Assembly (NCBI RefSeq): GCF_017313275.1
Contig: NZ_JAFLNM010000002.1
Coordinates: forward strand, 730,455-794,454
Reading direction: 5' to 3'
From: Flagellimonas profundi
GTDB lineage: Bacteria; Bacteroidota; Bacteroidia; Flavobacteriales; Flavobacteriaceae
Length of the DNA stretch: 64,000 bases
Position 1 is the stretch's first letter, and each line of letters opens with the position of its first letter. The notes below the pieces were generated by a model. That model searched no databases. It saw nothing but the letters and a program-made list of their open reading frames with translations, and had not been told where the DNA came from. The position numbers and the translations under genes were made by a program. Of the stretch, positions 1 through 64,000 are shown piece by piece.

Positions 1-8
1 GGGCTCAG

Positions 9-992
9 ATGCGTGAGTCGGATATTTTCGAGAAACGTATCAACCTGAAGCCTTACGAGTATCCACAATTATATGAGTACGTACCGGCAATCCGACACTC
101 ATACTGGATTCATACCGAATTCAATTTCACGAGTGACATCCAGGATTTTAAATCCGGGTTGACGGAGGTTGAGCGAAGTGCCATCAAAAACACCATGCTT
201 GCCATTTCACAAATAGAAGTAGCGGTAAAAACGTTCTGGGGAGATATCTACCACAGAATGCCCAAACCAGAAATAGGTTCTGTTGGAGCCACCTTTGCCG
301 AAAGTGAAGTTCGTCACCACGATGCGTATTCACACCTATTGGAAATTTTGGGATTGAACAGGGAGTTCGAGACCCTGAAGAAAAAGCCTGTGATCATGAA
401 AAGGGTGCAGTATTTGGAGACTGCACTTAAAAATGCAAAAAGTGAGAACAACAAGGAGTATGCAGAATCCATTTTGCTCTTCTCTCTTTTTATTGAGCAC
501 GTTTCCCTATTCTCCCAGTTTTTGATCATTATGGCATTCAATAAGCACAAAAACGTATTGAAGGGGATTTCCAATGTTGTTGAGGCCACTTCCAAAGAAG
601 AGCAGATCCATGGAGATTTTGGTATTGATGTGATCAACATCATCAAAAAAGAACACCCAGAGTGGTTCGATGATGAATACAAGGCAATGATTCAGGATAT
701 CTGTGAGAAAGCATTTGATGCGGAGAGTAAAATAGTGGATTGGATTTTTGAGGCGGGTGAACTGGATTTCTTGCCAAAAAATTTGGTGAACGAATTCATC
801 AAAAACAGATTCAACAATTCATTGGAGAGCATCGGAATCTCCAAAATATTCGATGTTGACCAAAAACTATTGGAGCAGACCGAATGGTTCGATGACGAAA
901 TCATTGGAACAAAACACGGAGACTTTTTTGTAAAAAGATCCATCAACTATAGCAAAAGAACACAAAGTATAACTAGCGACGACCTTTTTTAA
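9..992 (+). CDS. nrdB: Class I ribonucleotide reductase, beta (radical-generating) subunit
   Basis: NrdB houses the dimetal centre that starts the radical used by NrdA to reduce ribonucleotides. Ferritin-like fold. Probable metal ligands counted from the ATG at 9: E70, E100 and H103 (E-x-x-H), then E163, E198 and H201 (E-x-x-H). Y107 stands where the E. coli radical tyrosine sits, four residues after the first histidine. The 327 residues match the catalytic core of flavobacterial NrdB. However, the codons before this ATG (positions 3-8) are open, so the true start may lie outside the window, with an extra N-terminal domain. Only 3 nt separate its stop from nrdA, so the two are one operon in B-A order. 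The family assignment is secure; the start is not. Confidence 0.93.
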   Translation: MRESDIFEKRINLKPYEYPQLYEYVPAIRHSYWIHTEFNFTSDIQDFKSGLTEVERSAIKNTMLAISQIEVAVKTFWGDIYHRMPKPEIGSVGATFAESEVRHHDAYSHLLEILGLNREFETLKKKPVIMKRVQYLETALKNAKSENNKEYAESILLFSLFIEHVSLFSQFLIIMAFNKHKNVLKGISNVVEATSKEEQIHGDFGIDVINIIKKEHPEWFDDEYKAMIQDICEKAFDAESKIVDWIFEAGELDFLPKNLVNEFIKNRFNNSLESIGISKIFDVDQKLLEQTEWFDDEIIGTKHGDFFVKRSINYSKRTQSITSDDLF

Positions 993-995
993 ATT

Positions 996-2786
996 ATGGA
1001 GAAGAGAACACAAATAACCCCGACCACTGACCAAAAACAAGACAACAAAACACAAGAACTTGTAAACGCAAGAAAGGATACCTTGTCCAAACTCAAAAGT
1101 GAAGAAGGCAAGGGATTTGAATGGTTGAACGAATATAGCCGCCAATTTTTGGCATCAGGATACCTTACCGAAGGGGTGAGCCCGGAGGAACGTATCCGTG
1201 AGATTGGAGATAGGGCAGAGGAGATTTTGCAGATTCCGGGGTATTCGGACAAATTCTACGGCTACATGTCCGAAGGGTTCTTCTCATTGGCTTCTCCTGT
1301 ATGGTCCAATTTTGGGAAAAAGCGTGGGTTGCCCATCAGTTGCTTTGGCTCCCATATCGACGATGATATGGGGAACATCCTTTACACCCAGTCAGAGGTG
1401 GGGATGATGTCCAAACTTGGGGGTGGAACATCTGGTTTTTTCGGTAAGATCAGGCACAGGGGAGCACCTGTTAAAAACAACGGACAGGCTTCTGGAGCTG
1501 TGCATATTATGCAGTTGTTCGAATCCATGGTCGATGTGGTAAGTCAAGGATCGGTTCGTCGCGGTCGCTTTTCTCCATATTTACCTATTGACCATAAGGA
1601 CATTATGGAATTCTTGGAAATCGGAACCGAAGGAAACCCTATCCAACAATTGACCCACGGTGTAACGGTGACGAACCAATGGATGCAGGAAATGATCGAG
1701 GGCGATCTTGAAAAAAGAACCATTTGGGCCAAAGTGCTGCAGCGTAGAGGAGAAATGGGATACCCATATGTGTTCTTCTCCGACAATGCCAACGATGGGG
1801 CCGCGGATGTTTATAAAGATAAGAACCACCGTATCCACGCCAGTAACCTGTGCACGGAAATCATGTTGCCATCCAACGATGACTGGTCTTTTGTATGTGT
1901 GCTTTCCAGTATCAACCTGATGCATTACGACAAATGGAAAAAGACGGATGCCGTGGAGACCATGGTTCACTTCCTGGATGCCGTGATCACCGAGTTTATC
2001 GAAAAATTGGAAACGTACAGGGATTCATCCGACAGGGATGACCAACAAACGTTCCTATTTATGGAAAGAGCCTACAATTTTGCAAAACAAAACCGTTCAT
2101 TGGGTCTAGGTGCATTGGGATGGCACTCTCTTTTGCAATCCAAAAGATTGGCCTTCAACAGCCAAGAAGCCTATAACCTGAACAGCGAGATTTTTAGGGA
2201 GATCAAAGAACGCTCCTATAAGGCTTCGGAACAATTGGCGGAACGATTTGGAGAGCCCGAAGTATTAAAGGGCTATGGAAGACGCAACGCTACATTGAAT
2301 GCAATTGCACCGACTACTTCGTCAGCATTTATTTTGGGTCAGGTGTCCCAAGGAATTGAGCCTATCTGGTCCAATTGTTATGTAAAGGATATCGCCAAGA
2401 TCAAGACTACCATCAAAAACCCATTTTTAATGGAATTGTTGGAAGAAAAAGGACAAAATACGCCTGAAGTCTGGAAGAGTATCCGCGATATGGATGGTTC
2501 CGTACAGCATTTGGAATTCTTGACCGAAGAAGAAAAAGCTGTATTTAAAACGTATTCAGAATTAGATCAGTTGGATATTATCTATCAAGCGGCCAACAGA
2601 CAAAACCATATTGATCAGGGACAATCGGTGAATATTATCGTACACCCCGATATGCCTACAAAAGATATCAATAAAATCCATGTTACCGCATGGAAACTGG
2701 GTCTAAAATCCTTGTATTACCAGCACAGCATGAATGCCGCACAAAAATTCAAACAAAAGAAAGATTGTGTGAGCTGCGAAGCATAA
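996..2786 (+). CDS. nrdA: Class I ribonucleotide reductase, alpha (catalytic) subunit, no ATP-cone
   Basis: Reduces ribonucleoside diphosphates to deoxy forms using the radical from NrdB. Visible landmarks: C116 in GLPISCFG and C301 (the redox pair equivalent to E. coli C225/C462), N284-C286-E288 in the SNLCTEI motif (radical cysteine and its partners), tandem Y574-Y575 of the radical pathway, and the C-terminal re-reduction pair C591/C594 in DCVSCEA. At 596 residues it is about 165 shorter than E. coli NrdA. The N-terminus goes straight into the helical domain, so the ATP-cone that senses overall activity is absent. Regulation of activity must be missing or sit on the partner subunit. It is followed by a clear terminator. 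Confidence 0.95.
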   Translation: MEKRTQITPTTDQKQDNKTQELVNARKDTLSKLKSEEGKGFEWLNEYSRQFLASGYLTEGVSPEERIREIGDRAEEILQIPGYSDKFYGYMSEGFFSLASPVWSNFGKKRGLPISCFGSHIDDDMGNILYTQSEVGMMSKLGGGTSGFFGKIRHRGAPVKNNGQASGAVHIMQLFESMVDVVSQGSVRRGRFSPYLPIDHKDIMEFLEIGTEGNPIQQLTHGVTVTNQWMQEMIEGDLEKRTIWAKVLQRRGEMGYPYVFFSDNANDGAADVYKDKNHRIHASNLCTEIMLPSNDDWSFVCVLSSINLMHYDKWKKTDAVETMVHFLDAVITEFIEKLETYRDSSDRDDQQTFLFMERAYNFAKQNRSLGLGALGWHSLLQSKRLAFNSQEAYNLNSEIFREIKERSYKASEQLAERFGEPEVLKGYGRRNATLNAIAPTTSSAFILGQVSQGIEPIWSNCYVKDIAKIKTTIKNPFLMELLEEKGQNTPEVWKSIRDMDGSVQHLEFLTEEEKAVFKTYSELDQLDIIYQAANRQNHIDQGQSVNIIVHPDMPTKDINKIHVTAWKLGLKSLYYQHSMNAAQKFKQKKDCVSCEA

Positions 2787-2817
2787 ATAGCCAATAACCA
2801 ATGCTAAAAAGAAAAGA

Positions 2818-2845
2818 GGTCCTGATAAAATCAGGGCCTTTTTTT
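2818..2845 (+). terminator. Rho-independent terminator of nrdBA
   Basis: An 8-bp stem, GGTCCTGA with TCAGGGCC (one G-T pair), around a TAAAA loop is followed by seven T residues. It lies 32 nt after the nrdA stop and closes the operon. Confidence 0.85.
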
Positions 2846-2954
2846 GTTTTAAAATATGGTTGAAATGAGATGTTTCTTTCATCAGTAATGTGCCATTTCA
2901 CAACAAAACCATCTTACCATACAACATAACTTCTCCATTCTACACTGTTCTTGA

Positions 2955-2989
2955 TAAGTTTGGGTAAGCCTTACTGCGTAAGGTGAACC
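2955..2989 (+). promoter_or_regulatory. Promoter -7 element and 5' leader hairpin of the DUF11 gene
   Basis: TAAGTTTG (2955-2962) matches the Bacteroidota -7 consensus TAnnTTTG; no clear -33 TTTG is seen. Transcription should begin near 2969, right at a perfect hairpin CCTTAC-TGC-GTAAGG (2969-2983), with GGT/ACC able to extend it outward (2963-2989). The hairpin would form the very 5' end of the mRNA, about 20 nt before the start codon. Confidence 0.5.
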
Positions 2990-3003
2990 TCATCAACTAA
3001 GCT

Positions 3004-6000
3004 ATGATCAAACCCCATTTCAACCCTTTTTCCAGGTGTTTTTTATTGATGGTTTTTCTTGTGCTCTTTTTATCCCAAGCAGGATATGCACAAAATTGTT
3101 TGGTCAATGCAGGTTCCGATCAAAGCTTTGATCAAACTACTTCGGTATTTTTAAGTGCCGATACACCACCTGTTGGCACAGGATCCTGGACACAGCTTTC
3201 GGGCCCCACATTGGTAACTTTTGATGATGCCAGCGACCCGAACACCCAGATTTTCAATACAACTTTGGGTACATATATTTTTGAATGGACCGTTTCCGAT
3301 GCTACTTGCGACACAGCTTCCGACACAGTGGGCATTACCATTGAAGGAATAGATTTGGAATTGGAGCTCGTTGCCAGTAATCCGCTTCCCAATATCGGAG
3401 ATGTGGTCACATTTACCATTAACCTGAGCAATTTTGGAGATGTGGATGCCACTGGAGTAGCCATTGAAAACTTTGTCCCTGCTGGTTTTAACAATGTTAC
3501 AGCAATTGATAATAGCGGCACTTATAGCTTTTTGACGGACAATGTTACTTGGACGGGAATCAATGTCCCTGTTGGAAACAACACGGTATCTTTAAATTTT
3601 GATGCCACCGTTCTTACGCCAACAGGAGCTGCAGGGGAATACACCCATATTGCCGAAGTGATTTTCGCAGATCAGTTGGATATTGACAGCACACCAAACA
3701 ACGATGATGGCGACCAAAGTGAAGATGACGAGGACAATATTACGGCCGCTCCGCTGCAGGCGGATCTATCGTTGATCAAATCGGTGGTGGGAGGTAATTT
3801 ATCGCCTTATGTGGGTGAACAGCTCAGTTTTGAAATATCCGTATCCAACAACGGACCGCACGATGCCACCAATGTAAGGGTAGTGGATCAATTGTTGTCT
3901 GGCTTTGGCTATATTTCATATGCCGCTACAACGGGCACCTATGATCCTGCCAATGGTTTTTGGGAGGTGGGTACTTTGGCCAATGGAGATACGGAGACCC
4001 TTACTATTGATGTTGTAGTAAATGCCTCTGGAAATTATACCAATACCTCACAAGTGATTGCTTCTGATGCCTTTGATATCGATTCAACCCCTTCCAACGG
4101 AGTCTCCTCTGAGGATGACCAAAGTGATGTAGTGGTAACTCCTGAAGCATTGATCGACCTTTCTTTGACAAAAACAATTGATAAATCACCGCCTTTGGTG
4201 AGTGATAACGTAAGATTTACGCTTACCATAAACAACGATGGCCCAAGTGTCGCCACTTCTGTGGAAGTGACCGATCTGTTGCCATCAGGTTATACCTACG
4301 TCTCCGATAATAGTGGAGGTACTTACGATGAAAATACGGGAATTTGGAATGTAGGGTCCTTGGCCAATGGCAGTTCGGTCAGTTTAAATATCCTATGCAC
4401 TGTAAACCCATCCGGAGATTATGATAATGTTGCGGAGATCACAGGCCACGATCAGGTAGATGTGGATTCAAGTCCTAACAACGATAGTCCCAGTGAGGAT
4501 GATCAAGACGGCGTTTCCGTAGTTCCAGAACCTTTGGTAGATATTTCAGTGACCAAATCGGTGGACCAACTTATTCCAGAGGTAGGGGAGGAAATACTTT
4601 TTACGGTAACGGTCCAGAACGATGGTCCGAGCGATGCCACCAATATTGTGGTTACGGATTTGTTGGCATCGGGGTATCAATTGATCAATGCCACACCCTC
4701 AATCGGCACATACAATGAAACCAATGGTTCGTGGGTCGTAGGTGATTTGCCCAATGGAGTTTCTGAGACTTTGGACGTGTTGGTGGAAGTGCTGTCAACA
4801 GGAAATTATACGAACACGGCGGAGTTGACCAATGTTGGTGAAAACGATGTGGATTCAAGTCCAAATAACAATAATGAATCAGAGGATGACCAACAGACGG
4901 TAGAGCCCACTGTGATTCCTGTGGCCGACCTGTTGTTGCGTAAATCTGTGAACGTATTGAGTCCCTACGTGGGTCAAGAAGTGATTTTTACCATCAACAT
5001 CACCAATTTAGGGCCAAGTGATGCTTCGGGAGTTGAAGTAATGGACTTGTTGCCCGACGGATATACCTATGTTTCCCACAGTACCACGGCAGGAATTTAC
5101 AATGCCACTTCCGGGATGTGGTCGCTCAATGGTAGTTTGATCGATGGCAGTACAGAAAGCCTTTCCATTGTAGCTACTGTTAACAATACAGGCGATTATT
5201 TTAATGTGACAGAAGTATTTGCTGCTGATCAGTATGATCCCAATTCCATTCCGAACAACAACAATGTTTTTGAAAACGATCAGGACAATGCCGGTACCAC
5301 ACCGATTCCCTCAGCAGATTTAGCTTTGAACGTAAGTGTGGACAACCAATCTCCCGATGTGGGAACCCAAGTGACCTTTACCATCATTTTGTTGAATGAA
5401 GGGCCAAGTGATGCTATAGGAATTGAAGTTGAAAATATACTGCCCGATGGGCTTACCTATGTTTCAGACGATTCTGGAGGATTGTTTAATCCTTCCAATG
5501 GTCTTTGGGATGTTGGGAGTTTAGCATTGGAATCACAAAGAGAATTGAATATTGTAGCTGAAGTGAATTCTTCAGGTGATTATACCTTAAGAACCGAAGT
5601 GGTGGATGCTACTTTCTTCGATGCTGATTCCACACCGGACAATAATATGCTTTCAGAAGACGATCAAGATGAACAAACCGTCACGCCAAGACACGTAACC
5701 GATATTTCAATATCCAAAACGGTTAACGATATGAATCCAGAGGTGGGGGATGAAATTGTATTTACCATCGAGGTAAATAATGAAGGTCCCAACGATGCCT
5801 CAGGATTAATAATTGGGGATGAACTGGAGGACGGGTACCAATTCGTTGCTGCCACAACATCGTCTGGAATTTATGATGAAATTGCAGGCTCTTGGGATGT
5901 ACCGACTCTTGCCAATGCCTCAACCGAAACTTTGGAAATAAGGGCTGTTGTCCTTTCGAGTGGTGAATACAAGAATACGGCCGAACTGATCGCTTTGGAC

Positions 6001-7149
6001 ACGTACGACCCGGATTCCGAACCTAACAATAATTTGGGCTCAGAGGACGATCAAGCAACTGTAACTCCAGTGCCTTATGGGCTGAGCGACCTTTCCTTAT
6101 TAAAAACAGTCGATAATGCCAACCCGAATGTGGGTGATACGGTCCGTTTTTTGGTCAGTGTTACCAATAATGGTCCATCCGATGCTAGAAATGTGGAGGT
6201 AACCGATCTGTTGCCATTAGGGTATACCTACGAGTCCCATACTTCAACAGCAGGGGTCTACAATGCTGCTTCTGGGGTTTGGAACTTGAATAGAACCCTT
6301 TTGAACCAGGATACGGAAAGTTTGGAAATTTTAGCCGTGGTCAACCCCCCAACAGGTACCGAAGACGAGTATTTGAACGAGGCTTTTGTTTCTGCTAGTC
6401 TGTATGCCGACCCCGACAGCGATCCATCAACCGGTATCGTTGAGGACGATTTTGCAGATGGTATTGCAGATGATGATGAAGCAACCGCTTTTGTGGTGCC
6501 ACAATCCACTGATATCGCTATTACAAAAAGTGTGAACGTTGCAATGCCCAATATTGGCGACGAGGTTATTTTTGAGATTACGGTGACCAATCAAGGTGTT
6601 GATAATGCAACAAATATTGGTATACAGGAAGAATTGCCTTTGGGCTATGAATTCATCAGTTTCGAGACTACAGTGGGAACTTATGATTCCGAATCCTCTT
6701 TTTGGGAGATTGAATCCTTGGCTGTTTCCGAAACAGCAACACTATCGCTTACCGTAGCCGTTCAGGATATAGAGGATTACGTGAACAGGGTGAGTTTGGC
6801 CTATGTGGATCAATGGGATACGGATGAAAGCAACAATATTGCCGAGGCTTTTGTAGAGCCTAGCTGTTTGGTAGTGTACAATGAGTTTTCCCCCAATGGA
6901 GACGGTGTCAACGATTATTTTAAGATCGATTGTATTTCACGTTACCCGGGCAATACACTTCAGGTGTACAACCGATGGGGCAATATTGTGTTCCAGACAA
7001 AATCCTATAAAAATGATTGGGACGGTACGCCCAATGGACGCGCCATGGTTCAACCTGAAGATCAACTGCCGGTGGGTACCTATTACTATGTTTTGGATTT
7101 GGGCGATGGCTCCGAACCACGAACGGACTGGCTGTATTTAAACAGATAA
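3004..7149 (+). CDS. Secreted DUF11-repeat surface protein with type B T9SS C-terminal domain
   Basis: A 1381-residue exported protein. Residues 1-29 form a signal peptide (basic start, hydrophobic FLLMVFLVLFL, cleavage near GYAQ). An Ig/PKD-like segment follows (to about 112). Then come nine DUF11 units spaced about 130 residues, each opening with a variant of ADLSLTKSV, carrying NNGPSDATN and closing with a D-x-DSxPNN-x-xSEDDQ acidic tail, probably a calcium site. The last 95 or so residues are the gliding-motility-associated CHU_C domain (NEFSPNGDGVNDYF, YNRWGNIVF, W-D-G-x-P, PVGTYYYVLDL), the type B T9SS export signal. Its PorP/SprF partner starts 3 nt downstream. Likely a stalk-like adhesin; the ligand cannot be read from the sequence. 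Confidence 0.9.
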   Translation: MIKPHFNPFSRCFLLMVFLVLFLSQAGYAQNCLVNAGSDQSFDQTTSVFLSADTPPVGTGSWTQLSGPTLVTFDDASDPNTQIFNTTLGTYIFEWTVSDATCDTASDTVGITIEGIDLELELVASNPLPNIGDVVTFTINLSNFGDVDATGVAIENFVPAGFNNVTAIDNSGTYSFLTDNVTWTGINVPVGNNTVSLNFDATVLTPTGAAGEYTHIAEVIFADQLDIDSTPNNDDGDQSEDDEDNITAAPLQADLSLIKSVVGGNLSPYVGEQLSFEISVSNNGPHDATNVRVVDQLLSGFGYISYAATTGTYDPANGFWEVGTLANGDTETLTIDVVVNASGNYTNTSQVIASDAFDIDSTPSNGVSSEDDQSDVVVTPEALIDLSLTKTIDKSPPLVSDNVRFTLTINNDGPSVATSVEVTDLLPSGYTYVSDNSGGTYDENTGIWNVGSLANGSSVSLNILCTVNPSGDYDNVAEITGHDQVDVDSSPNNDSPSEDDQDGVSVVPEPLVDISVTKSVDQLIPEVGEEILFTVTVQNDGPSDATNIVVTDLLASGYQLINATPSIGTYNETNGSWVVGDLPNGVSETLDVLVEVLSTGNYTNTAELTNVGENDVDSSPNNNNESEDDQQTVEPTVIPVADLLLRKSVNVLSPYVGQEVIFTINITNLGPSDASGVEVMDLLPDGYTYVSHSTTAGIYNATSGMWSLNGSLIDGSTESLSIVATVNNTGDYFNVTEVFAADQYDPNSIPNNNNVFENDQDNAGTTPIPSADLALNVSVDNQSPDVGTQVTFTIILLNEGPSDAIGIEVENILPDGLTYVSDDSGGLFNPSNGLWDVGSLALESQRELNIVAEVNSSGDYTLRTEVVDATFFDADSTPDNNMLSEDDQDEQTVTPRHVTDISISKTVNDMNPEVGDEIVFTIEVNNEGPNDASGLIIGDELEDGYQFVAATTSSGIYDEIAGSWDVPTLANASTETLEIRAVVLSSGEYKNTAELIALDTYDPDSEPNNNLGSEDDQATVTPVPYGLSDLSLLKTVDNANPNVGDTVRFLVSVTNNGPSDARNVEVTDLLPLGYTYESHTSTAGVYNAASGVWNLNRTLLNQDTESLEILAVVNPPTGTEDEYLNEAFVSASLYADPDSDPSTGIVEDDFADGIADDDEATAFVVPQSTDIAITKSVNVAMPNIGDEVIFEITVTNQGVDNATNIGIQEELPLGYEFISFETTVGTYDSESSFWEIESLAVSETATLSLTVAVQDIEDYVNRVSLAYVDQWDTDESNNIAEAFVEPSCLVVYNEFSPNGDGVNDYFKIDCISRYPGNTLQVYNRWGNIVFQTKSYKNDWDGTPNGRAMVQPEDQLPVGTYYYVLDLGDGSEPRTDWLYLNR

Positions 7150-7152
7150 AAA

Positions 7153-8094
7153 ATGGGGATTATAGCATCAAAATATAAATCAATGGGATGTAAGCAGCTA
7201 TGTTTGCTGTTACTTGCCCTGTGCTCCATTTCCTTACATGCACAACAGGATCCTCAATTTACCCAGTATATGTATAATACTATGAGCGTTAACCCTGCCT
7301 ATGCAGGCAACAATGCACATTTAACAGCTTTGCTTTTACATCGCTCACAATGGGTAGGCATAAATGGAGCTCCGAACACGCAGGTGTTGGCCGTGGATAC
7401 TCCGTTGGAAAACAAGCTTGGGGTAGGGGGGATTATCTCTCGAGATGCCTTAGGGCCTTCTTCCGAAATATCGGTGGACGGAAATGTGTCCTATACCATT
7501 CAATTGGATAGTGCCAACAGCAAACTCTCTTTTGGGATGAAGCTGGGGGGACGTATTTTTGATGTTGATTTTTCCAAAGGCCTTACCGAAGATGAAGATG
7601 TGGCCTTTCAAAATAATATAAAAAGCAAGTTCTTCCCGACTATTGGTGCAGGATTGTATTATGATACGAAGAAAGGATATTTAGGCTTTGCCATACCCAA
7701 TTTTTTTTCGCAGAAGCATTATGATGGCGAGGAACAGGAAATAGCTGCGGAGCGTTTGCACTATTATTTTATTGGAGGTAAGGTGATGGATTTGACCCCA
7801 GATGTGAAATTGAAACCCGCTTTTTTCGTAAAATGGGTGCCTGGTGCTCCGATTATAGCCGATATTTCGGTAAATGCATTGCTCAAGGAAACCTTCACGT
7901 TTGGCCTGGCCTACCGTTGGGACGATTCTTTTTCCACCTTGTTGGGCATGCAAATCAATCCAAATTTCAGTGCTGGCTATGCCTATGACCTGACTACATC
8001 CAATTTGGCAAGTTATACGGGAGGGTCACACGAATTGTTTGTTCGTTACGAGTTCAAATCTTCCAAAAAACAAAAAGAAGCCCCCACATTTTAG
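7153..8094 (+). CDS. PorP/SprF family type IX secretion membrane protein
   Basis: Outer-membrane beta-barrel of the PorP/SprF family, which helps export or anchor a cognate type B T9SS substrate; here that is almost certainly the DUF11 protein whose stop codon is 3 nt upstream. Signal peptide with hydrophobic CLLLLALCSI and cleavage near LHAQQ. The mature start QDPQFTQYMYN and the following VNPAYAG are family hallmarks, and alternating aromatic strands run to the C-terminus. Residue 11 is a second ATG (7183) that gives a cleaner signal peptide, so the first ten residues may not be translated. Length (313) is normal for the family. Confidence 0.9.
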   Translation: MGIIASKYKSMGCKQLCLLLLALCSISLHAQQDPQFTQYMYNTMSVNPAYAGNNAHLTALLLHRSQWVGINGAPNTQVLAVDTPLENKLGVGGIISRDALGPSSEISVDGNVSYTIQLDSANSKLSFGMKLGGRIFDVDFSKGLTEDEDVAFQNNIKSKFFPTIGAGLYYDTKKGYLGFAIPNFFSQKHYDGEEQEIAAERLHYYFIGGKVMDLTPDVKLKPAFFVKWVPGAPIIADISVNALLKETFTFGLAYRWDDSFSTLLGMQINPNFSAGYAYDLTTSNLASYTGGSHELFVRYEFKSSKKQKEAPTF

Positions 8095-8131
8095 ACCGCA
8101 CTATTCTTCAGCCGGAAATAGTGAGTATCTT

Positions 8132-8139
8132 TAGCTTTG
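8132..8139 (+). promoter_or_regulatory. -7 promoter element for the precorrin-2 dehydrogenase gene
   Basis: TAGCTTTG matches the TAnnTTTG consensus and lies 26 nt before the ATG at 8166, inside the 71-nt gap after the PorP gene. No convincing -33 TTTG is seen. Confidence 0.45.
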
Positions 8140-8165
8140 TAATATGGCGCTAAAATTGATTTGCT

Positions 8166-8747
8166 ATGGAGAGGAATGAGCTATATCCCGTTTTTTTAAA
8201 GGTTTCCAACTTACAGGTATTGATTGTTGGCGGAGGAAACGTAGGTTTGGAAAAATTGACTTTTTTACTGAAATCGAGCCCTTCGGCCAAAGTACAAATG
8301 GTGGCTCCGGAGTTTTTATCGGATACCTTGGAATTGGCCAAAAAGCATGATGTTGAAATTACCAAGGATGTATATGCCAACAAGTATTTGGAAGGGAAGC
8401 ATATGGTAGTGGCTTGTACGGACAAACCCAAGGTGAACGAGCAGGTGTACCATGATTGCAGAAAGTTGAGTAAATTGGTAAATGTGGCGGACAATCCACC
8501 TTTTTGTGATTTTTATATGGGTGGAATCGTGACGAAGGGCAATGTAAAGGTTGCTATTTCCACCAATGGAAAATCACCGACCACGGCCAAGAGGCTACGT
8601 CAATTTTTTGAAGATGTTCTTCCCGAAAACATAGACGACTTGGTGAAGAATCTTAACGAATACCGCAAGACCCTTAAGGGGGATTTTGAGCAAAAAGTAG
8701 AGGCCTTGAACGAGTTTACCAAAGGGTTGGTCAACAAAAAGGATTGA
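8166..8747 (+). CDS. Precorrin-2 dehydrogenase / sirohydrochlorin ferrochelatase-like protein
   Basis: Corresponds to the N-terminal half of CysG (or yeast Met8). It oxidises precorrin-2 with NAD+ and probably inserts iron, the last steps to siroheme, the cofactor of sulfite and nitrite reductases. The Rossmann loop LIVGGGNVGLEK is at about residues 19-30. A second conserved block VNVADNPPFCDFYMGG follows at about 112-127, and ISTNGKSPTTAKRLR is typical of the central domain. At 193 residues the methyltransferase half of CysG is absent, as is usual in flavobacteria. No sulfate-assimilation genes are adjacent. It converges on the response-regulator gene with 3 nt between the stop codons. Confidence 0.88.
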   Translation: MERNELYPVFLKVSNLQVLIVGGGNVGLEKLTFLLKSSPSAKVQMVAPEFLSDTLELAKKHDVEITKDVYANKYLEGKHMVVACTDKPKVNEQVYHDCRKLSKLVNVADNPPFCDFYMGGIVTKGNVKVAISTNGKSPTTAKRLRQFFEDVLPENIDDLVKNLNEYRKTLKGDFEQKVEALNEFTKGLVNKKD

Positions 8748-8750
8748 GTC

Positions 8751-9503
8751 TTACAACCGTTTCATTGCTTCAATTAAATCGTCTTTCTTTCTGGAAGAAA
8801 TATTTACTTGCAGGTCGTTGCTCATAATAAGGTAGCCTCCGTCCGACTTAATGTATTTTTTCACCTTTTTTAAGTTAATTAGATGGCTGTTGTGTACCCT
8901 CATGAATTGGTGTTCCGAAAGTAGGTTTTCGTATTCCTTTAAGTGTTTGCTGACTAAAAGATTGTTGTTGTCCTCTAGAATAAAACTTGTATATGAGCCA
9001 TTGGCTTTGCAAGCGATTATATCATCAATGGCAATAAATTCCATACCAGCAGTTGTGGCCAAGCAAATTTTTTCTGGTCGAATGTTTCCTTGCGAAATAC
9101 TTTCCATCAGCGTGTCCAATTGTTCTCTATAAATATTGGTATCCATTCTGGTCCTTGCTTTTTCTACAGCTTCTTGCAGTTCATCAAGGTCAATTGGTTT
9201 AAGCAGGTAATCCAGCGAACTGAATTTTATGGCCTTTATGGCATATTTCTCAAATGCTGTGGTAAATATAACTTCAAAACTGGGCTCCTTTATTTGGTTG
9301 AGGACATCAAATCCTACCCCAGATTGTAATTCAATATCCAAAAAAACAATATCCGGGCTATAAATGGACAAAACTTTTACCGCCTCTTCCACAGAACCGG
9401 CCATTGCGATTACTTGAACGTCTTTACAAAATTCTTCCAACATGGATTTTAGGGTTTCCCTGCCATGTTTTTCATCTTCGATAATTACTGCTTTTAAAAC
9501 CAT
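8751..9503 (-). CDS. LytTR-family response regulator, apparently orphaned
   Basis: Two-component response regulator of the LytR/AgrA type. The receiver domain spans about residues 3-120, with acidic pocket E9-D10, phospho-acceptor D56 in FLDIEL, and K102 in LLKPID. The DNA-binding LytTR domain spans about 145-250 (KANGSYTSF, FMRVHNSHLINL, ending in SRKKDDLIEAM). Such genes normally follow or precede a LytS-type histidine kinase. Here the upstream neighbour on the same strand is only a decayed kinase fragment, so its signal may now come from elsewhere or it may act without phosphorylation. All receiver residues are intact, so selection may still hold it. Confidence 0.92.
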   Translation of the reverse strand: MVLKAVIIEDEKHGRETLKSMLEEFCKDVQVIAMAGSVEEAVKVLSIYSPDIVFLDIELQSGVGFDVLNQIKEPSFEVIFTTAFEKYAIKAIKFSSLDYLLKPIDLDELQEAVEKARTRMDTNIYREQLDTLMESISQGNIRPEKICLATTAGMEFIAIDDIIACKANGSYTSFILEDNNNLLVSKHLKEYENLLSEHQFMRVHNSHLINLKKVKKYIKSDGGYLIMSNDLQVNISSRKKDDLIEAMKRL

Positions 9504-9535
9504 AGGGCTATTTTAGGGGTTGAATATTTTTATTA

Positions 9536-9881
9536 TTACTCTCGGGCCAATTTATTTTCCGTTAGTATCGAACTTGTCAATGATTTCATGAGCATTAAAG
9601 GAAACCCTATATTTTCAACTTCAAGATTTTTGTCAATTTCCAGGGTATGTTCAAACGAGGTGTAAAACCTTAAACACCCTAACTCAAGATAGGACGTTAA
9701 AAGAGTTATTCCTTTAGCAATGGTTGCAGTGATCATGTTAAAACTCTCGAAGATATTCCTGGCCAATTTACCAAATTTTGACAGGTAAGCTAAGGCGGGC
9801 AGCGTATCAATTTTAAGAATTACTTTGTTAGTCGATAAAAGCATTTAGTACTGTAGAGTTGAAAAGGATATTGTTTGGTTG
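9536..9881 (-). pseudogene. Remnant of a LytS-type sensor histidine kinase
   Basis: The longest open frame here (102 codons from the ATG at 9844) reads YLSKFGKLARNIFES, then YLELGCLRF, then a LEIDKNLEVENIGFPLMLMK block. This is recognisably the dimerisation/phospho-transfer region of LytS-like kinases (family pattern YLSKFxKLIRxxLE, YLELExLRF, IPPMLLQPFVENAI). Just upstream, in another frame, positions 9881-9830 encode QPNNILFNS, resembling the H-box (N-P-H-F-L-F-N-S) but without the phospho-acceptor histidine, and then hit a stop. The N-box and all ATPase boxes are missing after position 9536, and the sensor part is missing upstream. I infer at least one frameshift and loss of both ends. A short expressed protein cannot be excluded. 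Confidence 0.65.
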
Positions 9882-10384
9882 AGTTTTGGTTTAATTTCTA
9901 CGGATGATGCTTTAATCACTATCCGTTGCACGGCATTTTTGGACAACAAGGCATGTATTCATTTTATTAAATTTGGCTTACTTGGTCATTTTAAAACAAA
10001 ATAGTAACTCACCACTTTCTTTTCTTATATAACTGTTGCGCAGCATAACCCCATACTTGCTTTCAGCTGAAGAAATTACTAATGGTGAGTTGATCAGATA
10101 TATAGTTATAAATTTTGGGCTGCACTGTCTTCATCGCCAGAACTGAAGACAATAACAAAATATGTTTGTCATGCAGCCCGGTATTCAAAATAATTTAGGG
10201 TTAAATCTACCATGCTTTCCTTTAAAACTTGTATGTCATTTGATGTAGGTAGGTTTATAATTTATAGATGGCCCTTTTGGGTTTATTTCTGTTTCAATAA
10301 TTGTAAAATGGGAATCCTGATAGCAGGAATTCCCATATTACGTTTACACGAGAACACTAAAAGTTTTAGTTAATGAATAATAGG
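9882..10384. other. Gene-free stretch with two long inverted-repeat structures
   Basis: No credible coding sequence. Inverted repeat one: AACTCACCA (10006-10014) with TGGTGAGTT (10083-10091). Structure two is nested: outer GGGCTGCA (10117-10124) with TGCAGCCC (10172-10179), inner TGTCTTCA (10126-10133) with TGAAGACA (10144-10151), all perfect 8-bp arms. These could be folded RNA or relics of a deleted mobile element beside the broken kinase. The 3' end of the stretch holds the terminator of the next gene. Confidence 0.45.
10309..10335 (-). terminator. Hairpin terminator after the unknown membrane protein
   Basis: TGGGAATCCTG (10309-10319) pairs with CAGGAATTCCCA (10324-10335) with one bulged base. 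On the minus strand it is followed by ATTTTACAATTATTG, a broken T-rich tail, about 50 nt after the stop of the gene at 10385-11098. Confidence 0.5.
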
Positions 10385-11098
10385 TTAAGCAGTGTAAAAT
10401 AACTCTCGCTCTTTTGGGTGAGGTTTAAGGGTTGAATTTCTTTTTTTCTTCTTGGGCATTTTAGCAATGAAATGGCCTTTGAAGTCTATGGTGGCGATGT
10501 TGCTGAAATATCCTAGAACCTCCTCATAGTCATTGATGTTTACACCGGCATTTGTTAAACTTTTATGTATGGTTGATCTATGTGGTTTAATGCCCCAGTC
10601 TGCGTAAAATTTTTGGTCTCTGGATTTAATAATTAAAATCTTAATTTTTTTTAAGTGCCAGTTTGGAACATAAAAATTGGATACACCATCTTTTATTGAT
10701 TTAAAGGTTACATAGACTTTTCCCACATTTTTGTATACGTTTGCCGTGTATCCCATTCGCGCATTGTGCATAGGAAGTTTAATACAAGACCCATCTGATT
10801 CCAGATAGAACAATATTGGGCTCCCCTGAAGTATTTCTTCGGTAATCTGGGGAACATCCAATGTGAGGGACCAGCCAGGCAATTGTTCCCTAATATCAAA
10901 GGATAACAGTTCCACGATATCGGGTTCAATCCGTTGATGAAATTTTTTGTGGCTTCCCGTTAAAGGATCTGATTTGTTTATAAGATATACCGGGTATCCA
11001 ATTATAATCGCAGCACAAATCAATGTCCATATGATGGTTAACAAAAGCATAACTTTCTTTTGGTTAAGTAATGGGGGGACTTTTAAATCACATCTCAA
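10385..11098 (-). CDS. Unknown protein with one N-terminal membrane segment
   Basis: 237 residues, no family recognised with confidence. A hydrophobic segment at about residues 16-36 (VMLLLTIIWTLICAAIIIGY) suggests a signal anchor. The body has a pattern seen in many Bacteroidota extracellular proteins of unknown function: VPQITEEILQGSPILFYL, a KLPM turn, an aromatic strand VGKVYVTFK, and near the end NINDYEEVLGYF, resembling the I-x-DYEEVMKY motif that closes that group. Here the motif is followed by about 40 more residues, very basic (KMPKKKKR). Surrounded by gene-free DNA on both sides, so it is probably transcribed alone. Confidence 0.6.
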   Translation of the reverse strand: MRCDLKVPPLLNQKKVMLLLTIIWTLICAAIIIGYPVYLINKSDPLTGSHKKFHQRIEPDIVELLSFDIREQLPGWSLTLDVPQITEEILQGSPILFYLESDGSCIKLPMHNARMGYTANVYKNVGKVYVTFKSIKDGVSNFYVPNWHLKKIKILIIKSRDQKFYADWGIKPHRSTIHKSLTNAGVNINDYEEVLGYFSNIATIDFKGHFIAKMPKKKKRNSTLKPHPKERELFYTA

Positions 11099-11270
11099 AT
11101 AACAAAGAAAAATGCTAAGTTCAGCCTGTAAATGGACAGATGCGCCTTCTCAATTGATGAATGAGAATCAATCGATTAAATGCATTGTTTTTCCGACGAA
11201 ACACTTTTTTTGATAGCTACAATTGAACAAACTGCAAGAGCTTATTGTGGGATTATGAAAAACCATGCCT

Positions 11271-11648
11271 TTATATGTCTTCCGATTTTTCCAATTGGCC
11301 TACAATCCCCATCACATCATAGTTGGCAATCTTTCTGGTGATATAACCCCGCTTAATGTGGTTGATGTAAGTGTGAATCTCTAGGGTATAGTAATTCTCT
11401 AGCTCAAATATGGGATCTTTGGCAATTTCCAAACTATCGTTCACCTTTTTTTTGTCATAGGACCTTGCATGATATACTATTTTGAAATTATTGTTTTCTT
11501 GGTCCATCCATTCTATTGTAACTTCTATGAAGTCATCCATTCTCTCTCTTTGTTTGTAAGATGCTTGTTTTGGGATTTTTCCAAATTCATATTCAGACTT
11601 TACTAGGTCTAAAATCCATTTTTCTAGAAACTTTTCTTTCATTATCAT
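11271..11648 (-). CDS. Unknown small soluble protein
   Basis: 125 residues; I do not recognise the family. Charged and aromatic, predicted mixed alpha/beta, with no signal peptide or membrane segment. Motifs that could be searched: IEVTIEWMDQENNN and EIHTYINHIKRGYITRKI. The gene stands alone, with 172 nt of empty DNA after it and 224 nt before it. A second in-frame ATG lies at residue 3. Coding potential is plausible from amino-acid composition and length, but rests on the open frame only. Confidence 0.45.
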   Translation of the reverse strand: MIMKEKFLEKWILDLVKSEYEFGKIPKQASYKQRERMDDFIEVTIEWMDQENNNFKIVYHARSYDKKKVNDSLEIAKDPIFELENYYTLEIHTYINHIKRGYITRKIANYDVMGIVGQLEKSEDI

Positions 11649-11872
11649 TTAAGTTTTAGGCGTTCTGGTTTTAGCTCAGCATTGAGCTATTGGTTCAATT
11701 TGTTTTATAGAGGTTGAGGATTTTGCTCCCAGATCGATGTTGTATAGGCCTTTTTCGAAATGCCTTGGACTTGTCGAAAATGTACTGTTTTATGTAAGGG
11801 GAGCACATGAAAACAGGAGGTTGAAAAAGATATTTAATTTTTAAAGCGAAGATTTTGGGACAAAGAACTTCA

Positions 11873-12880
11873 TTATTCCATATGTAGAATTTTATTAAAC
11901 CAGTTCAGTGTATTCAACCTAGCGATTGGACTTTGAGGATTGTCATCAAAATCGAACCCGTGCCCAACATTTTCGTAGATGTTGAGTTCAACGGCAGCTC
12001 CTTTTTCTTTTAACAAATCAACAAGACACAGCGTGTTTTCCGTTAAATAACCTTCTACGGGAATTTGAAATAATATTGGCGCATAGGGCATATAAATATT
12101 CCCCTCCCATGCATTGTTTCCACATGGACTTGCACCCCAATAGTTGTATCCGCCCGATCCTCCATAATAAAACACACCACCCGCAAATCCAAAATCAGGT
12201 TTCTGGTCAGGCGGCAGTACACCTGAGGAGGAATCATATTCCTTACCGTCAAAATTTTGGGTCCATTCCCAATCTTTTGGTGTAAGGTCAGTATCGTATA
12301 ATGTGGAAGCCACGGCACTTGCTCCATCAGAGAAGCCCAACAGGGCTATATCCTTTTTTCGAACAAGAGGTTCATTATCTTCATTTTTCAGCTTTTTAAG
12401 TACTTCCAGAGCTGCATGGGCATCCTTAGGTCGAATAAACTGAGAGCTTATTTTAAAGTTGTCGGGAGCCGTTTTCCATTTTCCTGTTCGTGTGGACACT
12501 CCCCTTCCGGAATAACTGTCCACATAGGCTCCTATGATACAATTGGAATCAAATAACATTCGCCATTCTGTATTTTGACCGGACATTTTCCCAGTTGCAA
12601 TATCATGGTCTAGCCACATTCCATCAGATCCGTGCATTACCACCACAGCAGGCAAACTATGGGTATTGCATCCTGGTGGTATAGAGATGTAAATCGGGAC
12701 TTTTTCGTTGTCTACTGTAACATAAACAATGGTGTCCAGAGTCGAATTCCTCAGCGTAACCTCTGGATATTCCATTGATGGAAGAAAAGTATCCTCCTCC
12801 TTTCCACATGATAAACAACAAATGAAAAGGATGGCAAGGAGTACATAAAATTTTTGTAACAATTTAGATAATGATTTCAT
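11873..12880 (-). CDS. Lipoprotein alpha/beta hydrolase (dienelactone hydrolase-like)
   Basis: Signal peptide with a lipobox ending at C25 (CLSC-GKEE), so the mature protein is lipid-anchored, probably in the outer membrane. The alpha/beta hydrolase core includes VVVMHGSDG at about residues 79-87 (oxyanion region), the nucleophile elbow GFSDG with S184, and H307 in NVGHGFDF, the expected catalytic histidine. An insertion rich in Gly, Tyr and Trp (about 228-262) may shape the substrate site. Ester or carbohydrate-ester hydrolysis is an inference. It starts 10 nt after the PorP/SprF gene and is the last gene of the adhesin operon, which is unusual company for a hydrolase. Confidence 0.75.
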   Translation of the reverse strand: MKSLSKLLQKFYVLLAILFICCLSCGKEEDTFLPSMEYPEVTLRNSTLDTIVYVTVDNEKVPIYISIPPGCNTHSLPAVVVMHGSDGMWLDHDIATGKMSGQNTEWRMLFDSNCIIGAYVDSYSGRGVSTRTGKWKTAPDNFKISSQFIRPKDAHAALEVLKKLKNEDNEPLVRKKDIALLGFSDGASAVASTLYDTDLTPKDWEWTQNFDGKEYDSSSGVLPPDQKPDFGFAGGVFYYGGSGGYNYWGASPCGNNAWEGNIYMPYAPILFQIPVEGYLTENTLCLVDLLKEKGAAVELNIYENVGHGFDFDDNPQSPIARLNTLNWFNKILHME

Positions 12881-12890
12881 AAGCTCTCAA

Positions 12891-13835
12891 TTAATAAGTA
12901 CATGTACAGTTAGAAATTCCTTGGAAGAGGTCTATTCCAAGGGTTATTACATGGGTTCCGGTAGAATAACCCAGTATTTCGTTCATAATTACTTGGTAAG
13001 AATACCCAAAGTAAAAGTCTCCTTTTTTAAGTCCTACGATCGGGGCGATGTAAAGCGGTGAACCCAGTTGGTCATTAAGAAATCTATAAGTGAAGCCAGC
13101 GTAGTAATAGTCAAGGAAGTCAAACCATTTAAATTTTGTGTTTATATCTGTAATTGACCTTCCATCACTTTCAAAGTATTGAAAAAAAACAGATGGCTCT
13201 ATTTCAAAATCCGTGCTTTTACTTTTTCTATACCTATACCCGGAATAAACATAGTAATTGCGTAAAGTATTGGGCTCAAATACAGGGTTGAACTTTTTAA
13301 ATTCTTTGTTCAGAATATTGGAAGCATTGACACTGAGATAGAACCGTTCTTTCCGGTATAAAATTCCCACATCAAAGTTAGGATTGCTAGAGGATCTGTC
13401 ATTTATAATGGCTTGATCATTATTCGGATCAAAGTTTTCAATATCGATCCTAAATTGATTGAGATTAAAGGAGAGAGCAAATGAGAAATAATGTTCATCA
13501 TATTTGTCAATGGTGAGGTGATGCGCAAAGGAAACTTTTCCGCCCCGCTGTTTGGTTTCACCATTCGAATCATTATAGATGACCATTCCAATGCCCGATC
13601 GATTCCCCAATCGTACATCCGCCGAAAGGGATTGGGTATCAGGTGCATCTTGGATACCTACCCATTGCGTGACCCCGTTCATCCTCACCTTTACGTAATT
13701 ACCTATGCCAGCAAAGGATGGAGACATTAAAAATGGGTTGTCGGACAAATATTGCGACAGTTGGGGTATGGTTAATTCTTGCCCTTTTACAAAGAATAAG
13801 TTCATACACAGTAAGAAAACTATAACGCTCTTCAT
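12891..13835 (-). CDS. PorP/SprF family type IX secretion membrane protein (partner of the giant adhesin)
   Basis: 314 residues with a signal peptide (VIVFLLCMNLFFVKGQ) and the PorP/SprF start pattern LTIPQLSQYLSDNPFLMSPSFAG, followed by WVGIQDAPDTQSLS. The rest is a beta-barrel with alternating aromatic strands (YYVYSGYRYR, YFGYSYQV). It starts 14 nt after the giant adhesin stop, on the same strand, which is the classic substrate-partner order (compare SprB with SprF in Flavobacterium). It is only loosely similar to the other PorP protein at 7153-8094, as expected if each serves its own substrate. The C-terminus ends in CTCTY rather than a typical aromatic strand, which is slightly odd. Confidence 0.88.
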   Translation of the reverse strand: MKSVIVFLLCMNLFFVKGQELTIPQLSQYLSDNPFLMSPSFAGIGNYVKVRMNGVTQWVGIQDAPDTQSLSADVRLGNRSGIGMVIYNDSNGETKQRGGKVSFAHHLTIDKYDEHYFSFALSFNLNQFRIDIENFDPNNDQAIINDRSSSNPNFDVGILYRKERFYLSVNASNILNKEFKKFNPVFEPNTLRNYYVYSGYRYRKSKSTDFEIEPSVFFQYFESDGRSITDINTKFKWFDFLDYYYAGFTYRFLNDQLGSPLYIAPIVGLKKGDFYFGYSYQVIMNEILGYSTGTHVITLGIDLFQGISNCTCTY

Positions 13836-13849
13836 TTATCAATCAAATT

Positions 13850-16800
13850 TTATCTATAAAGTGTAAAGTGTCCAACGAACTCACGTCCAGAGCCATCATT
13901 AGGTTTTACTATATACCAGTAATCTCCAGAAGGCATTGGTTTGGAGTCATATTCACCATCCCAATAAACTGCTGGGCCTAGAACCAGAATATTTCGACCA
14001 TATCGATCAAAAATGTAGGTTTCAATATCAGGGAACAATTCGCTATTCCTGGGTCCCCAAGTATCATTTTGACCATCATAGTTGGGAGTGAAAAAATCTG
14101 GGATATCTATGTCTACCATGTTCATCGCAATACTTTGTATTACCTCACAGCCATTACTGTCCACAACCCTTACTGTGAAAGTTCCACTTCGGTCTATGGT
14201 ATATGTATGGTTGGATGTCCCGCTATTATCATCGAAATAATAGGTGTATGGCTCGGTACCACCAGTAACATTTGCAGTGATTTGATTCGCATATTCGTTG
14301 GTCAATGCTAACCCTAATTGCTCAAAGCTTTCAATTTCAAATGGAATCTCTCCCATACAGCCATTGTTGTCCATTATGAACAAACTGTGATTGCCAGCAC
14401 TGATATTTTCAAAATCAGGACTTAGGATGAAATCATTCATATCGGTTGAATCCAGGGCATAGAGCACATCATTACTTACTGAGGGGTCAGATAAAGTCAC
14501 TACAATACTGTTTGATTGAAGATTGTTATCGCAGAAGTACATTACATCAACGGATCCACTGAGTTTGGTCTCCTCAGATTGGATTTCAAAACTCATATTG
14601 GTTTCACATCCAGTATCATCAATTATGTTCATTTCATAATTTCCCGGAGTCAGATTGTCTATTGAGAAGGAATCCGTATTGAATACCATAGGTTCCATCT
14701 GGTTGAGCTGAACGATAACTGGGAAAACAGCATCTCCAATCTCAACAGAAACGGAACCATTATTACTCTCCCAACACGTTTCATTCTGAACAATAGTGGT
14801 AACGCTAAATCCAGATATGGTCACTTGGAAGGAGTTTTCCACATCTGGACAACTTCCTTGCCCAGGGCTGAAGACATAGAGGGTTGTTGTTGTGGTGATG
14901 TTGTCCCCTGCAAACAGAGGGGTTCCAGTTCCACCACTTCCAGTAAAATAGTCACCGTTTGCCAGTGCGGGGAGGATATAGGCGTCACAGCTCTCGACGT
15001 CCGCTGGTGCATCGACCAGTGATGTGTCGTTGATGGTGACCTGGAAGGAGTTCTCCACATCTGGACAGGATCCCGTACCCGGACTGAAGACATAAATAAT
15101 TTGTGTTGAGTTGATTATATCCCCTGCGAACAAAGGGGTTCCGGTTCCACCACTTCCAGTAAAATAGTCACCGTTGGCCAGTGCCGGGAGGATGTAAGCG
15201 TCACAGCTCTCGATATCGGTCAGTGCGTCTGCCAGTGGGGTGTTGTTGATGGTGACCAGGAAGGAGTTCTCCACATCGGGGCAGGATCCCGTACCCGGAC
15301 TGAAGACATAAAGAGTGGTGGTTGTAGTGATGTTGTCGCCAGCGAAAAGGGCGTTGCCCCCTCCGTTGGGCGCATCAAAGTAGTTACCATTGGCCAGTGC
15401 CGGTAGGATGTAGGAGTCACAGCTCTCGACATCGGCCGGTGCATCGGCCAGTGGGGTGTTGTTGATGGTGACCTGGAAGGAGTTCTCCACGTCTGGGCAT
15501 GACCCGGTTCCCTTACTGAATATGTATAGGGTGGTGGTTGTGGTGATGGCGTCGCCAGCGAAAAGGGCATTGCCCGCTCCGTTGGGCGCGTCGAAATAGT
15601 CACCGTTGGCCAAGGCTGGTAGGATGTAGGCGTCACAGCTCTCGACGTCCACCGGTGCATCTGCCAGTGGGGTGTCGTTGATGGTCACCTGGAAGGAGTT
15701 CTCCACATCGGGGCATGACCCGGTTCCAGGACTGAAGACGTAGATGGTGGTGGTTGTGGTGATGGCGTCGCCTGCGAAGAGTGCGTTACCCGCTCCGTTG
15801 GGCGCATCGAAATAGTCACCGTTGACCAGTGCCGGCAGGATGTAGGCGTCACAGCTCTCGACGTCTGCCGGCGCATCCGCCAGTGGGGTGTTGTTGATGG
15901 TGACCTGGAAGGAGTTCTCCACGTCTGGGCATGACCCGGTTCCCTTACTGAATATGTATAGGGTGGTGGTTGTAGTGATATTGTCCCCTGCGAACAGAGG
16001 TGTGCCAGTTCCACCACTTTCGGTAAAATAGTCACCGTTGGCCAAGGCTGGCAGGATGTAGGCATCACAGCTCTCTACATCGGCGGGCGCATCTGCCAGT
16101 GGGGTGTCGTTGATGGTCACCACAAAGGAGTTCTCCACGTCTGGACAGGATCCCTTACCGGGGCTGAAGACATAGAGGGTGGTGGTTGTGGTGATGTTGT
16201 CCCCTGCGAAAAGGGCGTTGCCCGAACCGTTGGGCGCATCGAAATAATCACCATTGGCCAAGGCTGGCAGGATATAGGCGTCACAGCTCTCGACATCGGC
16301 GGGCGCATCCGCCAGTGGGGTTTTGTTGATGGTCACCTGGAAGGAGTTCTCCACATCGGGACATGATCCCGTACCGGGACTGAAGACATAGATGGTGGTC
16401 GTTGTAGTGATGGCGTTCCCTGCTAAAAGGGCATTGCCCCCTCCATTGGGCGCGTCGAAGTAGTTGCCGTTGACCAAGGCTGGCAGGATGTAGGCATCAC
16501 AGCTCTCGACATCGGCGGGCGCGTCGGCCAGTGGGGTTTTGTTGATGGTGACCACAAATGAGTTCTCCACGTCTGGGCATGATCCCGCACCTGAACTGAA
16601 GACGTAAATAACTTGTGTTGAGTTGATTATGTCCCCTGCGAAGAGTGCGTTGCCCGCACCGTTGGGCGCATCGAAATAGTCACCGTTGACCAGTGGCGGT
16701 AGGATATAGGAGTCACAGCTCTCGACGTCCGCTGGTGCATCGGCCAGTGGGGTTTTGTTGATGGTCACCTGGAAGGAGTTCTCCACATCGGGGCAGGATC

Positions 16801-19800
16801 CCGTACCCGGACTGAAGACATAAAGAGTGGTGGTTGTAGTGATGTTGTCCCCTGCGAAAAGGGCGTTGCCCCCTCCGTTGGGCGCATCAAAGTAGTTACC
16901 ATTGGCCAGTGCCGGTAGGATGTAGGAGTCACAGCTCTCGACATCGGCGGGCGCATCGGCCAGTGGGGTGTTGTTGATGGTGACCTGGAAGGAGTTCTCC
17001 ACGTCTGGGCATGACCCGGTTCCCTTACTGAATATGTATAGGGTGGTGGTTGTGGTGATGGCGTCGCCAGCGAAAAGGGCATTGCCCGCTCCGTTGGGCG
17101 CGTCGAAATAGTCACCGTTGGCCAAGGCTGGCAGGATGTAGGCGTCACAGCTCTCGACGTCCGCCGGCGCATCCGCCAGTGGGGTGTTGTTGATGGTCAC
17201 CAGGAAGGAGTTCTCCACGTCTGGGCATGATCCCGTACCGGGACTGAAGACGTAGATGGTGGTCGTTATGGTGATGTTGTCCCCTGCGAAAAGGGCGTTG
17301 CCCGCACCGTTGGGCGCATCGAAATAGTCACCGTTTACCAATGCGGGGAGGATGTATGCATCACAGCTCTCGATATCTGCTGGTGCGTCTGCCACTGGGG
17401 TATTGTTGATCGTCACCTGGAAGGAGTTCTCCACGTCTGGGCATGATCCCGTACCGGGACTGAAGACATAGATGGTGGTCGTTGTAGTGATGGCGTCCCC
17501 TGCGAAGAGTGCGTTCCCCGCTCCGTTGGGCGCGTCGAAATAATCACCGTTGGCCAAGGCTGGCAGGATGTAGGCGTCACAGCTCTCGACATCGGCGGGC
17601 GCATCGGCCACTGGGGTATTGTTGATCGTCACCACAAAGGAGTTCTCCACATCGGGGCAGGATCCCGTACCCGGACTGAAGACATAAAGAGTGGTGGTTG
17701 TAGTGATGTTGTCCCCTGCGAAAAGGGCGTTGCCCCCTCCGTTGGGCGCATCAAAGTAGTTACCATTGGCCAGTGCCGGTAGGATGTAGGAGTCACAGCT
17801 CTCGACATCGGCGGGCGCATCGGCCAGTGGGGTGTTGTTGATGGTGACCTGGAAGGAGTTCTCCACGTCTGGGCATGACCCGGTTCCAGGACTGAAGACG
17901 TAGATGGTGGTCGTTATGGTGATGTTGTCACCTGCGAAGAGTGCGTTGCCCCCTCCGTTGGGCGCATCGAAGTAGTTGCCATTGGCCAGTGCGGGGAGGA
18001 TATAGGCATCACAGCTCTCGACATCGGCGGGCGCATCGGCCAGTGGGGTGTTGTTGATGGTGACCACAAAGGAGTTCTCCACATCTGGACAGGATCCCGT
18101 ACCCGGACTGAAGACATAAATAATTTGTGTTGAGTTTATGATATCCCCTGCGAAGAGTGCGTTGCCCGCTCCATTGGGCGCATCAAAGTAGTCACCGTTG
18201 GCCAGTGAGGGCAGGATGTAGGCGTCACAGCTCTCGACATCTGCCGGTGCGTCTGCCAGTGGGGTGTCGTTGATGGTCACCTGGAAGGAGTTCTCCACAT
18301 CGGGGCACGACCCGGTACCGGGGCTGAAGACATATATGGTTGCACTCGCGGTGATGGCGTCCCCTGCGAACAGAGGGGTTCCTGTTCCACCACTTCCAGT
18401 AAAATAGTCACCGTTGGCCAGTGCGGACAGGATGTAGGCATCACAGCTCTCGACATCGGCGGGCGCGTCGGCCAGTGGGGTTTTGTTGATGGTGACCACA
18501 AATGAGTTCTCCACGTCTGGGCATGATCCCGCACCTGAACTGAAGACGTAAATAACTTGTGTTGAGTTGATTATGTCCCCTGCGAAGAGTGCGTTGCCCG
18601 CACCGTTGGGCGCATCGAAATAGTCACCGTTGACCAGTGGCGGTAGGATATAGGAGTCACAGCTCTCGACGTCCGCTGGTGCGTCTGCCAGTGGGGTATT
18701 GTTGATGGTGACCTGGAAGGAGTTCTCCACATCGGGGCATGACCCGGTTCCAGGACTGAAGACGTAGATGGTGGTCGTTGTAGTGATGGCGTCCCCTGCT
18801 AAAAGGGCATTGCCCCCTCCATTGGGCGCGTCGAAATAGTCACCGTTGGCCAAGGCTGGTAGGATGTAGGCGTCACAGCTCTCGACATCGGCGGGCGCGT
18901 CGGCCAGTGGGGTATTGTTGATGGTCACCTGGAAGGAGTTCTCCACATCGGGGCAGGACCCGGTTCCGGGGCTGAAGACATATATGGTAGCACTCGCGGT
19001 GATGGCGTCGCCTGCGAACAGAGGGGTTCCGGTTCCACCACTTCCAGTAAAATAGTCACCGTTGGCCAGTGCGGACAGGATGTAGGCGTCACAGCTCTCG
19101 ACATCGGCGGGCGCGTCTGCCAACGGGGTGTCGTTGATGGTGACCACGAAGGAGTTCTCCACATCGGGGCACGACCCTGTTCCGGGGCTGAAGACGTAGA
19201 TGGTGGTCGTTATGGTGATGTTATCCCCTGCGAAGAGGGCGTTGCCTCCTCCGTTGGGCGCGTCGAAATAGTAGCCATTGGCCAGTGCCGGTAGGATATA
19301 GGCGTTACAGCTCTCGACATCTGCCGGTGCGTCGGCCAGTGGGGTGTCGTTGATGGTCACCTGGAAGGAGTTCTCCACATCGGGGCAGGATCCCGTACCC
19401 GGACTGAAGACATAAAGAGTGGTGGTTGTAGTGATGTTGTCCCCTGCGAAAAGGGCGTTGCCCGCTCCGTTGGGGGCATCGAAATAGTTGCCGTTGGCCA
19501 AGGCGGGCAGGATGTAGGAGTCACAGCTCTCGACATCGGCCGGTGCGTCTGCCAGTGGGGTATTGTTGATGGTGACCTGGAAGGAGTTCTCCACATCGGG
19601 GCATGACCCGGTTCCCTTACTGAATATGTATAGGGTGGTGGTTGTGGTGATGGCGTCCCCTGCGAACAGAGGTGTGCCAGTTCCACCACTTCCGGTAAAA
19701 TAGTCACCGTTGACCAGTGCCGGCAGGATATAGGAGTCACAGCTCTCGACATCGGCCGGTGCGTCTGCCTCTGGGGTATTGTTGATTGTCACCTGGAAGG

Positions 19801-22800
19801 AGTTCTCCACATCGGGACATGATCCCGTACCGGGACTGAAGACATAGATGGTGGTCGTTGTAGTGATGGCGTCCCCTGCGAAAAGGGTGTTGCCCGCTCC
19901 GTTGGGCGCATCAAAGTAGTCACCATTGGCCAAGGCTGGCAGGATGTAGGCGTCACAGCTCTCGACATCTGCCGGCGCATCGACGATCGGCATAGGCGTT
20001 ATGGTGAAGGTCATGGAGTCGAATGTGGGCGGACAGCTCCCGTTCCCGTTGCCGGTAAGGGTAAGGGTTACCGAACCGTTGATGATGTCATTTGCTCCAG
20101 GTGTATAGATGGACATCAGGGCTGTGTTATCATCGAACGAGCCGTCGCCTGTGGAGGACCACAGCAATGAACTGGTGTCGGAGGCACTTGGATTTGTGAT
20201 GGATGTGGATAGGTCGAGCACTTCCCCCTGGCATATTTCCTCGTCTGACCCTGCGTCCACTATGGGCGCTGGTGTTATGGTCACCTGGAAGGAGTTCTCC
20301 ACGTCTGGGCATGATCCCGCACCTGGACTGAAGATATAGATGGTGGTGGTTGTAGTGATGTTGTCCCCTGCGAACAGAGGAGTTCCAGTTCCACCACTTC
20401 CGGTAAAATAGTCACCGTTGACCAGTGCGGGCAGGATGTAGGTATCACAGCTCTCTACATCGGCGGGCGCATCTGCCAGTGGGGTGTCGTTGATGGTCAC
20501 CACAAAGGAGTTCTCCACATCGGGACATGATCCCGTACCGGGACTGAAGACATAGATGGTGGTCGTTGTAGTGATGGCGTCCCCTGCTAAAAGGGCATTG
20601 CCCCCTCCATTGGGCGCGTCGAAATAGTCACCGTTGACCAGTGCCGGTAGAATATAGGCATCACAGCTCTCGACGTCCACCGGTGCATCTGCCAACGGGG
20701 TGTCGTTGATGGTGACCACAAAGGAGTTCTCCACGTCTGGACAGGATCCCGTACCCGGACTGAAGACATAAATAATTTGTGTTGAGTTGATTATATCCCC
20801 TTCGAAGAGTGCGTTCCCCGCTCCATTGGGCGCATCGAAATAGTTGCCGTTGACCAGTGCCGGCAGGATATAGGAGTCACAGCTCTCGACATCGGCGGGC
20901 GCATCCGCCAGTGGGGTTTTGTTGATGGTCACCTGGAAGGAGTTCTCCACATCGGGACATGATCCCGTACCGGGACTGAAGACATAGATGGTGGTCGTTG
21001 TAGTGATGGCGTTCCCTGCTAAAAGGGCATTGCCCCCTCCATTGGGCGCGTCGAAGTAGTTGCCGTTGACCAAGGCTGGCAGGATGTAGGCATCACAGCT
21101 CTCGACATCCACCGGTGCGTCTGCCAGTGCGGTATTGTTGATGGTCACTTGGAAGGAGTTCTCCACATCTGGACAGGATCCCGTACCCGGACTGAAGACA
21201 TAGATGGTGGTGGTTGTGGTGATGGCGTCGCCTGCGAAGAGTGCGTTACCCGCTCCGTTGGGCGCATCGAAATAGTCACCGTTGACCAGTGCCGGCAGGA
21301 TGTAGGCGTCACAGTTCTCGACATCGGCGGGCGCATCGGCCAGTGGGGTTTTGTTGATGGTCACCTGGAAGGAGTTCTCCATGTCTGGACAGGATCCCGT
21401 ACCCGGGCTGAAGACATAGATGGTGGTCGTTGTAGTGATGGCGTCCCCTGCTAAAAGGGCATTGCCCCCTCCGTTGGGCGCATCAAAGTAGTCACCATTG
21501 GCCAAGGCTGGCAGGATATAGGCGTCACAGTTCTCGACATCGGCGGGCGCATCGGCCAGTGGGGTGTCGTTGATGGTCACCTGGAAGGAGTTCTCCACGT
21601 CGGGGCATGACCCGGTTCCAGGACTGAAGACGTAGATGGTGGTGGTTGTAGTGATGTTGTCCCCTGCGAACAGAGGGGTTCCAGTTCCACCACTTCCGGT
21701 AAAATAGTCACCGTTGGCCAAGGCTGGTAGGATGTAGGCGTCACAGCTCTCGACATCGGCGGGCGCGTCGGCCAGTGGGGTATTGTTGATGGTCACCTGG
21801 AAGGAGTTCTCCACATCGGGGCAGGACCCGGTTCCGGGGCTGAAGACGTAGATGGTAGCGCTCGCGCTCATGGCGTCGCCTGCGAACAGAGGTGTGCCAG
21901 TTCCACCACTTCCAGTAAAATAGTTTCCGTTGGCCAAGGCGGACAGGATGTAGGCGTCACAGCTCTCGACATCTGCCGGTGCATCTGCCAGTGGTGTGTT
22001 GTTGATGGTGACCTGGAAGGAGTTCTCGTCAAAACAGATATCGGGTGCAATGCCAGTTTCATCATATATATAAAGGGTTGTACTAGTGTTGATCAAATCA
22101 CCAGGAAAGAATAACGTACCACCTCCTGAAGGGCCTCCCGAAGCATCATAATAGGCTTCATTTCCAGATAAATCTGTTCCTGTAATTGGAGGTAATATAT
22201 ACGAATCGCAAGCTTCAATAGCTGCCAGGGAATCAATTTTTGGGGTCGTAAAAAGGTAAATTGTCTGTTGGACATCTGCATAGTTGCCATAGATATCCGT
22301 AACTCTATATGTACGTGCAATAGTTTCAGGATTTGAAAGTCCGTCCGAAATATCCCCTATATATGTAACTGTGGCCACAGCACAATTATCGGCCTCATCC
22401 GTTACAACATTGGGGTCTGGTGCAGGTGTTGTATCACAAACGGTAATCGGATCTGGATTGGATGCGGTAGGGGGGATGTTATCTGTAAATGCGACTGTAA
22501 AAACATCCAAGTGTTCAAAATCCACTCCATCAAAATATGCGTTTTTGGACGCATCAATACTTGTTACTGGAATGGTTGTTATTGGTCCAGTGAGAAAATC
22601 CCCATCGCCATCCGTATCAATAATCAAAGATAATTCTCCACAGTTGCCATTGTCAAGAATGTCAGATCCTGAAAGATCTATTCGGACACTAACCCCTAGA
22701 ATCGGATCTACTCCTCCTGGAGAAACGGTTTTTTGAATTTTCCATTCTCTTTCTATCCTGGAAACAAACTGGGGTGGGAGTTCGGTTGCAACCTGGTTGA

Positions 22801-24193
22801 GTCCATTATGATCGTTTGCCCATAGCAAATAATTGTGTAGATATGAGAATAATGAAGGTGATCCCCAGGTTGTATTATCGATTTCAGTCCTGGATTGATC
22901 TAGATTATCTGTTGCAAAATTGGTGTTGGAAGACATGGTAACTATGGCTTCCGTATTTTCACTTTTGGAAATACGTTGGTGTAGGTTGTATCGCAATTTG
23001 AGGTCACCAACATTACCTGGTAAACCTGATTCAAAGTCTTCAAAACGGTCCCTACCTAAACCTGCGATATCGTATCGATAGTTGGGATCTACAGTGGGAT
23101 CCCAAATCACTGTTCCGTCTGCGGCGAGATAATCATAGCCGAGATTACCCACAACACTGCCCAATTGTCCTCCAGAATTATTTAGTGTAACCCCATATTT
23201 TATGGCCAAATAACTTTCTATCCTTTGAATACTGTTGGAGTTGAGCGGGCCATCTGCCAGTAAAACTTCGGCAATGTGTCCGGTTAGATTTCGGTTTTGA
23301 TTGGAACTGTTAAAATGTTTGCCAAGCCTATTGTACAGGTAAAGTTCTCTTTCCGCTCCAATAGCGTTTCTTATTACATTTAAATCTGGAAGTCCGTTGA
23401 CCCATGTTGTAAATACTTCATCCTTCAAAAAAGGATCAAGATCAACCTTCCTGACCAATGTGCCTATGGTCGGTGCTTCCTGTAAATCTATGCCGCCGCT
23501 TTGAAAGTAATTCCAGGTGTTCCATGTACGACCTATGGAAAATCTGTTTCCATTGGAAATTCCTATGGAAAGGTTGGTGGTCGAACTATGGTAAGTGTCG
23601 ATATCCCCTCCGAAAAGAAGACGCTGTGTTTGTGCGGAGTTTCCCATCCCCTTGCCTTTAAAGACAATAAATACGGTGATTTCCTTTCTGGAATTGGACC
23701 TAAAATGCAGGGCCTGTCCATTTCCACTGCCATCAAATTCCACTGATGGATTAAAGTTGAAACTGTTCCTGCGAAGCGTGGGTATACCGGGAATGGAACC
23801 GGCCGGGTTCAAATAGGCAGGTGTCCCGAATGAATTTGCCAATCCTGTTGGATATGCCAATGGATAATCTGCAGGGGCAGGGTGGGGGACTGCATCTTGC
23901 GCATCATAATCCACAAAATCGTACCAAAGTTTTACGGGAGTACCATCTGCGGGGGCCAATGGTGTAAACAGTTGAAATTGCCCGGGTGTAGGCAGCGGGG
24001 GAGAGTTGACAGCCCTGTCCGCTGTAAACCAGGTGTCCACTTGTTGACCAAATGTTTGACCGCTCAATAACAGCATAAATATTGTCCCCATTGTTAGGAG
24101 AATACTTTTCACTGGGCTATGAAATATGCCAAGCCATGAGCTTTTTTTAACACGGGTTTGGGTAAAAGAAAAGTGAAGTAAAGATTTTATCAT
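13850..24193 (-). CDS. Giant repetitive adhesin with type B T9SS C-terminal domain
   Basis: 3447 residues from the ATG at 24193. An upstream TTG (24235) is in frame but adds 14 residues before a normal signal peptide, so I prefer the ATG. Order: signal peptide ending near QTFGQQ; a LamG/concanavalin-like domain to about residue 230 (VEFDGSGNGQALHF, VFIVFKGKGM) and a further globular region to about 560; an HYR-like segment (about 575-660); one diverged repeat; 32 units of 72 residues with a 92-residue Ig/PKD-like insert between the eighth and ninth; three short SprB-like segments; and the CHU_C export domain (FFTPNYDGQNDTW, FDRYGRNI, PSGDYWY). Each unit has two conserved cysteines (ESCD and GSCPD), presumably a disulfide. 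PorP/SprF lies directly downstream. Surface attachment or gliding is inferred. Confidence 0.92.
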   Translation of the reverse strand: MIKSLLHFSFTQTRVKKSSWLGIFHSPVKSILLTMGTIFMLLLSGQTFGQQVDTWFTADRAVNSPPLPTPGQFQLFTPLAPADGTPVKLWYDFVDYDAQDAVPHPAPADYPLAYPTGLANSFGTPAYLNPAGSIPGIPTLRRNSFNFNPSVEFDGSGNGQALHFRSNSRKEITVFIVFKGKGMGNSAQTQRLLFGGDIDTYHSSTTNLSIGISNGNRFSIGRTWNTWNYFQSGGIDLQEAPTIGTLVRKVDLDPFLKDEVFTTWVNGLPDLNVIRNAIGAERELYLYNRLGKHFNSSNQNRNLTGHIAEVLLADGPLNSNSIQRIESYLAIKYGVTLNNSGGQLGSVVGNLGYDYLAADGTVIWDPTVDPNYRYDIAGLGRDRFEDFESGLPGNVGDLKLRYNLHQRISKSENTEAIVTMSSNTNFATDNLDQSRTEIDNTTWGSPSLFSYLHNYLLWANDHNGLNQVATELPPQFVSRIEREWKIQKTVSPGGVDPILGVSVRIDLSGSDILDNGNCGELSLIIDTDGDGDFLTGPITTIPVTSIDASKNAYFDGVDFEHLDVFTVAFTDNIPPTASNPDPITVCDTTPAPDPNVVTDEADNCAVATVTYIGDISDGLSNPETIARTYRVTDIYGNYADVQQTIYLFTTPKIDSLAAIEACDSYILPPITGTDLSGNEAYYDASGGPSGGGTLFFPGDLINTSTTLYIYDETGIAPDICFDENSFQVTINNTPLADAPADVESCDAYILSALANGNYFTGSGGTGTPLFAGDAMSASATIYVFSPGTGSCPDVENSFQVTINNTPLADAPADVESCDAYILPALANGDYFTGSGGTGTPLFAGDNITTTTTIYVFSPGTGSCPDVENSFQVTINDTPLADAPADVENCDAYILPALANGDYFDAPNGGGNALLAGDAITTTTTIYVFSPGTGSCPDMENSFQVTINKTPLADAPADVENCDAYILPALVNGDYFDAPNGAGNALFAGDAITTTTTIYVFSPGTGSCPDVENSFQVTINNTALADAPVDVESCDAYILPALVNGNYFDAPNGGGNALLAGNAITTTTTIYVFSPGTGSCPDVENSFQVTINKTPLADAPADVESCDSYILPALVNGNYFDAPNGAGNALFEGDIINSTQIIYVFSPGTGSCPDVENSFVVTINDTPLADAPVDVESCDAYILPALVNGDYFDAPNGGGNALLAGDAITTTTTIYVFSPGTGSCPDVENSFVVTINDTPLADAPADVESCDTYILPALVNGDYFTGSGGTGTPLFAGDNITTTTTIYIFSPGAGSCPDVENSFQVTITPAPIVDAGSDEEICQGEVLDLSTSITNPSASDTSSLLWSSTGDGSFDDNTALMSIYTPGANDIINGSVTLTLTGNGNGSCPPTFDSMTFTITPMPIVDAPADVESCDAYILPALANGDYFDAPNGAGNTLFAGDAITTTTTIYVFSPGTGSCPDVENSFQVTINNTPEADAPADVESCDSYILPALVNGDYFTGSGGTGTPLFAGDAITTTTTLYIFSKGTGSCPDVENSFQVTINNTPLADAPADVESCDSYILPALANGNYFDAPNGAGNALFAGDNITTTTTLYVFSPGTGSCPDVENSFQVTINDTPLADAPADVESCNAYILPALANGYYFDAPNGGGNALFAGDNITITTTIYVFSPGTGSCPDVENSFVVTINDTPLADAPADVESCDAYILSALANGDYFTGSGGTGTPLFAGDAITASATIYVFSPGTGSCPDVENSFQVTINNTPLADAPADVESCDAYILPALANGDYFDAPNGGGNALLAGDAITTTTTIYVFSPGTGSCPDVENSFQVTINNTPLADAPADVESCDSYILPPLVNGDYFDAPNGAGNALFAGDIINSTQVIYVFSSGAGSCPDVENSFVVTINKTPLADAPADVESCDAYILSALANGDYFTGSGGTGTPLFAGDAITASATIYVFSPGTGSCPDVENSFQVTINDTPLADAPADVESCDAYILPSLANGDYFDAPNGAGNALFAGDIINSTQIIYVFSPGTGSCPDVENSFVVTINNTPLADAPADVESCDAYILPALANGNYFDAPNGGGNALFAGDNITITTTIYVFSPGTGSCPDVENSFQVTINNTPLADAPADVESCDSYILPALANGNYFDAPNGGGNALFAGDNITTTTTLYVFSPGTGSCPDVENSFVVTINNTPVADAPADVESCDAYILPALANGDYFDAPNGAGNALFAGDAITTTTTIYVFSPGTGSCPDVENSFQVTINNTPVADAPADIESCDAYILPALVNGDYFDAPNGAGNALFAGDNITITTTIYVFSPGTGSCPDVENSFLVTINNTPLADAPADVESCDAYILPALANGDYFDAPNGAGNALFAGDAITTTTTLYIFSKGTGSCPDVENSFQVTINNTPLADAPADVESCDSYILPALANGNYFDAPNGGGNALFAGDNITTTTTLYVFSPGTGSCPDVENSFQVTINKTPLADAPADVESCDSYILPPLVNGDYFDAPNGAGNALFAGDIINSTQVIYVFSSGAGSCPDVENSFVVTINKTPLADAPADVESCDAYILPALVNGNYFDAPNGGGNALLAGNAITTTTTIYVFSPGTGSCPDVENSFQVTINKTPLADAPADVESCDAYILPALANGDYFDAPNGSGNALFAGDNITTTTTLYVFSPGKGSCPDVENSFVVTINDTPLADAPADVESCDAYILPALANGDYFTESGGTGTPLFAGDNITTTTTLYIFSKGTGSCPDVENSFQVTINNTPLADAPADVESCDAYILPALVNGDYFDAPNGAGNALFAGDAITTTTTIYVFSPGTGSCPDVENSFQVTINDTPLADAPVDVESCDAYILPALANGDYFDAPNGAGNALFAGDAITTTTTLYIFSKGTGSCPDVENSFQVTINNTPLADAPADVESCDSYILPALANGNYFDAPNGGGNALFAGDNITTTTTLYVFSPGTGSCPDVENSFLVTINNTPLADALTDIESCDAYILPALANGDYFTGSGGTGTPLFAGDIINSTQIIYVFSPGTGSCPDVENSFQVTINDTSLVDAPADVESCDAYILPALANGDYFTGSGGTGTPLFAGDNITTTTTLYVFSPGQGSCPDVENSFQVTISGFSVTTIVQNETCWESNNGSVSVEIGDAVFPVIVQLNQMEPMVFNTDSFSIDNLTPGNYEMNIIDDTGCETNMSFEIQSEETKLSGSVDVMYFCDNNLQSNSIVVTLSDPSVSNDVLYALDSTDMNDFILSPDFENISAGNHSLFIMDNNGCMGEIPFEIESFEQLGLALTNEYANQITANVTGGTEPYTYYFDDNSGTSNHTYTIDRSGTFTVRVVDSNGCEVIQSIAMNMVDIDIPDFFTPNYDGQNDTWGPRNSELFPDIETYIFDRYGRNILVLGPAVYWDGEYDSKPMPSGDYWYIVKPNDGSGREFVGHFTLYR
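14810..21976 (-). repeat. Array of 32 tandem 216-bp coding repeats with one insert
   Basis: Encodes 72-residue units of the giant adhesin. Units 1-8 occupy 20249-21976, a non-repeat insert 19973-20248, and units 9-32 14810-19972; the last is cut to 65 residues. Each unit opens ADVESCDAYILPAL and ends NSFQVTINNTPLADAP. Internal positions take only a few alternatives: FDAPNGxGNAL or FTGSGGTGTPL; AITTTTTIYVFS, NITTTTTLYVFS, NITITTTIY, IINSTQIIYVFS or AITASATIYVFS; and QVTINN, VVTIND or VVTINK. Base composition is richer in G+C than the flanks. Long open frames on the other strand and other frames here are by-products of the repeat. Confidence 0.95.
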
Positions 24194-24523
24194 AGTAAGT
24201 AGGTTTTTTGTTTTTTCTTGTTGAGGAAGTGACAAGAAATGATTTGGGAAGAATAAAATAAGCTACTATTCAGGTACTTGGGGACACTTAATTAACCTAT
24301 GCATTGTTAGAATTGATGAATGGCATAAATGGATCAACGAACAAGAAATGAATTTGATTACCAGTGCATTATATTTATAGGTGTTTTCTTACTTATGTGT
24401 TTCGGATAAAAAAAGCCACCAAGAATTTCTTGGTGGCTTTACAACCCATGATTATTGGAGAACTAACAAGTTATACCAAACCATGGGTGCTAAAAAAACA
24501 GTCATCAAATATGGGTAGGAAGG
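24194..24523. other. Non-coding gap between the giant adhesin and the OmpA/TSP3 gene
   Basis: 330 nt. Its left part should contain the adhesin promoter, but no TAnnTTTG match is visible on the minus strand. The right part holds the terminator of the OmpA/TSP3 gene. Nothing else is seen. Confidence 0.5.
24407..24438 (-). terminator. Terminator of the OmpA/TSP3 gene
   Basis: On the minus strand AGCCACCAAGAA pairs perfectly with TTCTTGGTGGCT, a 12-bp stem with no unpaired centre, followed by a run of T (the A-run at 24407-24413). It begins 85 nt after the stop codon at 24524. Confidence 0.85.
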
Positions 24524-26659
24524 TTATTTTATTAAGTTGATCTCTACTCTTCTATTCTGTTTTCTTCCAAGTTTTATAGTGTTGGAGGCAATAGGTTTGT
24601 CTTCTCCGTATCCTACTGCGGTGAGCCTGCTTCCAGAAATTCCTTCGTTGATCAAGAAATCCCTAACGGAATTTGCCCTTGCTTCTGAGAGTCTTTGATT
24701 GCTCTCATTGCTTCCCACACTATCGGTATGCCCTTCCACGGTGAACTTGGCATTCGGGTATTCGTTCAGGATCTGGATAATATCTACGATCACAGAAATG
24801 GATTCTGATTTAATGGAGGCCTTGCCTGTGTCGAACAGAATTGTTTTTGCATAGTCGTTCAATTGCTTTTGGACTTCTTGTGTTACCTCGGGACAACCAT
24901 TATTGCTTATTGGACCAGCTACGTTCGGACATTCGTCGTCAATGTCCACCAAGGTGTCCCCATCGGTATCTGGGCATCCTTTATGTTCCAGGCTTCCAGG
25001 ATTTTTTGGACAACGATCATCTTTGTCAATAATGCCATCCCCATCAGTATCTGGACATCCGTTATGTTCTATGGTTCCTGGTTCGTTGGGGCAATCATCA
25101 TCCTTGTCCAGAACACCATCGCCATCGGTGTCTTTCCAAGGGCATCCATTGTTTTCTTTCGGCCCTGCTTCGTTGGGGCAGTCGTCATCCTTATCCAGAA
25201 TGCCGTCACCATCGGTGTCTTTCCAAGGACACCCGTTGTTTTCTATGGGGCCGGGTATTTCTGGGCAACGGTCCACATCGTCTTTTAGGCCATCCTTGTC
25301 CTTATCCCGCAATTTGCTCTGATATATGGGAACTTTGACACCTGCATAGGCATCCAAGGATTTGCTCTGTCCAAAGAGGGATGTCAGGATTGAGCCAGAT
25401 CCTAAATAAAATGGTCCTGCCCTGAGCCCAGCTCCCCAACGAAAGCCGGTTCCATTCATTACGCCGAAGGGTGAATAAATGCTCAACCAAGCTGTTTCCA
25501 ATCTTGGTGTAAGTGAAACTTGGTTACGGATATGTTGGGTGTTGATGTTGTTTTTTCCCCTTAATGAAATATCAGAGTTCAGGTTTAAGTAGAATGTTGA
25601 ATTTATGTTCCAATCCACATTGGCATGCAATGCGGTGGGCAGTACCGATTTTGATGATTTTTCTAAGGAAGCGATGGCATCAAAATTGTTCTCCAACGCT
25701 TCATCCAGCTTTAGGCCATCAAAATTATCCGTACTCTGTGTCTTATTAAGGTCGTAGGTGTCTTCCGTGCTTCTATGGTTGTTTATACTTCCAATATCCG
25801 AGATGGAAGCACCAAACTTTAACTTATACTTGTTCACGCCTCGGTTGGGAATGGGTTCACCGTCCATATTTACCAACTGCTGGTCTTCGTAATCAGGCCT
25901 CCATTCATAAACAAACCCAAGGTCTGTTCCAAAACCGATGGATCGACCATAATTTTTATCACCTTGAGTGTCAGTTCCATATGTCAATGTTCCGTTGGTG
26001 GTGACCTCATTTGCGACAGCATTATGGTCAATGGTCACTTCTGATCCATCAATATAGATATGGTGTATTCCGGTAAGGTACTTAAGGGTAAGCCCTCCTT
26101 TTAGGAAATGTTCACCTCCATCTGCCAATACCCTGGCATAGGATGCACCGATTTCTGTCCACAGGTTGAATGCTCCCGATATATTCCCTTCATCGATAAA
26201 GAAGTCCTCGTTCTCATCGAAACCACCTTCTTTGTCTATGGTGGCTCCGTTCATATCATCTACATTGAGGAAGATCCTGGCCCTTGCGTAAACGGCTACT
26301 GAGTGTTTTTCGGACAAGGTGAACATGGCCGATGGTCCTAAGACATCAACATTGGCAACCAAGAAATTATTTTCCTTTGGGGTTGTTTTGGCTTCATCAA
26401 AGGTTTTGTTGAAGTCATTGAAGGCATTACCTAAATTGACACCGAGATAATCGTTACCAAAAAAGGCACTTGCACCTATTAGGTTGATATCCAATTTTAG
26501 TCTGGAGTCCGCTATGTTGGCAGGGTTGGAAATAATACCATGTACCCCACTGTAATTATCAGTAAGAAGGCCTTCGTAGGATTGGGCTTTAAGCATGTAC
26601 ACTGATATAAAGAGTACCATGCCCAGTAAAAGTTTTTTTGAAAACATGTTTAAATACAT
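24524..26659 (-). CDS. OmpA-family outer membrane protein with TSP3 calcium repeats
   Basis: 711 residues. Signal peptide ([20 protein letters not shown]). Residues to about 440 form a DUF5723-like beta-barrel ([16 protein letters not shown] near the start). Residues 446-586 carry about five thrombospondin type 3 repeats ([16 protein letters not shown] type), aspartate-rich calcium-binding linkers. Residues 590-711 are an OmpA-like peptidoglycan-binding domain with [31 protein letters not shown] and RRVEI. It should tether the outer membrane to the cell wall. A second ATG at residue 6 (26644) gives a slightly better signal peptide. Single-gene transcript: own terminator downstream, gene-free DNA upstream, and an 18-bp palindrome just before the start. 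Confidence 0.9.
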
Positions 26660-26668
26660 TTTTGTTCG

Positions 26669-26686
26669 ACCTAAAGGTTTAGGTCC
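26669..26686 (-). promoter_or_regulatory. Perfect palindrome in the leader of the OmpA/TSP3 gene
   Basis: GACCTAAA (26669-26676) and TTTAGGTC (26679-26686) are perfect inverted arms around GG. The palindrome ends 9 nt before the first ATG, so in the mRNA it would be a tight hairpin just ahead of the start. It is either a translation/stability element or a protein operator. Confidence 0.4.
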
Positions 26687-26870
26687 AGGTTGTTTTTTTA
26701 AATCGACAACAAAGAGAGTACAAATAAGGGTATGACTACTAGGGGAATAAACGAATGGACACTTTCAATTGATGGATAGTGGTGTTGGATTTATGAAAGC
26801 TTGGAGAGCTAGGAGCAAAACTGGAGAATTGTGGGGCATGGGACAGTTACGGAGAAAACTAGGAATGGTG

Positions 26871-27070
26871 GGTTTTTGAATAAAAAACCATTACGACCAA
26901 GGAATTTAAAATTCCTTGGCGTAACGGAAACCTCAACTAAACTAATCACTTTTATGACCAATACTCGTCAAAAGTGAGTTGCTATATGTGCATGCGTTAA
27001 AAATTGTTTTTGTGTTTCAATTGTATTTAACGCTTTATTGCAGAACAAACATAAAATCAAAAAATGATTT
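26871..27070. other. Cluster of five adjacent inverted repeats in gene-free DNA
   Basis: The stretch 26660-27196 has no believable gene. Within it five stem-loops follow one another. (1) GGTTTTT 26871-26877 with AAAAACC 26883-26889. (2) TTACG and CCAAGGAATTT (26891-26907) with AAATTCCTTGG and CGTAA (26909-26924). (3) CAACT and CACTTTT (26934-26953) with AAAAGTG and AGTTG (26970-26981). (4) GCGTTAAA and AATTG (26994-27006) with CAATT and TTTAACGC (27018-27033). (5) AAATCA 27054-27059 with TGATTT 27065-27070. The arms are perfect apart from small bulges. A structured RNA is possible; the strand is unknown. Confidence 0.5.
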
Positions 27071-27143
27071 AAAAGTAGCTTATTTCACGGATGAGCTGTT
27101 TCAACTAACGAATACCCTTTTTGGTTTGAGGAAAAAAATAAGG

Positions 27144-27173
27144 CAAAAAAAAAACAGCCCTAAAAGGGCTGTT
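27144..27173 (-). terminator. Terminator of the YegP-like gene
   Basis: On the minus strand AACAGCCCT and AGGGCTGTT form a perfect 9-bp stem followed by a long T-run (the A-run at 27145-27154). It lies 24 nt after the stop at 27197. Confidence 0.88.
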
Positions 27174-27196
27174 CCATATGGTTTGAAAAGTATTGT

Positions 27197-27526
27197 TTAT
27201 TCAACTTCTTCTACCGATGCATCGGGAGCATTCTTTTTAACGGAGGCAACACCGTTTTCCATAGCGGATTCGCTGGAATACATTTCGCTGTTTCCAATAA
27301 CTTGGCCGTTGGATGCCTTTAGGTTGAAGTATGGGCTTCCGTCCTTTGCCTTGTTTCTTTCAAAATTTCCATCGTCCTGTGAATGTTTTTTCACAGACTC
27401 GATACCATTTTCACAAGCATCTTTGGATGAATATCCTTGGCTGCTTAAAATAACTTGACCGTTTCCAGCTTTTAAATTGAACCGGAACTTTCCGGCCTTA
27501 TCCGTTTTAATCTCAAATTTTCCCAT
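27197..27526 (-). CDS. YegP/DUF1508 family protein, two repeats
   Basis: 109 residues made of two copies of the DUF1508 unit: GKFRFNLKAGNGQVILSSQGYSS (about 12-34) and GSPYFNLKASNGQVIGNSEMYSS (about 63-85). Each is followed by an amphipathic helix with NGIESVKK or NGVASVKK. The C-terminus is acidic. The fold is a small alpha/beta dimer of unknown function, common in Bacteroidota and Proteobacteria and often linked to stress. The gene has its own terminator and stands between gene-free DNA and the proline operon. Confidence 0.88.
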   Translation of the reverse strand: MGKFEIKTDKAGKFRFNLKAGNGQVILSSQGYSSKDACENGIESVKKHSQDDGNFERNKAKDGSPYFNLKASNGQVIGNSEMYSSESAMENGVASVKKNAPDASVEEVE

Positions 27527-27660
27527 ATTTATTCTATTTTAAGTAATAAATCTAGATATTTTCTTAAAAAATGACCAATAAAAGAGCCTAAAAATATCAA
27601 TAAAATAAAGTTTCAGGCTTTTGGGTCTTGAAATTGTAATAGTACCCTAATGATTGTCAT

Positions 27661-27691
27661 AAAAAAAGGAGGCGAATAGCCTCCCTTTTTT
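27661..27691 (-). terminator. Terminator of the proline operon (possibly bidirectional)
   Basis: GGAGGC (27668-27673) pairs with GCCTCC (27679-27684) over a GAATA loop. A-runs and T-runs flank both sides, so it can work in both directions. It lies 19 nt after the proA stop. Confidence 0.85.
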
Positions 27692-27709
27692 ATTGTGCTC
27701 TCTTATCTG

Positions 27710-28909
27710 TTACACCCTAATTTGACCATCACCAAAAACATAGTATTTGTTGGTGACCAATTGTTTTAGGCCCAATGGACCTCTATGGTGTAATTTGTCC
27801 GTACTAATGGCGAGTTCTGCACCGACCCCCATTTGTCCACCGTCGGTAAATCGAGTGGAGGCGTTTTGGTACACAGCTGCACAGTCCACGTTTTCCATAA
27901 ATGTTTTGGCAACATCGTTGTTCTCTGTCATTATGGAAGCGGAGTGCCCACCGGAATTTTTATTGATTTTTTCCATGGCTTCATCAATATCATTGACTGC
28001 ACCGATAACACATTTCATAGCCAAAAACTCTTCTTGCCAAATGGATTCATCGGTAATGGTATCTTCATTCGTCAATACTTTTTTGACTTCATCGTCCACT
28101 ATAATGGAAACATTGTTGGCGGTGAGTACCTGCTGCAATTCCTTGAGCTTGTCCTCGTAACCATCAATTTGGGTATCCATCAAAATTTTGTCCAATGCGT
28201 TACAGGCTGAAATCTTGTGCGTTTTTGCGTTCAAAATCACTTTTAAACTTTTTTCCCAATCAGCTTCCTTGTGAACATATAGGAAGTTGTTTCCCCTACC
28301 GCTGATCAGCACAGCGCACTTGGCGTGTTCTTTTACAAATGCAATCAAACGTTCGCCACCACGGGGTACGATAAGGTCCAAATCTTGGTCTGGATTCCTT
28401 AGGAACTCCTGTGTTTGTGTCCTGTCCATTTCCAAGAACTGGATAAAGTCTTCGGACAGCCCATTTTCTACCAAGGCCTGATGCCAAAACTTAACCAAGG
28501 CCTTATTGCTGTGGTAGGCTTCCTTACCTCCCTTGAGCAATATTTTATTGTTGGCCTTAAATGCGAGTACGGCAGCCTCAACGGTAACATCGGGTCGGGA
28601 TTCGTAAATAATCATTATGGTGCCAAAAGGTGCTGTTCTGTTGATGATCTTTAGCCCGTTGTCCAGTTCTCTTGTCGAGATTTCCTTGTTAACGGGGTCA
28701 TCCTGCAAGCGAACCTCCTTTACGGCCTGGATCATTTGATCCACTTTCTTTTGGCCCACTACCAAACGATCGTACAAAGCTTGATCGTCGCGGTTAAATG
28801 CGTCTAGATCCTTTTTGTTTGCTTGGAGCAATTCGTCCCGATTTTCATCAAGGATACGCTCCATATCTTGTAATACTTTATTTTTTAAATCTGTGTTTAA
28901 TAATTTCAT
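27710..28909 (-). CDS. proA: Gamma-glutamyl phosphate reductase
   Basis: Second step of proline synthesis: NADPH-dependent reduction of gamma-glutamyl phosphate to glutamate semialdehyde. Aldehyde-dehydrogenase fold, 399 residues, normal length. Visible features: FGTIMIIYESRPDVT at about 96-110, ILLKGGKEAYHSN, the DLIVPRGGERLI loop, the active-site cysteine in KISACNALDKIL (about 231-242), and the late block FTDGGQMGVGAELAISTDKLHHRGP. It starts 5 nt after proB on the same strand and is the last gene before a strong terminator. Confidence 0.96.
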   Translation of the reverse strand: MKLLNTDLKNKVLQDMERILDENRDELLQANKKDLDAFNRDDQALYDRLVVGQKKVDQMIQAVKEVRLQDDPVNKEISTRELDNGLKIINRTAPFGTIMIIYESRPDVTVEAAVLAFKANNKILLKGGKEAYHSNKALVKFWHQALVENGLSEDFIQFLEMDRTQTQEFLRNPDQDLDLIVPRGGERLIAFVKEHAKCAVLISGRGNNFLYVHKEADWEKSLKVILNAKTHKISACNALDKILMDTQIDGYEDKLKELQQVLTANNVSIIVDDEVKKVLTNEDTITDESIWQEEFLAMKCVIGAVNDIDEAMEKINKNSGGHSASIMTENNDVAKTFMENVDCAAVYQNASTRFTDGGQMGVGAELAISTDKLHHRGPLGLKQLVTNKYYVFGDGQIRV

Positions 28910-28914
28910 TACTG

Positions 28915-29685
28915 TTATTTTGAAACTTCTGTTCCTACGTTCTTTCCTTCTACAACATCCAGGATTACGTTTTCTCGTTTTCCGTTGACAATGTAAGATG
29001 GAATATTGTCGGCTGCTGCTTTTTGGGCATAGCTCAATTTTGAACCCATGCCACCACGGCCTTCTCCTTCTTGCTTGTTTCCTTCTTCAATGTATTTCTC
29101 CAAATCTTCTTTCGGCTCAACTTTGTCTATTACTTTGGAATCCTCTTTTTCGGGATGTCCATCGTAAAGGCCATCTATATCCGTCATTAGGATAAGTTTG
29201 TCGGCTTTCATCAATTGGGCCAACAAAGTAGCCAGCTCATCGTTGTCCGAGAACATGGACATGGAAACGGAAACTGCATCATCCTCATTGGCTATTGGGA
29301 TAACCCCTTCGGAAAGGAGCCCTTCAAGGCAATTGATCATGTTGTCTCGGTGCACTCCAGGGTTAAAATCCCTTTTTGTAGGGAGTACCTGGGCACATTT
29401 CATTCCGTAATCATTGAATATGTTATAATAGTGCCTCATCATTCTGGGTTGCCCAATGGCAGAATAAACTTGCCTACGTTGGGTTTTATCTTTGATTTTT
29501 GCTTTTCCCAGCACTTCTTTACCGGCGATTACCGATCCAGAAGAGACCAAAATGGTCATGATGTCTCGTTCGTATAGCTCAGCAATTTGTTGTACCAAAC
29601 TGTTGAGTACAGGTCTTACGATTCTGTTGTCTTTATTGGTCATCACATTTGTACCTACTTTGATGACCACTAGTTCTTTATACAT
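28915..29685 (-). CDS. proB: Glutamate 5-kinase lacking the PUA domain
   Basis: First step of proline synthesis: ATP-dependent phosphorylation of glutamate. Amino-acid kinase fold: VVIKVGTNVMTN at the N-terminus, VSSGSVIAGKEVLG at about 47-60, IANEDDAVSVSM, LLTDIDGLYDG-type loop (ILMTDIDGLYDGHP), and GRGGMGSKLSYAQKAA near the end. At 256 residues it lacks the C-terminal PUA domain of E. coli ProB (367 residues), as in many Bacteroidota. It lies between proC and proA with gaps of 3 and 5 nt, so the three enzymes are cotranscribed. Proline feedback is expected from the family but not visible here. Confidence 0.94.
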   Translation of the reverse strand: MYKELVVIKVGTNVMTNKDNRIVRPVLNSLVQQIAELYERDIMTILVSSGSVIAGKEVLGKAKIKDKTQRRQVYSAIGQPRMMRHYYNIFNDYGMKCAQVLPTKRDFNPGVHRDNMINCLEGLLSEGVIPIANEDDAVSVSMSMFSDNDELATLLAQLMKADKLILMTDIDGLYDGHPEKEDSKVIDKVEPKEDLEKYIEEGNKQEGEGRGGMGSKLSYAQKAAADNIPSYIVNGKRENVILDVVEGKNVGTEVSK

Positions 29686-29688
29686 GTT

Positions 29689-30495
29689 TTAGTATTCTTC
29701 ACCCAGTTCCACAGCTCTACCAAATGCTGCGAAGGCGGCTTCTTTGATTAATTCATTTACATTATTGTCTTCCATGGAATCCAGGGCAGCCCTGGTGGTT
29801 CCTCCTTTGGAGGCGACCATTTCCATCCAAGTGTCGGGGTTTAGGTTGTTTTGGTTGAACAACTCCACCGCACCTGTAAAGGTTTGGCTTACCAATACCT
29901 TGGAAACGTTCTCCGAGAATCCCATTTGAAGCGCGGCCTCCATCATACTCTGCATAAAGTAGAATACGTATGCGGGACCACTTCCTGAAATTCCCGTTGA
30001 TGCATCAATAAATTTTTCATTTTTCACCCTAAGGGATTTTCCAGTGGTGTCCAATAGGCCTTCTACCATAAAAAGTTCCAAACGGGAAACCTCTTCGGCG
30101 GATACATAGCTGGTTAGACCCTTGCCAACCTGAGCGGGCAAGTTGGGCATGGCCCTGACCACTTTTTTGATTCCTAGGGATTCTTGTATAAAGTTGATGG
30201 TAACCCCGGCCATTATTGAAATGAACAATTGCTCGGGATTCACCAATTTTTTCATGCGCTCAAAAAGTTCTTCGGCATGATAGGGTTTTACGGCCAAAAA
30301 GATGATGTCTGCTTGTGGTACGCAGTCTTCGATCTTATCAATGGCATCGAAATAGGCAATTTTACCTACTTCTTCTAATTTTTCTTTTGACTTGTCCAGC
30401 ACCATAATGTTGCGTTTTTTCAACAATTTGGATTTAGACATACCTGTGGCATAGGTAAGCCCCATGTTACCTGCGCCAATAACCAATACTTTCAT
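29689..30495 (-). CDS. proC: Pyrroline-5-carboxylate reductase
   Basis: Last step of proline synthesis: NAD(P)H-dependent reduction of pyrroline-5-carboxylate. N-terminal Rossmann motif VIGAGNMGLTYATGM (residues 5-19), FLAVKPYHAEEL at about 66-77, the RAMPNLPAQVGKG segment, and the signature region GISGSGPAYVFYFMQSMMEAA at about 169-189. The last motif, VASKGGTTRAALDSME, holds the substrate site. 268 residues, normal. First of the tight proC-proB-proA group. Only 39 nt separate it from the small basic gene upstream, with no terminator in that gap, so read-through from the rpsU group is plausible. Confidence 0.95.
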   Translation of the reverse strand: MKVLVIGAGNMGLTYATGMSKSKLLKKRNIMVLDKSKEKLEEVGKIAYFDAIDKIEDCVPQADIIFLAVKPYHAEELFERMKKLVNPEQLFISIMAGVTINFIQESLGIKKVVRAMPNLPAQVGKGLTSYVSAEEVSRLELFMVEGLLDTTGKSLRVKNEKFIDASTGISGSGPAYVFYFMQSMMEAALQMGFSENVSKVLVSQTFTGAVELFNQNNLNPDTWMEMVASKGGTTRAALDSMEDNNVNELIKEAAFAAFGRAVELGEEY

Positions 30496-30534
30496 TGTTT
30501 ATATTAAAGGGTTATAAAATAAATTATAATGGTG

Positions 30535-30726
30535 TTATGCTAATACATTGCATTCTTTGCAATCCTTGATTTTACCGTTGTAAGTTGCTCGGTATTTGTG
30601 CAAAGTGCGGACGGGAAGCCCCATAATATACCTTCTTACGTATGTAACACGGGTGGTAAGCTCCCCCATTTTAACGCTATAGCGTTTTTCATATCTGGTT
30701 TCCCTTTTAATTCTTGAAAGTCTCAT
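30535..30726 (-). CDS. Small basic protein of unknown function between rpsU and proC
   Basis: 63 residues, strongly basic (about one third Arg/Lys), not recognised. It contains paired aromatic-basic stretches (RYEKRYSVK, YVRRYIMGLPVRTLHKYRATY) and ends with a C-x-x-C pair, KDCKECNVLA. This composition would suit an RNA- or ribosome-associated protein, but that is inference. It begins 30 nt after the bS21 stop and ends 39 nt before proC, all on one strand with no terminator. The ORF is short enough to be fortuitous; its place inside a tight gene string argues for it. Confidence 0.45.
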   Translation of the reverse strand: MRLSRIKRETRYEKRYSVKMGELTTRVTYVRRYIMGLPVRTLHKYRATYNGKIKDCKECNVLA

Positions 30727-30756
30727 TTTGTTGTTGATACTTTTTTGTTTTTGATG

Positions 30757-30954
30757 TTATTGGTCTTCCTGTTCGTTCAGGAATTTTTGTTTGTATTGTG
30801 CCTTTTTCAATGTTTTTCGGCGCTCTACTGATTTTTTAATGTATTCTTGACGGCTACGTATTTGGTCCAAACGCTTCGTGTTTCTATATTTTCTTTTATA
30901 GCGTTTTAGAGCCCTTTCAATACTTTCACCTGATTTAACTTCAATTTTTAGCAT
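30757..30954 (-). CDS. rpsU: 30S ribosomal protein bS21
   Basis: 65 residues with the bS21 start MLKIEVKSGESIERALKRYKR-like pattern and the basic C-terminal helix (RRKTLKKAQYKQ). In Bacteroidota bS21 together with bS18 and bS6 covers the anti-Shine-Dalgarno end of 16S rRNA, which explains the rarity of Shine-Dalgarno sequences in this phylum. It starts 8 nt after the acetyltransferase stop. The sequence just upstream of its ATG (GATAAACCATTAT) has no Shine-Dalgarno, although rpsU of some relatives is reported to carry one. Cotranscribed with the acetyltransferase gene. Confidence 0.93.
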   Translation of the reverse strand: MLKIEVKSGESIERALKRYKRKYRNTKRLDQIRSRQEYIKKSVERRKTLKKAQYKQKFLNEQEDQ

Positions 30955-30962
30955 ATAATGGT

Positions 30963-31406
30963 TTATCTGTTCAATCTCATTTCTAAATGGGTTGCGTTGA
31001 ACCCTTTTTCTTCAAAAAACTTTTTGTTTGGATATTGGTTTTCATCTGTAATATGGATGGCAACGTCCCCCTTGCAATATTGGAGCGTATAATCCAATAG
31101 CTTCTTTTCAATATCGCCTCCCCTGTGCTCTCCGTGTATTACAAAAAACACCAGAAAGTTCTCGGGAATATAGTCTCCCATACCTGTCTTGTTCACAACG
31201 GCCAGCCCTAATATTTCATCTTTTTCCTCCATGGCAAAAACATAACCACCCAAACCAGGAATGTCTTTGGTGGAGTATTGAATGGCCTTCCTAATAGCTT
31301 TCTTCGTTGCTTTTTTTCCTTCTTGATGCTCAAAAAGGAAGTTGGCGAACCTGTTAGCTTCCATAGTTGAAAGTCTAGTATAGGCATCGTAGGTCTTGAT
31401 TACCAT
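30963..31406 (-). CDS. GNAT family N-acetyltransferase
   Basis: 147 residues with the GNAT core: strand FLVFFVIHGEHRGGDIEKKLL at about 106-126, where the (R/Q)-x-x-G-x-G acetyl-CoA loop appears as EHRGGDI, then VAIHITDENQYPNKKFFEEKGF, the usual motif B helix-strand. The substrate is unknown. First gene of a string with rpsU (8 nt) and the 63-residue protein. Because ribosomal proteins are common GNAT targets, acetylation of a ribosomal component is a reasonable but untested guess. A probable promoter lies about 240 nt upstream, leaving a long leader. Confidence 0.85.
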   Translation of the reverse strand: MVIKTYDAYTRLSTMEANRFANFLFEHQEGKKATKKAIRKAIQYSTKDIPGLGGYVFAMEEKDEILGLAVVNKTGMGDYIPENFLVFFVIHGEHRGGDIEKKLLDYTLQYCKGDVAIHITDENQYPNKKFFEEKGFNATHLEMRLNR

Positions 31407-31521
31407 GCTTTTGTTTTGAACGATAATAGTTCTGATTTTTTAGTTAATAGTTAACGGTTTCGAATCGGGCAAAATGGAAATACAAGTAAATCACACTTGG
31501 TTCCCAAGGTAATAGGCGCTA

Positions 31522-31594
31522 CTTCCCAAAAGGGAAGGTAATTATAGGGTAGGCGGAATGAACTTATTGGGCTGGTTTCTGAACACCAGATAAG
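31522..31594 (-). promoter_or_regulatory. Hairpins in the long leader of the GNAT-rpsU operon
   Basis: Two inverted repeats: CTTCCC-AAAA-GGGAAG (31522-31537), and a stacked pair CTTAT plus CTGGT (31563-31576) with ACCAG plus ATAAG (31585-31594). If the promoter at 31649 is used they lie in the untranslated leader ahead of the acetyltransferase and bS21 genes. Confidence 0.35.
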
Positions 31595-31648
31595 TAAAAC
31601 TTAGAATTCTACAGTTTTTTCTCTCGTGGAGCTTAACGTTCATCGGTG

Positions 31649-31656
31649 CAAAGGTA
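31649..31656 (-). promoter_or_regulatory. -7 promoter element for the GNAT-rpsU operon
   Basis: Minus-strand TACCTTTG matches TAnnTTTG. It lies 243 nt before the acetyltransferase start; the -33 element is not clear. Confidence 0.4.
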
Positions 31657-32124
31657 AGTAAAACAGCCCTTAAATCCCAATAATACTGAGGTTTATGTTT
31701 TCTCTAACGTTTCTGCCAAAATTTTGGGAGTACATTTTGGGTTACTCGATGGATTATTATAAGGATTGCTTAAAGTTTAGCTATTGAACGTTAAATATTC
31801 TTAAGATCGATTTTACGGGATCGCCGTTTTTGAGTTTAGAGGTGTTTTTCTATTGAATACTTTTCTTTGTTTTGAATTGGTGTCACTTCCGGCTATGTGA
31901 ATTATTGCTAACTTTAATTCGTTTAGCTTTAGGTACAATGGAATTGCTGCATGGAAAAGCCTTCAAGATTCCGTTGATCATTATATATGTAAGAATCATA
32001 AACTGCCCCCTGATATATTGAACTGTACAAGGACCTACCTATGCGTTATTAACCTTTTAAGCTCTTTGTAACCCATGTTACTGTAAGGCTTTCAAAGGCA
32101 AATTATCTTAACCGCACAACAATA
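31657..32124. other. Non-coding gap between divergent GNAT-rpsU and TauE genes
   Basis: With the leader above, 718 nt carry no gene. A perfect 12-bp palindrome CCAAAATTTTGG is at 31706-31717, and GTAAC-CCAT-GTTAC at about 32068-32081. No conserved RNA is recognised. It should contain the promoter of the TauE gene. Confidence 0.4.
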
Positions 32125-32934
32125 ATGAATATGGAAGTTTTTGAAATTCTTGGATATATTGGGGCTTTGTTAATTGGCGTAGTCCTTGGGTTGATTGGTG
32201 GTGGAGGCTCTATACTTACCGTTCCTGTTTTGGTATACTTAATGTATATAAACCCTGTAACGGCCACCGCATATTCACTTTTTGTGGTAGGAATCTCTTC
32301 GTTGATCGGCGCTTTTAAGAATATCCAAAAAGGACTTGTCGACCTAAAAACTGCCATTGTATTTTCTATTCCTGCTTTTATAGCGGTTTATGCAACAAGA
32401 AAATATTTGGTGCCCGCCATTCCGGAGCATTTGTTCAATATTGGCGATCTCGCCGTGACAAAGAACATTGGTATAATGGTGTTTTTTGCAATTATTATGT
32501 TGATGGCTTCCATATCAATGATCAGGGGCAGGTCCGAAAACGGTGATGATGACGAAACCGAGGTCCAATATAATTTTCCGTTTATCATTCTGGAAGGTGT
32601 TGTGGTTGGGGTATTGACAGGTATTGTTGGAGCTGGTGGTGGATTTTTAATAATTCCGGCACTTGTCATTTTTGCCAAGTTACCTATGAAAAGGGCAGTG
32701 GCGACCTCACTTTTGATCATCGCCATAAAATCGTTGATCGGATTTTTGGGAGATGTACAAAACCAAAGCATTGATTGGACCTTTCTACTATCGTTTACAG
32801 CTTTGTCAGTGATCGGCATTTTCTTGGGAATCTGGTTGAGTAATTTCATCAACGAGAAACACCTGAAAAAATCCTTTGGTTGGTTTGTGCTCCTTATGGG
32901 TATATATATTCTTTATAAGGAATTGTTCGGCTAG
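32125..32934 (+). CDS. TauE/SafE family sulfite/organic acid permease
   Basis: 269 residues, seven to eight hydrophobic segments. The family's internal duplication shows as two glycine loops: GVVLGLIGGGGSILTVP (about 18-34) and GVLTGIVGAGGGFLIIPAL (about 167-185). A charged cytoplasmic loop (RGRSENGDDDETE, about 133-145) separates the halves. Such inner-membrane proteins move small sulfur- or carboxyl-containing anions; the substrate here cannot be told. It stands 115 nt before the porin gene on the same strand, which may supply the outer-membrane route for the same solute. No sulfur-metabolism genes adjoin it. Confidence 0.88.
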   Translation: MNMEVFEILGYIGALLIGVVLGLIGGGGSILTVPVLVYLMYINPVTATAYSLFVVGISSLIGAFKNIQKGLVDLKTAIVFSIPAFIAVYATRKYLVPAIPEHLFNIGDLAVTKNIGIMVFFAIIMLMASISMIRGRSENGDDDETEVQYNFPFIILEGVVVGVLTGIVGAGGGFLIIPALVIFAKLPMKRAVATSLLIIAIKSLIGFLGDVQNQSIDWTFLLSFTALSVIGIFLGIWLSNFINEKHLKKSFGWFVLLMGIYILYKELFG

Positions 32935-33049
32935 GACAGTTCTGTTTTAATATCCAGATCGGACTTACTTTATCTGCTATCCAGGTTTGTTGACGGCAGC
33001 GTCCTTTTCAAGTTGAGAATGATTTAATCCTTCCCATATTTTTTCTAAA

Positions 33050-34408
33050 ATGAAACTAATAGTAAAACACAGTATTTTTTTGCTTTGGGGGTTGAGCTCC
33101 ATGGCACAGCATCAAAAAGCACCTGATAAAGCGGAGAGCTTAAAGGAAATATTTGCGAATGGGGAAGTAGAAGGACATATTCGAAATTACTTTATGTCAA
33201 CTATCAACGAGGGGTCTTTGAAAGATTATTACACCGATGCCATCGGAGGTTCCATATCTTTCAAAACAATGGAATACAAAGGTTTTGAACTTGGTGTAAA
33301 GGGCATATTCACGTTTGAAGCGTTCACGTCCAATTTAAATGATCCCGACCCAACAACCGGGAAGGTTTCAAAATGGGAACACGAGCTTTACGATATTAAT
33401 GACTACAACAATCAAAATGACCTTGATAGATTGGAGGAATTATATGTAAAGTACAATTTTGACTCTGGGTATTTTACCTATGGAAAACTTGCCATTGAAG
33501 AAACACCTTTGCTCAATGAAACAGATGGTAGGATGAAACCATTTGCCTTCAAGGGTTTTTGGTTTCAATTACATCGAAAGAAACATATATTCAATATAAG
33601 TTGGTTGGACCGTATTTCGCCCAGAGGTACGGTGGAATGGTATAGCTTCAATGAAGCTATCGGGTTGTCGAACAACGGCTTTCAGCCAGATGGAACCCTA
33701 TCGGATTATCGAGACAAAACAGCATCCAAAGGTATCGCCTCTTTACAATATGAAACACAACTTGACCAATTTGGATTTAGGGCCAATCACTACTATATCA
33801 ATCATATTTCAAATACGAGTCTGATAGAATTGGATTATAAAAAGGGCGATTGGACCTTGGGTCTGCAATATGCATTACAGTTTTCCGATAGCTTCCAAAA
33901 AAGCTTGGACTACGCCGAAAGATATATGCAGCCTGGGGAAAACGGTCAGGTATTAAGTGGTCAACTGGCTTATGATCCACAGCATTGGCATTTTGGAGTT
34001 GCTTATACAAGGGCCTTTGATACTGGAAGGTTTCTGTTTCCCAAAGAATTGGGAAGAGACAACTTTTTCACTTCGCTCTCCCGCTCTCGATTGGAAGGTC
34101 TGGGGGATGTTAATGTTTTTACCCTGTACACTGATTACGATTTTGATATAGATGGATTGAACCTGGGCTTGGAAGTTACCGAAGTGTTTGGTCCCGGAAT
34201 AAACGAGTTTGAATTCAACAAATACAATATTGATGAATATTATCAGATAAACACAAGATTACATTATGAGTTACAGGGCTTTTTTGAAGGCCTTAATTTT
34301 GATGTTCTTTATGTGTACAAAAGGAACCTGAACAATTCTGACCCTATCAACGTATTCAATCAGAGCAACTTACACCAAATTAATTTTGTGACAAACTATA
34401 TTTTCTAG
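33050..34408 (+). CDS. Outer membrane porin (OprD-like beta-barrel)
   Basis: 452 residues. Signal peptide (SIFLLWGLSSMAQ). The mature protein opens with EGHIRNYFMSTIN and then GGSISFKTMEYKGFELGVKG, the pattern of OprD-like/outer membrane porin families in which the first strands hold an F-x-G-x-x-R motif. Alternating hydrophobic strands with aromatic girdles continue to a C-terminal strand ending in F (INFVTNYIF), the normal assembly signal. The substrate is unknown; pairing with the TauE-like permease suggests a small anion. It ends 123 nt before a strong bidirectional terminator that also marks the edge of the tRNA-Asp element. Confidence 0.82.
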   Translation: MKLIVKHSIFLLWGLSSMAQHQKAPDKAESLKEIFANGEVEGHIRNYFMSTINEGSLKDYYTDAIGGSISFKTMEYKGFELGVKGIFTFEAFTSNLNDPDPTTGKVSKWEHELYDINDYNNQNDLDRLEELYVKYNFDSGYFTYGKLAIEETPLLNETDGRMKPFAFKGFWFQLHRKKHIFNISWLDRISPRGTVEWYSFNEAIGLSNNGFQPDGTLSDYRDKTASKGIASLQYETQLDQFGFRANHYYINHISNTSLIELDYKKGDWTLGLQYALQFSDSFQKSLDYAERYMQPGENGQVLSGQLAYDPQHWHFGVAYTRAFDTGRFLFPKELGRDNFFTSLSRSRLEGLGDVNVFTLYTDYDFDIDGLNLGLEVTEVFGPGINEFEFNKYNIDEYYQINTRLHYELQGFFEGLNFDVLYVYKRNLNNSDPINVFNQSNLHQINFVTNYIF

Positions 34409-34531
34409 AAAAAAGCCGGTATTCAACATCCATGGTTCCAATGCAGGAACCGATCATGTGGAAGCTGGAAAAGAATTTGGGTATGGATTTTATGTGAAGT
34501 TGTTTTCCATTAAAATCATTTGCTAAAAACA

Positions 34532-34559
34532 AAAAAGCTCCGAAAAATCGGAGCTTTTT
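34532..34559. terminator. Bidirectional terminator beside the partial tRNA copy
   Basis: AAAAAGCTCCGA and TCGGAGCTTTTT form a perfect 12-bp stem over an AAAA loop, with A and T runs on both sides. It can end the porin transcript. On the minus strand it sits directly after the 3' end of the partial tRNA-Asp, so it is probably the original terminator of that tRNA before insertion. Confidence 0.85.
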
Positions 34560-34560
34560 G

Positions 34561-34604
34561 CGGTCTGGACGGGACTCGAACCCGCGACCCCCTGCGTGAC
34601 AGGC
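34561..34604 (-). repeat. Partial tRNA-Asp (3' half), attachment-site direct repeat
   Basis: Identical to 36148-36191 over all 44 positions, covering the anticodon loop with GTC, the variable region, T arm and acceptor 3' strand. After 34604 it turns into unrelated sequence (GGGAGGGGTTAAG), so there is no 5' half and no functional tRNA. It marks the distal end of the inserted element. Confidence 0.9.
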
Positions 34605-34669
34605 GGGAGGGGTTAAGTATTTAATTATCTGAAAAACAGGTATATAAGAGGTTGTTTGTTTGAATTTTA

Positions 34670-34702
34670 ATGAATAACGCATGAATAACGCATGAATAAA
34701 TT
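34670..34702 (+). repeat. Left iterons, candidate integrase arm-type sites
   Basis: Two exact tandem copies of the 11-mer ATGAATAACGC (34670-34680 and 34681-34691) and a third partial copy ATGAATAA (34692-34699). They lie 65 nt inside the left attachment repeat. The same unit recurs near the right end, as arm-type binding sites of tyrosine integrases do. Confidence 0.6.
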
Positions 34703-34832
34703 GGAGAAATAAGTACATATTAAGGCAGATTTTTGATTAATTACTGCTCTAATAAGAAGAGAATTATAGAGTTTTTAGTGGGTTGTTTAAGATGAGAAAT
34801 GATGGATTACTTTTTTCTAGTAATTTTAATGT

Positions 34833-35819
34833 ATGCAGAAAACTAAAAAATCTTTACAAGAGAAAAAATTTCATAAAACGATATTACATCGGTTCATTAA
34901 AGCTCTATCTTTTTTTATACTTACCATTCTTTATTTTAATTGTGCAAACTATTTGTTTTGTCAATCCCAGGCTGAGGATAGATATAGATTTGGAAATCTT
35001 GACTTCTCCGTGGTCAAAATTTTTGTAGATGATGAGAGTTTCGGTTCCGGATTTGTTATTGATGGTCCATACTTAATTACAAATTTCCACGTAGTTGAAA
35101 AGGTAATAGAAGCAAAACGAAATGACTCTAAAAACCCTCCGATCATTAAGTGGTTAAATGCCAAATTATCTCAAGATAAAATTTTTGCTATTGAGGATTA
35201 TCCAACTGCCGAGGTTTTAAATGATTTTATATCAAACGATACAATTTATTACTATGGAAAAGCTTCTGATCTCATAGTCCTAAAACCAAATAGAAATATA
35301 AATCTTCATTCGAAACTTCCACTATCAAAACAATGGATGAATAGAGGAGACAAAATTTTGGTAGCTGGATTTCCTTTAGGTCTGGAATATATGACTATTA
35401 GTTCTGGGATTATCGGAAATCAAAGAAGCGAGTTAATTAGAAAAGATGTTTCTGATATGTTACCTGTATCTGCAATATTTAGAGGACAAGGTGATTTTAT
35501 ACTTGCAGCTGGTGGATCAGGTGGACCAGTTGTAAAAATTGGAAAAACGATTAGTAAAGATAGTGTGATTGGAATCGCAGTCGGTGGTAAAACAAAGAAT
35601 GCTAAAAAATTAAAAAGGATTTATGATATCTATGATAACAAATTGGATAGTATCATTGCTACCCAAGATGGTTTTAACCCTCAAAATAAAATTCACAGTA
35701 ATTATTATGAAAAATATTTGATTTTTTCTTCGTTTATTAATTCAAATGTTCAAATTCCTGAATTTATTCATGTTTCTCATTTAAGGGATTTGCTGGATTT
35801 ACTTGAAATTGAACACTAG
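34833..35819 (+). CDS. Secreted or membrane-anchored trypsin-like serine protease, element cargo
   Basis: 328 residues. A basic N-terminus precedes a hydrophobic segment (FIKALSFFILTILYF, about 21-35), so the enzyme is exported or anchored with its catalytic domain outside the cytoplasm. S1/HtrA-type core: H86 in LITNFHVV, D146 in ASDLIVLKP, S229 in AAGGSGGPVV, with the usual serine context GNSGGP appearing as GGSGGP. GSGFVIDG and AVGGKTKN are further strands of the fold. There is no PDZ domain; the last 75 residues are unassigned. Base composition is visibly AT-richer than its neighbours, suggesting transfer. It is the only gene in the tRNA-Asp element. The target is unknown. Confidence 0.8.
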   Translation: MQKTKKSLQEKKFHKTILHRFIKALSFFILTILYFNCANYLFCQSQAEDRYRFGNLDFSVVKIFVDDESFGSGFVIDGPYLITNFHVVEKVIEAKRNDSKNPPIIKWLNAKLSQDKIFAIEDYPTAEVLNDFISNDTIYYYGKASDLIVLKPNRNINLHSKLPLSKQWMNRGDKILVAGFPLGLEYMTISSGIIGNQRSELIRKDVSDMLPVSAIFRGQGDFILAAGGSGGPVVKIGKTISKDSVIGIAVGGKTKNAKKLKRIYDIYDNKLDSIIATQDGFNPQNKIHSNYYEKYLIFSSFINSNVQIPEFIHVSHLRDLLDLLEIEH

Positions 35820-35963
35820 TTCATTTAATATAAAATCCGATATCTACTTCCGTTACCTCTAGGTTTCTAAAAATTTATTAGCTCTTTTCAAGTGAATATA
35901 AAAAGATGAAAGATTGTTTGTTAATGGTTGGCACTTTCTTTAGCAATGGGAAATACGTTTTTT

Positions 35964-35986
35964 AACGCATGAATAACGCATGAATA
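35964..35986 (+). repeat. Right iterons, candidate integrase arm-type sites
   Basis: One full 11-mer ATGAATAACGC (35969-35979) flanked by AACGC (35964-35968) and ATGAATA (35980-35986), the same tandem phase and orientation as the left iterons. They lie about 160 nt inside the right attachment repeat. Confidence 0.6.
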
Positions 35987-36115
35987 GGAGTGCATGAAAA
36001 ATTGTGAAGAAAAGAGAAAATTAAAGAAAATAGAGTATAAAGCACTTAAAATAAGTTACTTGTGTTTTTTGACCCCCTGCCATTAAAATGTTTGGGCAAT
36101 TCAAGTCCAAAAACG

Positions 36116-36144
36116 CGAAAACCCCAGTAAAACTGAGGTTTTCG
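36116..36144 (-). terminator. Terminator of the intact tRNA-Asp
   Basis: CGAAAACCCCAG pairs with CTGAGGTTTTCG (one mismatch) over TAAAA. On the minus strand it begins 3 nt after the tRNA 3' end. Its sequence differs from the terminator beside the partial copy, as expected if the element brought its own. Confidence 0.75.
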
Positions 36145-36147
36145 AAG

Positions 36148-36221
36148 CGGTCTGGACGGGACTCGAACCCGCGACCCCCTGCGTGACAGGCAGGTATTCT
36201 AACCAACTGAACTACCAGACC
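36148..36221 (-). tRNA. tRNA-Asp (anticodon GTC)
   Basis: A 74-nt cloverleaf on the minus strand. Acceptor GGTCTGG (36221-36215) with CCAGACC (36155-36149) and discriminator G; anticodon stem CCTGC/GCAGG around loop CTGTCAC with GTC at 36187-36185; T arm GCGGG-TTCGAGT-CCCGT. No encoded CCA. Its 3' 44 nt are duplicated at 34561-34604, so it is the integration target restored by the element. Confidence 0.95.
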
Positions 36222-36346
36222 AATGATTTTATCTTTGTTAGACTCCGACAACAGTCGGATTCAAATCTTGTTCAATGCTTTTTTAAAGCGAGTGCAAATA
36301 TACATTCTCATTTCGGATATGGCAAAACATTTTTTTAAAAAAATGA

Positions 36347-37276
36347 TCAACCAAATTTTTGTCTCTCGATCATAAAGGAATTCAGCACTTGGGAGAAGTC
36401 CGAGCGAACATCTACCCCCACATATTTTATTTGGTACTGTGCGCATTTCAGTTTTAGGTCATTCTGATATTCCAATACTTTTTGCGAATATGCTTTCTTG
36501 ATGGAATCAGCATACAAATCTATCTGTTCACCTGTTTCCACATCCACAAAACGTTTGGGTGTATCATCAAACTCAAAATAGAGCTCATGCTCTTTGTCCA
36601 AGAGGTGGAAAAGTACCACGGAATGTTTGTTGTATTTGAGATGACGCAAGGCTTCGAAGAGTTTATCCTCTTCAGTTTCCGTTTGGAACATATCGGTAAA
36701 TAAAAAGATCAAGCTTCTTCGATGGATTTTCTCGGCAATTTGATGTAGAAACGTGTAGGTTTTGGTCTCCTTTGTTTTAGGTGTATGCGAAGCCACTTCG
36801 TTCAGTTTGGAATACAACATTTGATAATGACGTTCGCTGTTCTTCTCCGAAGCATGGAAGTCATATGTATTGGAATAGATGCTAAGCCCTACCGCATCCC
36901 GTTGTTTTTTTAAAACCTGCATCAAGGCAGCAATGGAAAGCACCCCAAAACCAATTTTGTTGAGGTTGTCCAAGGAATATTCCTTCACTTCCGGATAATA
37001 CATGGAGGCCGAGTTGTCCAAGATCATGTGACAGCGCAGGTTGGTCTCATCCTCAAAACGTTTGGTGTACAAACGGTCCGTTCGGGCAAAAAGCTTCCAG
37101 TCAATATGTTTGGTGCTCTGTCCGGGATTGTAAATTTTGTGTTCGGCAAACTCCGCCGAGAAGCCATGGAACGGACTTTTGTGTATACCACTGATAAATC
37201 CCTCCACAATTTGGTGGGCCAAAAGCTCCAAATTTTGGAAGAGGGTCGCTCTGCTAAGTTCCGATCTTACGTCCAT
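36347..37276 (-). CDS. DUF58 domain protein (VWA-like)
   Basis: 309 residues. The central DUF58 block, HKIYNPGQSTKHIDWKLFARTDRLYTKRFEDE at about 46-77 (consensus R-x-Y-x-x-G-D-x-x-R-x-I-D-W), is followed by a von Willebrand A-like fold with a MIDAS-type motif LDNSASM at about 86-92 and FLFTDMFQTE at about 190-199. DUF58 proteins usually pair with MoxR ATPases in chaperone or metal-insertion complexes. No MoxR gene is next door, so this copy may act with a distant one. 36222-36346 downstream holds only a short inverted repeat TCCGAC-AACA-GTCGGA (36244-36259). A terminator lies between it and trxA upstream. Confidence 0.88.
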   Translation of the reverse strand: MDVRSELSRATLFQNLELLAHQIVEGFISGIHKSPFHGFSAEFAEHKIYNPGQSTKHIDWKLFARTDRLYTKRFEDETNLRCHMILDNSASMYYPEVKEYSLDNLNKIGFGVLSIAALMQVLKKQRDAVGLSIYSNTYDFHASEKNSERHYQMLYSKLNEVASHTPKTKETKTYTFLHQIAEKIHRRSLIFLFTDMFQTETEEDKLFEALRHLKYNKHSVVLFHLLDKEHELYFEFDDTPKRFVDVETGEQIDLYADSIKKAYSQKVLEYQNDLKLKCAQYQIKYVGVDVRSDFSQVLNSFMIERQKFG

Positions 37277-37303
37277 AACTGATTTCTTCGGACAAGATAA
37301 AAT

Positions 37304-37336
37304 AAAAAAGGCTTGGCATTTGCCAAACCTTTTTTA
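37304..37336 (-). terminator. Terminator of trxA (bidirectional type)
   Basis: AAAAAAGG-C-TTGGCA pairs with TGCCAA-A-CCTTTTTT, with one internal mismatch, and A/T runs form both ends. It is 23 nt after the trxA stop. Confidence 0.85.
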
Positions 37337-37358
37337 AAATCTAATTCCAAAATTCGTT

Positions 37359-37676
37359 TTACAGTGCAGCATCAATTGCATCTGTATAGGTTTTTTTAGG
37401 GGATACACCCACTTGACGGTTAACTACCTCACCATCTTTAAAAACCAAAACAGTAGGGATGTTACGTACACCGTATTTGGCGGCAAACTGCTGGTTGGCG
37501 TCTACATCAACCTTACCAACAACGGCTTTGCCATCGTATTCTTGTCCTACTTCTTCAATGATCGGACCTACCATTCTGCAAGGCCCGCACCATGCTGCCC
37601 AAAAATCTACTAGGACAGGCTTGTCACTTTTTAAAACTACTTCGTCAAAAGTTGCATCTGTTATTTCTAGTGCCAT
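37359..37676 (-). CDS. trxA: Thioredoxin
   Basis: 105 residues, full thioredoxin fold with redox motif W-C-G-P-C (C30 and C33), the buried D24 in VLVDFWAAW, and the cis-proline loop RNIPTVLVFKDG at about 73-84. Cytoplasmic disulfide reductant, which among other roles recycles ribonucleotide reductase. Single-gene unit with its own promoter and terminator, between dnaE and the DUF58 gene. Confidence 0.97.
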   Translation of the reverse strand: MALEITDATFDEVVLKSDKPVLVDFWAAWCGPCRMVGPIIEEVGQEYDGKAVVGKVDVDANQQFAAKYGVRNIPTVLVFKDGEVVNRQVGVSPKKTYTDAIDAAL

Positions 37677-37697
37677 CTTATTTATTTTAATATTTTA

Positions 37698-37705
37698 CAA
37701 AGTTA
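37698..37705 (-). promoter_or_regulatory. -7 promoter element of trxA
   Basis: Minus-strand TAACTTTG matches TAnnTTTG, 21 nt before the trxA ATG. No clear -33 element. Confidence 0.5.
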
Positions 37706-37778
37706 GTCAAATAATGCCCATGTAACTTACATTCAGCATATTCGTTTTAATTATTGTACCATTGACAATAATTATGGT

Positions 37779-40700
37779 CTAATTTAATTTATAATGGATT
37801 TCATTCGCTTCCAGTTCGGAAAGTAACTCACTGTTTATCTTCACCTTCTGTTTTCGGCTCGATAGTTTGAGTTTGATTTCCTCCTGCATCTCATAAATTA
37901 CAAAACTTATGGGATGATCGCCTTTATGTAATGTTAAAGTGTCCTTCAAGGTTTGGATACGCTTTTCTTGCAGCCTATCTATGTTCAGTTTGATGGTCAG
38001 CTTTTTCGCAAAGGCATCCATCACATCCTGAAGCTGCTTAAAGTCGTTGAACTGAAGCCGTGGGTCTCCTTTTTTGCCCGTATCGCGGTTTACCCAGCCT
38101 TCTCGCACAAATGCCCTAACGTGTACAAAGGAGTTGATCATTAAAAAATGACGGAACTTCAGGTATTCTTCACCAAAGATTCTTAGCTCGTAGGATTCAT
38201 TATAATCTTCCAAGGTGAACAACCCCCAACCTTTGCCGTTTTTGGATACCCGGTGCTGAACATCGGTAATTACACCGGCGACCGTAAGTTCCCTGTTCAC
38301 AAATTCTTCCAAACGGGAGAAATCGCTTACCGTATTCTTACAAAACGCTTTTATCTCTTTTTTGAAATCATCCAGTGGGTGGCCCGAAATGTAAATACCT
38401 ACCACCTCCTTCTCACGACGCAGCTTTTCCATGGTTCCCCATTCCTCACAAGGGGGCACGATCGGCTCTGGGATCTGAACCTCGCTCGCCTCGCCAAAAA
38501 GGCTTACCTGTGATGAGTTTTGATTTTCCTGGAACTTGGAACCATACTTAACGGCTTTTTCCAAAAAGGTTATGCCATCGCCCTCATCATGAAAATATTG
38601 TGCACGGTGGGTATCGCCGAATGAGTCAAATCCACCTGCCAGTGCCAAGTTTTCAAAGGCTTTTTTGTTAGCAGCACGTAAATCCACACGTTTGGCCAGG
38701 TCAAAGATGGATTTGTAAGGCCCGTTTTCTTTTCGGTTTTCTACAATGGTCTCCACAGCGGAGCGACCTACTCCTTTAATGGCTCCCATTCCAAAACGTA
38801 CCGCATTGTCCTTGTTCACGGCAAATTTGTAGTAGGATTCATTGACATCGGGTCCCAATACTTCCAACCCCATTCGTTTACATTCCTCCATAAAAAAGGT
38901 GACCTGCTTAATATCGTTCATGTTGTTGGACAACACGGCAGCCATATATTCAGCAGGGTAATGGGCCTTTAAATAAGCCGTTTGGTAAGCGATATAGGCA
39001 TAACAGGTAGAGTGACTCTTATTGAAGGCATAGGAGGCGAAAGCTTCCCAATCCTTCCAGATTTTTTCAAGTATATCACGTGGATGCCCGTTTTTCTCTC
39101 CACCATCCAAAAACTGTGGCTTTAATTTTTCCAGTAGGGCAAAAATCTTTTTACCCATGGCTTTACGCAGCACATCCGCGTCACCCTTGGAGAACCCTGC
39201 CAGTTTTTGGGAGAGCAGCATCACCTGCTCTTGGTATACGGTGATCCCATAGGTCTCCTGCAGGTATTCTTCCATTTCTGGAAGGTCGTAGGTAATCTCC
39301 TCTTCCCCGTGCTTACGGGCGATAAAACTTGGGATGTATTCCATTGGCCCAGGTCTGTACAGGGCGTTCATGGCGATAAGGTCATCAAAAACCGTGGGTT
39401 TTAAGGTTTTCATGTGCTTCTGCATCCCTGGTGATTCGTACTGGAATATTCCTACCGTATCCCCTCGTTGGAAAAGCTCGTATGTTTTTTCGTCATCCAA
39501 TGGAAAATCATCGGGCACCAAATCTATTCCTGTTCTTGCCTTAACAATTTTGACCGTGTCCTTGATCAGGGTCAAGGTTTTCAGTCCCAAGAAATCCATT
39601 TTCAGCAGTCCGGCACTCTCCACTACGGAGTTGTCGAACTGGGTAACGTAGAGGTCGGAATCCTTGGCAACGGATACGGGAACGAAGTTGGTAATGTCGT
39701 CTGGGGTAATGATTACCCCACAGGCGTGGATTCCCGTATTTCGCAACGAACCTTCGAGAACGCGGGCCATTTTAACGGTTTGTCCTTCCAGGTCGTCCGT
39801 TTCCGCAATATTGAGAAGTTCATGTACCTTTTCCAGTTCATCGGAACGGAACTTCTTCTTTAAGTCGGCCTCGTCGATCCCAAATATTTTGTTCAGCTTG
39901 GACATGTTCGGAATCAACTTGGCAATACGGTCGGCATCGCCCAGTGGCAAATCCAGAACACGGGCAGTGTCCCGAATGGACGATTTGGCCGCCATGGTAC
40001 CATACGTAATGATTTGCGCCACTTGGTTTGCCCCGTACTTATTGATCACGTAGTCCATCACACGGCTACGGCCCTCGTCATCAAAATCAATATCGATATC
40101 GGGCATGGATACCCTGTCCGGATTCAGGAACCGCTCAAAAAGCAGGTCGTACTTCATGGGATCGATGTTGGTGATCGTCAAACAATACGCTACCACCGAA
40201 CCAGCAGCGGAGCCACGGCCAGGTCCTACGGACACATCCATATTCCGTGCTTCGCGGATAAAGTCCTCAACAATCAGAAAGTATCCCGGATACCCTGAGT
40301 TTTTAATAATCTCCAGCTCAAAATCTATACGCTCCCTAATTTCATCCGTGAGCTCACCATATCGTTTTTCGGCCCCTTTATAGGTAATATGTCGCAAGTA
40401 GGCATTTTCACCCCTGTTACCACCATCCACTTCATCTTCTGGATCCTTGAATTCTTCTGGAATACTGAATTTGGGCAGTAAAATATCACTGGCAAGGTCG
40501 TAGGGCTCAATTTTGTCCACGATTTCCTTAATGTTCAAAATGGCCTCGGGCAGATCCTTGAAGAGTTCCTTCATTTCGTCGGACGACTTAAAGTAGTACT
40601 CTTGGTTGGGCAGACCGTATCGGTAGCCCCGCCCTCGGCCAATGGGTGTGGATTGTTTTTCCCCGTCCTTTACGCACAATAAAATGTCGTGTGCCTCGGC

Positions 40701-42164
40701 ATCTTTTTTATCACAGTAATAGGTGTTGTTGGTGGCGACAAGTTTAACGTTGTGCTCTTTTGCCATTCGCACCAAAACCTGGTTTACACGATCTTCGTCC
40801 TCTTGGCCGTGACGCATTATCTCGATGTAAAAATCGTCTCCAAATTGTTCTTTCCACCACAAAAGTGCCTCTTCCGCCTGGTTTTCGCCAACGTTCAGGA
40901 TTTTATTGGGGACTTCACCATATAGGTTTCCCGTGAGGGCGATCACATCTTCCTTGTATTGTTCAATTACCTTTTTGTCGATTCTTGGTACGTAGTAAAA
41001 TCCATTGGTGTAGGCTATGGATGACATTTTGGCCAAGTTATGGTACCCCTTTTTGTTCTTGGCCAGGAGCACAATTTGATGCCCGTAGTCCTTTACGTTT
41101 TTATTGGTGTGGTCCTCACAGACAAAAAATTCGCAACCCACGATCGGGGTAATCTCTTTCTCGGTAGGCTGTTCGCCATTGGCGACAAGCTCTTCGTTTT
41201 TGGCCTTTACCGCTTTGTTGTGGCCCATAACTTCTTTCACAAAGTGAAAAGCACCCATCATATTGGCGTGGTCGGTTAGGGCGACCGCGGGCATACCGTG
41301 GTTGGCAGTGGCCTTGATCAAATCTTTTATGTTGATGGTGGACTGAAGTACCGAAAACTGGGAGTGGTTGTGTAGGTGTACAAAAGACTCATCTTCCAAG
41401 GTTTCCACATTCTCTTGGATTTCCTCGTCGGAAACCCCACCAGTATCTTCTGCCCAAAGGGCATCGGCTATTTCTTTTGATGCAGCCTTTAGGTTGATGT
41501 GCTTTAACCCGATGAGTTCTATTTCTTGCGGGTTGGCTTCTGAAAAGCGCTCAAAATAATCGGGCTGAACATCCAGTTCCTGATAGGAATACTGCTTTTT
41601 ACGGACCAATTCCAAAAAACAGCGTGTTGTGGCTTCCACATCGGCCGTTGCGTTGTGCGCTTCGGCAAAAGGCTCGCCGAACAAGAACTCGTGGAGTTCT
41701 GTTAATGTGGGCAATTTAAATTTACCACCACGACCTCCGGGAATTTTACAAAGTTCCGCGGTATGCTCGGTACAGGTGTCGAGCACGGGTAGTTCCGTCA
41801 ATGGGCTTTCCACGCCACTACGGTGGAATTCGCATCCCATAATGTTGATGTCGAATCCCACATTTTGGCCCACTACAAATTTGGTTTGCTCTAAAGCCTT
41901 GTTGAAAGCTTCCAAAACTTCGTTCAGTGGCACCCCTTTTTCTTCCGCCAATGCCGTGGATATGCCGTGTATCTGTTCCGACTCGTACGGAATATTAAAC
42001 CCTTCGGGTTGTACCAAAAAATCTTGGTGCTCTATTAGATTACCGAGTTCGTCGTGCAGCTGCCATGCTATCTGAACGCATCTTGGCCAGTTGTCGGTAT
42101 CGGTAATGGGAGCATCCCAGCGTTTGGGCAAACCAGTGGTTTCCGTATCAAAAATCAAATACAT
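37779..42164 (-). CDS. dnaE: DNA polymerase III alpha subunit with N-terminal 3'-5' exonuclease domain
   Basis: Main replicative polymerase, 1461 residues. Residues 1-185 are a DEDDh proofreading exonuclease (FDTETTGLP with D6 and E8, then EAHNATADVEA with its late His and Asp), fused in cis as known for Bacteroidota DnaE. The PHP domain starts near 262 (FVHLHNHSQFSVLQS, ALTDHANMMGAFHF). The polymerase active site is MPDIDIDFDDEGR, preceded by VGPGRGSAAGSVVAYCL; then finger motifs (GIHACGVIITP, FQYESPGMQ), helix-hairpin-helix, and an OB-fold near the C-terminus (LTVAGVITDVQHRVSKNGK). Fusion of the exonuclease gives obligatory 1:1 proofreading. It stands apart from the error-prone paralogue at 49.6 kb. 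Confidence 0.96.
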   Translation of the reverse strand: MYLIFDTETTGLPKRWDAPITDTDNWPRCVQIAWQLHDELGNLIEHQDFLVQPEGFNIPYESEQIHGISTALAEEKGVPLNEVLEAFNKALEQTKFVVGQNVGFDINIMGCEFHRSGVESPLTELPVLDTCTEHTAELCKIPGGRGGKFKLPTLTELHEFLFGEPFAEAHNATADVEATTRCFLELVRKKQYSYQELDVQPDYFERFSEANPQEIELIGLKHINLKAASKEIADALWAEDTGGVSDEEIQENVETLEDESFVHLHNHSQFSVLQSTINIKDLIKATANHGMPAVALTDHANMMGAFHFVKEVMGHNKAVKAKNEELVANGEQPTEKEITPIVGCEFFVCEDHTNKNVKDYGHQIVLLAKNKKGYHNLAKMSSIAYTNGFYYVPRIDKKVIEQYKEDVIALTGNLYGEVPNKILNVGENQAEEALLWWKEQFGDDFYIEIMRHGQEDEDRVNQVLVRMAKEHNVKLVATNNTYYCDKKDAEAHDILLCVKDGEKQSTPIGRGRGYRYGLPNQEYYFKSSDEMKELFKDLPEAILNIKEIVDKIEPYDLASDILLPKFSIPEEFKDPEDEVDGGNRGENAYLRHITYKGAEKRYGELTDEIRERIDFELEIIKNSGYPGYFLIVEDFIREARNMDVSVGPGRGSAAGSVVAYCLTITNIDPMKYDLLFERFLNPDRVSMPDIDIDFDDEGRSRVMDYVINKYGANQVAQIITYGTMAAKSSIRDTARVLDLPLGDADRIAKLIPNMSKLNKIFGIDEADLKKKFRSDELEKVHELLNIAETDDLEGQTVKMARVLEGSLRNTGIHACGVIITPDDITNFVPVSVAKDSDLYVTQFDNSVVESAGLLKMDFLGLKTLTLIKDTVKIVKARTGIDLVPDDFPLDDEKTYELFQRGDTVGIFQYESPGMQKHMKTLKPTVFDDLIAMNALYRPGPMEYIPSFIARKHGEEEITYDLPEMEEYLQETYGITVYQEQVMLLSQKLAGFSKGDADVLRKAMGKKIFALLEKLKPQFLDGGEKNGHPRDILEKIWKDWEAFASYAFNKSHSTCYAYIAYQTAYLKAHYPAEYMAAVLSNNMNDIKQVTFFMEECKRMGLEVLGPDVNESYYKFAVNKDNAVRFGMGAIKGVGRSAVETIVENRKENGPYKSIFDLAKRVDLRAANKKAFENLALAGGFDSFGDTHRAQYFHDEGDGITFLEKAVKYGSKFQENQNSSQVSLFGEASEVQIPEPIVPPCEEWGTMEKLRREKEVVGIYISGHPLDDFKKEIKAFCKNTVSDFSRLEEFVNRELTVAGVITDVQHRVSKNGKGWGLFTLEDYNESYELRIFGEEYLKFRHFLMINSFVHVRAFVREGWVNRDTGKKGDPRLQFNDFKQLQDVMDAFAKKLTIKLNIDRLQEKRIQTLKDTLTLHKGDHPISFVIYEMQEEIKLKLSSRKQKVKINSELLSELEANEIHYKLN

Positions 42165-42253
42165 AGGCTATCTGTCTCGGTCAAAAAAAGAATAGATAAA
42201 AGTACGGAAGAAGATAGATTTGGTAAAAAAGAGTTTTGAGGAGTTATCAACTA

Positions 42254-42282
42254 AAAAAAGCCGGGAATAAATCCCAGCTTTT
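42254..42282 (-). terminator. Terminator of the DUF2383 gene
   Basis: AAAAAGCCGGGA pairs with TCCCAGCTTTTT (one mismatch) over ATAAA, with A/T runs both sides. It lies 31 nt after the stop at 42313. Confidence 0.8.
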
Positions 42283-42312
42283 TCTTCTGCTTGTATCTAG
42301 TGACTTTTGGAA

Positions 42313-42768
42313 TTACGATACTGCTGTTTCGAATATGTTTGCTGTCTCCAAGGTTTCCCTGATGGCATTTCTATGTTTCATCAATAGGCTTTCCGTGGAT
42401 GGTGGCAACACAAAATCCTTATCGTGCAATATATCGTTGTAAGTGGCGATAGCTTCTTTTTCGCCTCGGTGCACTTCTTCCAACATGGCTTCTTCATTGT
42501 TGGTGGTGAACAGCGATTTAAAATCTATCCAAGATCTGTGTAAGGTTCCTTTGGTACTTCCTCCTTTTTCTGGAGTTTGTCCAAAAGACATAATCTCAGC
42601 TTTTAATTCTTGGCCAAAATTGTATCTTTTCTTGGCGCTGTCCATAAAGAATTGCTTAATGGTTTTATTGTCCACCTTTTCAGCTGCTTGTTTAAATCCT
42701 TTTTCAGCATCATAGGTTCTTTCCAAAAGTTCGTTCAATTTGTTCGACATTTCTACAGTGTACTTCAT
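42313..42768 (-). CDS. DUF2383 / PA2169-type four-helix ferritin-like protein
   Basis: 151 residues, all-helical. Two ferritin-like pairs: LNELLERTYDAEKGFKQAAE at about 12-31 and EEAMLEEVHRGEKEAIATYND at about 91-111, with the E-x-x-Y/H and E-x-x-H-R-G-E signature of the DUF2383/PA2169 family. Members are abundant under stress or starvation; catalysis has not been shown and metal binding is plausible. Own terminator downstream. Upstream, 264 nt separate it from divergent rpsP, and a shared regulatory region is possible. Confidence 0.85.
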   Translation of the reverse strand: MKYTVEMSNKLNELLERTYDAEKGFKQAAEKVDNKTIKQFFMDSAKKRYNFGQELKAEIMSFGQTPEKGGSTKGTLHRSWIDFKSLFTTNNEEAMLEEVHRGEKEAIATYNDILHDKDFVLPPSTESLLMKHRNAIRETLETANIFETAVS

Positions 42769-42954
42769 AATCTCTCTTCATTTTATCGGTTCATGGCCAT
42801 CGACTCTCGATGACATTCAATTACAAGATAAGGTTAAAATACAGAATACCAAATAGTTGCGATGGTTTATAATAGGTTTAACGGGATAGGGTCCAGTTGT
42901 TAAAGGCATTTAACTTTTTTTACTGAAAACACTGTCCTATAAACAAATAAGTGT

Positions 42955-42962
42955 ATATTTGC
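42955..42962 (+). promoter_or_regulatory. -7 promoter element of rpsP-rimM
   Basis: TATATTTG matches TAnnTTTG, 70 nt before the rpsP ATG. No exact -33 TTTG. The leader between has no obvious hairpin. Confidence 0.5.
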
Positions 42963-43032
42963 ACCCGCTTTACAGATAAGCGATTAAAAAGAATTAATAA
43001 TCAGGGTCGGGCACCCTACAAATTAATGTGAT

Positions 43033-43611
43033 ATGCCAGTTAAAATTAGACTTCAAAGACACGGTAAAAAAGGTAAACCATTTTATTGGGTAGTCGCTGC
43101 AGATGTTAGAGCGAAAAGAGATGGTAAATTTTTGGAAAAATTGGGAACTTATAACCCAAATACCAATCCAGCTACGATCAATCTTGATATTGATGGTTCC
43201 GTAAAATGGTTGCAAAACGGTGCACAACCAACTGATACAGCCAGAGCTATTCTTTCTTACAAAGGTGTGATGATGAAGCACCACCTTGCAGTAGGTGTTC
43301 GTAAAGGAGCAATGACGGAAGAGCAAGCCGAGGAAAAATTCAAAGCTTGGTTGGAAGAGAAAGAACAAAAAATCCAAGCTAAAAAAGATGGTTTGAGCAA
43401 AGCTGAAGCTGAAGCTAGGGCCAAAGCATTGGAAGCAGAAAAAGAAGTAAGCGAAAAGAGAGCTGCTGCTGCGCTACCTGAAGAGGAAGTAGCAGAGGAA
43501 GCTGCCGAAGAAACTGCTGAGGCTGCAACCGAGGAAACTACTGCGGAAGCTGAAGCACCTGCCGAAGAGGCTCCTGCTGCCGAAGAAGAAGCTGCTAAAG
43601 AAGAAGAATAG
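43033..43611 (+). CDS. rpsP: 30S ribosomal protein bS16 with long acidic C-terminal tail
   Basis: Residues 1-95 or so are canonical bS16 (MPVKIRLQRHGKKGKPFYWVV start, LGTYNPNTNP, WLQNGAQPTDTARAIL). Beyond it a coiled Lys/Glu helix (EEQAEEKFKAWLEEKEQK) leads into an Ala/Glu-rich tail of about 60 residues with very low complexity. Total 192 residues against about 82 in E. coli; such tails are usual in flavobacteria and their role is unknown. The first gene of rpsP-rimM, with 12 nt between genes that contain a Shine-Dalgarno for rimM. Confidence 0.96.
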   Translation: MPVKIRLQRHGKKGKPFYWVVAADVRAKRDGKFLEKLGTYNPNTNPATINLDIDGSVKWLQNGAQPTDTARAILSYKGVMMKHHLAVGVRKGAMTEEQAEEKFKAWLEEKEQKIQAKKDGLSKAEAEARAKALEAEKEVSEKRAAAALPEEEVAEEAAEETAEAATEETTAEAEAPAEEAPAAEEEAAKEEE

Positions 43612-43620
43612 AAAAGGAGG
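43612..43620 (+). promoter_or_regulatory. Perfect Shine-Dalgarno sequence in front of rimM
   Basis: AAAAGGAGG directly follows the rpsP stop codon and ends 3 nt before the rimM ATG. It is complementary to the CCUCC core of 16S rRNA. I found no comparable sequence before the other genes of this window, in line with the general loss of Shine-Dalgarno use in Bacteroidota. Confidence 0.7.
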
Positions 43621-43623
43621 ACG

Positions 43624-44151
43624 ATGCGCAAGGAAGACTGTTTCTACCTGGGCAAAGTCGTTTCAAAATATAGCTTTAAGGGCGAGGTGTTGGTTAAATT
43701 GGACACCGACGAGCCCGATATCTACGAAAATATGGAATCAGTGCTTGTTTCTTTGGGAAACAACCTGGTTCCATTTTTTATTGATAGGTGCCGTTTGCAT
43801 AAATCCAACTTGCTCCGCATCGATTTTGAAGAGGTAAAGGACGAATCTTCCGCTGATAAGATTATCGGCTCCGAACTATACCTTCCCTTGACCATGTTGC
43901 CCCCACTTACAGGAAATAAATTCTATTACCATGAGGTGATCGGATTTACCGTTATGGATGAGGTGCACGGTGATATTGGTATCGTGGAATCCGTGAACGA
44001 TAGTGCTTCACAAGATCTGTTCGAAATAAAGAAAGGGGACAAGGAGTTATTGATTCCCGTAAGTGATGATATTATTACCAAAGTCGACCGGGAGAATAAG
44101 ACCATCCACGTAAAAACACCAGAAGGCTTGGTGAACCTTTATTTAAGTTGA
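43624..44151 (+). CDS. rimM: 16S rRNA processing / 30S maturation factor RimM
   Basis: 175 residues. N-terminal RimM barrel: FYLGKVVSKYSFKGEVLVKL at about 7-26 (consensus GxIxxxxGxxGEV). C-terminal PRC barrel: GFTVMDEVHGDIGIVESV at about 107-124 and LLIPVSDDIITKVD. It binds uS19 and helps mature the 30S head. It follows rpsP at 12 nt, the conserved rpsP-rimM arrangement. Unusually for this phylum it has a full Shine-Dalgarno. It is followed by a terminator; trmD and rplS, which follow in many bacteria, are not here. Confidence 0.95.
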   Translation: MRKEDCFYLGKVVSKYSFKGEVLVKLDTDEPDIYENMESVLVSLGNNLVPFFIDRCRLHKSNLLRIDFEEVKDESSADKIIGSELYLPLTMLPPLTGNKFYYHEVIGFTVMDEVHGDIGIVESVNDSASQDLFEIKKGDKELLIPVSDDIITKVDRENKTIHVKTPEGLVNLYLS

Positions 44152-44154
44152 GGT

Positions 44155-44186
44155 AAAAAAAAGGAGGCAATAGTACCTCCTCTTTT
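44155..44186 (+). terminator. Terminator of rpsP-rimM
   Basis: GGAGG (44163-44167) pairs with CCTCC (44176-44180), extendable by flanking A/T, then TCTTTT. It lies just after the rimM stop. Confidence 0.65.
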
Positions 44187-44295
44187 AACTCATAAGACCC
44201 CACGAAACTTAACTTTTTCCACTTACTCAATCTAGGTAAAATCCTAAGATGTGTCAATGGAATTACCGATGTGATTACACATGTGTTTAGCTTGT

Positions 44296-44811
44296 TTAAA
44301 AGTGAAAAACAAAGCCGATTAATGCTTGAAAAGCGCTATCTGATTGGTTTTTGTCAAAGGTCGCATTATAACGTAAAGTAGGTTCGATGCTCACATTGTT
44401 TGCAACGAACAAAGCGTAGCCTGCTTGTATTCCAAGCCAGCTACTGGTTCCATACCCATCAGAACTTATGCCTGTATAATCCAATCCAAGTGGTATTTTA
44501 TCAATTACATAGTATTTTAATCCGGCCTTATAACTAAATGTCCCCACAATATCTCCACCAGAGTAACCTAGACCTACTTTAATAGCCAGATTATCAGCTA
44601 CAAAATAGCCTCCTTCCGTTCCTACTGAATATATTGTGTAACCATCTGCCGAGGTTAACGAAAATGCAGTGCTGCCTGTGCTCCAAGAGCCTGTATTAGC
44701 TTCAATGATCCAGCTTCCTTTTTTTAAGGGGTTTGAGTTTGAATCACTTTGTGCATAAGTTGTGATTCCAGCAAAAATGAATAAGGCAAAAAGGATTTTC
44801 TTCATAATCAT
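44296..44811 (-). CDS. Small outer membrane beta-barrel protein
   Basis: 171 residues. Signal peptide (KKILFALFIFAGITTYAQS). The mature part is an eight-strand-like barrel: WIIEANTGSW, GGYFVADNLAIKVGLGYSGG, LKYYVIDKIPLGLDY, and a final strand FQALIGFVFHF ending in Phe, the assembly signal. It resembles OmpW/OprF-type or porin-family small barrels of Bacteroidota with no assigned function. Between two convergent or divergent neighbours, transcribed alone. A second ATG at residue 3 gives an equally good signal peptide. Confidence 0.8.
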   Translation of the reverse strand: MIMKKILFALFIFAGITTYAQSDSNSNPLKKGSWIIEANTGSWSTGSTAFSLTSADGYTIYSVGTEGGYFVADNLAIKVGLGYSGGDIVGTFSYKAGLKYYVIDKIPLGLDYTGISSDGYGTSSWLGIQAGYALFVANNVSIEPTLRYNATFDKNQSDSAFQALIGFVFHF

Positions 44812-44954
44812 GAGTTTAATTGGGTGATGATTTCATCGGGGACTTTCCCCAAAATTGATAGCGAAATAATCATATACATTTGAAAAACTGACTTAAGAAT
44901 TAATAAAAGGCTGATATCAACTAATGAATGATGAATTTGAATTGATGATTGTAA

Positions 44955-44983
44955 TTTGGGTATAGGACATTGCCTTATCTTTG
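44955..44983 (+). promoter_or_regulatory. Promoter of trmN6 (-33 TTTG and -7 TATCTTTG)
   Basis: TTTG (44955-44958) and TATCTTTG (44976-44983) are spaced by 17 nt, close to the Bacteroidota consensus layout. The start site would fall within a few bases of the ATG at 44989, so the mRNA is nearly leaderless. This decides the start: the upstream TTG at 44956 lies inside the promoter. Confidence 0.6.
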
Positions 44984-44988
44984 GACTA

Positions 44989-45699
44989 ATGGAACCGTTC
45001 AAATTCAAGGAATTTACCATTCACCAAGATAAATGTGCCATGAAGGTAGGTACCGATGGTGTTCTGTTGGGCGCTTGGGTTTCGTTGGAAGAACATCCTG
45101 AATCAATTTTGGATATTGGAGCTGGAACCGGACTCATTGCCTTGCAACTCGCTCAACGTTCGTCGGCTGAAACCATAGATGCTATTGAGTTGGATGCCGC
45201 TGCCTACGAGCAATGTGTTGGTAATTTTGAAGCATCTCCATGGGGAGACAGACTATTCTGTTACCATGCTGGTTTTGATGAGTTCGTGGATGAAATGGAA
45301 GATAAGTACGATTTGATCGTATCCAACCCTCCGTTTTATGCCGAAGATGTGTCTAGTGGCGATCAATCCAGGGACAATGCACGGCAAAGCAGTTCTTTAC
45401 CATTCGATGAACTGGTTCAAGGTGTATCCCGATTTTTGACGGAAGATGGAAATTTTGCGGTAATCATCCCATATAAAGAAGAAGGGAATTTTATTGATTT
45501 AGCCAAAAATGTTGATTTGTTTCCAAATAGAATCACCAGGGTCAAGGGAAATCCTGAAACTGATTTTAAAAGAAGTTTAATGGAATTCAGCTTTCATCAA
45601 AATAAGCCATATATTGATTCCTTGATCATTGAAGAAGGTCGACACCAGTATACCAAGGAATACATTGAATTGACCCAAGCATTTTATTTAAAAATGTAA
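44989..45699 (+). CDS. trmN6: tRNA1(Val) adenine-37 N6-methyltransferase
   Basis: SAM-dependent methyltransferase of the YfiC/TrmN6 type, which modifies A37 of tRNA-Val. 236 residues from the ATG at 44989; the open frame extends 11 codons further to a TTG that overlaps the promoter, so I reject that start. Visible: start FKFKEFTIHQDKCAMKVGTDGVLLGAW-type substrate loop, SAM loop ILDIGAGTGLIAL (about 42-54), acidic end EL at strand 2, and catalytic NPPFY at about 119-123. 245 residues in E. coli. Followed 45 nt later by the acyl-CoA dehydrogenase gene on the same strand. Confidence 0.9.
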   Translation: MEPFKFKEFTIHQDKCAMKVGTDGVLLGAWVSLEEHPESILDIGAGTGLIALQLAQRSSAETIDAIELDAAAYEQCVGNFEASPWGDRLFCYHAGFDEFVDEMEDKYDLIVSNPPFYAEDVSSGDQSRDNARQSSSLPFDELVQGVSRFLTEDGNFAVIIPYKEEGNFIDLAKNVDLFPNRITRVKGNPETDFKRSLMEFSFHQNKPYIDSLIIEEGRHQYTKEYIELTQAFYLKM

Positions 45700-45743
45700 C
45701 AATGCACGAATGAAATGTTATATTTACTTAAAAATTATTCTGA

Positions 45744-46922
45744 ATGAAGCCCGATTTATTTGAAGCCCCAGATTACTATAACCTTGATGATTTACTTTCC
45801 GAGGAACATAAACTGGTTCGTGATGCGGCCCGCCAATGGGTAAAGCGCGATATATCCCCAATTATTGAGGAATATGCCCAAAAAGCAGAATTCCCTGAAC
45901 AAATTATTGCAGGATTGGCGGAAATAGGTGCTTTCGGCCCCTACATTCCCGAAGAATACGGGGGTGCAGGCTTGGACCAAATCAGTTATGGGTTGATTAT
46001 GCAGGAGATTGAGCGTGGCGATAGTGGCGTTCGCTCCACAGCTTCTGTACAGTCTTCGTTAGTGATGTATCCCATATTTGCTTACGGAAACGAAGAACAA
46101 CGTAAAAAATATTTGCCCAAATTGGCTACTGGGGAGTGGATGGGCTGTTTTGGACTTACAGAACCCAACCATGGTTCCAATCCCGGAGGTATGGAGACAA
46201 AGTTCAAGGATGCCGGTGATCATTATGTGTTGAACGGTGCCAAATTGTGGATTTCCAACTCGCCATTTGCCGATGTGGCAGTTGTTTGGGCAAAGAATGA
46301 AGAAGGTAGAATCCACGGATTGATTGTTGAACGTGGAATGGAAGGTTTTTCCACACCTGAGACCCACAACAAATGGTCTTTGAGGGCATCTGCTACAGGC
46401 GAACTTATTTTTGACAATGTAAAAGTGCCAAAGGAAAATCTATTACCGGGCAAAAATGGATTGGGGGCACCGCTTGGATGTTTGGATTCCGCCCGCTATG
46501 GTATTGCATGGGGAGCAATCGGTGCAGCCATGGATTGCTACGATACGGCACTCCGTTATGCCAAGGAAAGGGTGCAGTTTGGAAAACCCATTGCAGCATA
46601 TCAGCTTCAGCAAAAGAAATTGGCCGAAATGATCACCGAAATTACCAAGGCCCAGTTATTGGCTTTTCGTTTGGGACAATTAAAGAATGAAGGCAAAGCC
46701 ACTACTGCACAAATTTCCATGGCCAAACGAAACAATGTGGAAATGGCCATCAAAATTGCCCGCGAAGCAAGGCAAATGTTGGGTGGAATGGGAATTACAG
46801 GGGAGTACAGCATTATGCGCCACATGATGAACCTGGAAAGTGTGATTACTTACGAGGGTACGCACGATATTCACCTGTTGATCACGGGAGCTGATATTAC
46901 GGGAATCTCGGCGTTCAAATAA
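45744..46922 (+). CDS. gcdH: Acyl-CoA dehydrogenase, glutaryl-CoA dehydrogenase type
   Basis: FAD enzyme, 392 residues. FAD/substrate segment CFGLTEPNHGSNPGGMET (about 132-149, matching the LTEPxxGSDP signature), KLWISNSPFADV, RERVQFGKPI-like KERVQFGKPIAAYQLQQ, RQMLGGMGI and the catalytic glutamate E371 in ITYEGTHDIHLLI. The RSTASVQSSLVMYPI stretch and the C-terminal ADITGISAF are typical of glutaryl-CoA dehydrogenases, which oxidise and decarboxylate glutaryl-CoA to crotonyl-CoA in lysine breakdown. It converges directly on the FdhF-like gene (stops abut at 46922/46923). No other lysine-degradation gene is near. Confidence 0.88.
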   Translation: MKPDLFEAPDYYNLDDLLSEEHKLVRDAARQWVKRDISPIIEEYAQKAEFPEQIIAGLAEIGAFGPYIPEEYGGAGLDQISYGLIMQEIERGDSGVRSTASVQSSLVMYPIFAYGNEEQRKKYLPKLATGEWMGCFGLTEPNHGSNPGGMETKFKDAGDHYVLNGAKLWISNSPFADVAVVWAKNEEGRIHGLIVERGMEGFSTPETHNKWSLRASATGELIFDNVKVPKENLLPGKNGLGAPLGCLDSARYGIAWGAIGAAMDCYDTALRYAKERVQFGKPIAAYQLQQKKLAEMITEITKAQLLAFRLGQLKNEGKATTAQISMAKRNNVEMAIKIAREARQMLGGMGITGEYSIMRHMMNLESVITYEGTHDIHLLITGADITGISAFK

Positions 46923-49232
46923 TCAAGCTCGGAGAATCTTCTCTAAAGTTACCTTAATGGATTTGCTGATGGGTGTCTGGCTCTTGTCCGCAAATTGATT
47001 GTGTGGTACCAGCATATTCGTTTCAGGAAAATAAGCAGCCATATTTCCCTTTGGGATATCGTAGGTCACCACCAAGAATTTCTCTGCGGTTCGCTGTATG
47101 CCATCATAGTTGCTATGTAGGTTAACAGTATCCAATTGTGTCAATCCCTTTTCTGCCATATCTTCCTTGTTCATAAAAACCACACGACGTTCGTTATGGA
47201 TGCCACGATATCGATCGTTCAATCCATAAATGGTAGTGTTGAACTGGTCATGGGAGCGAATGGTCATCAACAATAGCTCATCAGCTCGTAATTGATGGTC
47301 GGGCAATGGGGTAATGGACAATTGTGCCATGCCGTTGGGCAGCATCCTAAAATCACGGTTACGAACGTTATTTGGTAAATAGTATCCAAATCCTTTGGAT
47401 TGTTCACTGGTGTTCTCAAAACCTTTGACCGTCTTATCTATCAATTTTCGGATGAGGTTGTAATCTTGGCCCAACTCGTACCAATTCATGGAGTGGTTGC
47501 CCCTGAAATACGTGTGCGCCAAAAGTGCAATGATCTCAGGTTCACTTTTAATATATTCTGAAGCCGGTTTCAATAGTCCTTTGCTCTGCCGGACCTTGCC
47601 CGTACTGCTCTCCATCGTCAAAAATTGGAGCTCACCGTTCTTTTCATCTTTTTCGGAACGGCCAAAGGTCGGCAACAACAATGCAGTTGTACCAGTAACC
47701 AAGTGACTACGGTTCAGTTTGGTACTAATCTGCACGGTCAAATCACAATTTTGAATTGCCTCTGCGGTGTATTGGGTGTCCGAAGCAGCCATCAAAAAAT
47801 TACCGCCCAGGCAAACAAAAACCTTGGCCTTTTTATCGTGCATGGCCTTGATAGCTTCTACCGTATCATAGCCTTTCTCGGTAGGAGGGTCAAAATTGAG
47901 ATGTTTCTGGATATTCTCGTTCAGTGTTTTGCTCACGTAGTGCATAATACCCACCGAACGATCGCCCTGCACATTGCTATGTCCTCGCACAGGACAAGTT
48001 CCGGCAAAGGGTTTTCCAACAGCTCCTTTGAGCAATAGGATATTGACGTATTCCTTAATGCAATCCACCGCATTTTTATGCTGGGTGATTCCCATGGCCC
48101 AACAGACCACAATTTTGGATTTTTCTGCCAACAGTTCCGCTACCTTGTCTATTTTTCGCATGTACACCCCGCTTCTGCGTTGAAGGCTTTCCACGTCGTA
48201 GCGTTCCAAATCTTTCAACAGATCATCATAGCCGTCCACATACTCTACAATAAATTCATGGTCGAGGACATTGGAGTTTTTAGCATCGAGTGCCACCAAT
48301 TTTTTCAAGATCAGTTTGGCCAGGGCAATATCTTCATTGATCTTTACAGGAAGGTGAATGTCGGCAATGGGTTGTCCGTTCCCCAACATATCTGAAACAC
48401 TTTGCGGGTTTTTAAAGTTGGCCAATCCCGTTTCGGCCAATGGATTTATACTTATAATCTTGCCACCGTTCTTTTTGCATTTTTCCAGGGCCGATAACAT
48501 TCTCGGATGATTGGTGCCAGGATTTTGTCCCACGACCATAATAACCTCTGCACCATATAGGTCATCCAGTTTTACGGAACCCTTTCCGATCCCCAAAGTT
48601 TCCGAAAGTGCTACTCCTGATGATTCATGGCACATATTGGAGCAATCGGGCATGTTGTTGGTGCCAAAGGCGCGGGCAAACATACCATAGAGGTAAGCGG
48701 CTTCGTTGCTAGATCGGCCCGAGGTGTAAAAAATGGCCTCGTTTGGGTCTTTTAGTTGGTGCAGTTCATCAGAAATCAACTCAAAAGCATCTTGCCAAGT
48801 AATGGGTTCATAATGTATACTGTACGGTTTTAGGACCATCGGTTCTACTACGCGCCCTAATTTGTTCAGTTCAAAATCACTCAGTCTGGATAATTCTTCC
48901 ACGGAATGTTCCGCAAAAAAATCGGATCCTACGTTTTCTCGGGTAGCTTCATCGGCCAATGCTTTTGCACCATTTTCACAGTATTCGGCAATTTTGGATG
49001 GGTGTTGGGGAACGGGCCATGCACAACTGGGGCAGCGAAAACCTTCTTCCTGGTTCATTTCCAACAAACCTCTCATGGAACGCACGATTCCCATTTCCTT
49101 AAAAGTATGTCGTAAGGCTTCTTTTACGCCTAAAAATCCAGCAGAGGTCTGCATTGGCTCTTTTAATCGAAGCCCTGTAAATTTGATGTCCCCGGTAAGG
49201 GAAACGTTGCGCTTTGTTTCTTTCTCCATCAT
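46923..49232 (-). CDS. FdhF/YdeP-type molybdopterin oxidoreductase
   Basis: 769 residues of the FdhF/YdeP branch of the molybdopterin oxidoreductase family. N-terminal CPSCAWPVP (about 68-76) replaces the four-cysteine iron-sulfur motif of classical formate dehydrogenases. FYTSGRSSNEAAYLYGMFAR and NMPDCSNMCHESSGVAL belong to the Mo-cofactor domain, VVGQNPGTNHPRML and PVRGHSNVQGDRSVG are conserved in YdeP. The C-terminal MopB domain includes LLMTIRSHDQFNTTIYGLNDRYRG. E. coli YdeP is linked to acid resistance; the reaction is not established. It overlaps the preceding DUF7009-like gene by 4 nt (coupled translation), implying a shared role. Confidence 0.9.
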   Translation of the reverse strand: MMEKETKRNVSLTGDIKFTGLRLKEPMQTSAGFLGVKEALRHTFKEMGIVRSMRGLLEMNQEEGFRCPSCAWPVPQHPSKIAEYCENGAKALADEATRENVGSDFFAEHSVEELSRLSDFELNKLGRVVEPMVLKPYSIHYEPITWQDAFELISDELHQLKDPNEAIFYTSGRSSNEAAYLYGMFARAFGTNNMPDCSNMCHESSGVALSETLGIGKGSVKLDDLYGAEVIMVVGQNPGTNHPRMLSALEKCKKNGGKIISINPLAETGLANFKNPQSVSDMLGNGQPIADIHLPVKINEDIALAKLILKKLVALDAKNSNVLDHEFIVEYVDGYDDLLKDLERYDVESLQRRSGVYMRKIDKVAELLAEKSKIVVCWAMGITQHKNAVDCIKEYVNILLLKGAVGKPFAGTCPVRGHSNVQGDRSVGIMHYVSKTLNENIQKHLNFDPPTEKGYDTVEAIKAMHDKKAKVFVCLGGNFLMAASDTQYTAEAIQNCDLTVQISTKLNRSHLVTGTTALLLPTFGRSEKDEKNGELQFLTMESSTGKVRQSKGLLKPASEYIKSEPEIIALLAHTYFRGNHSMNWYELGQDYNLIRKLIDKTVKGFENTSEQSKGFGYYLPNNVRNRDFRMLPNGMAQLSITPLPDHQLRADELLLMTIRSHDQFNTTIYGLNDRYRGIHNERRVVFMNKEDMAEKGLTQLDTVNLHSNYDGIQRTAEKFLVVTYDIPKGNMAAYFPETNMLVPHNQFADKSQTPISKSIKVTLEKILRA

Positions 49233-49603
49233 GGTCGGTGTTGCAATTTTGGATTGGGATAGTTGTCCGATTGGTCTTCCGCTCTGTTTTCAAGACAAGT
49301 GAAGTCTTTTTCCAACAACAAATGCAGTTTTTTCCCTTTGGGAAGCTCCATTTCACAATCAAAGCCCACAGTGTTGTTGTGGAACCAATTTTTTCCATCA
49401 TCTTCGGGAACCATCATCAGTATATTGTTGTCGGAGTACGATGCTTGTAGCTGTTTTAGATCCGGCATCAGTTTGACCTGATATTGAAAAGTGCTGTGGC
49501 CAAATTCGGTGGTTTCCGTTATTGAGCCCGTTTCGGACAGTTGCTTTACTTCACTTTGGGTCAATCTAAATCGTATGGAATTCCCTTTGATTCTGATTTT
49601 CAT
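49229..49603 (-). CDS. DUF7009-like protein coupled to the FdhF/YdeP oxidoreductase
   Basis: 124 residues beginning MKIRIKGNSIRFRLTQSEVK. This start resembles a small Bacteroidota family (DUF7009, from memory) often found beside molybdopterin oxidoreductases. No signal peptide; predicted beta-rich with KLMPDLKQLQASYSDNNILMMVP and FDCEMELPKGKKLHLLLEKDF, followed by a C-D/C region (DFTCLEN). Its stop overlaps the start of the oxidoreductase gene by 4 nt, so the two are translationally coupled. A chaperone, or a regulator of cofactor insertion, is a guess. Confidence concerns the gene, not its function. Confidence 0.75.
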   Translation of the reverse strand: MKIRIKGNSIRFRLTQSEVKQLSETGSITETTEFGHSTFQYQVKLMPDLKQLQASYSDNNILMMVPEDDGKNWFHNNTVGFDCEMELPKGKKLHLLLEKDFTCLENRAEDQSDNYPNPKLQHRP

Positions 49604-49644
49604 GTAATGGTTTCAATTCGTCTTGGTAAGTTAAGGCATTCCGT

Positions 49645-52644
49645 TCACTTCTTCGAATCAAATAATTTTTTGCTCGTTCTCATATCGGCATATCGCGGGT
49701 CTTGGACGTAGTTTTCCTTTTTCATTTTGATGACCTCTATGCTCAAAAAGCCAAACTCTTCCACCACTTTGCCATAAAATCGATAGATGCCTTTTCCACG
49801 AAAAAAATATTTGGCCGCTACAGGCGGAAAGAGCACCGTGTCGAAGACCTCTCCGTGTTGGTCCATCAAGGTGGCAAAATGCATGCGTTTCCCGTGGTTT
49901 GTGGAGGTATTCTTTACCGTTACCAAATACCCATAAATATCGATATGTTTGTTGAGGTATCGTTGGAGGTCTTTTTGACCGTTGGTGTTTTTGGGAGGTT
50001 CTTCCAGTAATTCAAAAGGGCTGCAAAGGCAGAATCCCAAGAGTTCCAATTGTTCAAAAGCGGTCTCCAAAGCGGTGGTGTTGAGCTGGGGCATCTGAAA
50101 TTTTTGATACCTTGGTGGAAACAGCTTGGGGTGTTCCAACCGATTGTTTTTGGATAGCATCAAATGGGCTTTCCAGAGCAGTTCGTGTTTGTTGGTTCCC
50201 GTAAAGCGGAAGGCATCGATACGGATTAGGATGGAAAGTTGTTCCATTCGGATGAACACACGGTCCAAGAAATCTTCGAGAGAGGAAAAACTTCCGTGAA
50301 GCATACGCTCTTTCAGTATACGTTCCATGACCCTGCTCTCCAGATCGCGAAGGTACATCATGCCTAAATAAATATGCGTACCATAAATGCGGTTTACCGC
50401 CATACTTTTGTTCACACAGGGCGGATGGATGGTAGCTCCCATCATACGGGCATCGTGCACATAGAATTCCGAACGGTAAAATCCGCCCCCGTTGTTGAGT
50501 ACGGCTACCATATATTCCAAAGGAAAATAAGCTCGCAGGAACAAACTTTGATAGCTTTCCACGGCGTACGAAGCGGAGTGGCCTTTTGCAAAAGCGTAGC
50601 CCGCAAAACTCGCCACTTGGTTCCAGATTTCGGAAATCAAGGATTCGGCATAGCCCTTTTTTCTGCAATTGGAAATAAACTTGTCCTGTACTTTTTGGAA
50701 CTCGTCCCGCGAACGAAACTTTCCGCTCATGCCCCTGCGGAGAACATCGGCCTCGCCTAGGTCCAGACCGGCAAAATGGTGGGCTACTTTGATTACGTCT
50801 TCTTGATAGACCATAACCCCATAGGTGTCGGGCATAATTTGTAACATAATAGGATGTGCCTTTTCCTCGGTTCTGCCCTTGTTGCGATGACGCAAAATGT
50901 ATTCCCTCATCATGCCGCTTTTGGCCACACCGGGTCGGATAATCGAACTGGCGGCCACCAATCCCAAATAATTGTCGACCTGTAATTTTTGGAGCAACAT
51001 GCGCATGGCGGGCGATTCCACATAAAAGCAGCCCATGCACTGTGCGGTCTTGATCAAATTGTTGATCACAGGGTCTTTTTTAAACCCTTTGATGTCATGA
51101 ATATCAATGGAGCCATATTTTTCGGGCTGGTTGTAAGCCACGATTTCCAAGGTTTCCTTGATCTTGCCCAAGCCCCGCTGGCCAAGGATATCGAATTTGT
51201 ACAATCCAACATCCTCGGCGATGACCATATCATACTGCGTAGTAGGGAAGCCCTTAGGCGGTAAATGGGTGGCCGAAAACCAATGCAAGGGTTTGTCACT
51301 GATTAAGATACCCCCTGCGTGAATGCTTAAATAATTGGGTTTGCCCTTGAGCAAACTACCGTATTTTAGTACGAGTTTGGATACATGGTCCAGTTGTTCC
51401 AATCTGTATCTTCCCGTCAATAAAAAATCAATGTCTCGGGGTGGCAGCCCGAACACTTTTCCCAATTCCCGGATAACACCTCGTTCCTTAAAAGTGACAT
51501 AGGTGCCAAGAAGGGCAACATGTTCAAAACGCTCAAAAATGTACGCTGTCATGGCAGGGCGGTCCTTCCATGAAAAATCGATGTCAAAATCGGGCGGATT
51601 GGCCCTGTATAAATTGATGAAGCGCTCAAAATAGAGGTCGAGTTCCATGGGGTCCACATCGGTAATGCGGAGCAGATAGGCCACAATACTATTGGCACCG
51701 CTACCACGGCCAACGTAAAAAAAACCGTTGCGCCTTGCTTCGGAAACAATATCCCAATTGATTAAAAAATAGGAGACAAACCCCATTTTTTTAATGAGTT
51801 CCAATTCCTTGTTCAACCGACTTTTGATGGAGTCGTTCACCTTCTCATACCGATAGGGGAGCCCCTCGGTGCAGAGTTGGTCCAAAAGCTGTTCGTCTTC
51901 TTCGACACTACCCGAAAAAGTTTTCAGATTTTGGGGTTTTCTGTCCTTCGAAAAATCAAAATGGATGCAGCACTTGTTGAACAGTTTTTCCGTGTTTTCC
52001 AGAATAAAGGGGAATTCGGAAAACACTGCGGCCAAATTTTGGACAGGATACATTTTTTCTTCCTCATTGGCCTCTTCTTCCTTTGGAAGTTTGCTCAATA
52101 GTACATTATTGTCGATGGCCCTTAGCAATCTATGGGCATTAAAATCCTGTTTGTTCCGAAAGGTGACGGGCTGCTGCACCACCAACTTGTTGGTAAGGGA
52201 CGCCAATTTCGAGAAGGGAAGTCTGCGCAGGTCTTTGATGGAGATTCCAACGAACTCATGTTCTTGAAAATTATCCAATTCATTGAGCAATACCTGTTCA
52301 AACGGATATACCACAAAGGCATTCTTAAAGTTGGGGGCGCGTTCTGGAATCTTTGAACCATCGTGAAGGTGGCGGGACAAAAAATTGTTCAGTTCCAGAT
52401 ACCCTTCGTTGTTTTGTGCAATACCGATAAAGCTGGGCTGGGTTCCATTCCTGAAATCGATGCCCAAAATCGGTTTTATGCCAAATTCCGGTGCCTTTCG
52501 AACAAAATTCAATCCCGCCGAGGTATTGTTGATGTCCGTAAGCACCAATTGGGTCACATGATTTTGTTGTGCCAACTCCAACAATTCCACCTCCGAGAAG
52601 GTCCCGAATCGTAAACTGTAATATGTGTGGCAGTTTAAATACAA
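49645..52644 (-). CDS. dnaE2: Error-prone DnaE-type polymerase (DnaE2/ImuC-like)
   Basis: 999 residues, no exonuclease domain. The PHP domain at the N-terminus (YLNCHTYYSLRFGTF) has lost metal ligands: the second histidine pair reads LVLTDINNTSAG where active PHP domains have TDHxxxxG. Polymerase core: FFYVGRGSGANSIVAYLLR, catalytic PPDFDIDFSWKDR with three Asp, SIHAGGILIS, FAKGHSASYAVESY. Ends with an OB-type region (VTVKNTSTNHGKRMHFATL). Such second DnaE copies without proofreading do translesion synthesis together with a Y-family protein; here dinB is 53 nt upstream. Damage control is suggested by the palindromes before dinB. Large open frames on other frames of this gene are shadows. Confidence 0.9.
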   Translation of the reverse strand: MYLNCHTYYSLRFGTFSEVELLELAQQNHVTQLVLTDINNTSAGLNFVRKAPEFGIKPILGIDFRNGTQPSFIGIAQNNEGYLELNNFLSRHLHDGSKIPERAPNFKNAFVVYPFEQVLLNELDNFQEHEFVGISIKDLRRLPFSKLASLTNKLVVQQPVTFRNKQDFNAHRLLRAIDNNVLLSKLPKEEEANEEEKMYPVQNLAAVFSEFPFILENTEKLFNKCCIHFDFSKDRKPQNLKTFSGSVEEDEQLLDQLCTEGLPYRYEKVNDSIKSRLNKELELIKKMGFVSYFLINWDIVSEARRNGFFYVGRGSGANSIVAYLLRITDVDPMELDLYFERFINLYRANPPDFDIDFSWKDRPAMTAYIFERFEHVALLGTYVTFKERGVIRELGKVFGLPPRDIDFLLTGRYRLEQLDHVSKLVLKYGSLLKGKPNYLSIHAGGILISDKPLHWFSATHLPPKGFPTTQYDMVIAEDVGLYKFDILGQRGLGKIKETLEIVAYNQPEKYGSIDIHDIKGFKKDPVINNLIKTAQCMGCFYVESPAMRMLLQKLQVDNYLGLVAASSIIRPGVAKSGMMREYILRHRNKGRTEEKAHPIMLQIMPDTYGVMVYQEDVIKVAHHFAGLDLGEADVLRRGMSGKFRSRDEFQKVQDKFISNCRKKGYAESLISEIWNQVASFAGYAFAKGHSASYAVESYQSLFLRAYFPLEYMVAVLNNGGGFYRSEFYVHDARMMGATIHPPCVNKSMAVNRIYGTHIYLGMMYLRDLESRVMERILKERMLHGSFSSLEDFLDRVFIRMEQLSILIRIDAFRFTGTNKHELLWKAHLMLSKNNRLEHPKLFPPRYQKFQMPQLNTTALETAFEQLELLGFCLCSPFELLEEPPKNTNGQKDLQRYLNKHIDIYGYLVTVKNTSTNHGKRMHFATLMDQHGEVFDTVLFPPVAAKYFFRGKGIYRFYGKVVEEFGFLSIEVIKMKKENYVQDPRYADMRTSKKLFDSKK

Positions 52645-52697
52645 TTGTCAGTGTTCACTTATCAATTATCAGTTACCAATTGTTTATTGGAAATTGT

Positions 52698-53912
52698 TCA
52701 TTGTTTTCTGTGCGCCAAAACCACAGGGGGTTCCCCATTAAAGGGGTTGTGCATGCTGCCAATGGTCTTTGCGCCCATGGCGGAAGCACGCAGCACACTC
52801 CTACTTCCAAACCTATTACGGACATAATCCATGGCTTGGTACAGGTTCAGGGTCTCCTCTGTATCTTCAAAAAGGTTGATCTGGTAATTGCCCGAGACCA
52901 AATGGCTGAATCGAATACCGATGAGACGTACCAACATCCGTTTATTGTACAGCGAGTCGAACAGCTCCAATATTTTTGGGATGAGCGTATGGTCTGCACT
53001 CGTGTATGGAATACGCGATTGTTTGGAATAGGTGTTGAAATCGGAATATCGAATTTTTACGGCAACGCAGGCCGTCAATTTATCGCCCCGGCGTAGTTGG
53101 TAGGCCAGGTTTTCGGTCATAGCAATCAAAATGCCCCTTAGTTTGATGATATCAATGGTATCTTTATCAAATGTTCTCTCGTTGGAGATGGATTTTCTAT
53201 CGTGGAAAGGAATCACGGGCGTATTGTCTATGCCATTGGCTCTTTTCCAGATTACTCTGCCATTGGCGCCCAATACCCGTTGCATAATGTCCATGGGCAT
53301 ATCCTGAACGGTTTTTACCTGCCGTATGCCCAAATTTCTAAGGGTTTGATAGGTTTTATCGCCTACCATTGGAATTTTTTTGATGGAAAGCGGGGCCAAA
53401 AAAGGCTTTTCCAAACCAAAATCTATTTTGAGCTGATTGTTGGGCTTGGCCTCGTTAGTAGCTACTTTAGAAACCACTTTGTTCACCGATAGCCCAAACG
53501 AAATCGGCAATCCTGTTTCCCGAATGATTTTCTGGCGTATTTCTGTGGCGTATTTGTAACAGCCAAAAAAGCGGTCCATGCCCGATAGATCGGCATAAAA
53601 CTCATCAATACTTGATTTTTCGAAAACAGGCACATGTTCCTTGATGATTTCCGTGACCACATCCGAATACTTGCTGTACGTACCCGCATTGCCACGGATT
53701 ACTACGGCCTCCGGACAAAGTTCCTTGGCCATTTTCATGGGCATGCCCGAATGCACCCCAAATCCACGGGTCTCATAGCTACAGGCCGCCACCACACCAC
53801 GGTCGCTGGTGCCGCCCACCAATAAGGGCTTGTTTTTAAGCTCTGTATTGATGATGCGTTCCACGGATACGTAAAAGGTATCCAAATCCAGATGCAAAAT
53901 CGTCTTTTCCAT
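52698..53912 (-). CDS. dinB: DNA polymerase IV, Y-family translesion polymerase
   Basis: 404 residues. Catalytic motif I ILHLDLDTFYVSVE (first Asp pair) and motif III SSIDEFYADLSGMDRF at about 100-115 with the D-E pair. A-CSYETRGFGVHSGMP is the substrate loop, SFGLSVNKVVSKVATNEAKP the palm end, and the little-finger domain follows from about 240. A catalytically competent polymerase by its residues, thus unlike the inactive ImuB of proteobacterial mutasomes. Cotranscribed with the DnaE2-like gene downstream (53 nt gap). No S24/LexA-like repressor gene, commonly linked to such operons in Bacteroidota, is adjacent. Confidence 0.93.
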   Translation of the reverse strand: MEKTILHLDLDTFYVSVERIINTELKNKPLLVGGTSDRGVVAACSYETRGFGVHSGMPMKMAKELCPEAVVIRGNAGTYSKYSDVVTEIIKEHVPVFEKSSIDEFYADLSGMDRFFGCYKYATEIRQKIIRETGLPISFGLSVNKVVSKVATNEAKPNNQLKIDFGLEKPFLAPLSIKKIPMVGDKTYQTLRNLGIRQVKTVQDMPMDIMQRVLGANGRVIWKRANGIDNTPVIPFHDRKSISNERTFDKDTIDIIKLRGILIAMTENLAYQLRRGDKLTACVAVKIRYSDFNTYSKQSRIPYTSADHTLIPKILELFDSLYNKRMLVRLIGIRFSHLVSGNYQINLFEDTEETLNLYQAMDYVRNRFGSRSVLRASAMGAKTIGSMHNPFNGEPPVVLAHRKQ

Positions 53913-53925
53913 TGTTCAGTTGAAG

Positions 53926-53969
53926 GAAAGCTAAAATATGGAAATATTCCTATAAAATGGAAATATTCC
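53926..53969 (-). promoter_or_regulatory. dinB-dnaE2 promoter with tandem palindromic operators
   Basis: Minus-strand TAGCTTTC (53933-53926) is one base off the -7 consensus, 14 nt before the dinB ATG. Upstream lie two identical 12-mers, TGGAAATATTCC (53939-53950 and 53958-53969), spaced 19 nt start to start. Each contains the 11-bp palindrome GGAAATATTCC. They cover the area of the -33 element, the expected place for a repressor. The bound factor is not encoded nearby. Confidence 0.55.
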
Positions 53970-54020
53970 ATAAAATAAATATCAACAACTCCTACTGCTA
54001 TTTTATCCGAAAAATCATTA

Positions 54021-54028
54021 TATCTTTG
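54021..54028 (+). promoter_or_regulatory. -7 promoter element of the putative small RNA
   Basis: TATCTTTG matches TAnnTTTG on the plus strand. Initiation should occur around 54034-54036, at the start of a three-hairpin sequence. Confidence 0.5.
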
Positions 54029-54033
54029 TACTG

Positions 54034-54128
54034 TTGTGTTGGATTCCAGTCACGACGATTGGAATCAGGTTGAAGCATCAAACCGATGCTCGCCAATGAA
54101 AGGCTTTCCTTTTGGGAGGCTTTTTTTG
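54034..54128 (+). ncRNA. Putative small structured RNA with intrinsic terminator
   Basis: Downstream of a good promoter and without any open frame, three hairpins follow in about 95 nt. (1) GATTCCA-GTCACGACGAT-TGGAATC (about 54042-54066). (2) AGCATC-AAACC-GATGCT (about 54076-54092). (3) AAAGGCTTTCC-TTTT-GGGAGGCTTTT, an 11-bp stem with several G-U pairs, ending in a T-run (about 54100-54128), a normal intrinsic terminator. I cannot name the family; Flavobacteria-specific RNAs such as Flavo-1, or a 6S-like RNA, are possibilities to test. It is divergent from the dinB operon, sharing its upstream region. Confidence 0.5.
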
Positions 54129-54190
54129 TTTGTAGTGGAAAGTGTAAATATACGTGTGGGTATTACCTTGAGCGTAGTTGATAGGTTTTA

Positions 54191-54326
54191 CTGTCAGAGG
54201 TCTCGTATCTCGACTACACTCGATATGACAGCTCATAAAATATTAATGGGCATTCGTGTAATTCGTGTCAAACAAGCTGAGACATAACAGTCATAATAGA
54301 TTCTTCGCTTTGCTCAGAATGACAAT
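54191..54326. repeat. Two REP-like dispersed repeat units
   Basis: Unit one at 54191-54231 is a stem-loop CTGTCA ... TGACAG with inner ATCTCGA/TCGATAT. Unit two at 54299-54325 is ATTCT ... AGAAT followed by GACA. Both end in CTC-x-x-x-ATGACA, a form found repeated between genes in many Bacteroidota. Only two copies are visible here, so genome-wide repetition is inferred. Confidence 0.4.
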
Positions 54327-54338
54327 TTTTAAGTAAGA

Positions 54339-55313
54339 TTAACTTTGGGTAATAGCGTGTGCCACATGGTGTGCCAGAGAAGCGGCCAATTTAGCCGTTT
54401 GTCCGTCGACATCGTACTTGGGATTCATCTCGGCGATGTCCATACTGATCAATTTTCCAGACCCGATAATCGTTTTTAAACATTCCAAAACCATATATGG
54501 GCTAAAACCCATTGGAGAAGCGGCACTAACGCCAGGCGCGTAGGCAGAGGAGAATCCATCCAAGTCAATGGTCACATAAATATGGTCCACATTTTTGGCA
54601 AAAGCATTGATCCAGGTCGTAATTTCATTCAGTAGGGGAATTTGAAACGTATCGTTCATTACATAGATTACATCGAGGTCCCTTGCTGTTTGGAACAGAT
54701 TTCGATCATTGGCATCCTTTCGGATACCGAGACAGAGGTAGTTAAAATCGATGCCCTCTTTTTCACAGTCTTTCGCTATCTGATAAAACGGGGTCCCCGA
54801 ATTGCTTTGCTCCGAGTTTTTCCGCAAATCGAAATGAGCATCAAAATTGATGATGCCGATGGTCTGTCCTTCTTTCTTGGCGTCCAAATATTTTTTGATG
54901 CCGCTGTAGTGCCCGTAGGCCATATCGTGCCCCCCGCCCAAAACGATGGGAAACTGTTTTTTTTCTAAAAGGGTCTTGGTAGCTTCGGCGAGTTGTTCTT
55001 GGGCCGACTCCATATCGCTATTGGTACAAGTAATTGAGCCCACATCGTGCAACAGCACATTGCTCCCCAAATGGTTGGGCATTTTTGCAAAACTACTTTT
55101 AATTGCATCCGGCCCATCCTCGGCTCCAACCCGACCTTGGTTCCGGTGCACCCCAGTATCACAGGCATAGCCCAAAAGGGCAATGGATTTTTTTTGGGCT
55201 TCTGGGAGTTCCTCCAAGGGTGTGCAATGCACTTTTTCGTGCAGATACAGCCATTTATTGGAAATTCTACCTGTCCAAAGGTCTTTTTTCGGGGGGTCGT
55301 AGTGTTTCATCAC
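54339..55313 (-). CDS. hutG: Formimidoylglutamase (arginase family)
   Basis: Last step of histidine breakdown: formimidoyl-glutamate to glutamate plus formamide. Arginase/ureohydrolase fold, 324 residues, with the manganese ligands in GGGHDMAYG (about 127-135), NFDAHFDLR (about 152-160) and TIDLDGFSSAYAPG (about 246-259). EDGPDAIKSSF near residue 64 and DIAEMNPKYD near the end are also typical. The place at the end of hutHIU supports hutG over arginase or agmatinase. It starts 1 nt after the hutU stop, with no terminator visible downstream before the REP-like repeats. Confidence 0.92.
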   Translation of the reverse strand: MMKHYDPPKKDLWTGRISNKWLYLHEKVHCTPLEELPEAQKKSIALLGYACDTGVHRNQGRVGAEDGPDAIKSSFAKMPNHLGSNVLLHDVGSITCTNSDMESAQEQLAEATKTLLEKKQFPIVLGGGHDMAYGHYSGIKKYLDAKKEGQTIGIINFDAHFDLRKNSEQSNSGTPFYQIAKDCEKEGIDFNYLCLGIRKDANDRNLFQTARDLDVIYVMNDTFQIPLLNEITTWINAFAKNVDHIYVTIDLDGFSSAYAPGVSAASPMGFSPYMVLECLKTIIGSGKLISMDIAEMNPKYDVDGQTAKLAASLAHHVAHAITQS

Positions 55314-55314
55314 A

Positions 55315-57318
55315 TTAAAAAAGCTGGTCCAAAATATTGGATTCTACAAGATAAGGCAAAGTTACCCTTAAATTGGGGGAGCGTTCCATTTCTCGTTCAA
55401 TGGCAAAGCGGGCTTCTTTGTTCCTCGCCCAGCTTCTACGGGAAATACCATTGTTCACATCAAAAAATAACATTTTCTTCAATCGGTTGGAGGCTTCTTC
55501 GGAACCATCGAGTACCATGCCAAAACCTCCGTTGATGACTTCTCCCCAGCCAACGCCGCCACCATTATGAATGGACACCCAAGTGGCCCCTCTAAAACTA
55601 TCGCCAATCACATTTTGAATGGCCATATCGGCGGTGAACTTGCTGCCATCATAAATATTACTGGTCTCTCTAAAGGGTGAATCCGTTCCGCTCACATCAT
55701 GATGGTCACGTCCCAATACCACGGGAGCACTGATTTCTCCCTTGGCAATGGCCGTATTGAAGGCGTCCGCAATTTTGCTGCGCCCCTCGGCATCGGCATA
55801 GAGGATCCGAGCTTGCGAACCCACTACCAATTTATTCTGTTCCGCTTCCGAAATCCATTTGATGTTGTCCTGCATTTGTTGTTGGATTTCTTCGGGAGCT
55901 TCGGATTTTATTTTTTTCATCACCTCAAAGGCAATGGCATCCGTTTTTTGAAGGTCTTTTGGGTCACCCGAAGTACAGACCCATCGAAATGGGCCAAATC
56001 CGTAGTCGAAACACATGGGCCCTAAAATATCTTGTACATAAGATGGATACCTGAAGTCGATATTGTTTTCGGCCATCACTTCGCCGCCCGCTCGGGAAAC
56101 TTCCAACAAAAAGGCATTGCCATAGTCAAAAAAGTAAGTGCCTTTTGCCGCGTGCTTATTGATGGCACTGATTTGACGTCGTAGCGATTCCTGTACTTTT
56201 TCCTTGAAAGCTTCGGGATTTTCCACCATCAAGATATTGGATTCTTCAAAAGAAAGTCCAACGGGATAGTAACCACCGGCCCAAGGATTGTGCAAAGAGG
56301 TTTGGTCGGAACCTAAATGAACAAAAATGTTGGCTTCGTAAAAGCGTTCCCAGACATCAACCACATTGCCGATGTACGCCAAGGAAACCACTTCTTTGTT
56401 TTCAACGGCTTCTTTGGTGCGGACAACCAATAGATCTAAATCTACCAATAACTCATCTACCCAGCCTTGATCGTGCCTTTTTTTGGCAGCTTCTGGATTT
56501 ACTTCCGCGCAAACGGTGATACCCCCTGCTATGTTTCCGGCTTTGGGTTGGGCGCCGCTCATACCGCCCAATCCTGCGGTCAAAAATATTTTTCCTTCAG
56601 GTGATTCGTTTTTCTGCAATACTTTTCGGAAAGCATTCATGACCGTGATGGCCGTTCCATGGACTATGCCCTGTGGACCAATATACATGTAGGAACCTGC
56701 GGTCATCTGTCCGTATTGTGTTACGCCAAGTGCATTGAAGCGCTCCCAATCGTCGGGTTTGGAGTAGTTGGGAATCATCATACCATTGGTGACCACCACT
56801 CTTGGAGCTTCTTTGGAGGATGGGAAAAGCCCCATAGGATGGCCGGAATACATGTTCAAGGTCTGTTCCTCTGTCATTTCTGCCAAATATTTCATGGTGA
56901 GCAGGTACTGCGCCCAGTTTTGGAATACTGCACCATTGCCACCATAGGTGATAAGTTCCTCGGGATGCTGTGCCACAGCAGGATCCAAATTATTTTGAAT
57001 CATAAGCATAATGGCCGCTGCCTGGTGTGTTTTTGCAGGGTATTCCGAAATAGGTCGGGCGTAGATTTCATAATCTGGTTTAAACCGATGCATGTAAATA
57101 CGACCATAGGTTTTCAGTTCCTCCGCAAACTCTGATGCGAGTTCTTTGTGCCAAGCCTCCGGAAAATACCGTAGTGCATTTTTTACAGCCAATTTCTTCT
57201 CTTCCTTGGATAGAATATCCTTTCGTTTTGGAGCTGGGTTACCGTTTTTGGGATATGGTTTTTTTGCGGGAAGTTGCTCGGGTATGCCTTGTAATATTTG
57301 TTGCTGAAATTCGGTCAT
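55315..57318 (-). CDS. hutU: Urocanate hydratase
   Basis: Second step: urocanate to imidazolone propionate with tightly bound NAD+. 667 residues, longer than the roughly 555 of Bacillus or Pseudomonas enzymes; flavobacterial forms share this. Visible: TYGGNGAVFQNWAQY (about 124-138), MYSGHPMGLFPS, the NAD-binding run FLTAGLGGMSGAQPKAG (about 250-266), LGSDQTSLHNPWAGGYYP, LGRDHHDVSGTDSPFRET and SIHNGGGVGWGEVINGGFG. Between hutI (11 nt) and hutG (1 nt), clearly one transcription unit. Confidence 0.96.
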   Translation of the reverse strand: MTEFQQQILQGIPEQLPAKKPYPKNGNPAPKRKDILSKEEKKLAVKNALRYFPEAWHKELASEFAEELKTYGRIYMHRFKPDYEIYARPISEYPAKTHQAAAIMLMIQNNLDPAVAQHPEELITYGGNGAVFQNWAQYLLTMKYLAEMTEEQTLNMYSGHPMGLFPSSKEAPRVVVTNGMMIPNYSKPDDWERFNALGVTQYGQMTAGSYMYIGPQGIVHGTAITVMNAFRKVLQKNESPEGKIFLTAGLGGMSGAQPKAGNIAGGITVCAEVNPEAAKKRHDQGWVDELLVDLDLLVVRTKEAVENKEVVSLAYIGNVVDVWERFYEANIFVHLGSDQTSLHNPWAGGYYPVGLSFEESNILMVENPEAFKEKVQESLRRQISAINKHAAKGTYFFDYGNAFLLEVSRAGGEVMAENNIDFRYPSYVQDILGPMCFDYGFGPFRWVCTSGDPKDLQKTDAIAFEVMKKIKSEAPEEIQQQMQDNIKWISEAEQNKLVVGSQARILYADAEGRSKIADAFNTAIAKGEISAPVVLGRDHHDVSGTDSPFRETSNIYDGSKFTADMAIQNVIGDSFRGATWVSIHNGGGVGWGEVINGGFGMVLDGSEEASNRLKKMLFFDVNNGISRRSWARNKEARFAIEREMERSPNLRVTLPYLVESNILDQLF

Positions 57319-57329
57319 GGTTCAATTTT

Positions 57330-58556
57330 TTAATGGATATGTTTCCCTTTTTTCCAAACCATATGAGGCTTTAATTGCCCTTGGTGATATGTTATTTCTT
57401 GATAGTTATCCGTAGGGAAAACCACAAAGTCTGCCTGTGCTCCTTCTTCCAGTTTTCCTCTGTCCGACAATCGCAAAGCCGCCGCTGCCCTTGAAGTAAT
57501 GCCGGCCAAAACTTCGGTGTTGGAGAGTTTTTCAAAAGTCCCTAAAATACTGGCTTGGGTCAATAGGTCACCCATGGGGGCAGACCCTGGATTGTGATCG
57601 CTGGCAATGGATAAAGCACCGCCGGCATCCAAGATTTTACGGGCAGGGGTGTAAGCGCATCCCAAACCAATGGAAGCCCCGGGCAATGCTGTGGCTATGG
57701 TATTGCTCTTGGCCAACAATCGAATCTCTTTTTCGGTACTGGCTTCCAGATGGTCGGCACTTACTGCATCAAAATCCACGGCTACTTGACTGCCTCCTGT
57801 AGTAAATTGGTCGGCATGGACCGTAATATCAAATCCCATTTCTTTCGCTTTTTGAAAATAGGGTTTGATTTCCTCTGGGGAAAAAGCACTTTCTTCCACA
57901 AAGGCATCCACGCGATTGGCCAGGTTTTCGGTTTTAATGATTGGGAACAATTCATTTATGATTGTGTCCAGATAATCGTTGTCCTCACTCCAATCTTTCG
58001 GTTTCATATGGGCTGCCAAACAAGTGGGGACCAAAGAAGCATTTGTAGTTTTGTTGGCTCGTTTGATGGCGCGTAGCATTTTCAATTCTTCATCTACAGA
58101 AAGACCATAACCACTTTTCACTTCGATGGTGGTGATGCCGTTCTTGAGATGTTTTTTACTTCTGGAAACAATCCCTTTGACCAACTCCTCTTGTGATGCT
58201 TTTCGCGTTTGGGTTACGGTATCCCAAATACCACCGCCCGCCTTGGCAATCTCCAAATAGGTTTTTCCGGCATTGCGGTAGGCATAATCACGGGCACGAG
58301 TTCCACCAAAACAAATATGGGTATGGGAGTCCACAAAGCCCGGCAGACAAACTTGTTGTCCTTCTATATGGTGGATGTCGACATCATCTGATTTTAATTC
58401 ATCAAAAACACCGACTTTTAGAATTTTCCCTTCGGAAACCAATATGCCCCCATTTTCGATAACGGCTAGTTGCTCGTCTTTGAGCGCTCCTTTTAAGGGG
58501 AGTCCCGTCATGGGAAGCAATTGGGTAAAGGGTCCTATCAATAGTGGTCTGTTCAT
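57330..58556 (-). CDS. hutI: Imidazolonepropionase
   Basis: Third step: hydrolysis of imidazolone propionate to formimidoyl-glutamate. Metal-dependent amidohydrolase: DSHTHICFGGTRARDYAYR at the N-terminal metal site, EVKSGYGLSVDEELKML, HADQFTTGG, SADHLEAS, and the late aspartate in SIASDHNPGS. I chose the ATG at 58556, which directly follows the hutH stop with one base between (TAA-C-ATG) and gives 408 residues, the usual size. An earlier in-frame ATG (58580) would overlap hutH by 23 nt. Cotranscribed with hutH and hutU. Confidence 0.93.
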   Translation of the reverse strand: MNRPLLIGPFTQLLPMTGLPLKGALKDEQLAVIENGGILVSEGKILKVGVFDELKSDDVDIHHIEGQQVCLPGFVDSHTHICFGGTRARDYAYRNAGKTYLEIAKAGGGIWDTVTQTRKASQEELVKGIVSRSKKHLKNGITTIEVKSGYGLSVDEELKMLRAIKRANKTTNASLVPTCLAAHMKPKDWSEDNDYLDTIINELFPIIKTENLANRVDAFVEESAFSPEEIKPYFQKAKEMGFDITVHADQFTTGGSQVAVDFDAVSADHLEASTEKEIRLLAKSNTIATALPGASIGLGCAYTPARKILDAGGALSIASDHNPGSAPMGDLLTQASILGTFEKLSNTEVLAGITSRAAAALRLSDRGKLEEGAQADFVVFPTDNYQEITYHQGQLKPHMVWKKGKHIH

Positions 58557-58557
58557 G

Positions 58558-60135
58558 TTAATATGTTTCAAATTCATCAAGGTGTGGGGCGTTCCACTTC
58601 AATTTTTTCTCATCCATTACACGGTCCACCAAATCAATGATTTCACGATTCTGAACGATTTCGATTCCTTTTTCAATGTCATCGGCAAAAACACGGTCGT
58701 TTTCGGCAAAAGCAACTTTGGTTCGAAGGAATGTATGGATTTCATCTAATACAACACCGGATTTTAAAGGTTTTCTGTATTCAAATGCCTGGGCCGAGGT
58801 CAACAGTTCGATGGCCAGGATTTTCTCTACATTCTCGATAATGTTCAGTGCTTTTCTACCGCTGATGGACCCCATGCTCACATGGTCTTCCTGTCCCAAC
58901 GAGGTAGGAATGCTATCGGCGCTGGCAGGGAAACACAGGCTTTTGTTCTCACTCGCCAATGCCGCAGAAGTGTACTGTAAAATCATGTAGCCCGAATTGA
59001 TACCTGTATCGTTCATCAGCAATTTTGGAACACCCGGACTGTTGCCTTCGAGCGCCAGATAAATGCGTCGGTCGGATATGTTTCCAATTTCTGAAGCGGC
59101 CAAAGCAGCATAGTCCAAAGCCATGGCCAAGGGCTGTCCATGAAAGTTACCTCCACTTATGGTGAGTTCATCATTTATAATGACAGGATTGTCTGTGACC
59201 GAGTTGAGCTCGATTTCCAATAATTCTTTCAAGTGTAGCCAAGCATTGCGCGACGCCCCATGTACTTGTGGCATACAACGTAGGGAATAGGGGTCCTGTA
59301 CCCGTTCACAATCGATATGGTCTTCCAAAATTTCGGAACCTTGGAGCAGGGTGCGTATTCGGCCCGCCACATGTTGGTTGCCTTTGAACGGGCGGAGTTC
59401 GTGTAATTCCTCAAAAAAGGGCTTCATGGAACCTTGTAATCCTTCGAGCATCATGGCGCCAATAATATCCGCATGGCGAAGGCAATACTGTAATTTATGT
59501 AGGACCATAACACCATGGGCAGCAATGAATTGGGTACCATTGATCAATGCAAGACCTTCTTTTGGACCCAATTCCAAAGGTTTTACTCCTGTTTGCTGAA
59601 ATAACTCTTGGGTCGGGATGGTTTTTCCCTGGTATTCCACTTTCCCAAGTCCAATCAATGGAAGAAATAGATGGGAGAGTGGAGCCAAATCACCAGATGC
59701 CCCTACCGAACCTTGGGAGGGGACCACGGGAATGGCATCGTTTTCCAAATGCCAAAGCATACGTTGCAGTGTGGTTTCGGCAATACCTGAAAAGCCTTTT
59801 GCCAAGGCATGGATTTTTAGGATCAACATGATCTTTGCCAATTCGTTGGAAATGGGATTGCCTACCCCCACACTATGGCTTTGCAATATGTTGGATTGAA
59901 GTATTTTGGTGTCCTCTTTGGATATTTTGGTATTGCACAAGGGACCAAACCCTGTGTTGATGCCGTACACTGTATCGCCTTTTTCCACGATACGCTGAAC
60001 GCGTTGGTAACTCGCATTTACATTTTTCAGGCATTCGTCGGAGAAAACACCTTTTATGCTGCCTTGGGCCATGCCCAAAGCTATACTTGCGGTTAAATGG
60101 TCTTCGCCAAATTGAAATGTTCGGTCTATCGCCAT
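58558..60135 (-). CDS. hutH: Histidine ammonia-lyase
   Basis: First step: histidine to urocanate and ammonia. 525 residues. The self-formed MIO electrophile arises from A146-S147-G148 in GSVGASGDLAPLSHL. Catalytic Y57 lies in VYGINTGFGPL, and TDNPVI and QYTSAALASENK are conserved substrate and tetramer motifs. Led by a 75-nt gap to the divergent LysR gene. First gene of hutHIUG, so histidine control should act at this promoter; no clear TAnnTTTG is visible on its strand. Confidence 0.96.
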   Translation of the reverse strand: MAIDRTFQFGEDHLTASIALGMAQGSIKGVFSDECLKNVNASYQRVQRIVEKGDTVYGINTGFGPLCNTKISKEDTKILQSNILQSHSVGVGNPISNELAKIMLILKIHALAKGFSGIAETTLQRMLWHLENDAIPVVPSQGSVGASGDLAPLSHLFLPLIGLGKVEYQGKTIPTQELFQQTGVKPLELGPKEGLALINGTQFIAAHGVMVLHKLQYCLRHADIIGAMMLEGLQGSMKPFFEELHELRPFKGNQHVAGRIRTLLQGSEILEDHIDCERVQDPYSLRCMPQVHGASRNAWLHLKELLEIELNSVTDNPVIINDELTISGGNFHGQPLAMALDYAALAASEIGNISDRRIYLALEGNSPGVPKLLMNDTGINSGYMILQYTSAALASENKSLCFPASADSIPTSLGQEDHVSMGSISGRKALNIIENVEKILAIELLTSAQAFEYRKPLKSGVVLDEIHTFLRTKVAFAENDRVFADDIEKGIEIVQNREIIDLVDRVMDEKKLKWNAPHLDEFETY

Positions 60136-60182
60136 GCTTTTTTCTTTTGAATAAAATTACCATTTAGGTTTAATAATTGCCA

Positions 60183-60212
60183 ATACTTATTTTTGTAATA
60201 ATCAATAAGTAT
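60183..60212. promoter_or_regulatory. Inverted repeat operator and promoter between hutH and the LysR gene
   Basis: ATACTTATT (60183-60191) and AATAAGTAT (60204-60212) are perfect 9-bp inverted arms 12 nt apart. The right arm covers the LysR start codon (ATG at 60211). Within the repeat, TATTTTTG (60188-60195) matches the -7 consensus for the LysR gene. A regulator bound here would block its own promoter (autoregulation) while sitting about 50 nt upstream of hutH. Confidence 0.55.
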
Positions 60213-61098
60213 GAATTATCAAATAGAACTTCGACATTTCATCTATTTTTTGGCAGTGGCTGAAGAGCTCCACTATAGAAAAGCCGCTGAAAAGCTGTTT
60301 ATTTCCCAACCTGGATTGAGCACGCAAATCAAACAGATGGAGGAGATACTGGGCACCCAACTTTTTGTTAGGGACAAGAAAAAGGTGAGTCTGACCCCCG
60401 CCGGGGAGTTTTTGAAAAAGGAGGTGGAATTTATCTTGAATCATCTGGAACAGACCAAGAAGCAGGTAAAACTTATCGGAGAGGGGCAATTGGGGGAGGT
60501 GCGTATCGGATTTTTGGGTTCTGCCATGCAAAATGTGGTCCCCAATTTATTGCTGGGTTTGAAAGAAAAGTTCCCAACGGTCCATACCACCCTGGAGGAG
60601 CTTTCCAACCGAGCGCAGATCAATGCGATATTGGCCGATCGATTGGATTTAGGCTTTGTACGATTGTCCCGCGTTCCTAAAGGACTCGATGTGAAACCTG
60701 TTTTTGAGGACACCTTTTCCTTGGTGCTACCGGCAGACCATCCTTTGGATGAAGCGAATTTTAAGAACATCAGCCAAGTGGCGGATGAGGATTTTATTCT
60801 GTTTTCCCAAGATTATAGCCCAATGTACTACGATACTGTCCTAAGTATTTGTGAGGATAGTGGTTTTGTGCCCAATGTTTCGCATAAATCGGTCCACGCA
60901 CAGACCATTTTTAAACTGGTGGAGAATAAACTGGGCATAGCTATTGTACCAACAACGCTTCAGTATGGGTTCCAGATGAAGGTAAAATTCATCGAAATGA
61001 AAAAAATAGATCAACGGGCCATTTTGAGCATGGTCTGGAAAACGGATAATAGAAACCCGGCCCTTCAAAAATGTATGGACTTGCTCCTTAAATTATGA
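60211..61098 (+). CDS. LysR-type transcriptional regulator, divergent from hut operon
   Basis: 295 residues. N-terminal winged HTH: LRHFIYFLAVAEELHYRKAA (about 7-26) then LFISQPGLSTQIKQMEEILG (about 30-49), the LysR HTH; effector domain from about 90 with GEVRIGFLGSA and DLGFVRL, and a C-terminal IVPTTLQ hinge strand. Divergent transcription 75 nt from hutH makes it the likely histidine or urocanate-responsive regulator of hutHIUG; that is inferred from position. Hut systems elsewhere use HutC (GntR) or HutP. Its own start codon lies in the inverted repeat described separately. Confidence 0.92.
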   Translation: MNYQIELRHFIYFLAVAEELHYRKAAEKLFISQPGLSTQIKQMEEILGTQLFVRDKKKVSLTPAGEFLKKEVEFILNHLEQTKKQVKLIGEGQLGEVRIGFLGSAMQNVVPNLLLGLKEKFPTVHTTLEELSNRAQINAILADRLDLGFVRLSRVPKGLDVKPVFEDTFSLVLPADHPLDEANFKNISQVADEDFILFSQDYSPMYYDTVLSICEDSGFVPNVSHKSVHAQTIFKLVENKLGIAIVPTTLQYGFQMKVKFIEMKKIDQRAILSMVWKTDNRNPALQKCMDLLLKL

Positions 61099-61146
61099 TA
61101 GCAACGTTTTGGAGCGTAACTTTGGGATTCAATTTAATAGCGCATT

Positions 61147-61701
61147 ATGATTTTTGATCTGATCAAGGAAAGGAGAAGTATTTTTCCTCCCCAATTTAAC
61201 GATAAACCCATATCAAGAGAAACTATCGAGAAAATCTTGGAGGCCGCGAATTGGGCCCCAACGCACAAGAAAACAGAACCTTGGAGGTTTAAGGTGTTAA
61301 TGGGGAAAAAGAAACACGAATTAGGTGCTTTTTTGTCTAATAAATATCAAGAAGTGGACCCCAAGCCAAAACAGATGAAAATCAAAAAACTGCAGTTTAA
61401 CCCATCCAACTCTGGAGCGGTAATCGCCATCTGCATGCAACGGGACCCAAAAGAAAGCCTGCCCGAGTGGGAAGAGATTGCCTCGGTGGCCATGGCTGTC
61501 CAAAATATGTGGTTGTGCTGTACCGAACTTGGTATTGGATGTTATTGGGCATCACCGGGACTTATAAAGTTTATGGATGAATTTTTTGATTTGAACGAAG
61601 GCGAAAGATGTCTCGGATTTCTTTTTATGGGGTACTACGATGGTGAAGTGGAACCATCCAATAGAACTCCTATTGCGGAAAAAGTACAGTGGCTGGATTA
61701 A
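61147..61701 (+). CDS. Nitroreductase family protein
   Basis: 184 residues, FMN-dependent nitroreductase fold. N-terminal IKERRSIFPPQF (R-R-S contacts FMN phosphate), AANWAPTHKKTEPWRFKV at about 33-50, then MAVQNMWLCCTELGIGCYW at about 115-133, and FLFMGYYDGE at the C-terminus. Substrate not predictable; quinones or nitro compounds are typical. Its stop overlaps by 4 nt with that of the convergent DUF456 gene. It follows the LysR gene on the same strand by 48 nt, so it might be cotranscribed. Confidence 0.9.
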   Translation: MIFDLIKERRSIFPPQFNDKPISRETIEKILEAANWAPTHKKTEPWRFKVLMGKKKHELGAFLSNKYQEVDPKPKQMKIKKLQFNPSNSGAVIAICMQRDPKESLPEWEEIASVAMAVQNMWLCCTELGIGCYWASPGLIKFMDEFFDLNEGERCLGFLFMGYYDGEVEPSNRTPIAEKVQWLD

Positions 61702-62210
61702 CCAAAAGTAAATAGGTCCCCGGCATACTTAATGGTGATGTATACGTAGAAAATGGTATACATAACAGTTACCACAAGTTTCATAAAAGTACCCGTCAAA
61801 AAACCTAAAAACGAACCAAAGGCCGCCTTCATGGCGGTTTTTTTATTGGCCTTGTTCAACAATTCGCCGACCAATGCACCAATAAATGGCCAAATGATAA
61901 TACCCAAGGGTCCGAATATCGGAACAAAAAGGGCTACAAGTAGACCTATGATGGTTCCCCACATGCCAGCTTTGCTGCCACCGAAACGTCTGGTACCCAT
62001 GGCGGGTATTATATAATCCAAAATGGTGATGGTGATCGCGATGACAAAGGTTACTCCCAAAACCCACCAATTATCGGGTACTGCCCTAGTCAAATAGAGT
62101 AATAATAATCCCAACCAGCTGATAGGCGGACCGGGCAAAACGGGCAAAAAGCTACCGAGTATTCCGACCAGCATCAAAAGAAACCCCAAAATGAGCAATG
62201 CTATGTCCAT
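61698..62210 (-). CDS. DUF456 membrane protein
   Basis: 170 residues, about four to five membrane helices. Family signature G-x-x-G-x-x-x-P-x-x-P-G-P at residues 15-28 (LVGILGSFLPVLPGPP), followed by TILDYIIPAMGTRRFGGSKAGMWG and a glycine-rich helix FVPIFGPLGIIIWPFIGALVGEL, all typical of DUF456. Small inner-membrane protein with unknown function. It has a good promoter just upstream and is probably transcribed alone. Confidence 0.92.
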   Translation of the reverse strand: MDIALLILGFLLMLVGILGSFLPVLPGPPISWLGLLLLYLTRAVPDNWWVLGVTFVIAITITILDYIIPAMGTRRFGGSKAGMWGTIIGLLVALFVPIFGPLGIIIWPFIGALVGELLNKANKKTAMKAAFGSFLGFLTGTFMKLVVTVMYTIFYVYITIKYAGDLFTFG

Positions 62211-62230
62211 GGTTGTGTTTTACTGTTAGA

Positions 62231-62260
62231 CAAATGTAACTGACAATTGTTACAAACAAA
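62231..62260 (-). promoter_or_regulatory. Promoter of the DUF456 gene with an internal palindrome
   Basis: On the minus strand TTTG (62260-62257) and TACATTTG (62238-62231) are spaced by 18 nt, a good -33/-7 pair. Inside, TGTAAC (62235-62240) and GTTACA (62249-62254) are inverted arms, an operator-like palindrome in the spacer. The site is also 70 nt before the divergent His-rich gene. Confidence 0.6.
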
Positions 62261-62323
62261 ATAGAAATAAAACCCTACCCTAAATTTTTTCGTAAGTAAA
62301 TTGAAGCCGATCATCAAAGGGTA

Positions 62324-62764
62324 ATGAAAAAAAATAAAACATATACAAAATCAAAGCTCATCAGTACAGGATGCGCTGCAATGTGTCTGTTTTATTTACT
62401 TGGACTTTTTAACGGACTGGTGTTGGAGACCTTGCATGAAGTCTCCCACGTTGTTTCTCCAGAAACCAACCACCATCATTTTGCTTCTGATCACGAAGCC
62501 ATAGATTATTCTTCTTTGGAAGCCATGGCGGGCCACTCCCACGAAGCATTGGAAGCCTTAAAGGAATTGTTGGAGGCCCATCAGCCCGATGAGCAAGAAT
62601 CCAAGGATAGGATTAGCTTTAAATTGGATAAACATGTTCCCGAAGAAATTAGGCTTCAACATGAAATAGGTTTGTTGCCAGTAGGTAACAACAATTGGGC
62701 TTATCAAAGCATAGTTCCCTTATGGTGCCAAAGCGTAACTACACCGCCTCCCCAACATAGTTGA
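62324..62764 (+). CDS. His-rich, membrane-anchored protein upstream of a TonB receptor
   Basis: 146 residues, family not recognised. One hydrophobic segment at about 13-35 (ISTGCAAMCLFYLLGLFNGLVLE) suggests a signal anchor. The following part is rich in histidine: H38, H42, H50-H52, H57, H71 and H73, with helical acidic stretches (EALKELLEAHQPDEQ). This composition fits zinc, copper or nickel binding. Only 106 nt separate it from the TonB-dependent receptor, whose N-terminal part also has histidine clusters. Together they look like a metal-uptake or metal-sensing pair. A small outer-membrane-facing metallochaperone is one guess. Confidence 0.7.
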   Translation: MKKNKTYTKSKLISTGCAAMCLFYLLGLFNGLVLETLHEVSHVVSPETNHHHFASDHEAIDYSSLEAMAGHSHEALEALKELLEAHQPDEQESKDRISFKLDKHVPEEIRLQHEIGLLPVGNNNWAYQSIVPLWCQSVTTPPPQHS

Positions 62765-62870
62765 AAAATAGGCTAGGCCAATTTTAAGAACGAGTTCCAA
62801 TCTTTTTTGGGGTGGTCTAGTACTTCTATTGTTCAGACTTATTTATCAAATCAAATTAAAAGACAACGAC

Positions 62871-64000
62871 ATGAGATATTTTATGACGGCATTGTTCATG
62901 CTGTTCATTAGTGCTCTTGCTGCACAAAACATAGAGGGAAAACTGGTAGATGAAGCTGGTTCCCCCTTAGAGGATGCTGGAATTTTCAACAAAACTAGTG
63001 GACAACATAGCCATACCGATGGAACAGGACATTTTGTTCTGGACAGAACCTCGGTGAACGACACAATTTACTTTTCCAGGTTAGGTTATGCCACGCTCAC
63101 CCGAGTGGTGAGTGAAACGGATTTACAAAATACGATTACCATTGTACTTGAGGAAAGTTCCATTTCATTGGACCAAGTAGTTTTAGTATCCAAGGTGGAC
63201 GCCTTGAGTAGAGTGGTGGATGTGGATGTTAAAACCAATCCCGTAAAATCATCACAGGAAATTTTAAGGAAGGTTCCTGGCTTGATCATTGGACAGCATG
63301 CTGGCGGCGGAAAGGCCGAACAAATATTCTTGCGAGGCTTTGATGTTGATCACGGAACCGATGTGGCCATTAATGTGGACGGGATGCCGGTAAATATGGT
63401 TTCCCATGCCCATGGGCAGGGTTATGCAGATCTTCATTTTGTTATTCCTGAGACCATTGAGAATGTCAACTTTGGGAAAGGACCCTATTATGCCGATCAA
63501 GGGAATTTTAATACCGCCGGTTACGTGAATTTAAAGCTGAGAAAAAGCTTGGACAAAAGCGTTTTTTCCACCGAAGTTGGACAATTTGGGGCGCGCAGGT
63601 TTATGGGAATGTTCAATGTATTGGAGAACCAAAATTCCAATGCTTACGTGGCTTCGGAATTGTATTTGACAGATGGACCGTTTGAGTCGCCACAGCACTT
63701 TAATCGAATCAATCTTTTGGGAAGATATCGCTATGCTTTGCCTGGTGATCAAGAGTTGCTGTTAACTGCTTCACACTTTTCGAGCAAATGGGATGCATCG
63801 GGCCAAATACCACAACGAGCGGTCGACCAAGGTTTGATCAGTCGTTTTGGAGCCATTGATGATACGGAGGGCGGACAAACGAGCAGGACCAATTTCGTTT
63901 TGAACCATAACAAAAACTTGGGGGCGGGTAAATCGCTCAATACAATGGTGTTTGTATCCCATTACGATTTTGAACTCTATTCCAACTTTACGTTTTTCTT
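62871..64000 (+). CDS. TonB-dependent receptor, N-terminal part (cut by window end)
   Basis: Open from the ATG at 62871 to the window end, 376 codons seen. Signal peptide (MTALFMLFISALAAQN). CarboxypepD-regulatory-like domain at about 20-100 (IEGKLVDEAGSPLEDAGIF), with GQHSHTDGTGH. Then the plug: ILRKVPGLIIGQHAGGGKAEQIFLRGF (about 130-156), HGTDVAINVDGMPVN, and VSHAHGQGYADLHFVIPETIENV, where two histidines lie in the plug loop. Barrel strands follow (GFNTAGYVNL-type, QFGARRFMGMFN). Ligand unknown; histidine clusters and the His-rich neighbour suggest a metal or metal complex. The C-terminal barrel is outside the window. Confidence 0.9.
   Translation, partial: MRYFMTALFMLFISALAAQNIEGKLVDEAGSPLEDAGIFNKTSGQHSHTDGTGHFVLDRTSVNDTIYFSRLGYATLTRVVSETDLQNTITIVLEESSISLDQVVLVSKVDALSRVVDVDVKTNPVKSSQEILRKVPGLIIGQHAGGGKAEQIFLRGFDVDHGTDVAINVDGMPVNMVSHAHGQGYADLHFVIPETIENVNFGKGPYYADQGNFNTAGYVNLKLRKSLDKSVFSTEVGQFGARRFMGMFNVLENQNSNAYVASELYLTDGPFESPQHFNRINLLGRYRYALPGDQELLLTASHFSSKWDASGQIPQRAVDQGLISRFGAIDDTEGGQTSRTNFVLNHNKNLGAGKSLNTMVFVSHYDFELYSNFTFF

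Follow-up and report, generated by a model that had tools for sequence, protein, structure and literature searches.

Does a single gene enclosed between an intact tRNA-Asp and a second copy of its 3' part represent an element moved by an integrase supplied from elsewhere, or is it what is left of something larger? The question is raised by a locus in the window, the 64,000-nucleotide stretch of the Flagellimonas profundi genome analysed here. The two copies of the direct repeat are identical in 45 of 45 positions (98% over 48 bp) and stand 1,587 bp apart, one within the intact tRNA and the other as a lone 3' half (Table 1). The intact copy is the one complete tRNA of the window, with which Rfam concurs within positions 34400–36400. 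A 27-base tRNA-Asp pattern gave, among the matches listed for the source genome, two matches, namely the half and the whole tRNA-Asp. The terminators behind the two copies are unlike in sequence, and the G+C content of the interior is 30.2% vs. 43.7% for the whole window. Three reading frames of at least 80 aa touch the insert: one long gene, which encodes a protease; a frame of 81 aa that overlaps this gene; and one of 112 aa on the minus strand, which crosses the left boundary outward. Stretches without coding flank the protease gene on both sides. No integrase, relaxase, or transfer gene was present among the reading frames of the insert, and a comparison with integrases up to E 10 yielded pieces only, all with E of at least 0.30 and none of them a convincing remnant. 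The perfect repeat, the differing terminators, the single AT-rich gene, and the lack of an integrase had all been claimed in the original prediction, and these claims stand.

Table 1. Positions in the window of the insert at tRNA-Asp, its parts, and its borders.
Feature	Position	Strand	Basis
Native tRNA-Asp terminator, stranded past the half-tRNA	34532–34559	−	Near-identical terminator adjoins the intact tRNA-Asp in G018
Distal attachment-site half, repeating 45 bp of the tRNA-Asp 3' part	34560–34604	−	Repeat comparison
Left tandem repeats, very probably arm-type, 11-bp period, unit AACGCATGAAT, two full copies and one partial	34670–34699	+	
Serine protease of trypsin/HtrA fold, probably exported, PDZ not found, 328 aa, triad H86 D146 S229	34833–35819	+	
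Right tandem repeats, very probably arm-type, sequence and orientation as the left ones	35963–35986	+	
Insert-borne terminator, now behind the intact tRNA-Asp	36116–36144	−	
Attachment-site half within the intact tRNA-Asp	36147–36191	−	Repeat comparison, G018 comparison
Intact tRNA-Asp(GTC)	36147–36221	−	tRNA search, Rfam

An empty site is present in the closest relative found, genome G018, with 96.2% identity to the source genome across 7.8 kb of the left flank. There, an uninterrupted tRNA-Asp is directly followed by the terminator that in the source genome sits past the half-tRNA. Integration at the tRNA 3' end, as originally proposed, is well supported by this site, which implies that, after the two lineages diverged, either the source genome gained the insert precisely or G018 excised it just as precisely. 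The same locus of G018 (L033) has approximately 1.7 kb with a 388-aa frame between tRNA-Asp and a gene that we take to be porin-like; this stretch is absent from the source genome. The 388-aa gene is leucine-rich-repeat-like by eye and is flanked by two similar terminators. This difference is separate from the insert and leaves the junction unaltered.

The iteron ATGAATAACGC, predicted to recur in the same orientation near both ends of the insert, occurs exactly at 34670, 34681, and 35969, always on the plus strand. When one mismatch was allowed, five matches were obtained vs. 1.0 expected, and 0 of 100 shuffles reached five. Each end holds two full copies of the unit AACGCATGAAT, the left end an extra partial one, and the 24-bp string TAACGCATGAATAACGCATGAATA stands in register at 34675–34698 and 35963–35986. 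In the shared-word test, the two ends had 17 bases in common (the greedy scan splits the 24-bp string, hence 17) compared to 12 at most in 200 mononucleotide shuffles; the tandem period of 11 was matched by 0/200 dinucleotide shuffles at each end. Inverted words linking the ends were short only (9–12 bp) and chance-like. The end repeats are direct. A MITE or transposon was rejected, as the insert is devoid of terminal inverted repeats; replication iterons or transposon ends were rejected likewise, the insert carrying no other gene and its repeats being direct, not inverted. In the source genome, the iterons are restricted to the insert, in line with the earlier expectation that they should not be common genome-wide. 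We conclude that they are very probably integrase arm-type sites, as had been suggested, because the same plan is shared by two integrase-bearing tRNA-Met elements of the source genome and by most of the tested tRNA-Asp elements of relatives.

The tRNA-Met elements provided the strongest test of the arm-type reading. The arm pairs upstream of the integrases L143 and L144 of the source genome each occur at two places on the same strand with 0–1 mismatch. Each element has a cluster at either end, at a spacing of 140 kb and 19 kb, respectively; the integrase-side cluster adjoins a partial tRNA-Met and the other cluster an intact one, with 28 and 47 bp of the tRNA in common. The partial copies were recognised by sequence, and ARAGORN calls no gene there. 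In the control, the first arm pattern had two further places with three mismatches, and its reversed version also 2; the second pattern had no other places, and its reversed version 0. Judged by sequence, the window insert has the plan of these tRNA-Met elements minus the integrase. Beside the intact tRNA-Met ending the 140-kb element, a second partial tRNA-Met was seen by eye (L152; G000:C2, ~832926), which suggests earlier insertion events. Two further loci of the source genome (L138 and L141) have B-like integrases at tRNA-Pro and tRNA-Ser/tRNA-Pro and a common arm motif of 12-bp period, TGTCCTAT.

Among relatives, the A-type tRNA-Asp elements carry TGTTGTACCTATGTTGTACCCAA at both ends in one orientation with a period of 11. 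The B-type elements L052 and L079 have a motif common to both ends, and 12-bp-period repeats adjoin the tRNA in L052, L034, L041, and L062. For seven of the nine tRNA-Asp elements tested, the window included, same-orientation end words exceeded in length those of all 200 mononucleotide shuffles. This test was failed by L086 (19/200 shuffles) and L119 (9/200) as well as by two protease-bearing elements, at tRNA-Arg in G008 (27/200) and at tRNA-Phe in G066 (177/200), in which short repeated motifs are nevertheless visible by eye; with dinucleotide shuffles, the tandem test gave 106/200 and 2/200 for the G008 and G066 elements, respectively. Of 36 regions lying at the ends of elements or upstream of integrases, 19 (17/34 without the window ends) had tandems with a period of 10–13 that no more than 10/200 dinucleotide shuffles reached, a count that is indicative only, since some are A/T-rich words and many regions come from close relatives. 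The distance from arm repeats to tRNA was 159 and 72 bp in A-type elements and approximately 70–76 and 119–126 bp in B-type elements. That of the insert, ~110 bp on the distal and 180 bp on the proximal side, resembles neither, and therefore its integrase may be of a third kind.

The tRNA-Asp locus itself was compared among relatives by means of a neighbouring 309-aa gene (window 36347–37276), which we presume to encode a DUF58-type protein. It is present in 69 of 71 genus genomes and adjoins the tRNA-Asp 3' part in all 30 loci inspected, source genome included. From 68 relatives with this gene, 60 were fetched, and all 60 have an intact tRNA-Asp. A clear second copy lies 12.1–18.5 kb off in seven of them; that of L035 (3 mismatches in 24, without exact extension) was left out of the count. 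A near full-length match to the B-type integrase starts 234–271 bp from tRNA-Asp in 16 of the 60, and an A-type integrase, shortened in L047, adjoins the distal half in three; L047 and L088 have an additional B-type integrase past the distal half. By these counts, the genus has an integration hotspot at tRNA-Asp. In the family sample, same-strand tRNA-Asp copies beyond the spacing of neighbouring tRNAs were, among the matches listed, 5.5 kb (L119), 16.2 kb (L121), 19.4 kb (L120), and 28.7 kb (G416, from coordinates only) apart. No integrase was found in L119 and L121 with the queries used. Close pairs in G380, G185, G223, G142, G386, G084, and G458 proved to be complete tRNAs, not inserts; two of these seven pairs in other genera have a third copy adjoining N. 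The locus L081 (G014:C4) has two complete tRNA-Asp copies 13.5 kb apart, an integrase match in pieces only, and large frames that we take from their sequence to be peptide-modification-like and transporter-like. Possibly, an island that duplicated the entire tRNA has decayed here.

The 5.5-kb insert of L119 (G426:C1:1390500-1400500, 2569–8178) extends from a 29-bp tRNA-Asp piece to an intact tRNA-Asp and contains a single 1,569-aa frame; its terminator is duplicated too, and its arm repeats are not significant. It is a different kind of single-gene insert at tRNA-Asp. Its existence speaks for a reading in which the insert of the window is no integrase product either, having arisen by duplication or homologous recombination around tRNA-Asp, with the iterons acting as operators or replication iterons. 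In the window, however, the two terminators are unlike, the insert has a precise empty counterpart in G018, and iterons are found at both ends as in integrase-bearing elements, which makes this origin very improbable.

The exact iteron pair was found in none of the genome contigs (one genome per species, 84,980 species) or IMG/VR stretches, and a slightly degenerate pair was likewise absent from IMG/VR. When up to three mismatches were allowed in the 71 genus genomes, the pair matched at three places inside the insert and at 10 scattered places, all with three mismatches, in 8 other genomes; the reversed control matched at 7. The iteron pair, a search for which near tRNA-Asp and integrase genes had been suggested, was thus not encountered elsewhere in the genomes and viral contigs scanned, beyond these scattered three-mismatch places. 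Thirteen PF00589 matches of the source genome were inspected with flanks of ~1.5 kb, and no AACGCATGAAT tandem was found near them, only scattered single words (0–2 mismatches allowed, best 1). ARAGORN places a tRNA or tmRNA close to seven of the 13, six of these seven being B-like (34–54% identical), and two further ones adjoin partial tRNA-Met sequences. The interior DNA of the insert matched 17 of the 71 genus genomes at E 0.01, and only the match in the source genome is real; the other 16 genomes have pieces of 21–40 bp. Four of these short matches were inspected: two correspond to a terminator following tRNA-Arg, a third follows what by eye is a half tRNA-Arg, and for the fourth no tRNA was found. 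A second copy of the insert was not found in the genomes and viral contigs searched. Of the proposed integrase-less element moved in trans, the missing integrase, the integration at the tRNA 3' end, and the arm-type nature of the iterons are well supported; no element with the same iterons turned up in the scans, so a deletion derivative fits at least as well as a trans-mobilised element.

The protease gave a Trypsin_2 match above the Pfam cut-off, and no PDZ was found in Pfam. The predicted trypsin-like triad of H86, D146, and S229 is identical in all six aligned proteins, the window's included. The structure model had a mean pLDDT of 79 and a pTM of 0.73; the closest solved structures among the 50 matches listed were HtrA-type proteases with query-normalised TM-scores of 0.39–0.49. 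The C-terminal part is helical. The N-termini of the aligned proteases, read by eye, are hydrophobic (the start of L150 is clipped), which suggests export, and we regard the protease as probably exported.

The protease family is rare. With the source genome counted each time, relatives were detected in 4/71 genus genomes at E 1e-5, in 2/397 genomes of the family sample at E 1e-15 and, by profile, 1e-30, and in 2/395 genomes of the phylum sample by profile search at E 1e-25. No match was obtained among 50,697 phage and 72,556 plasmid records; none was confirmed in a single-protein scan of genome contigs (84,980 species) or in viral contigs scanned with the G180 and G066 relatives. The relative in G008 belongs to a tRNA-Arg element of 7.2 kb that has an Arm-DNA-bind_5 integrase, and that in G066 to a ~10-kb tRNA-Phe element bounded by a 14-bp repeat, with the integrase at the far end. 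The relative in G040 lies on a prophage among phage genes (head maturation protease, endolysin) and recurs with 100% identity on two IMG/VR contigs (42 and 15 kb). The relative in G180 (45% identical) stands between apparently chromosomal genes, and no tRNA was found near that in G666. Recognisable mobile DNA carries four of the six proteases, window included. The G180 gene (L111, 8686–9731) has an imperfect 24-bp inverted repeat (79%) on both sides, reminiscent of a gene cassette. The small tRNA-Arg and tRNA-Phe elements (L110, L109) have 202-aa and 102/103-aa genes in common by eye, for which no Pfam or PHROG match was obtained in L110, and also share a small basic protein, perhaps the small subunit of a terminase; they are possibly phage satellites.

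The PADLOC model RT-Protease_XI, the reverse transcriptase part of which we take from the model name, was matched at profile positions 340–493 of 506 only, and an RT-Protease_XI system was rejected, the match being confined to the protease domain. PDC-M35A matched all six proteins (best E 7e-10; window protein 7e-4, positions 21–187 of 216). Since the PADLOC models match through the protease domain only, they provide no evidence of a defence system. A function in defence is possible, and a role at the envelope, host- or phage-related, is a guess; the literature search found no reports on periplasmic prophage proteases.

The recurrence of this protease family as cargo of mobile DNA favours a true minimal element, mobile as a unit of 1.6 kb, its sites and arms under selection, its integrase that of a visiting phage or integrative element, and the protease its sole gene. 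The gene and every cis site appear undamaged, and a precise insertion or excision has taken place since the split from G018. Nevertheless, a second copy was not found in the places searched, and none of the 13 PF00589 matches of the source genome has matching arms; we consider such an element unlikely. A stable minimal hitchhiker, spreading as this 1.6-kb unit through the integrases of visitors and repaying visitor or host by its exported protease, e.g., by excluding competing phages, is unlikely.

We consider the insert most likely to be a CIME-like integrase-less element derived from a larger integrase-bearing element by internal deletion (probability approximately 0.6). A tyrosine integrase would have inserted that element into the 3' part of tRNA-Asp, from the anticodon to the end, leaving the tRNA whole and bringing a new terminator; insertion itself is shown, the site being empty in G018 and the tRNA half duplicated. 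An internal deletion would then have removed the integrase and any other genes, with both arm-like clusters and both attachment halves surviving. Judging from reports on CIMEs, the insert would be moved only if its sites were recognised in trans by a cognate integrase, or if a newly arriving element integrated alongside and took it along. The empty site, the terminator swap, the tRNA-Met controls, the tRNA-Asp hotspot, the end repeats in seven of nine elements, and the lack of an integrase remnant support this explanation. Against it stand arm distances matching neither the A-type nor the B-type, the failure of two of nine tRNA-Asp elements in the end-repeat test, and L119, according to which a single-gene insert between tRNA-Asp pieces can arise without arm repeats. 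The scans revealed no larger element whose arm repeats are the same; the parent is therefore unseen, and its deletion is what we infer. The insert could also be a dead remnant, that is, a decayed island with sites no longer working and a protease whose retention, if there is any, would be owed to a host function. Its orphan state in the source genome and the non-coding stretches on both sides of the gene would agree with decay, but the attachment halves are identical over 45 bp and the repeats over 24 bp, and the gene and its triad are intact; we find a dead remnant quite unlikely.

According to the available parts of two reports, CIMEs retain attL and attR and have lost the integration and transfer genes (PMC5704250, PMC7563491). 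Classical CIMEs of Streptococcus salivarius measure 1.2–13 kb, and elements of this size composed of att sites plus cargo are reportedly frequent in streptococci (PMC7563491). The insert resembles them, by sequence, in its attachment sites around a cargo gene, without integrase or transfer genes, and its size is within that range. It differs in being solitary, not in tandem with an integrase-bearing element, and in its Bacteroidota host, the CIMEs described in those parts being streptococcal. Descent from an ICE or IME also defines a CIME, and a parent with the arm repeats or interior DNA of the insert was not found in the genus genomes, genome contigs, or IMG/VR; as the structure is otherwise that of a CIME, we call the insert CIME-like. 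It is no IME or ICE, having no integrase of its own, and no phage satellite, its single long gene being a protease, without phage-hijacking or packaging genes or an integrase. The literature search found no description of the insert and no reports on arm sites in satellites.

The A-type tRNA-Asp elements (L047, L080, L088, L120) and the tRNA-Met elements (L151/L152, L155/L156) are similar to the insert in their position at the tRNA 3' part with a half-tRNA at the far end, in repeats of 11-bp period and one orientation at both ends, and in having a different terminator-like hairpin behind each tRNA copy (judged by eye for tRNA-Met). Unlike the insert, they carry an integrase and span ~12 to 140 kb, and their arm sequences and arm-to-tRNA distances are different. 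The G008 (tRNA-Arg) and G066 (tRNA-Phe) elements likewise have a protease relative on the tRNA side but keep an integrase and other genes, and their proteases are only 22% and 29–30% identical. With HtrA/DegP/DegS and MarP-like proteases, the insert protease shares the fold, the trypsin-like domain with its H-D-S triad, and probable export, whereas it has no PDZ match, a helical C-terminal part, and scores far below the NCBIfam cut-offs (27.6 bits vs. 416.2 for TIGR02037). The insert is real and well delimited, and its CIME-like kind is already known. Two attachment halves and two arm clusters of 11-bp period, apparently the least that a tyrosine-integrase element needs in cis, stand in it alone with one cargo gene, which makes trans-mobilisation directly testable. 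Its rare, probably exported protease family recurs on phage and tRNA-integrated elements and may merit an anti-phage assay.
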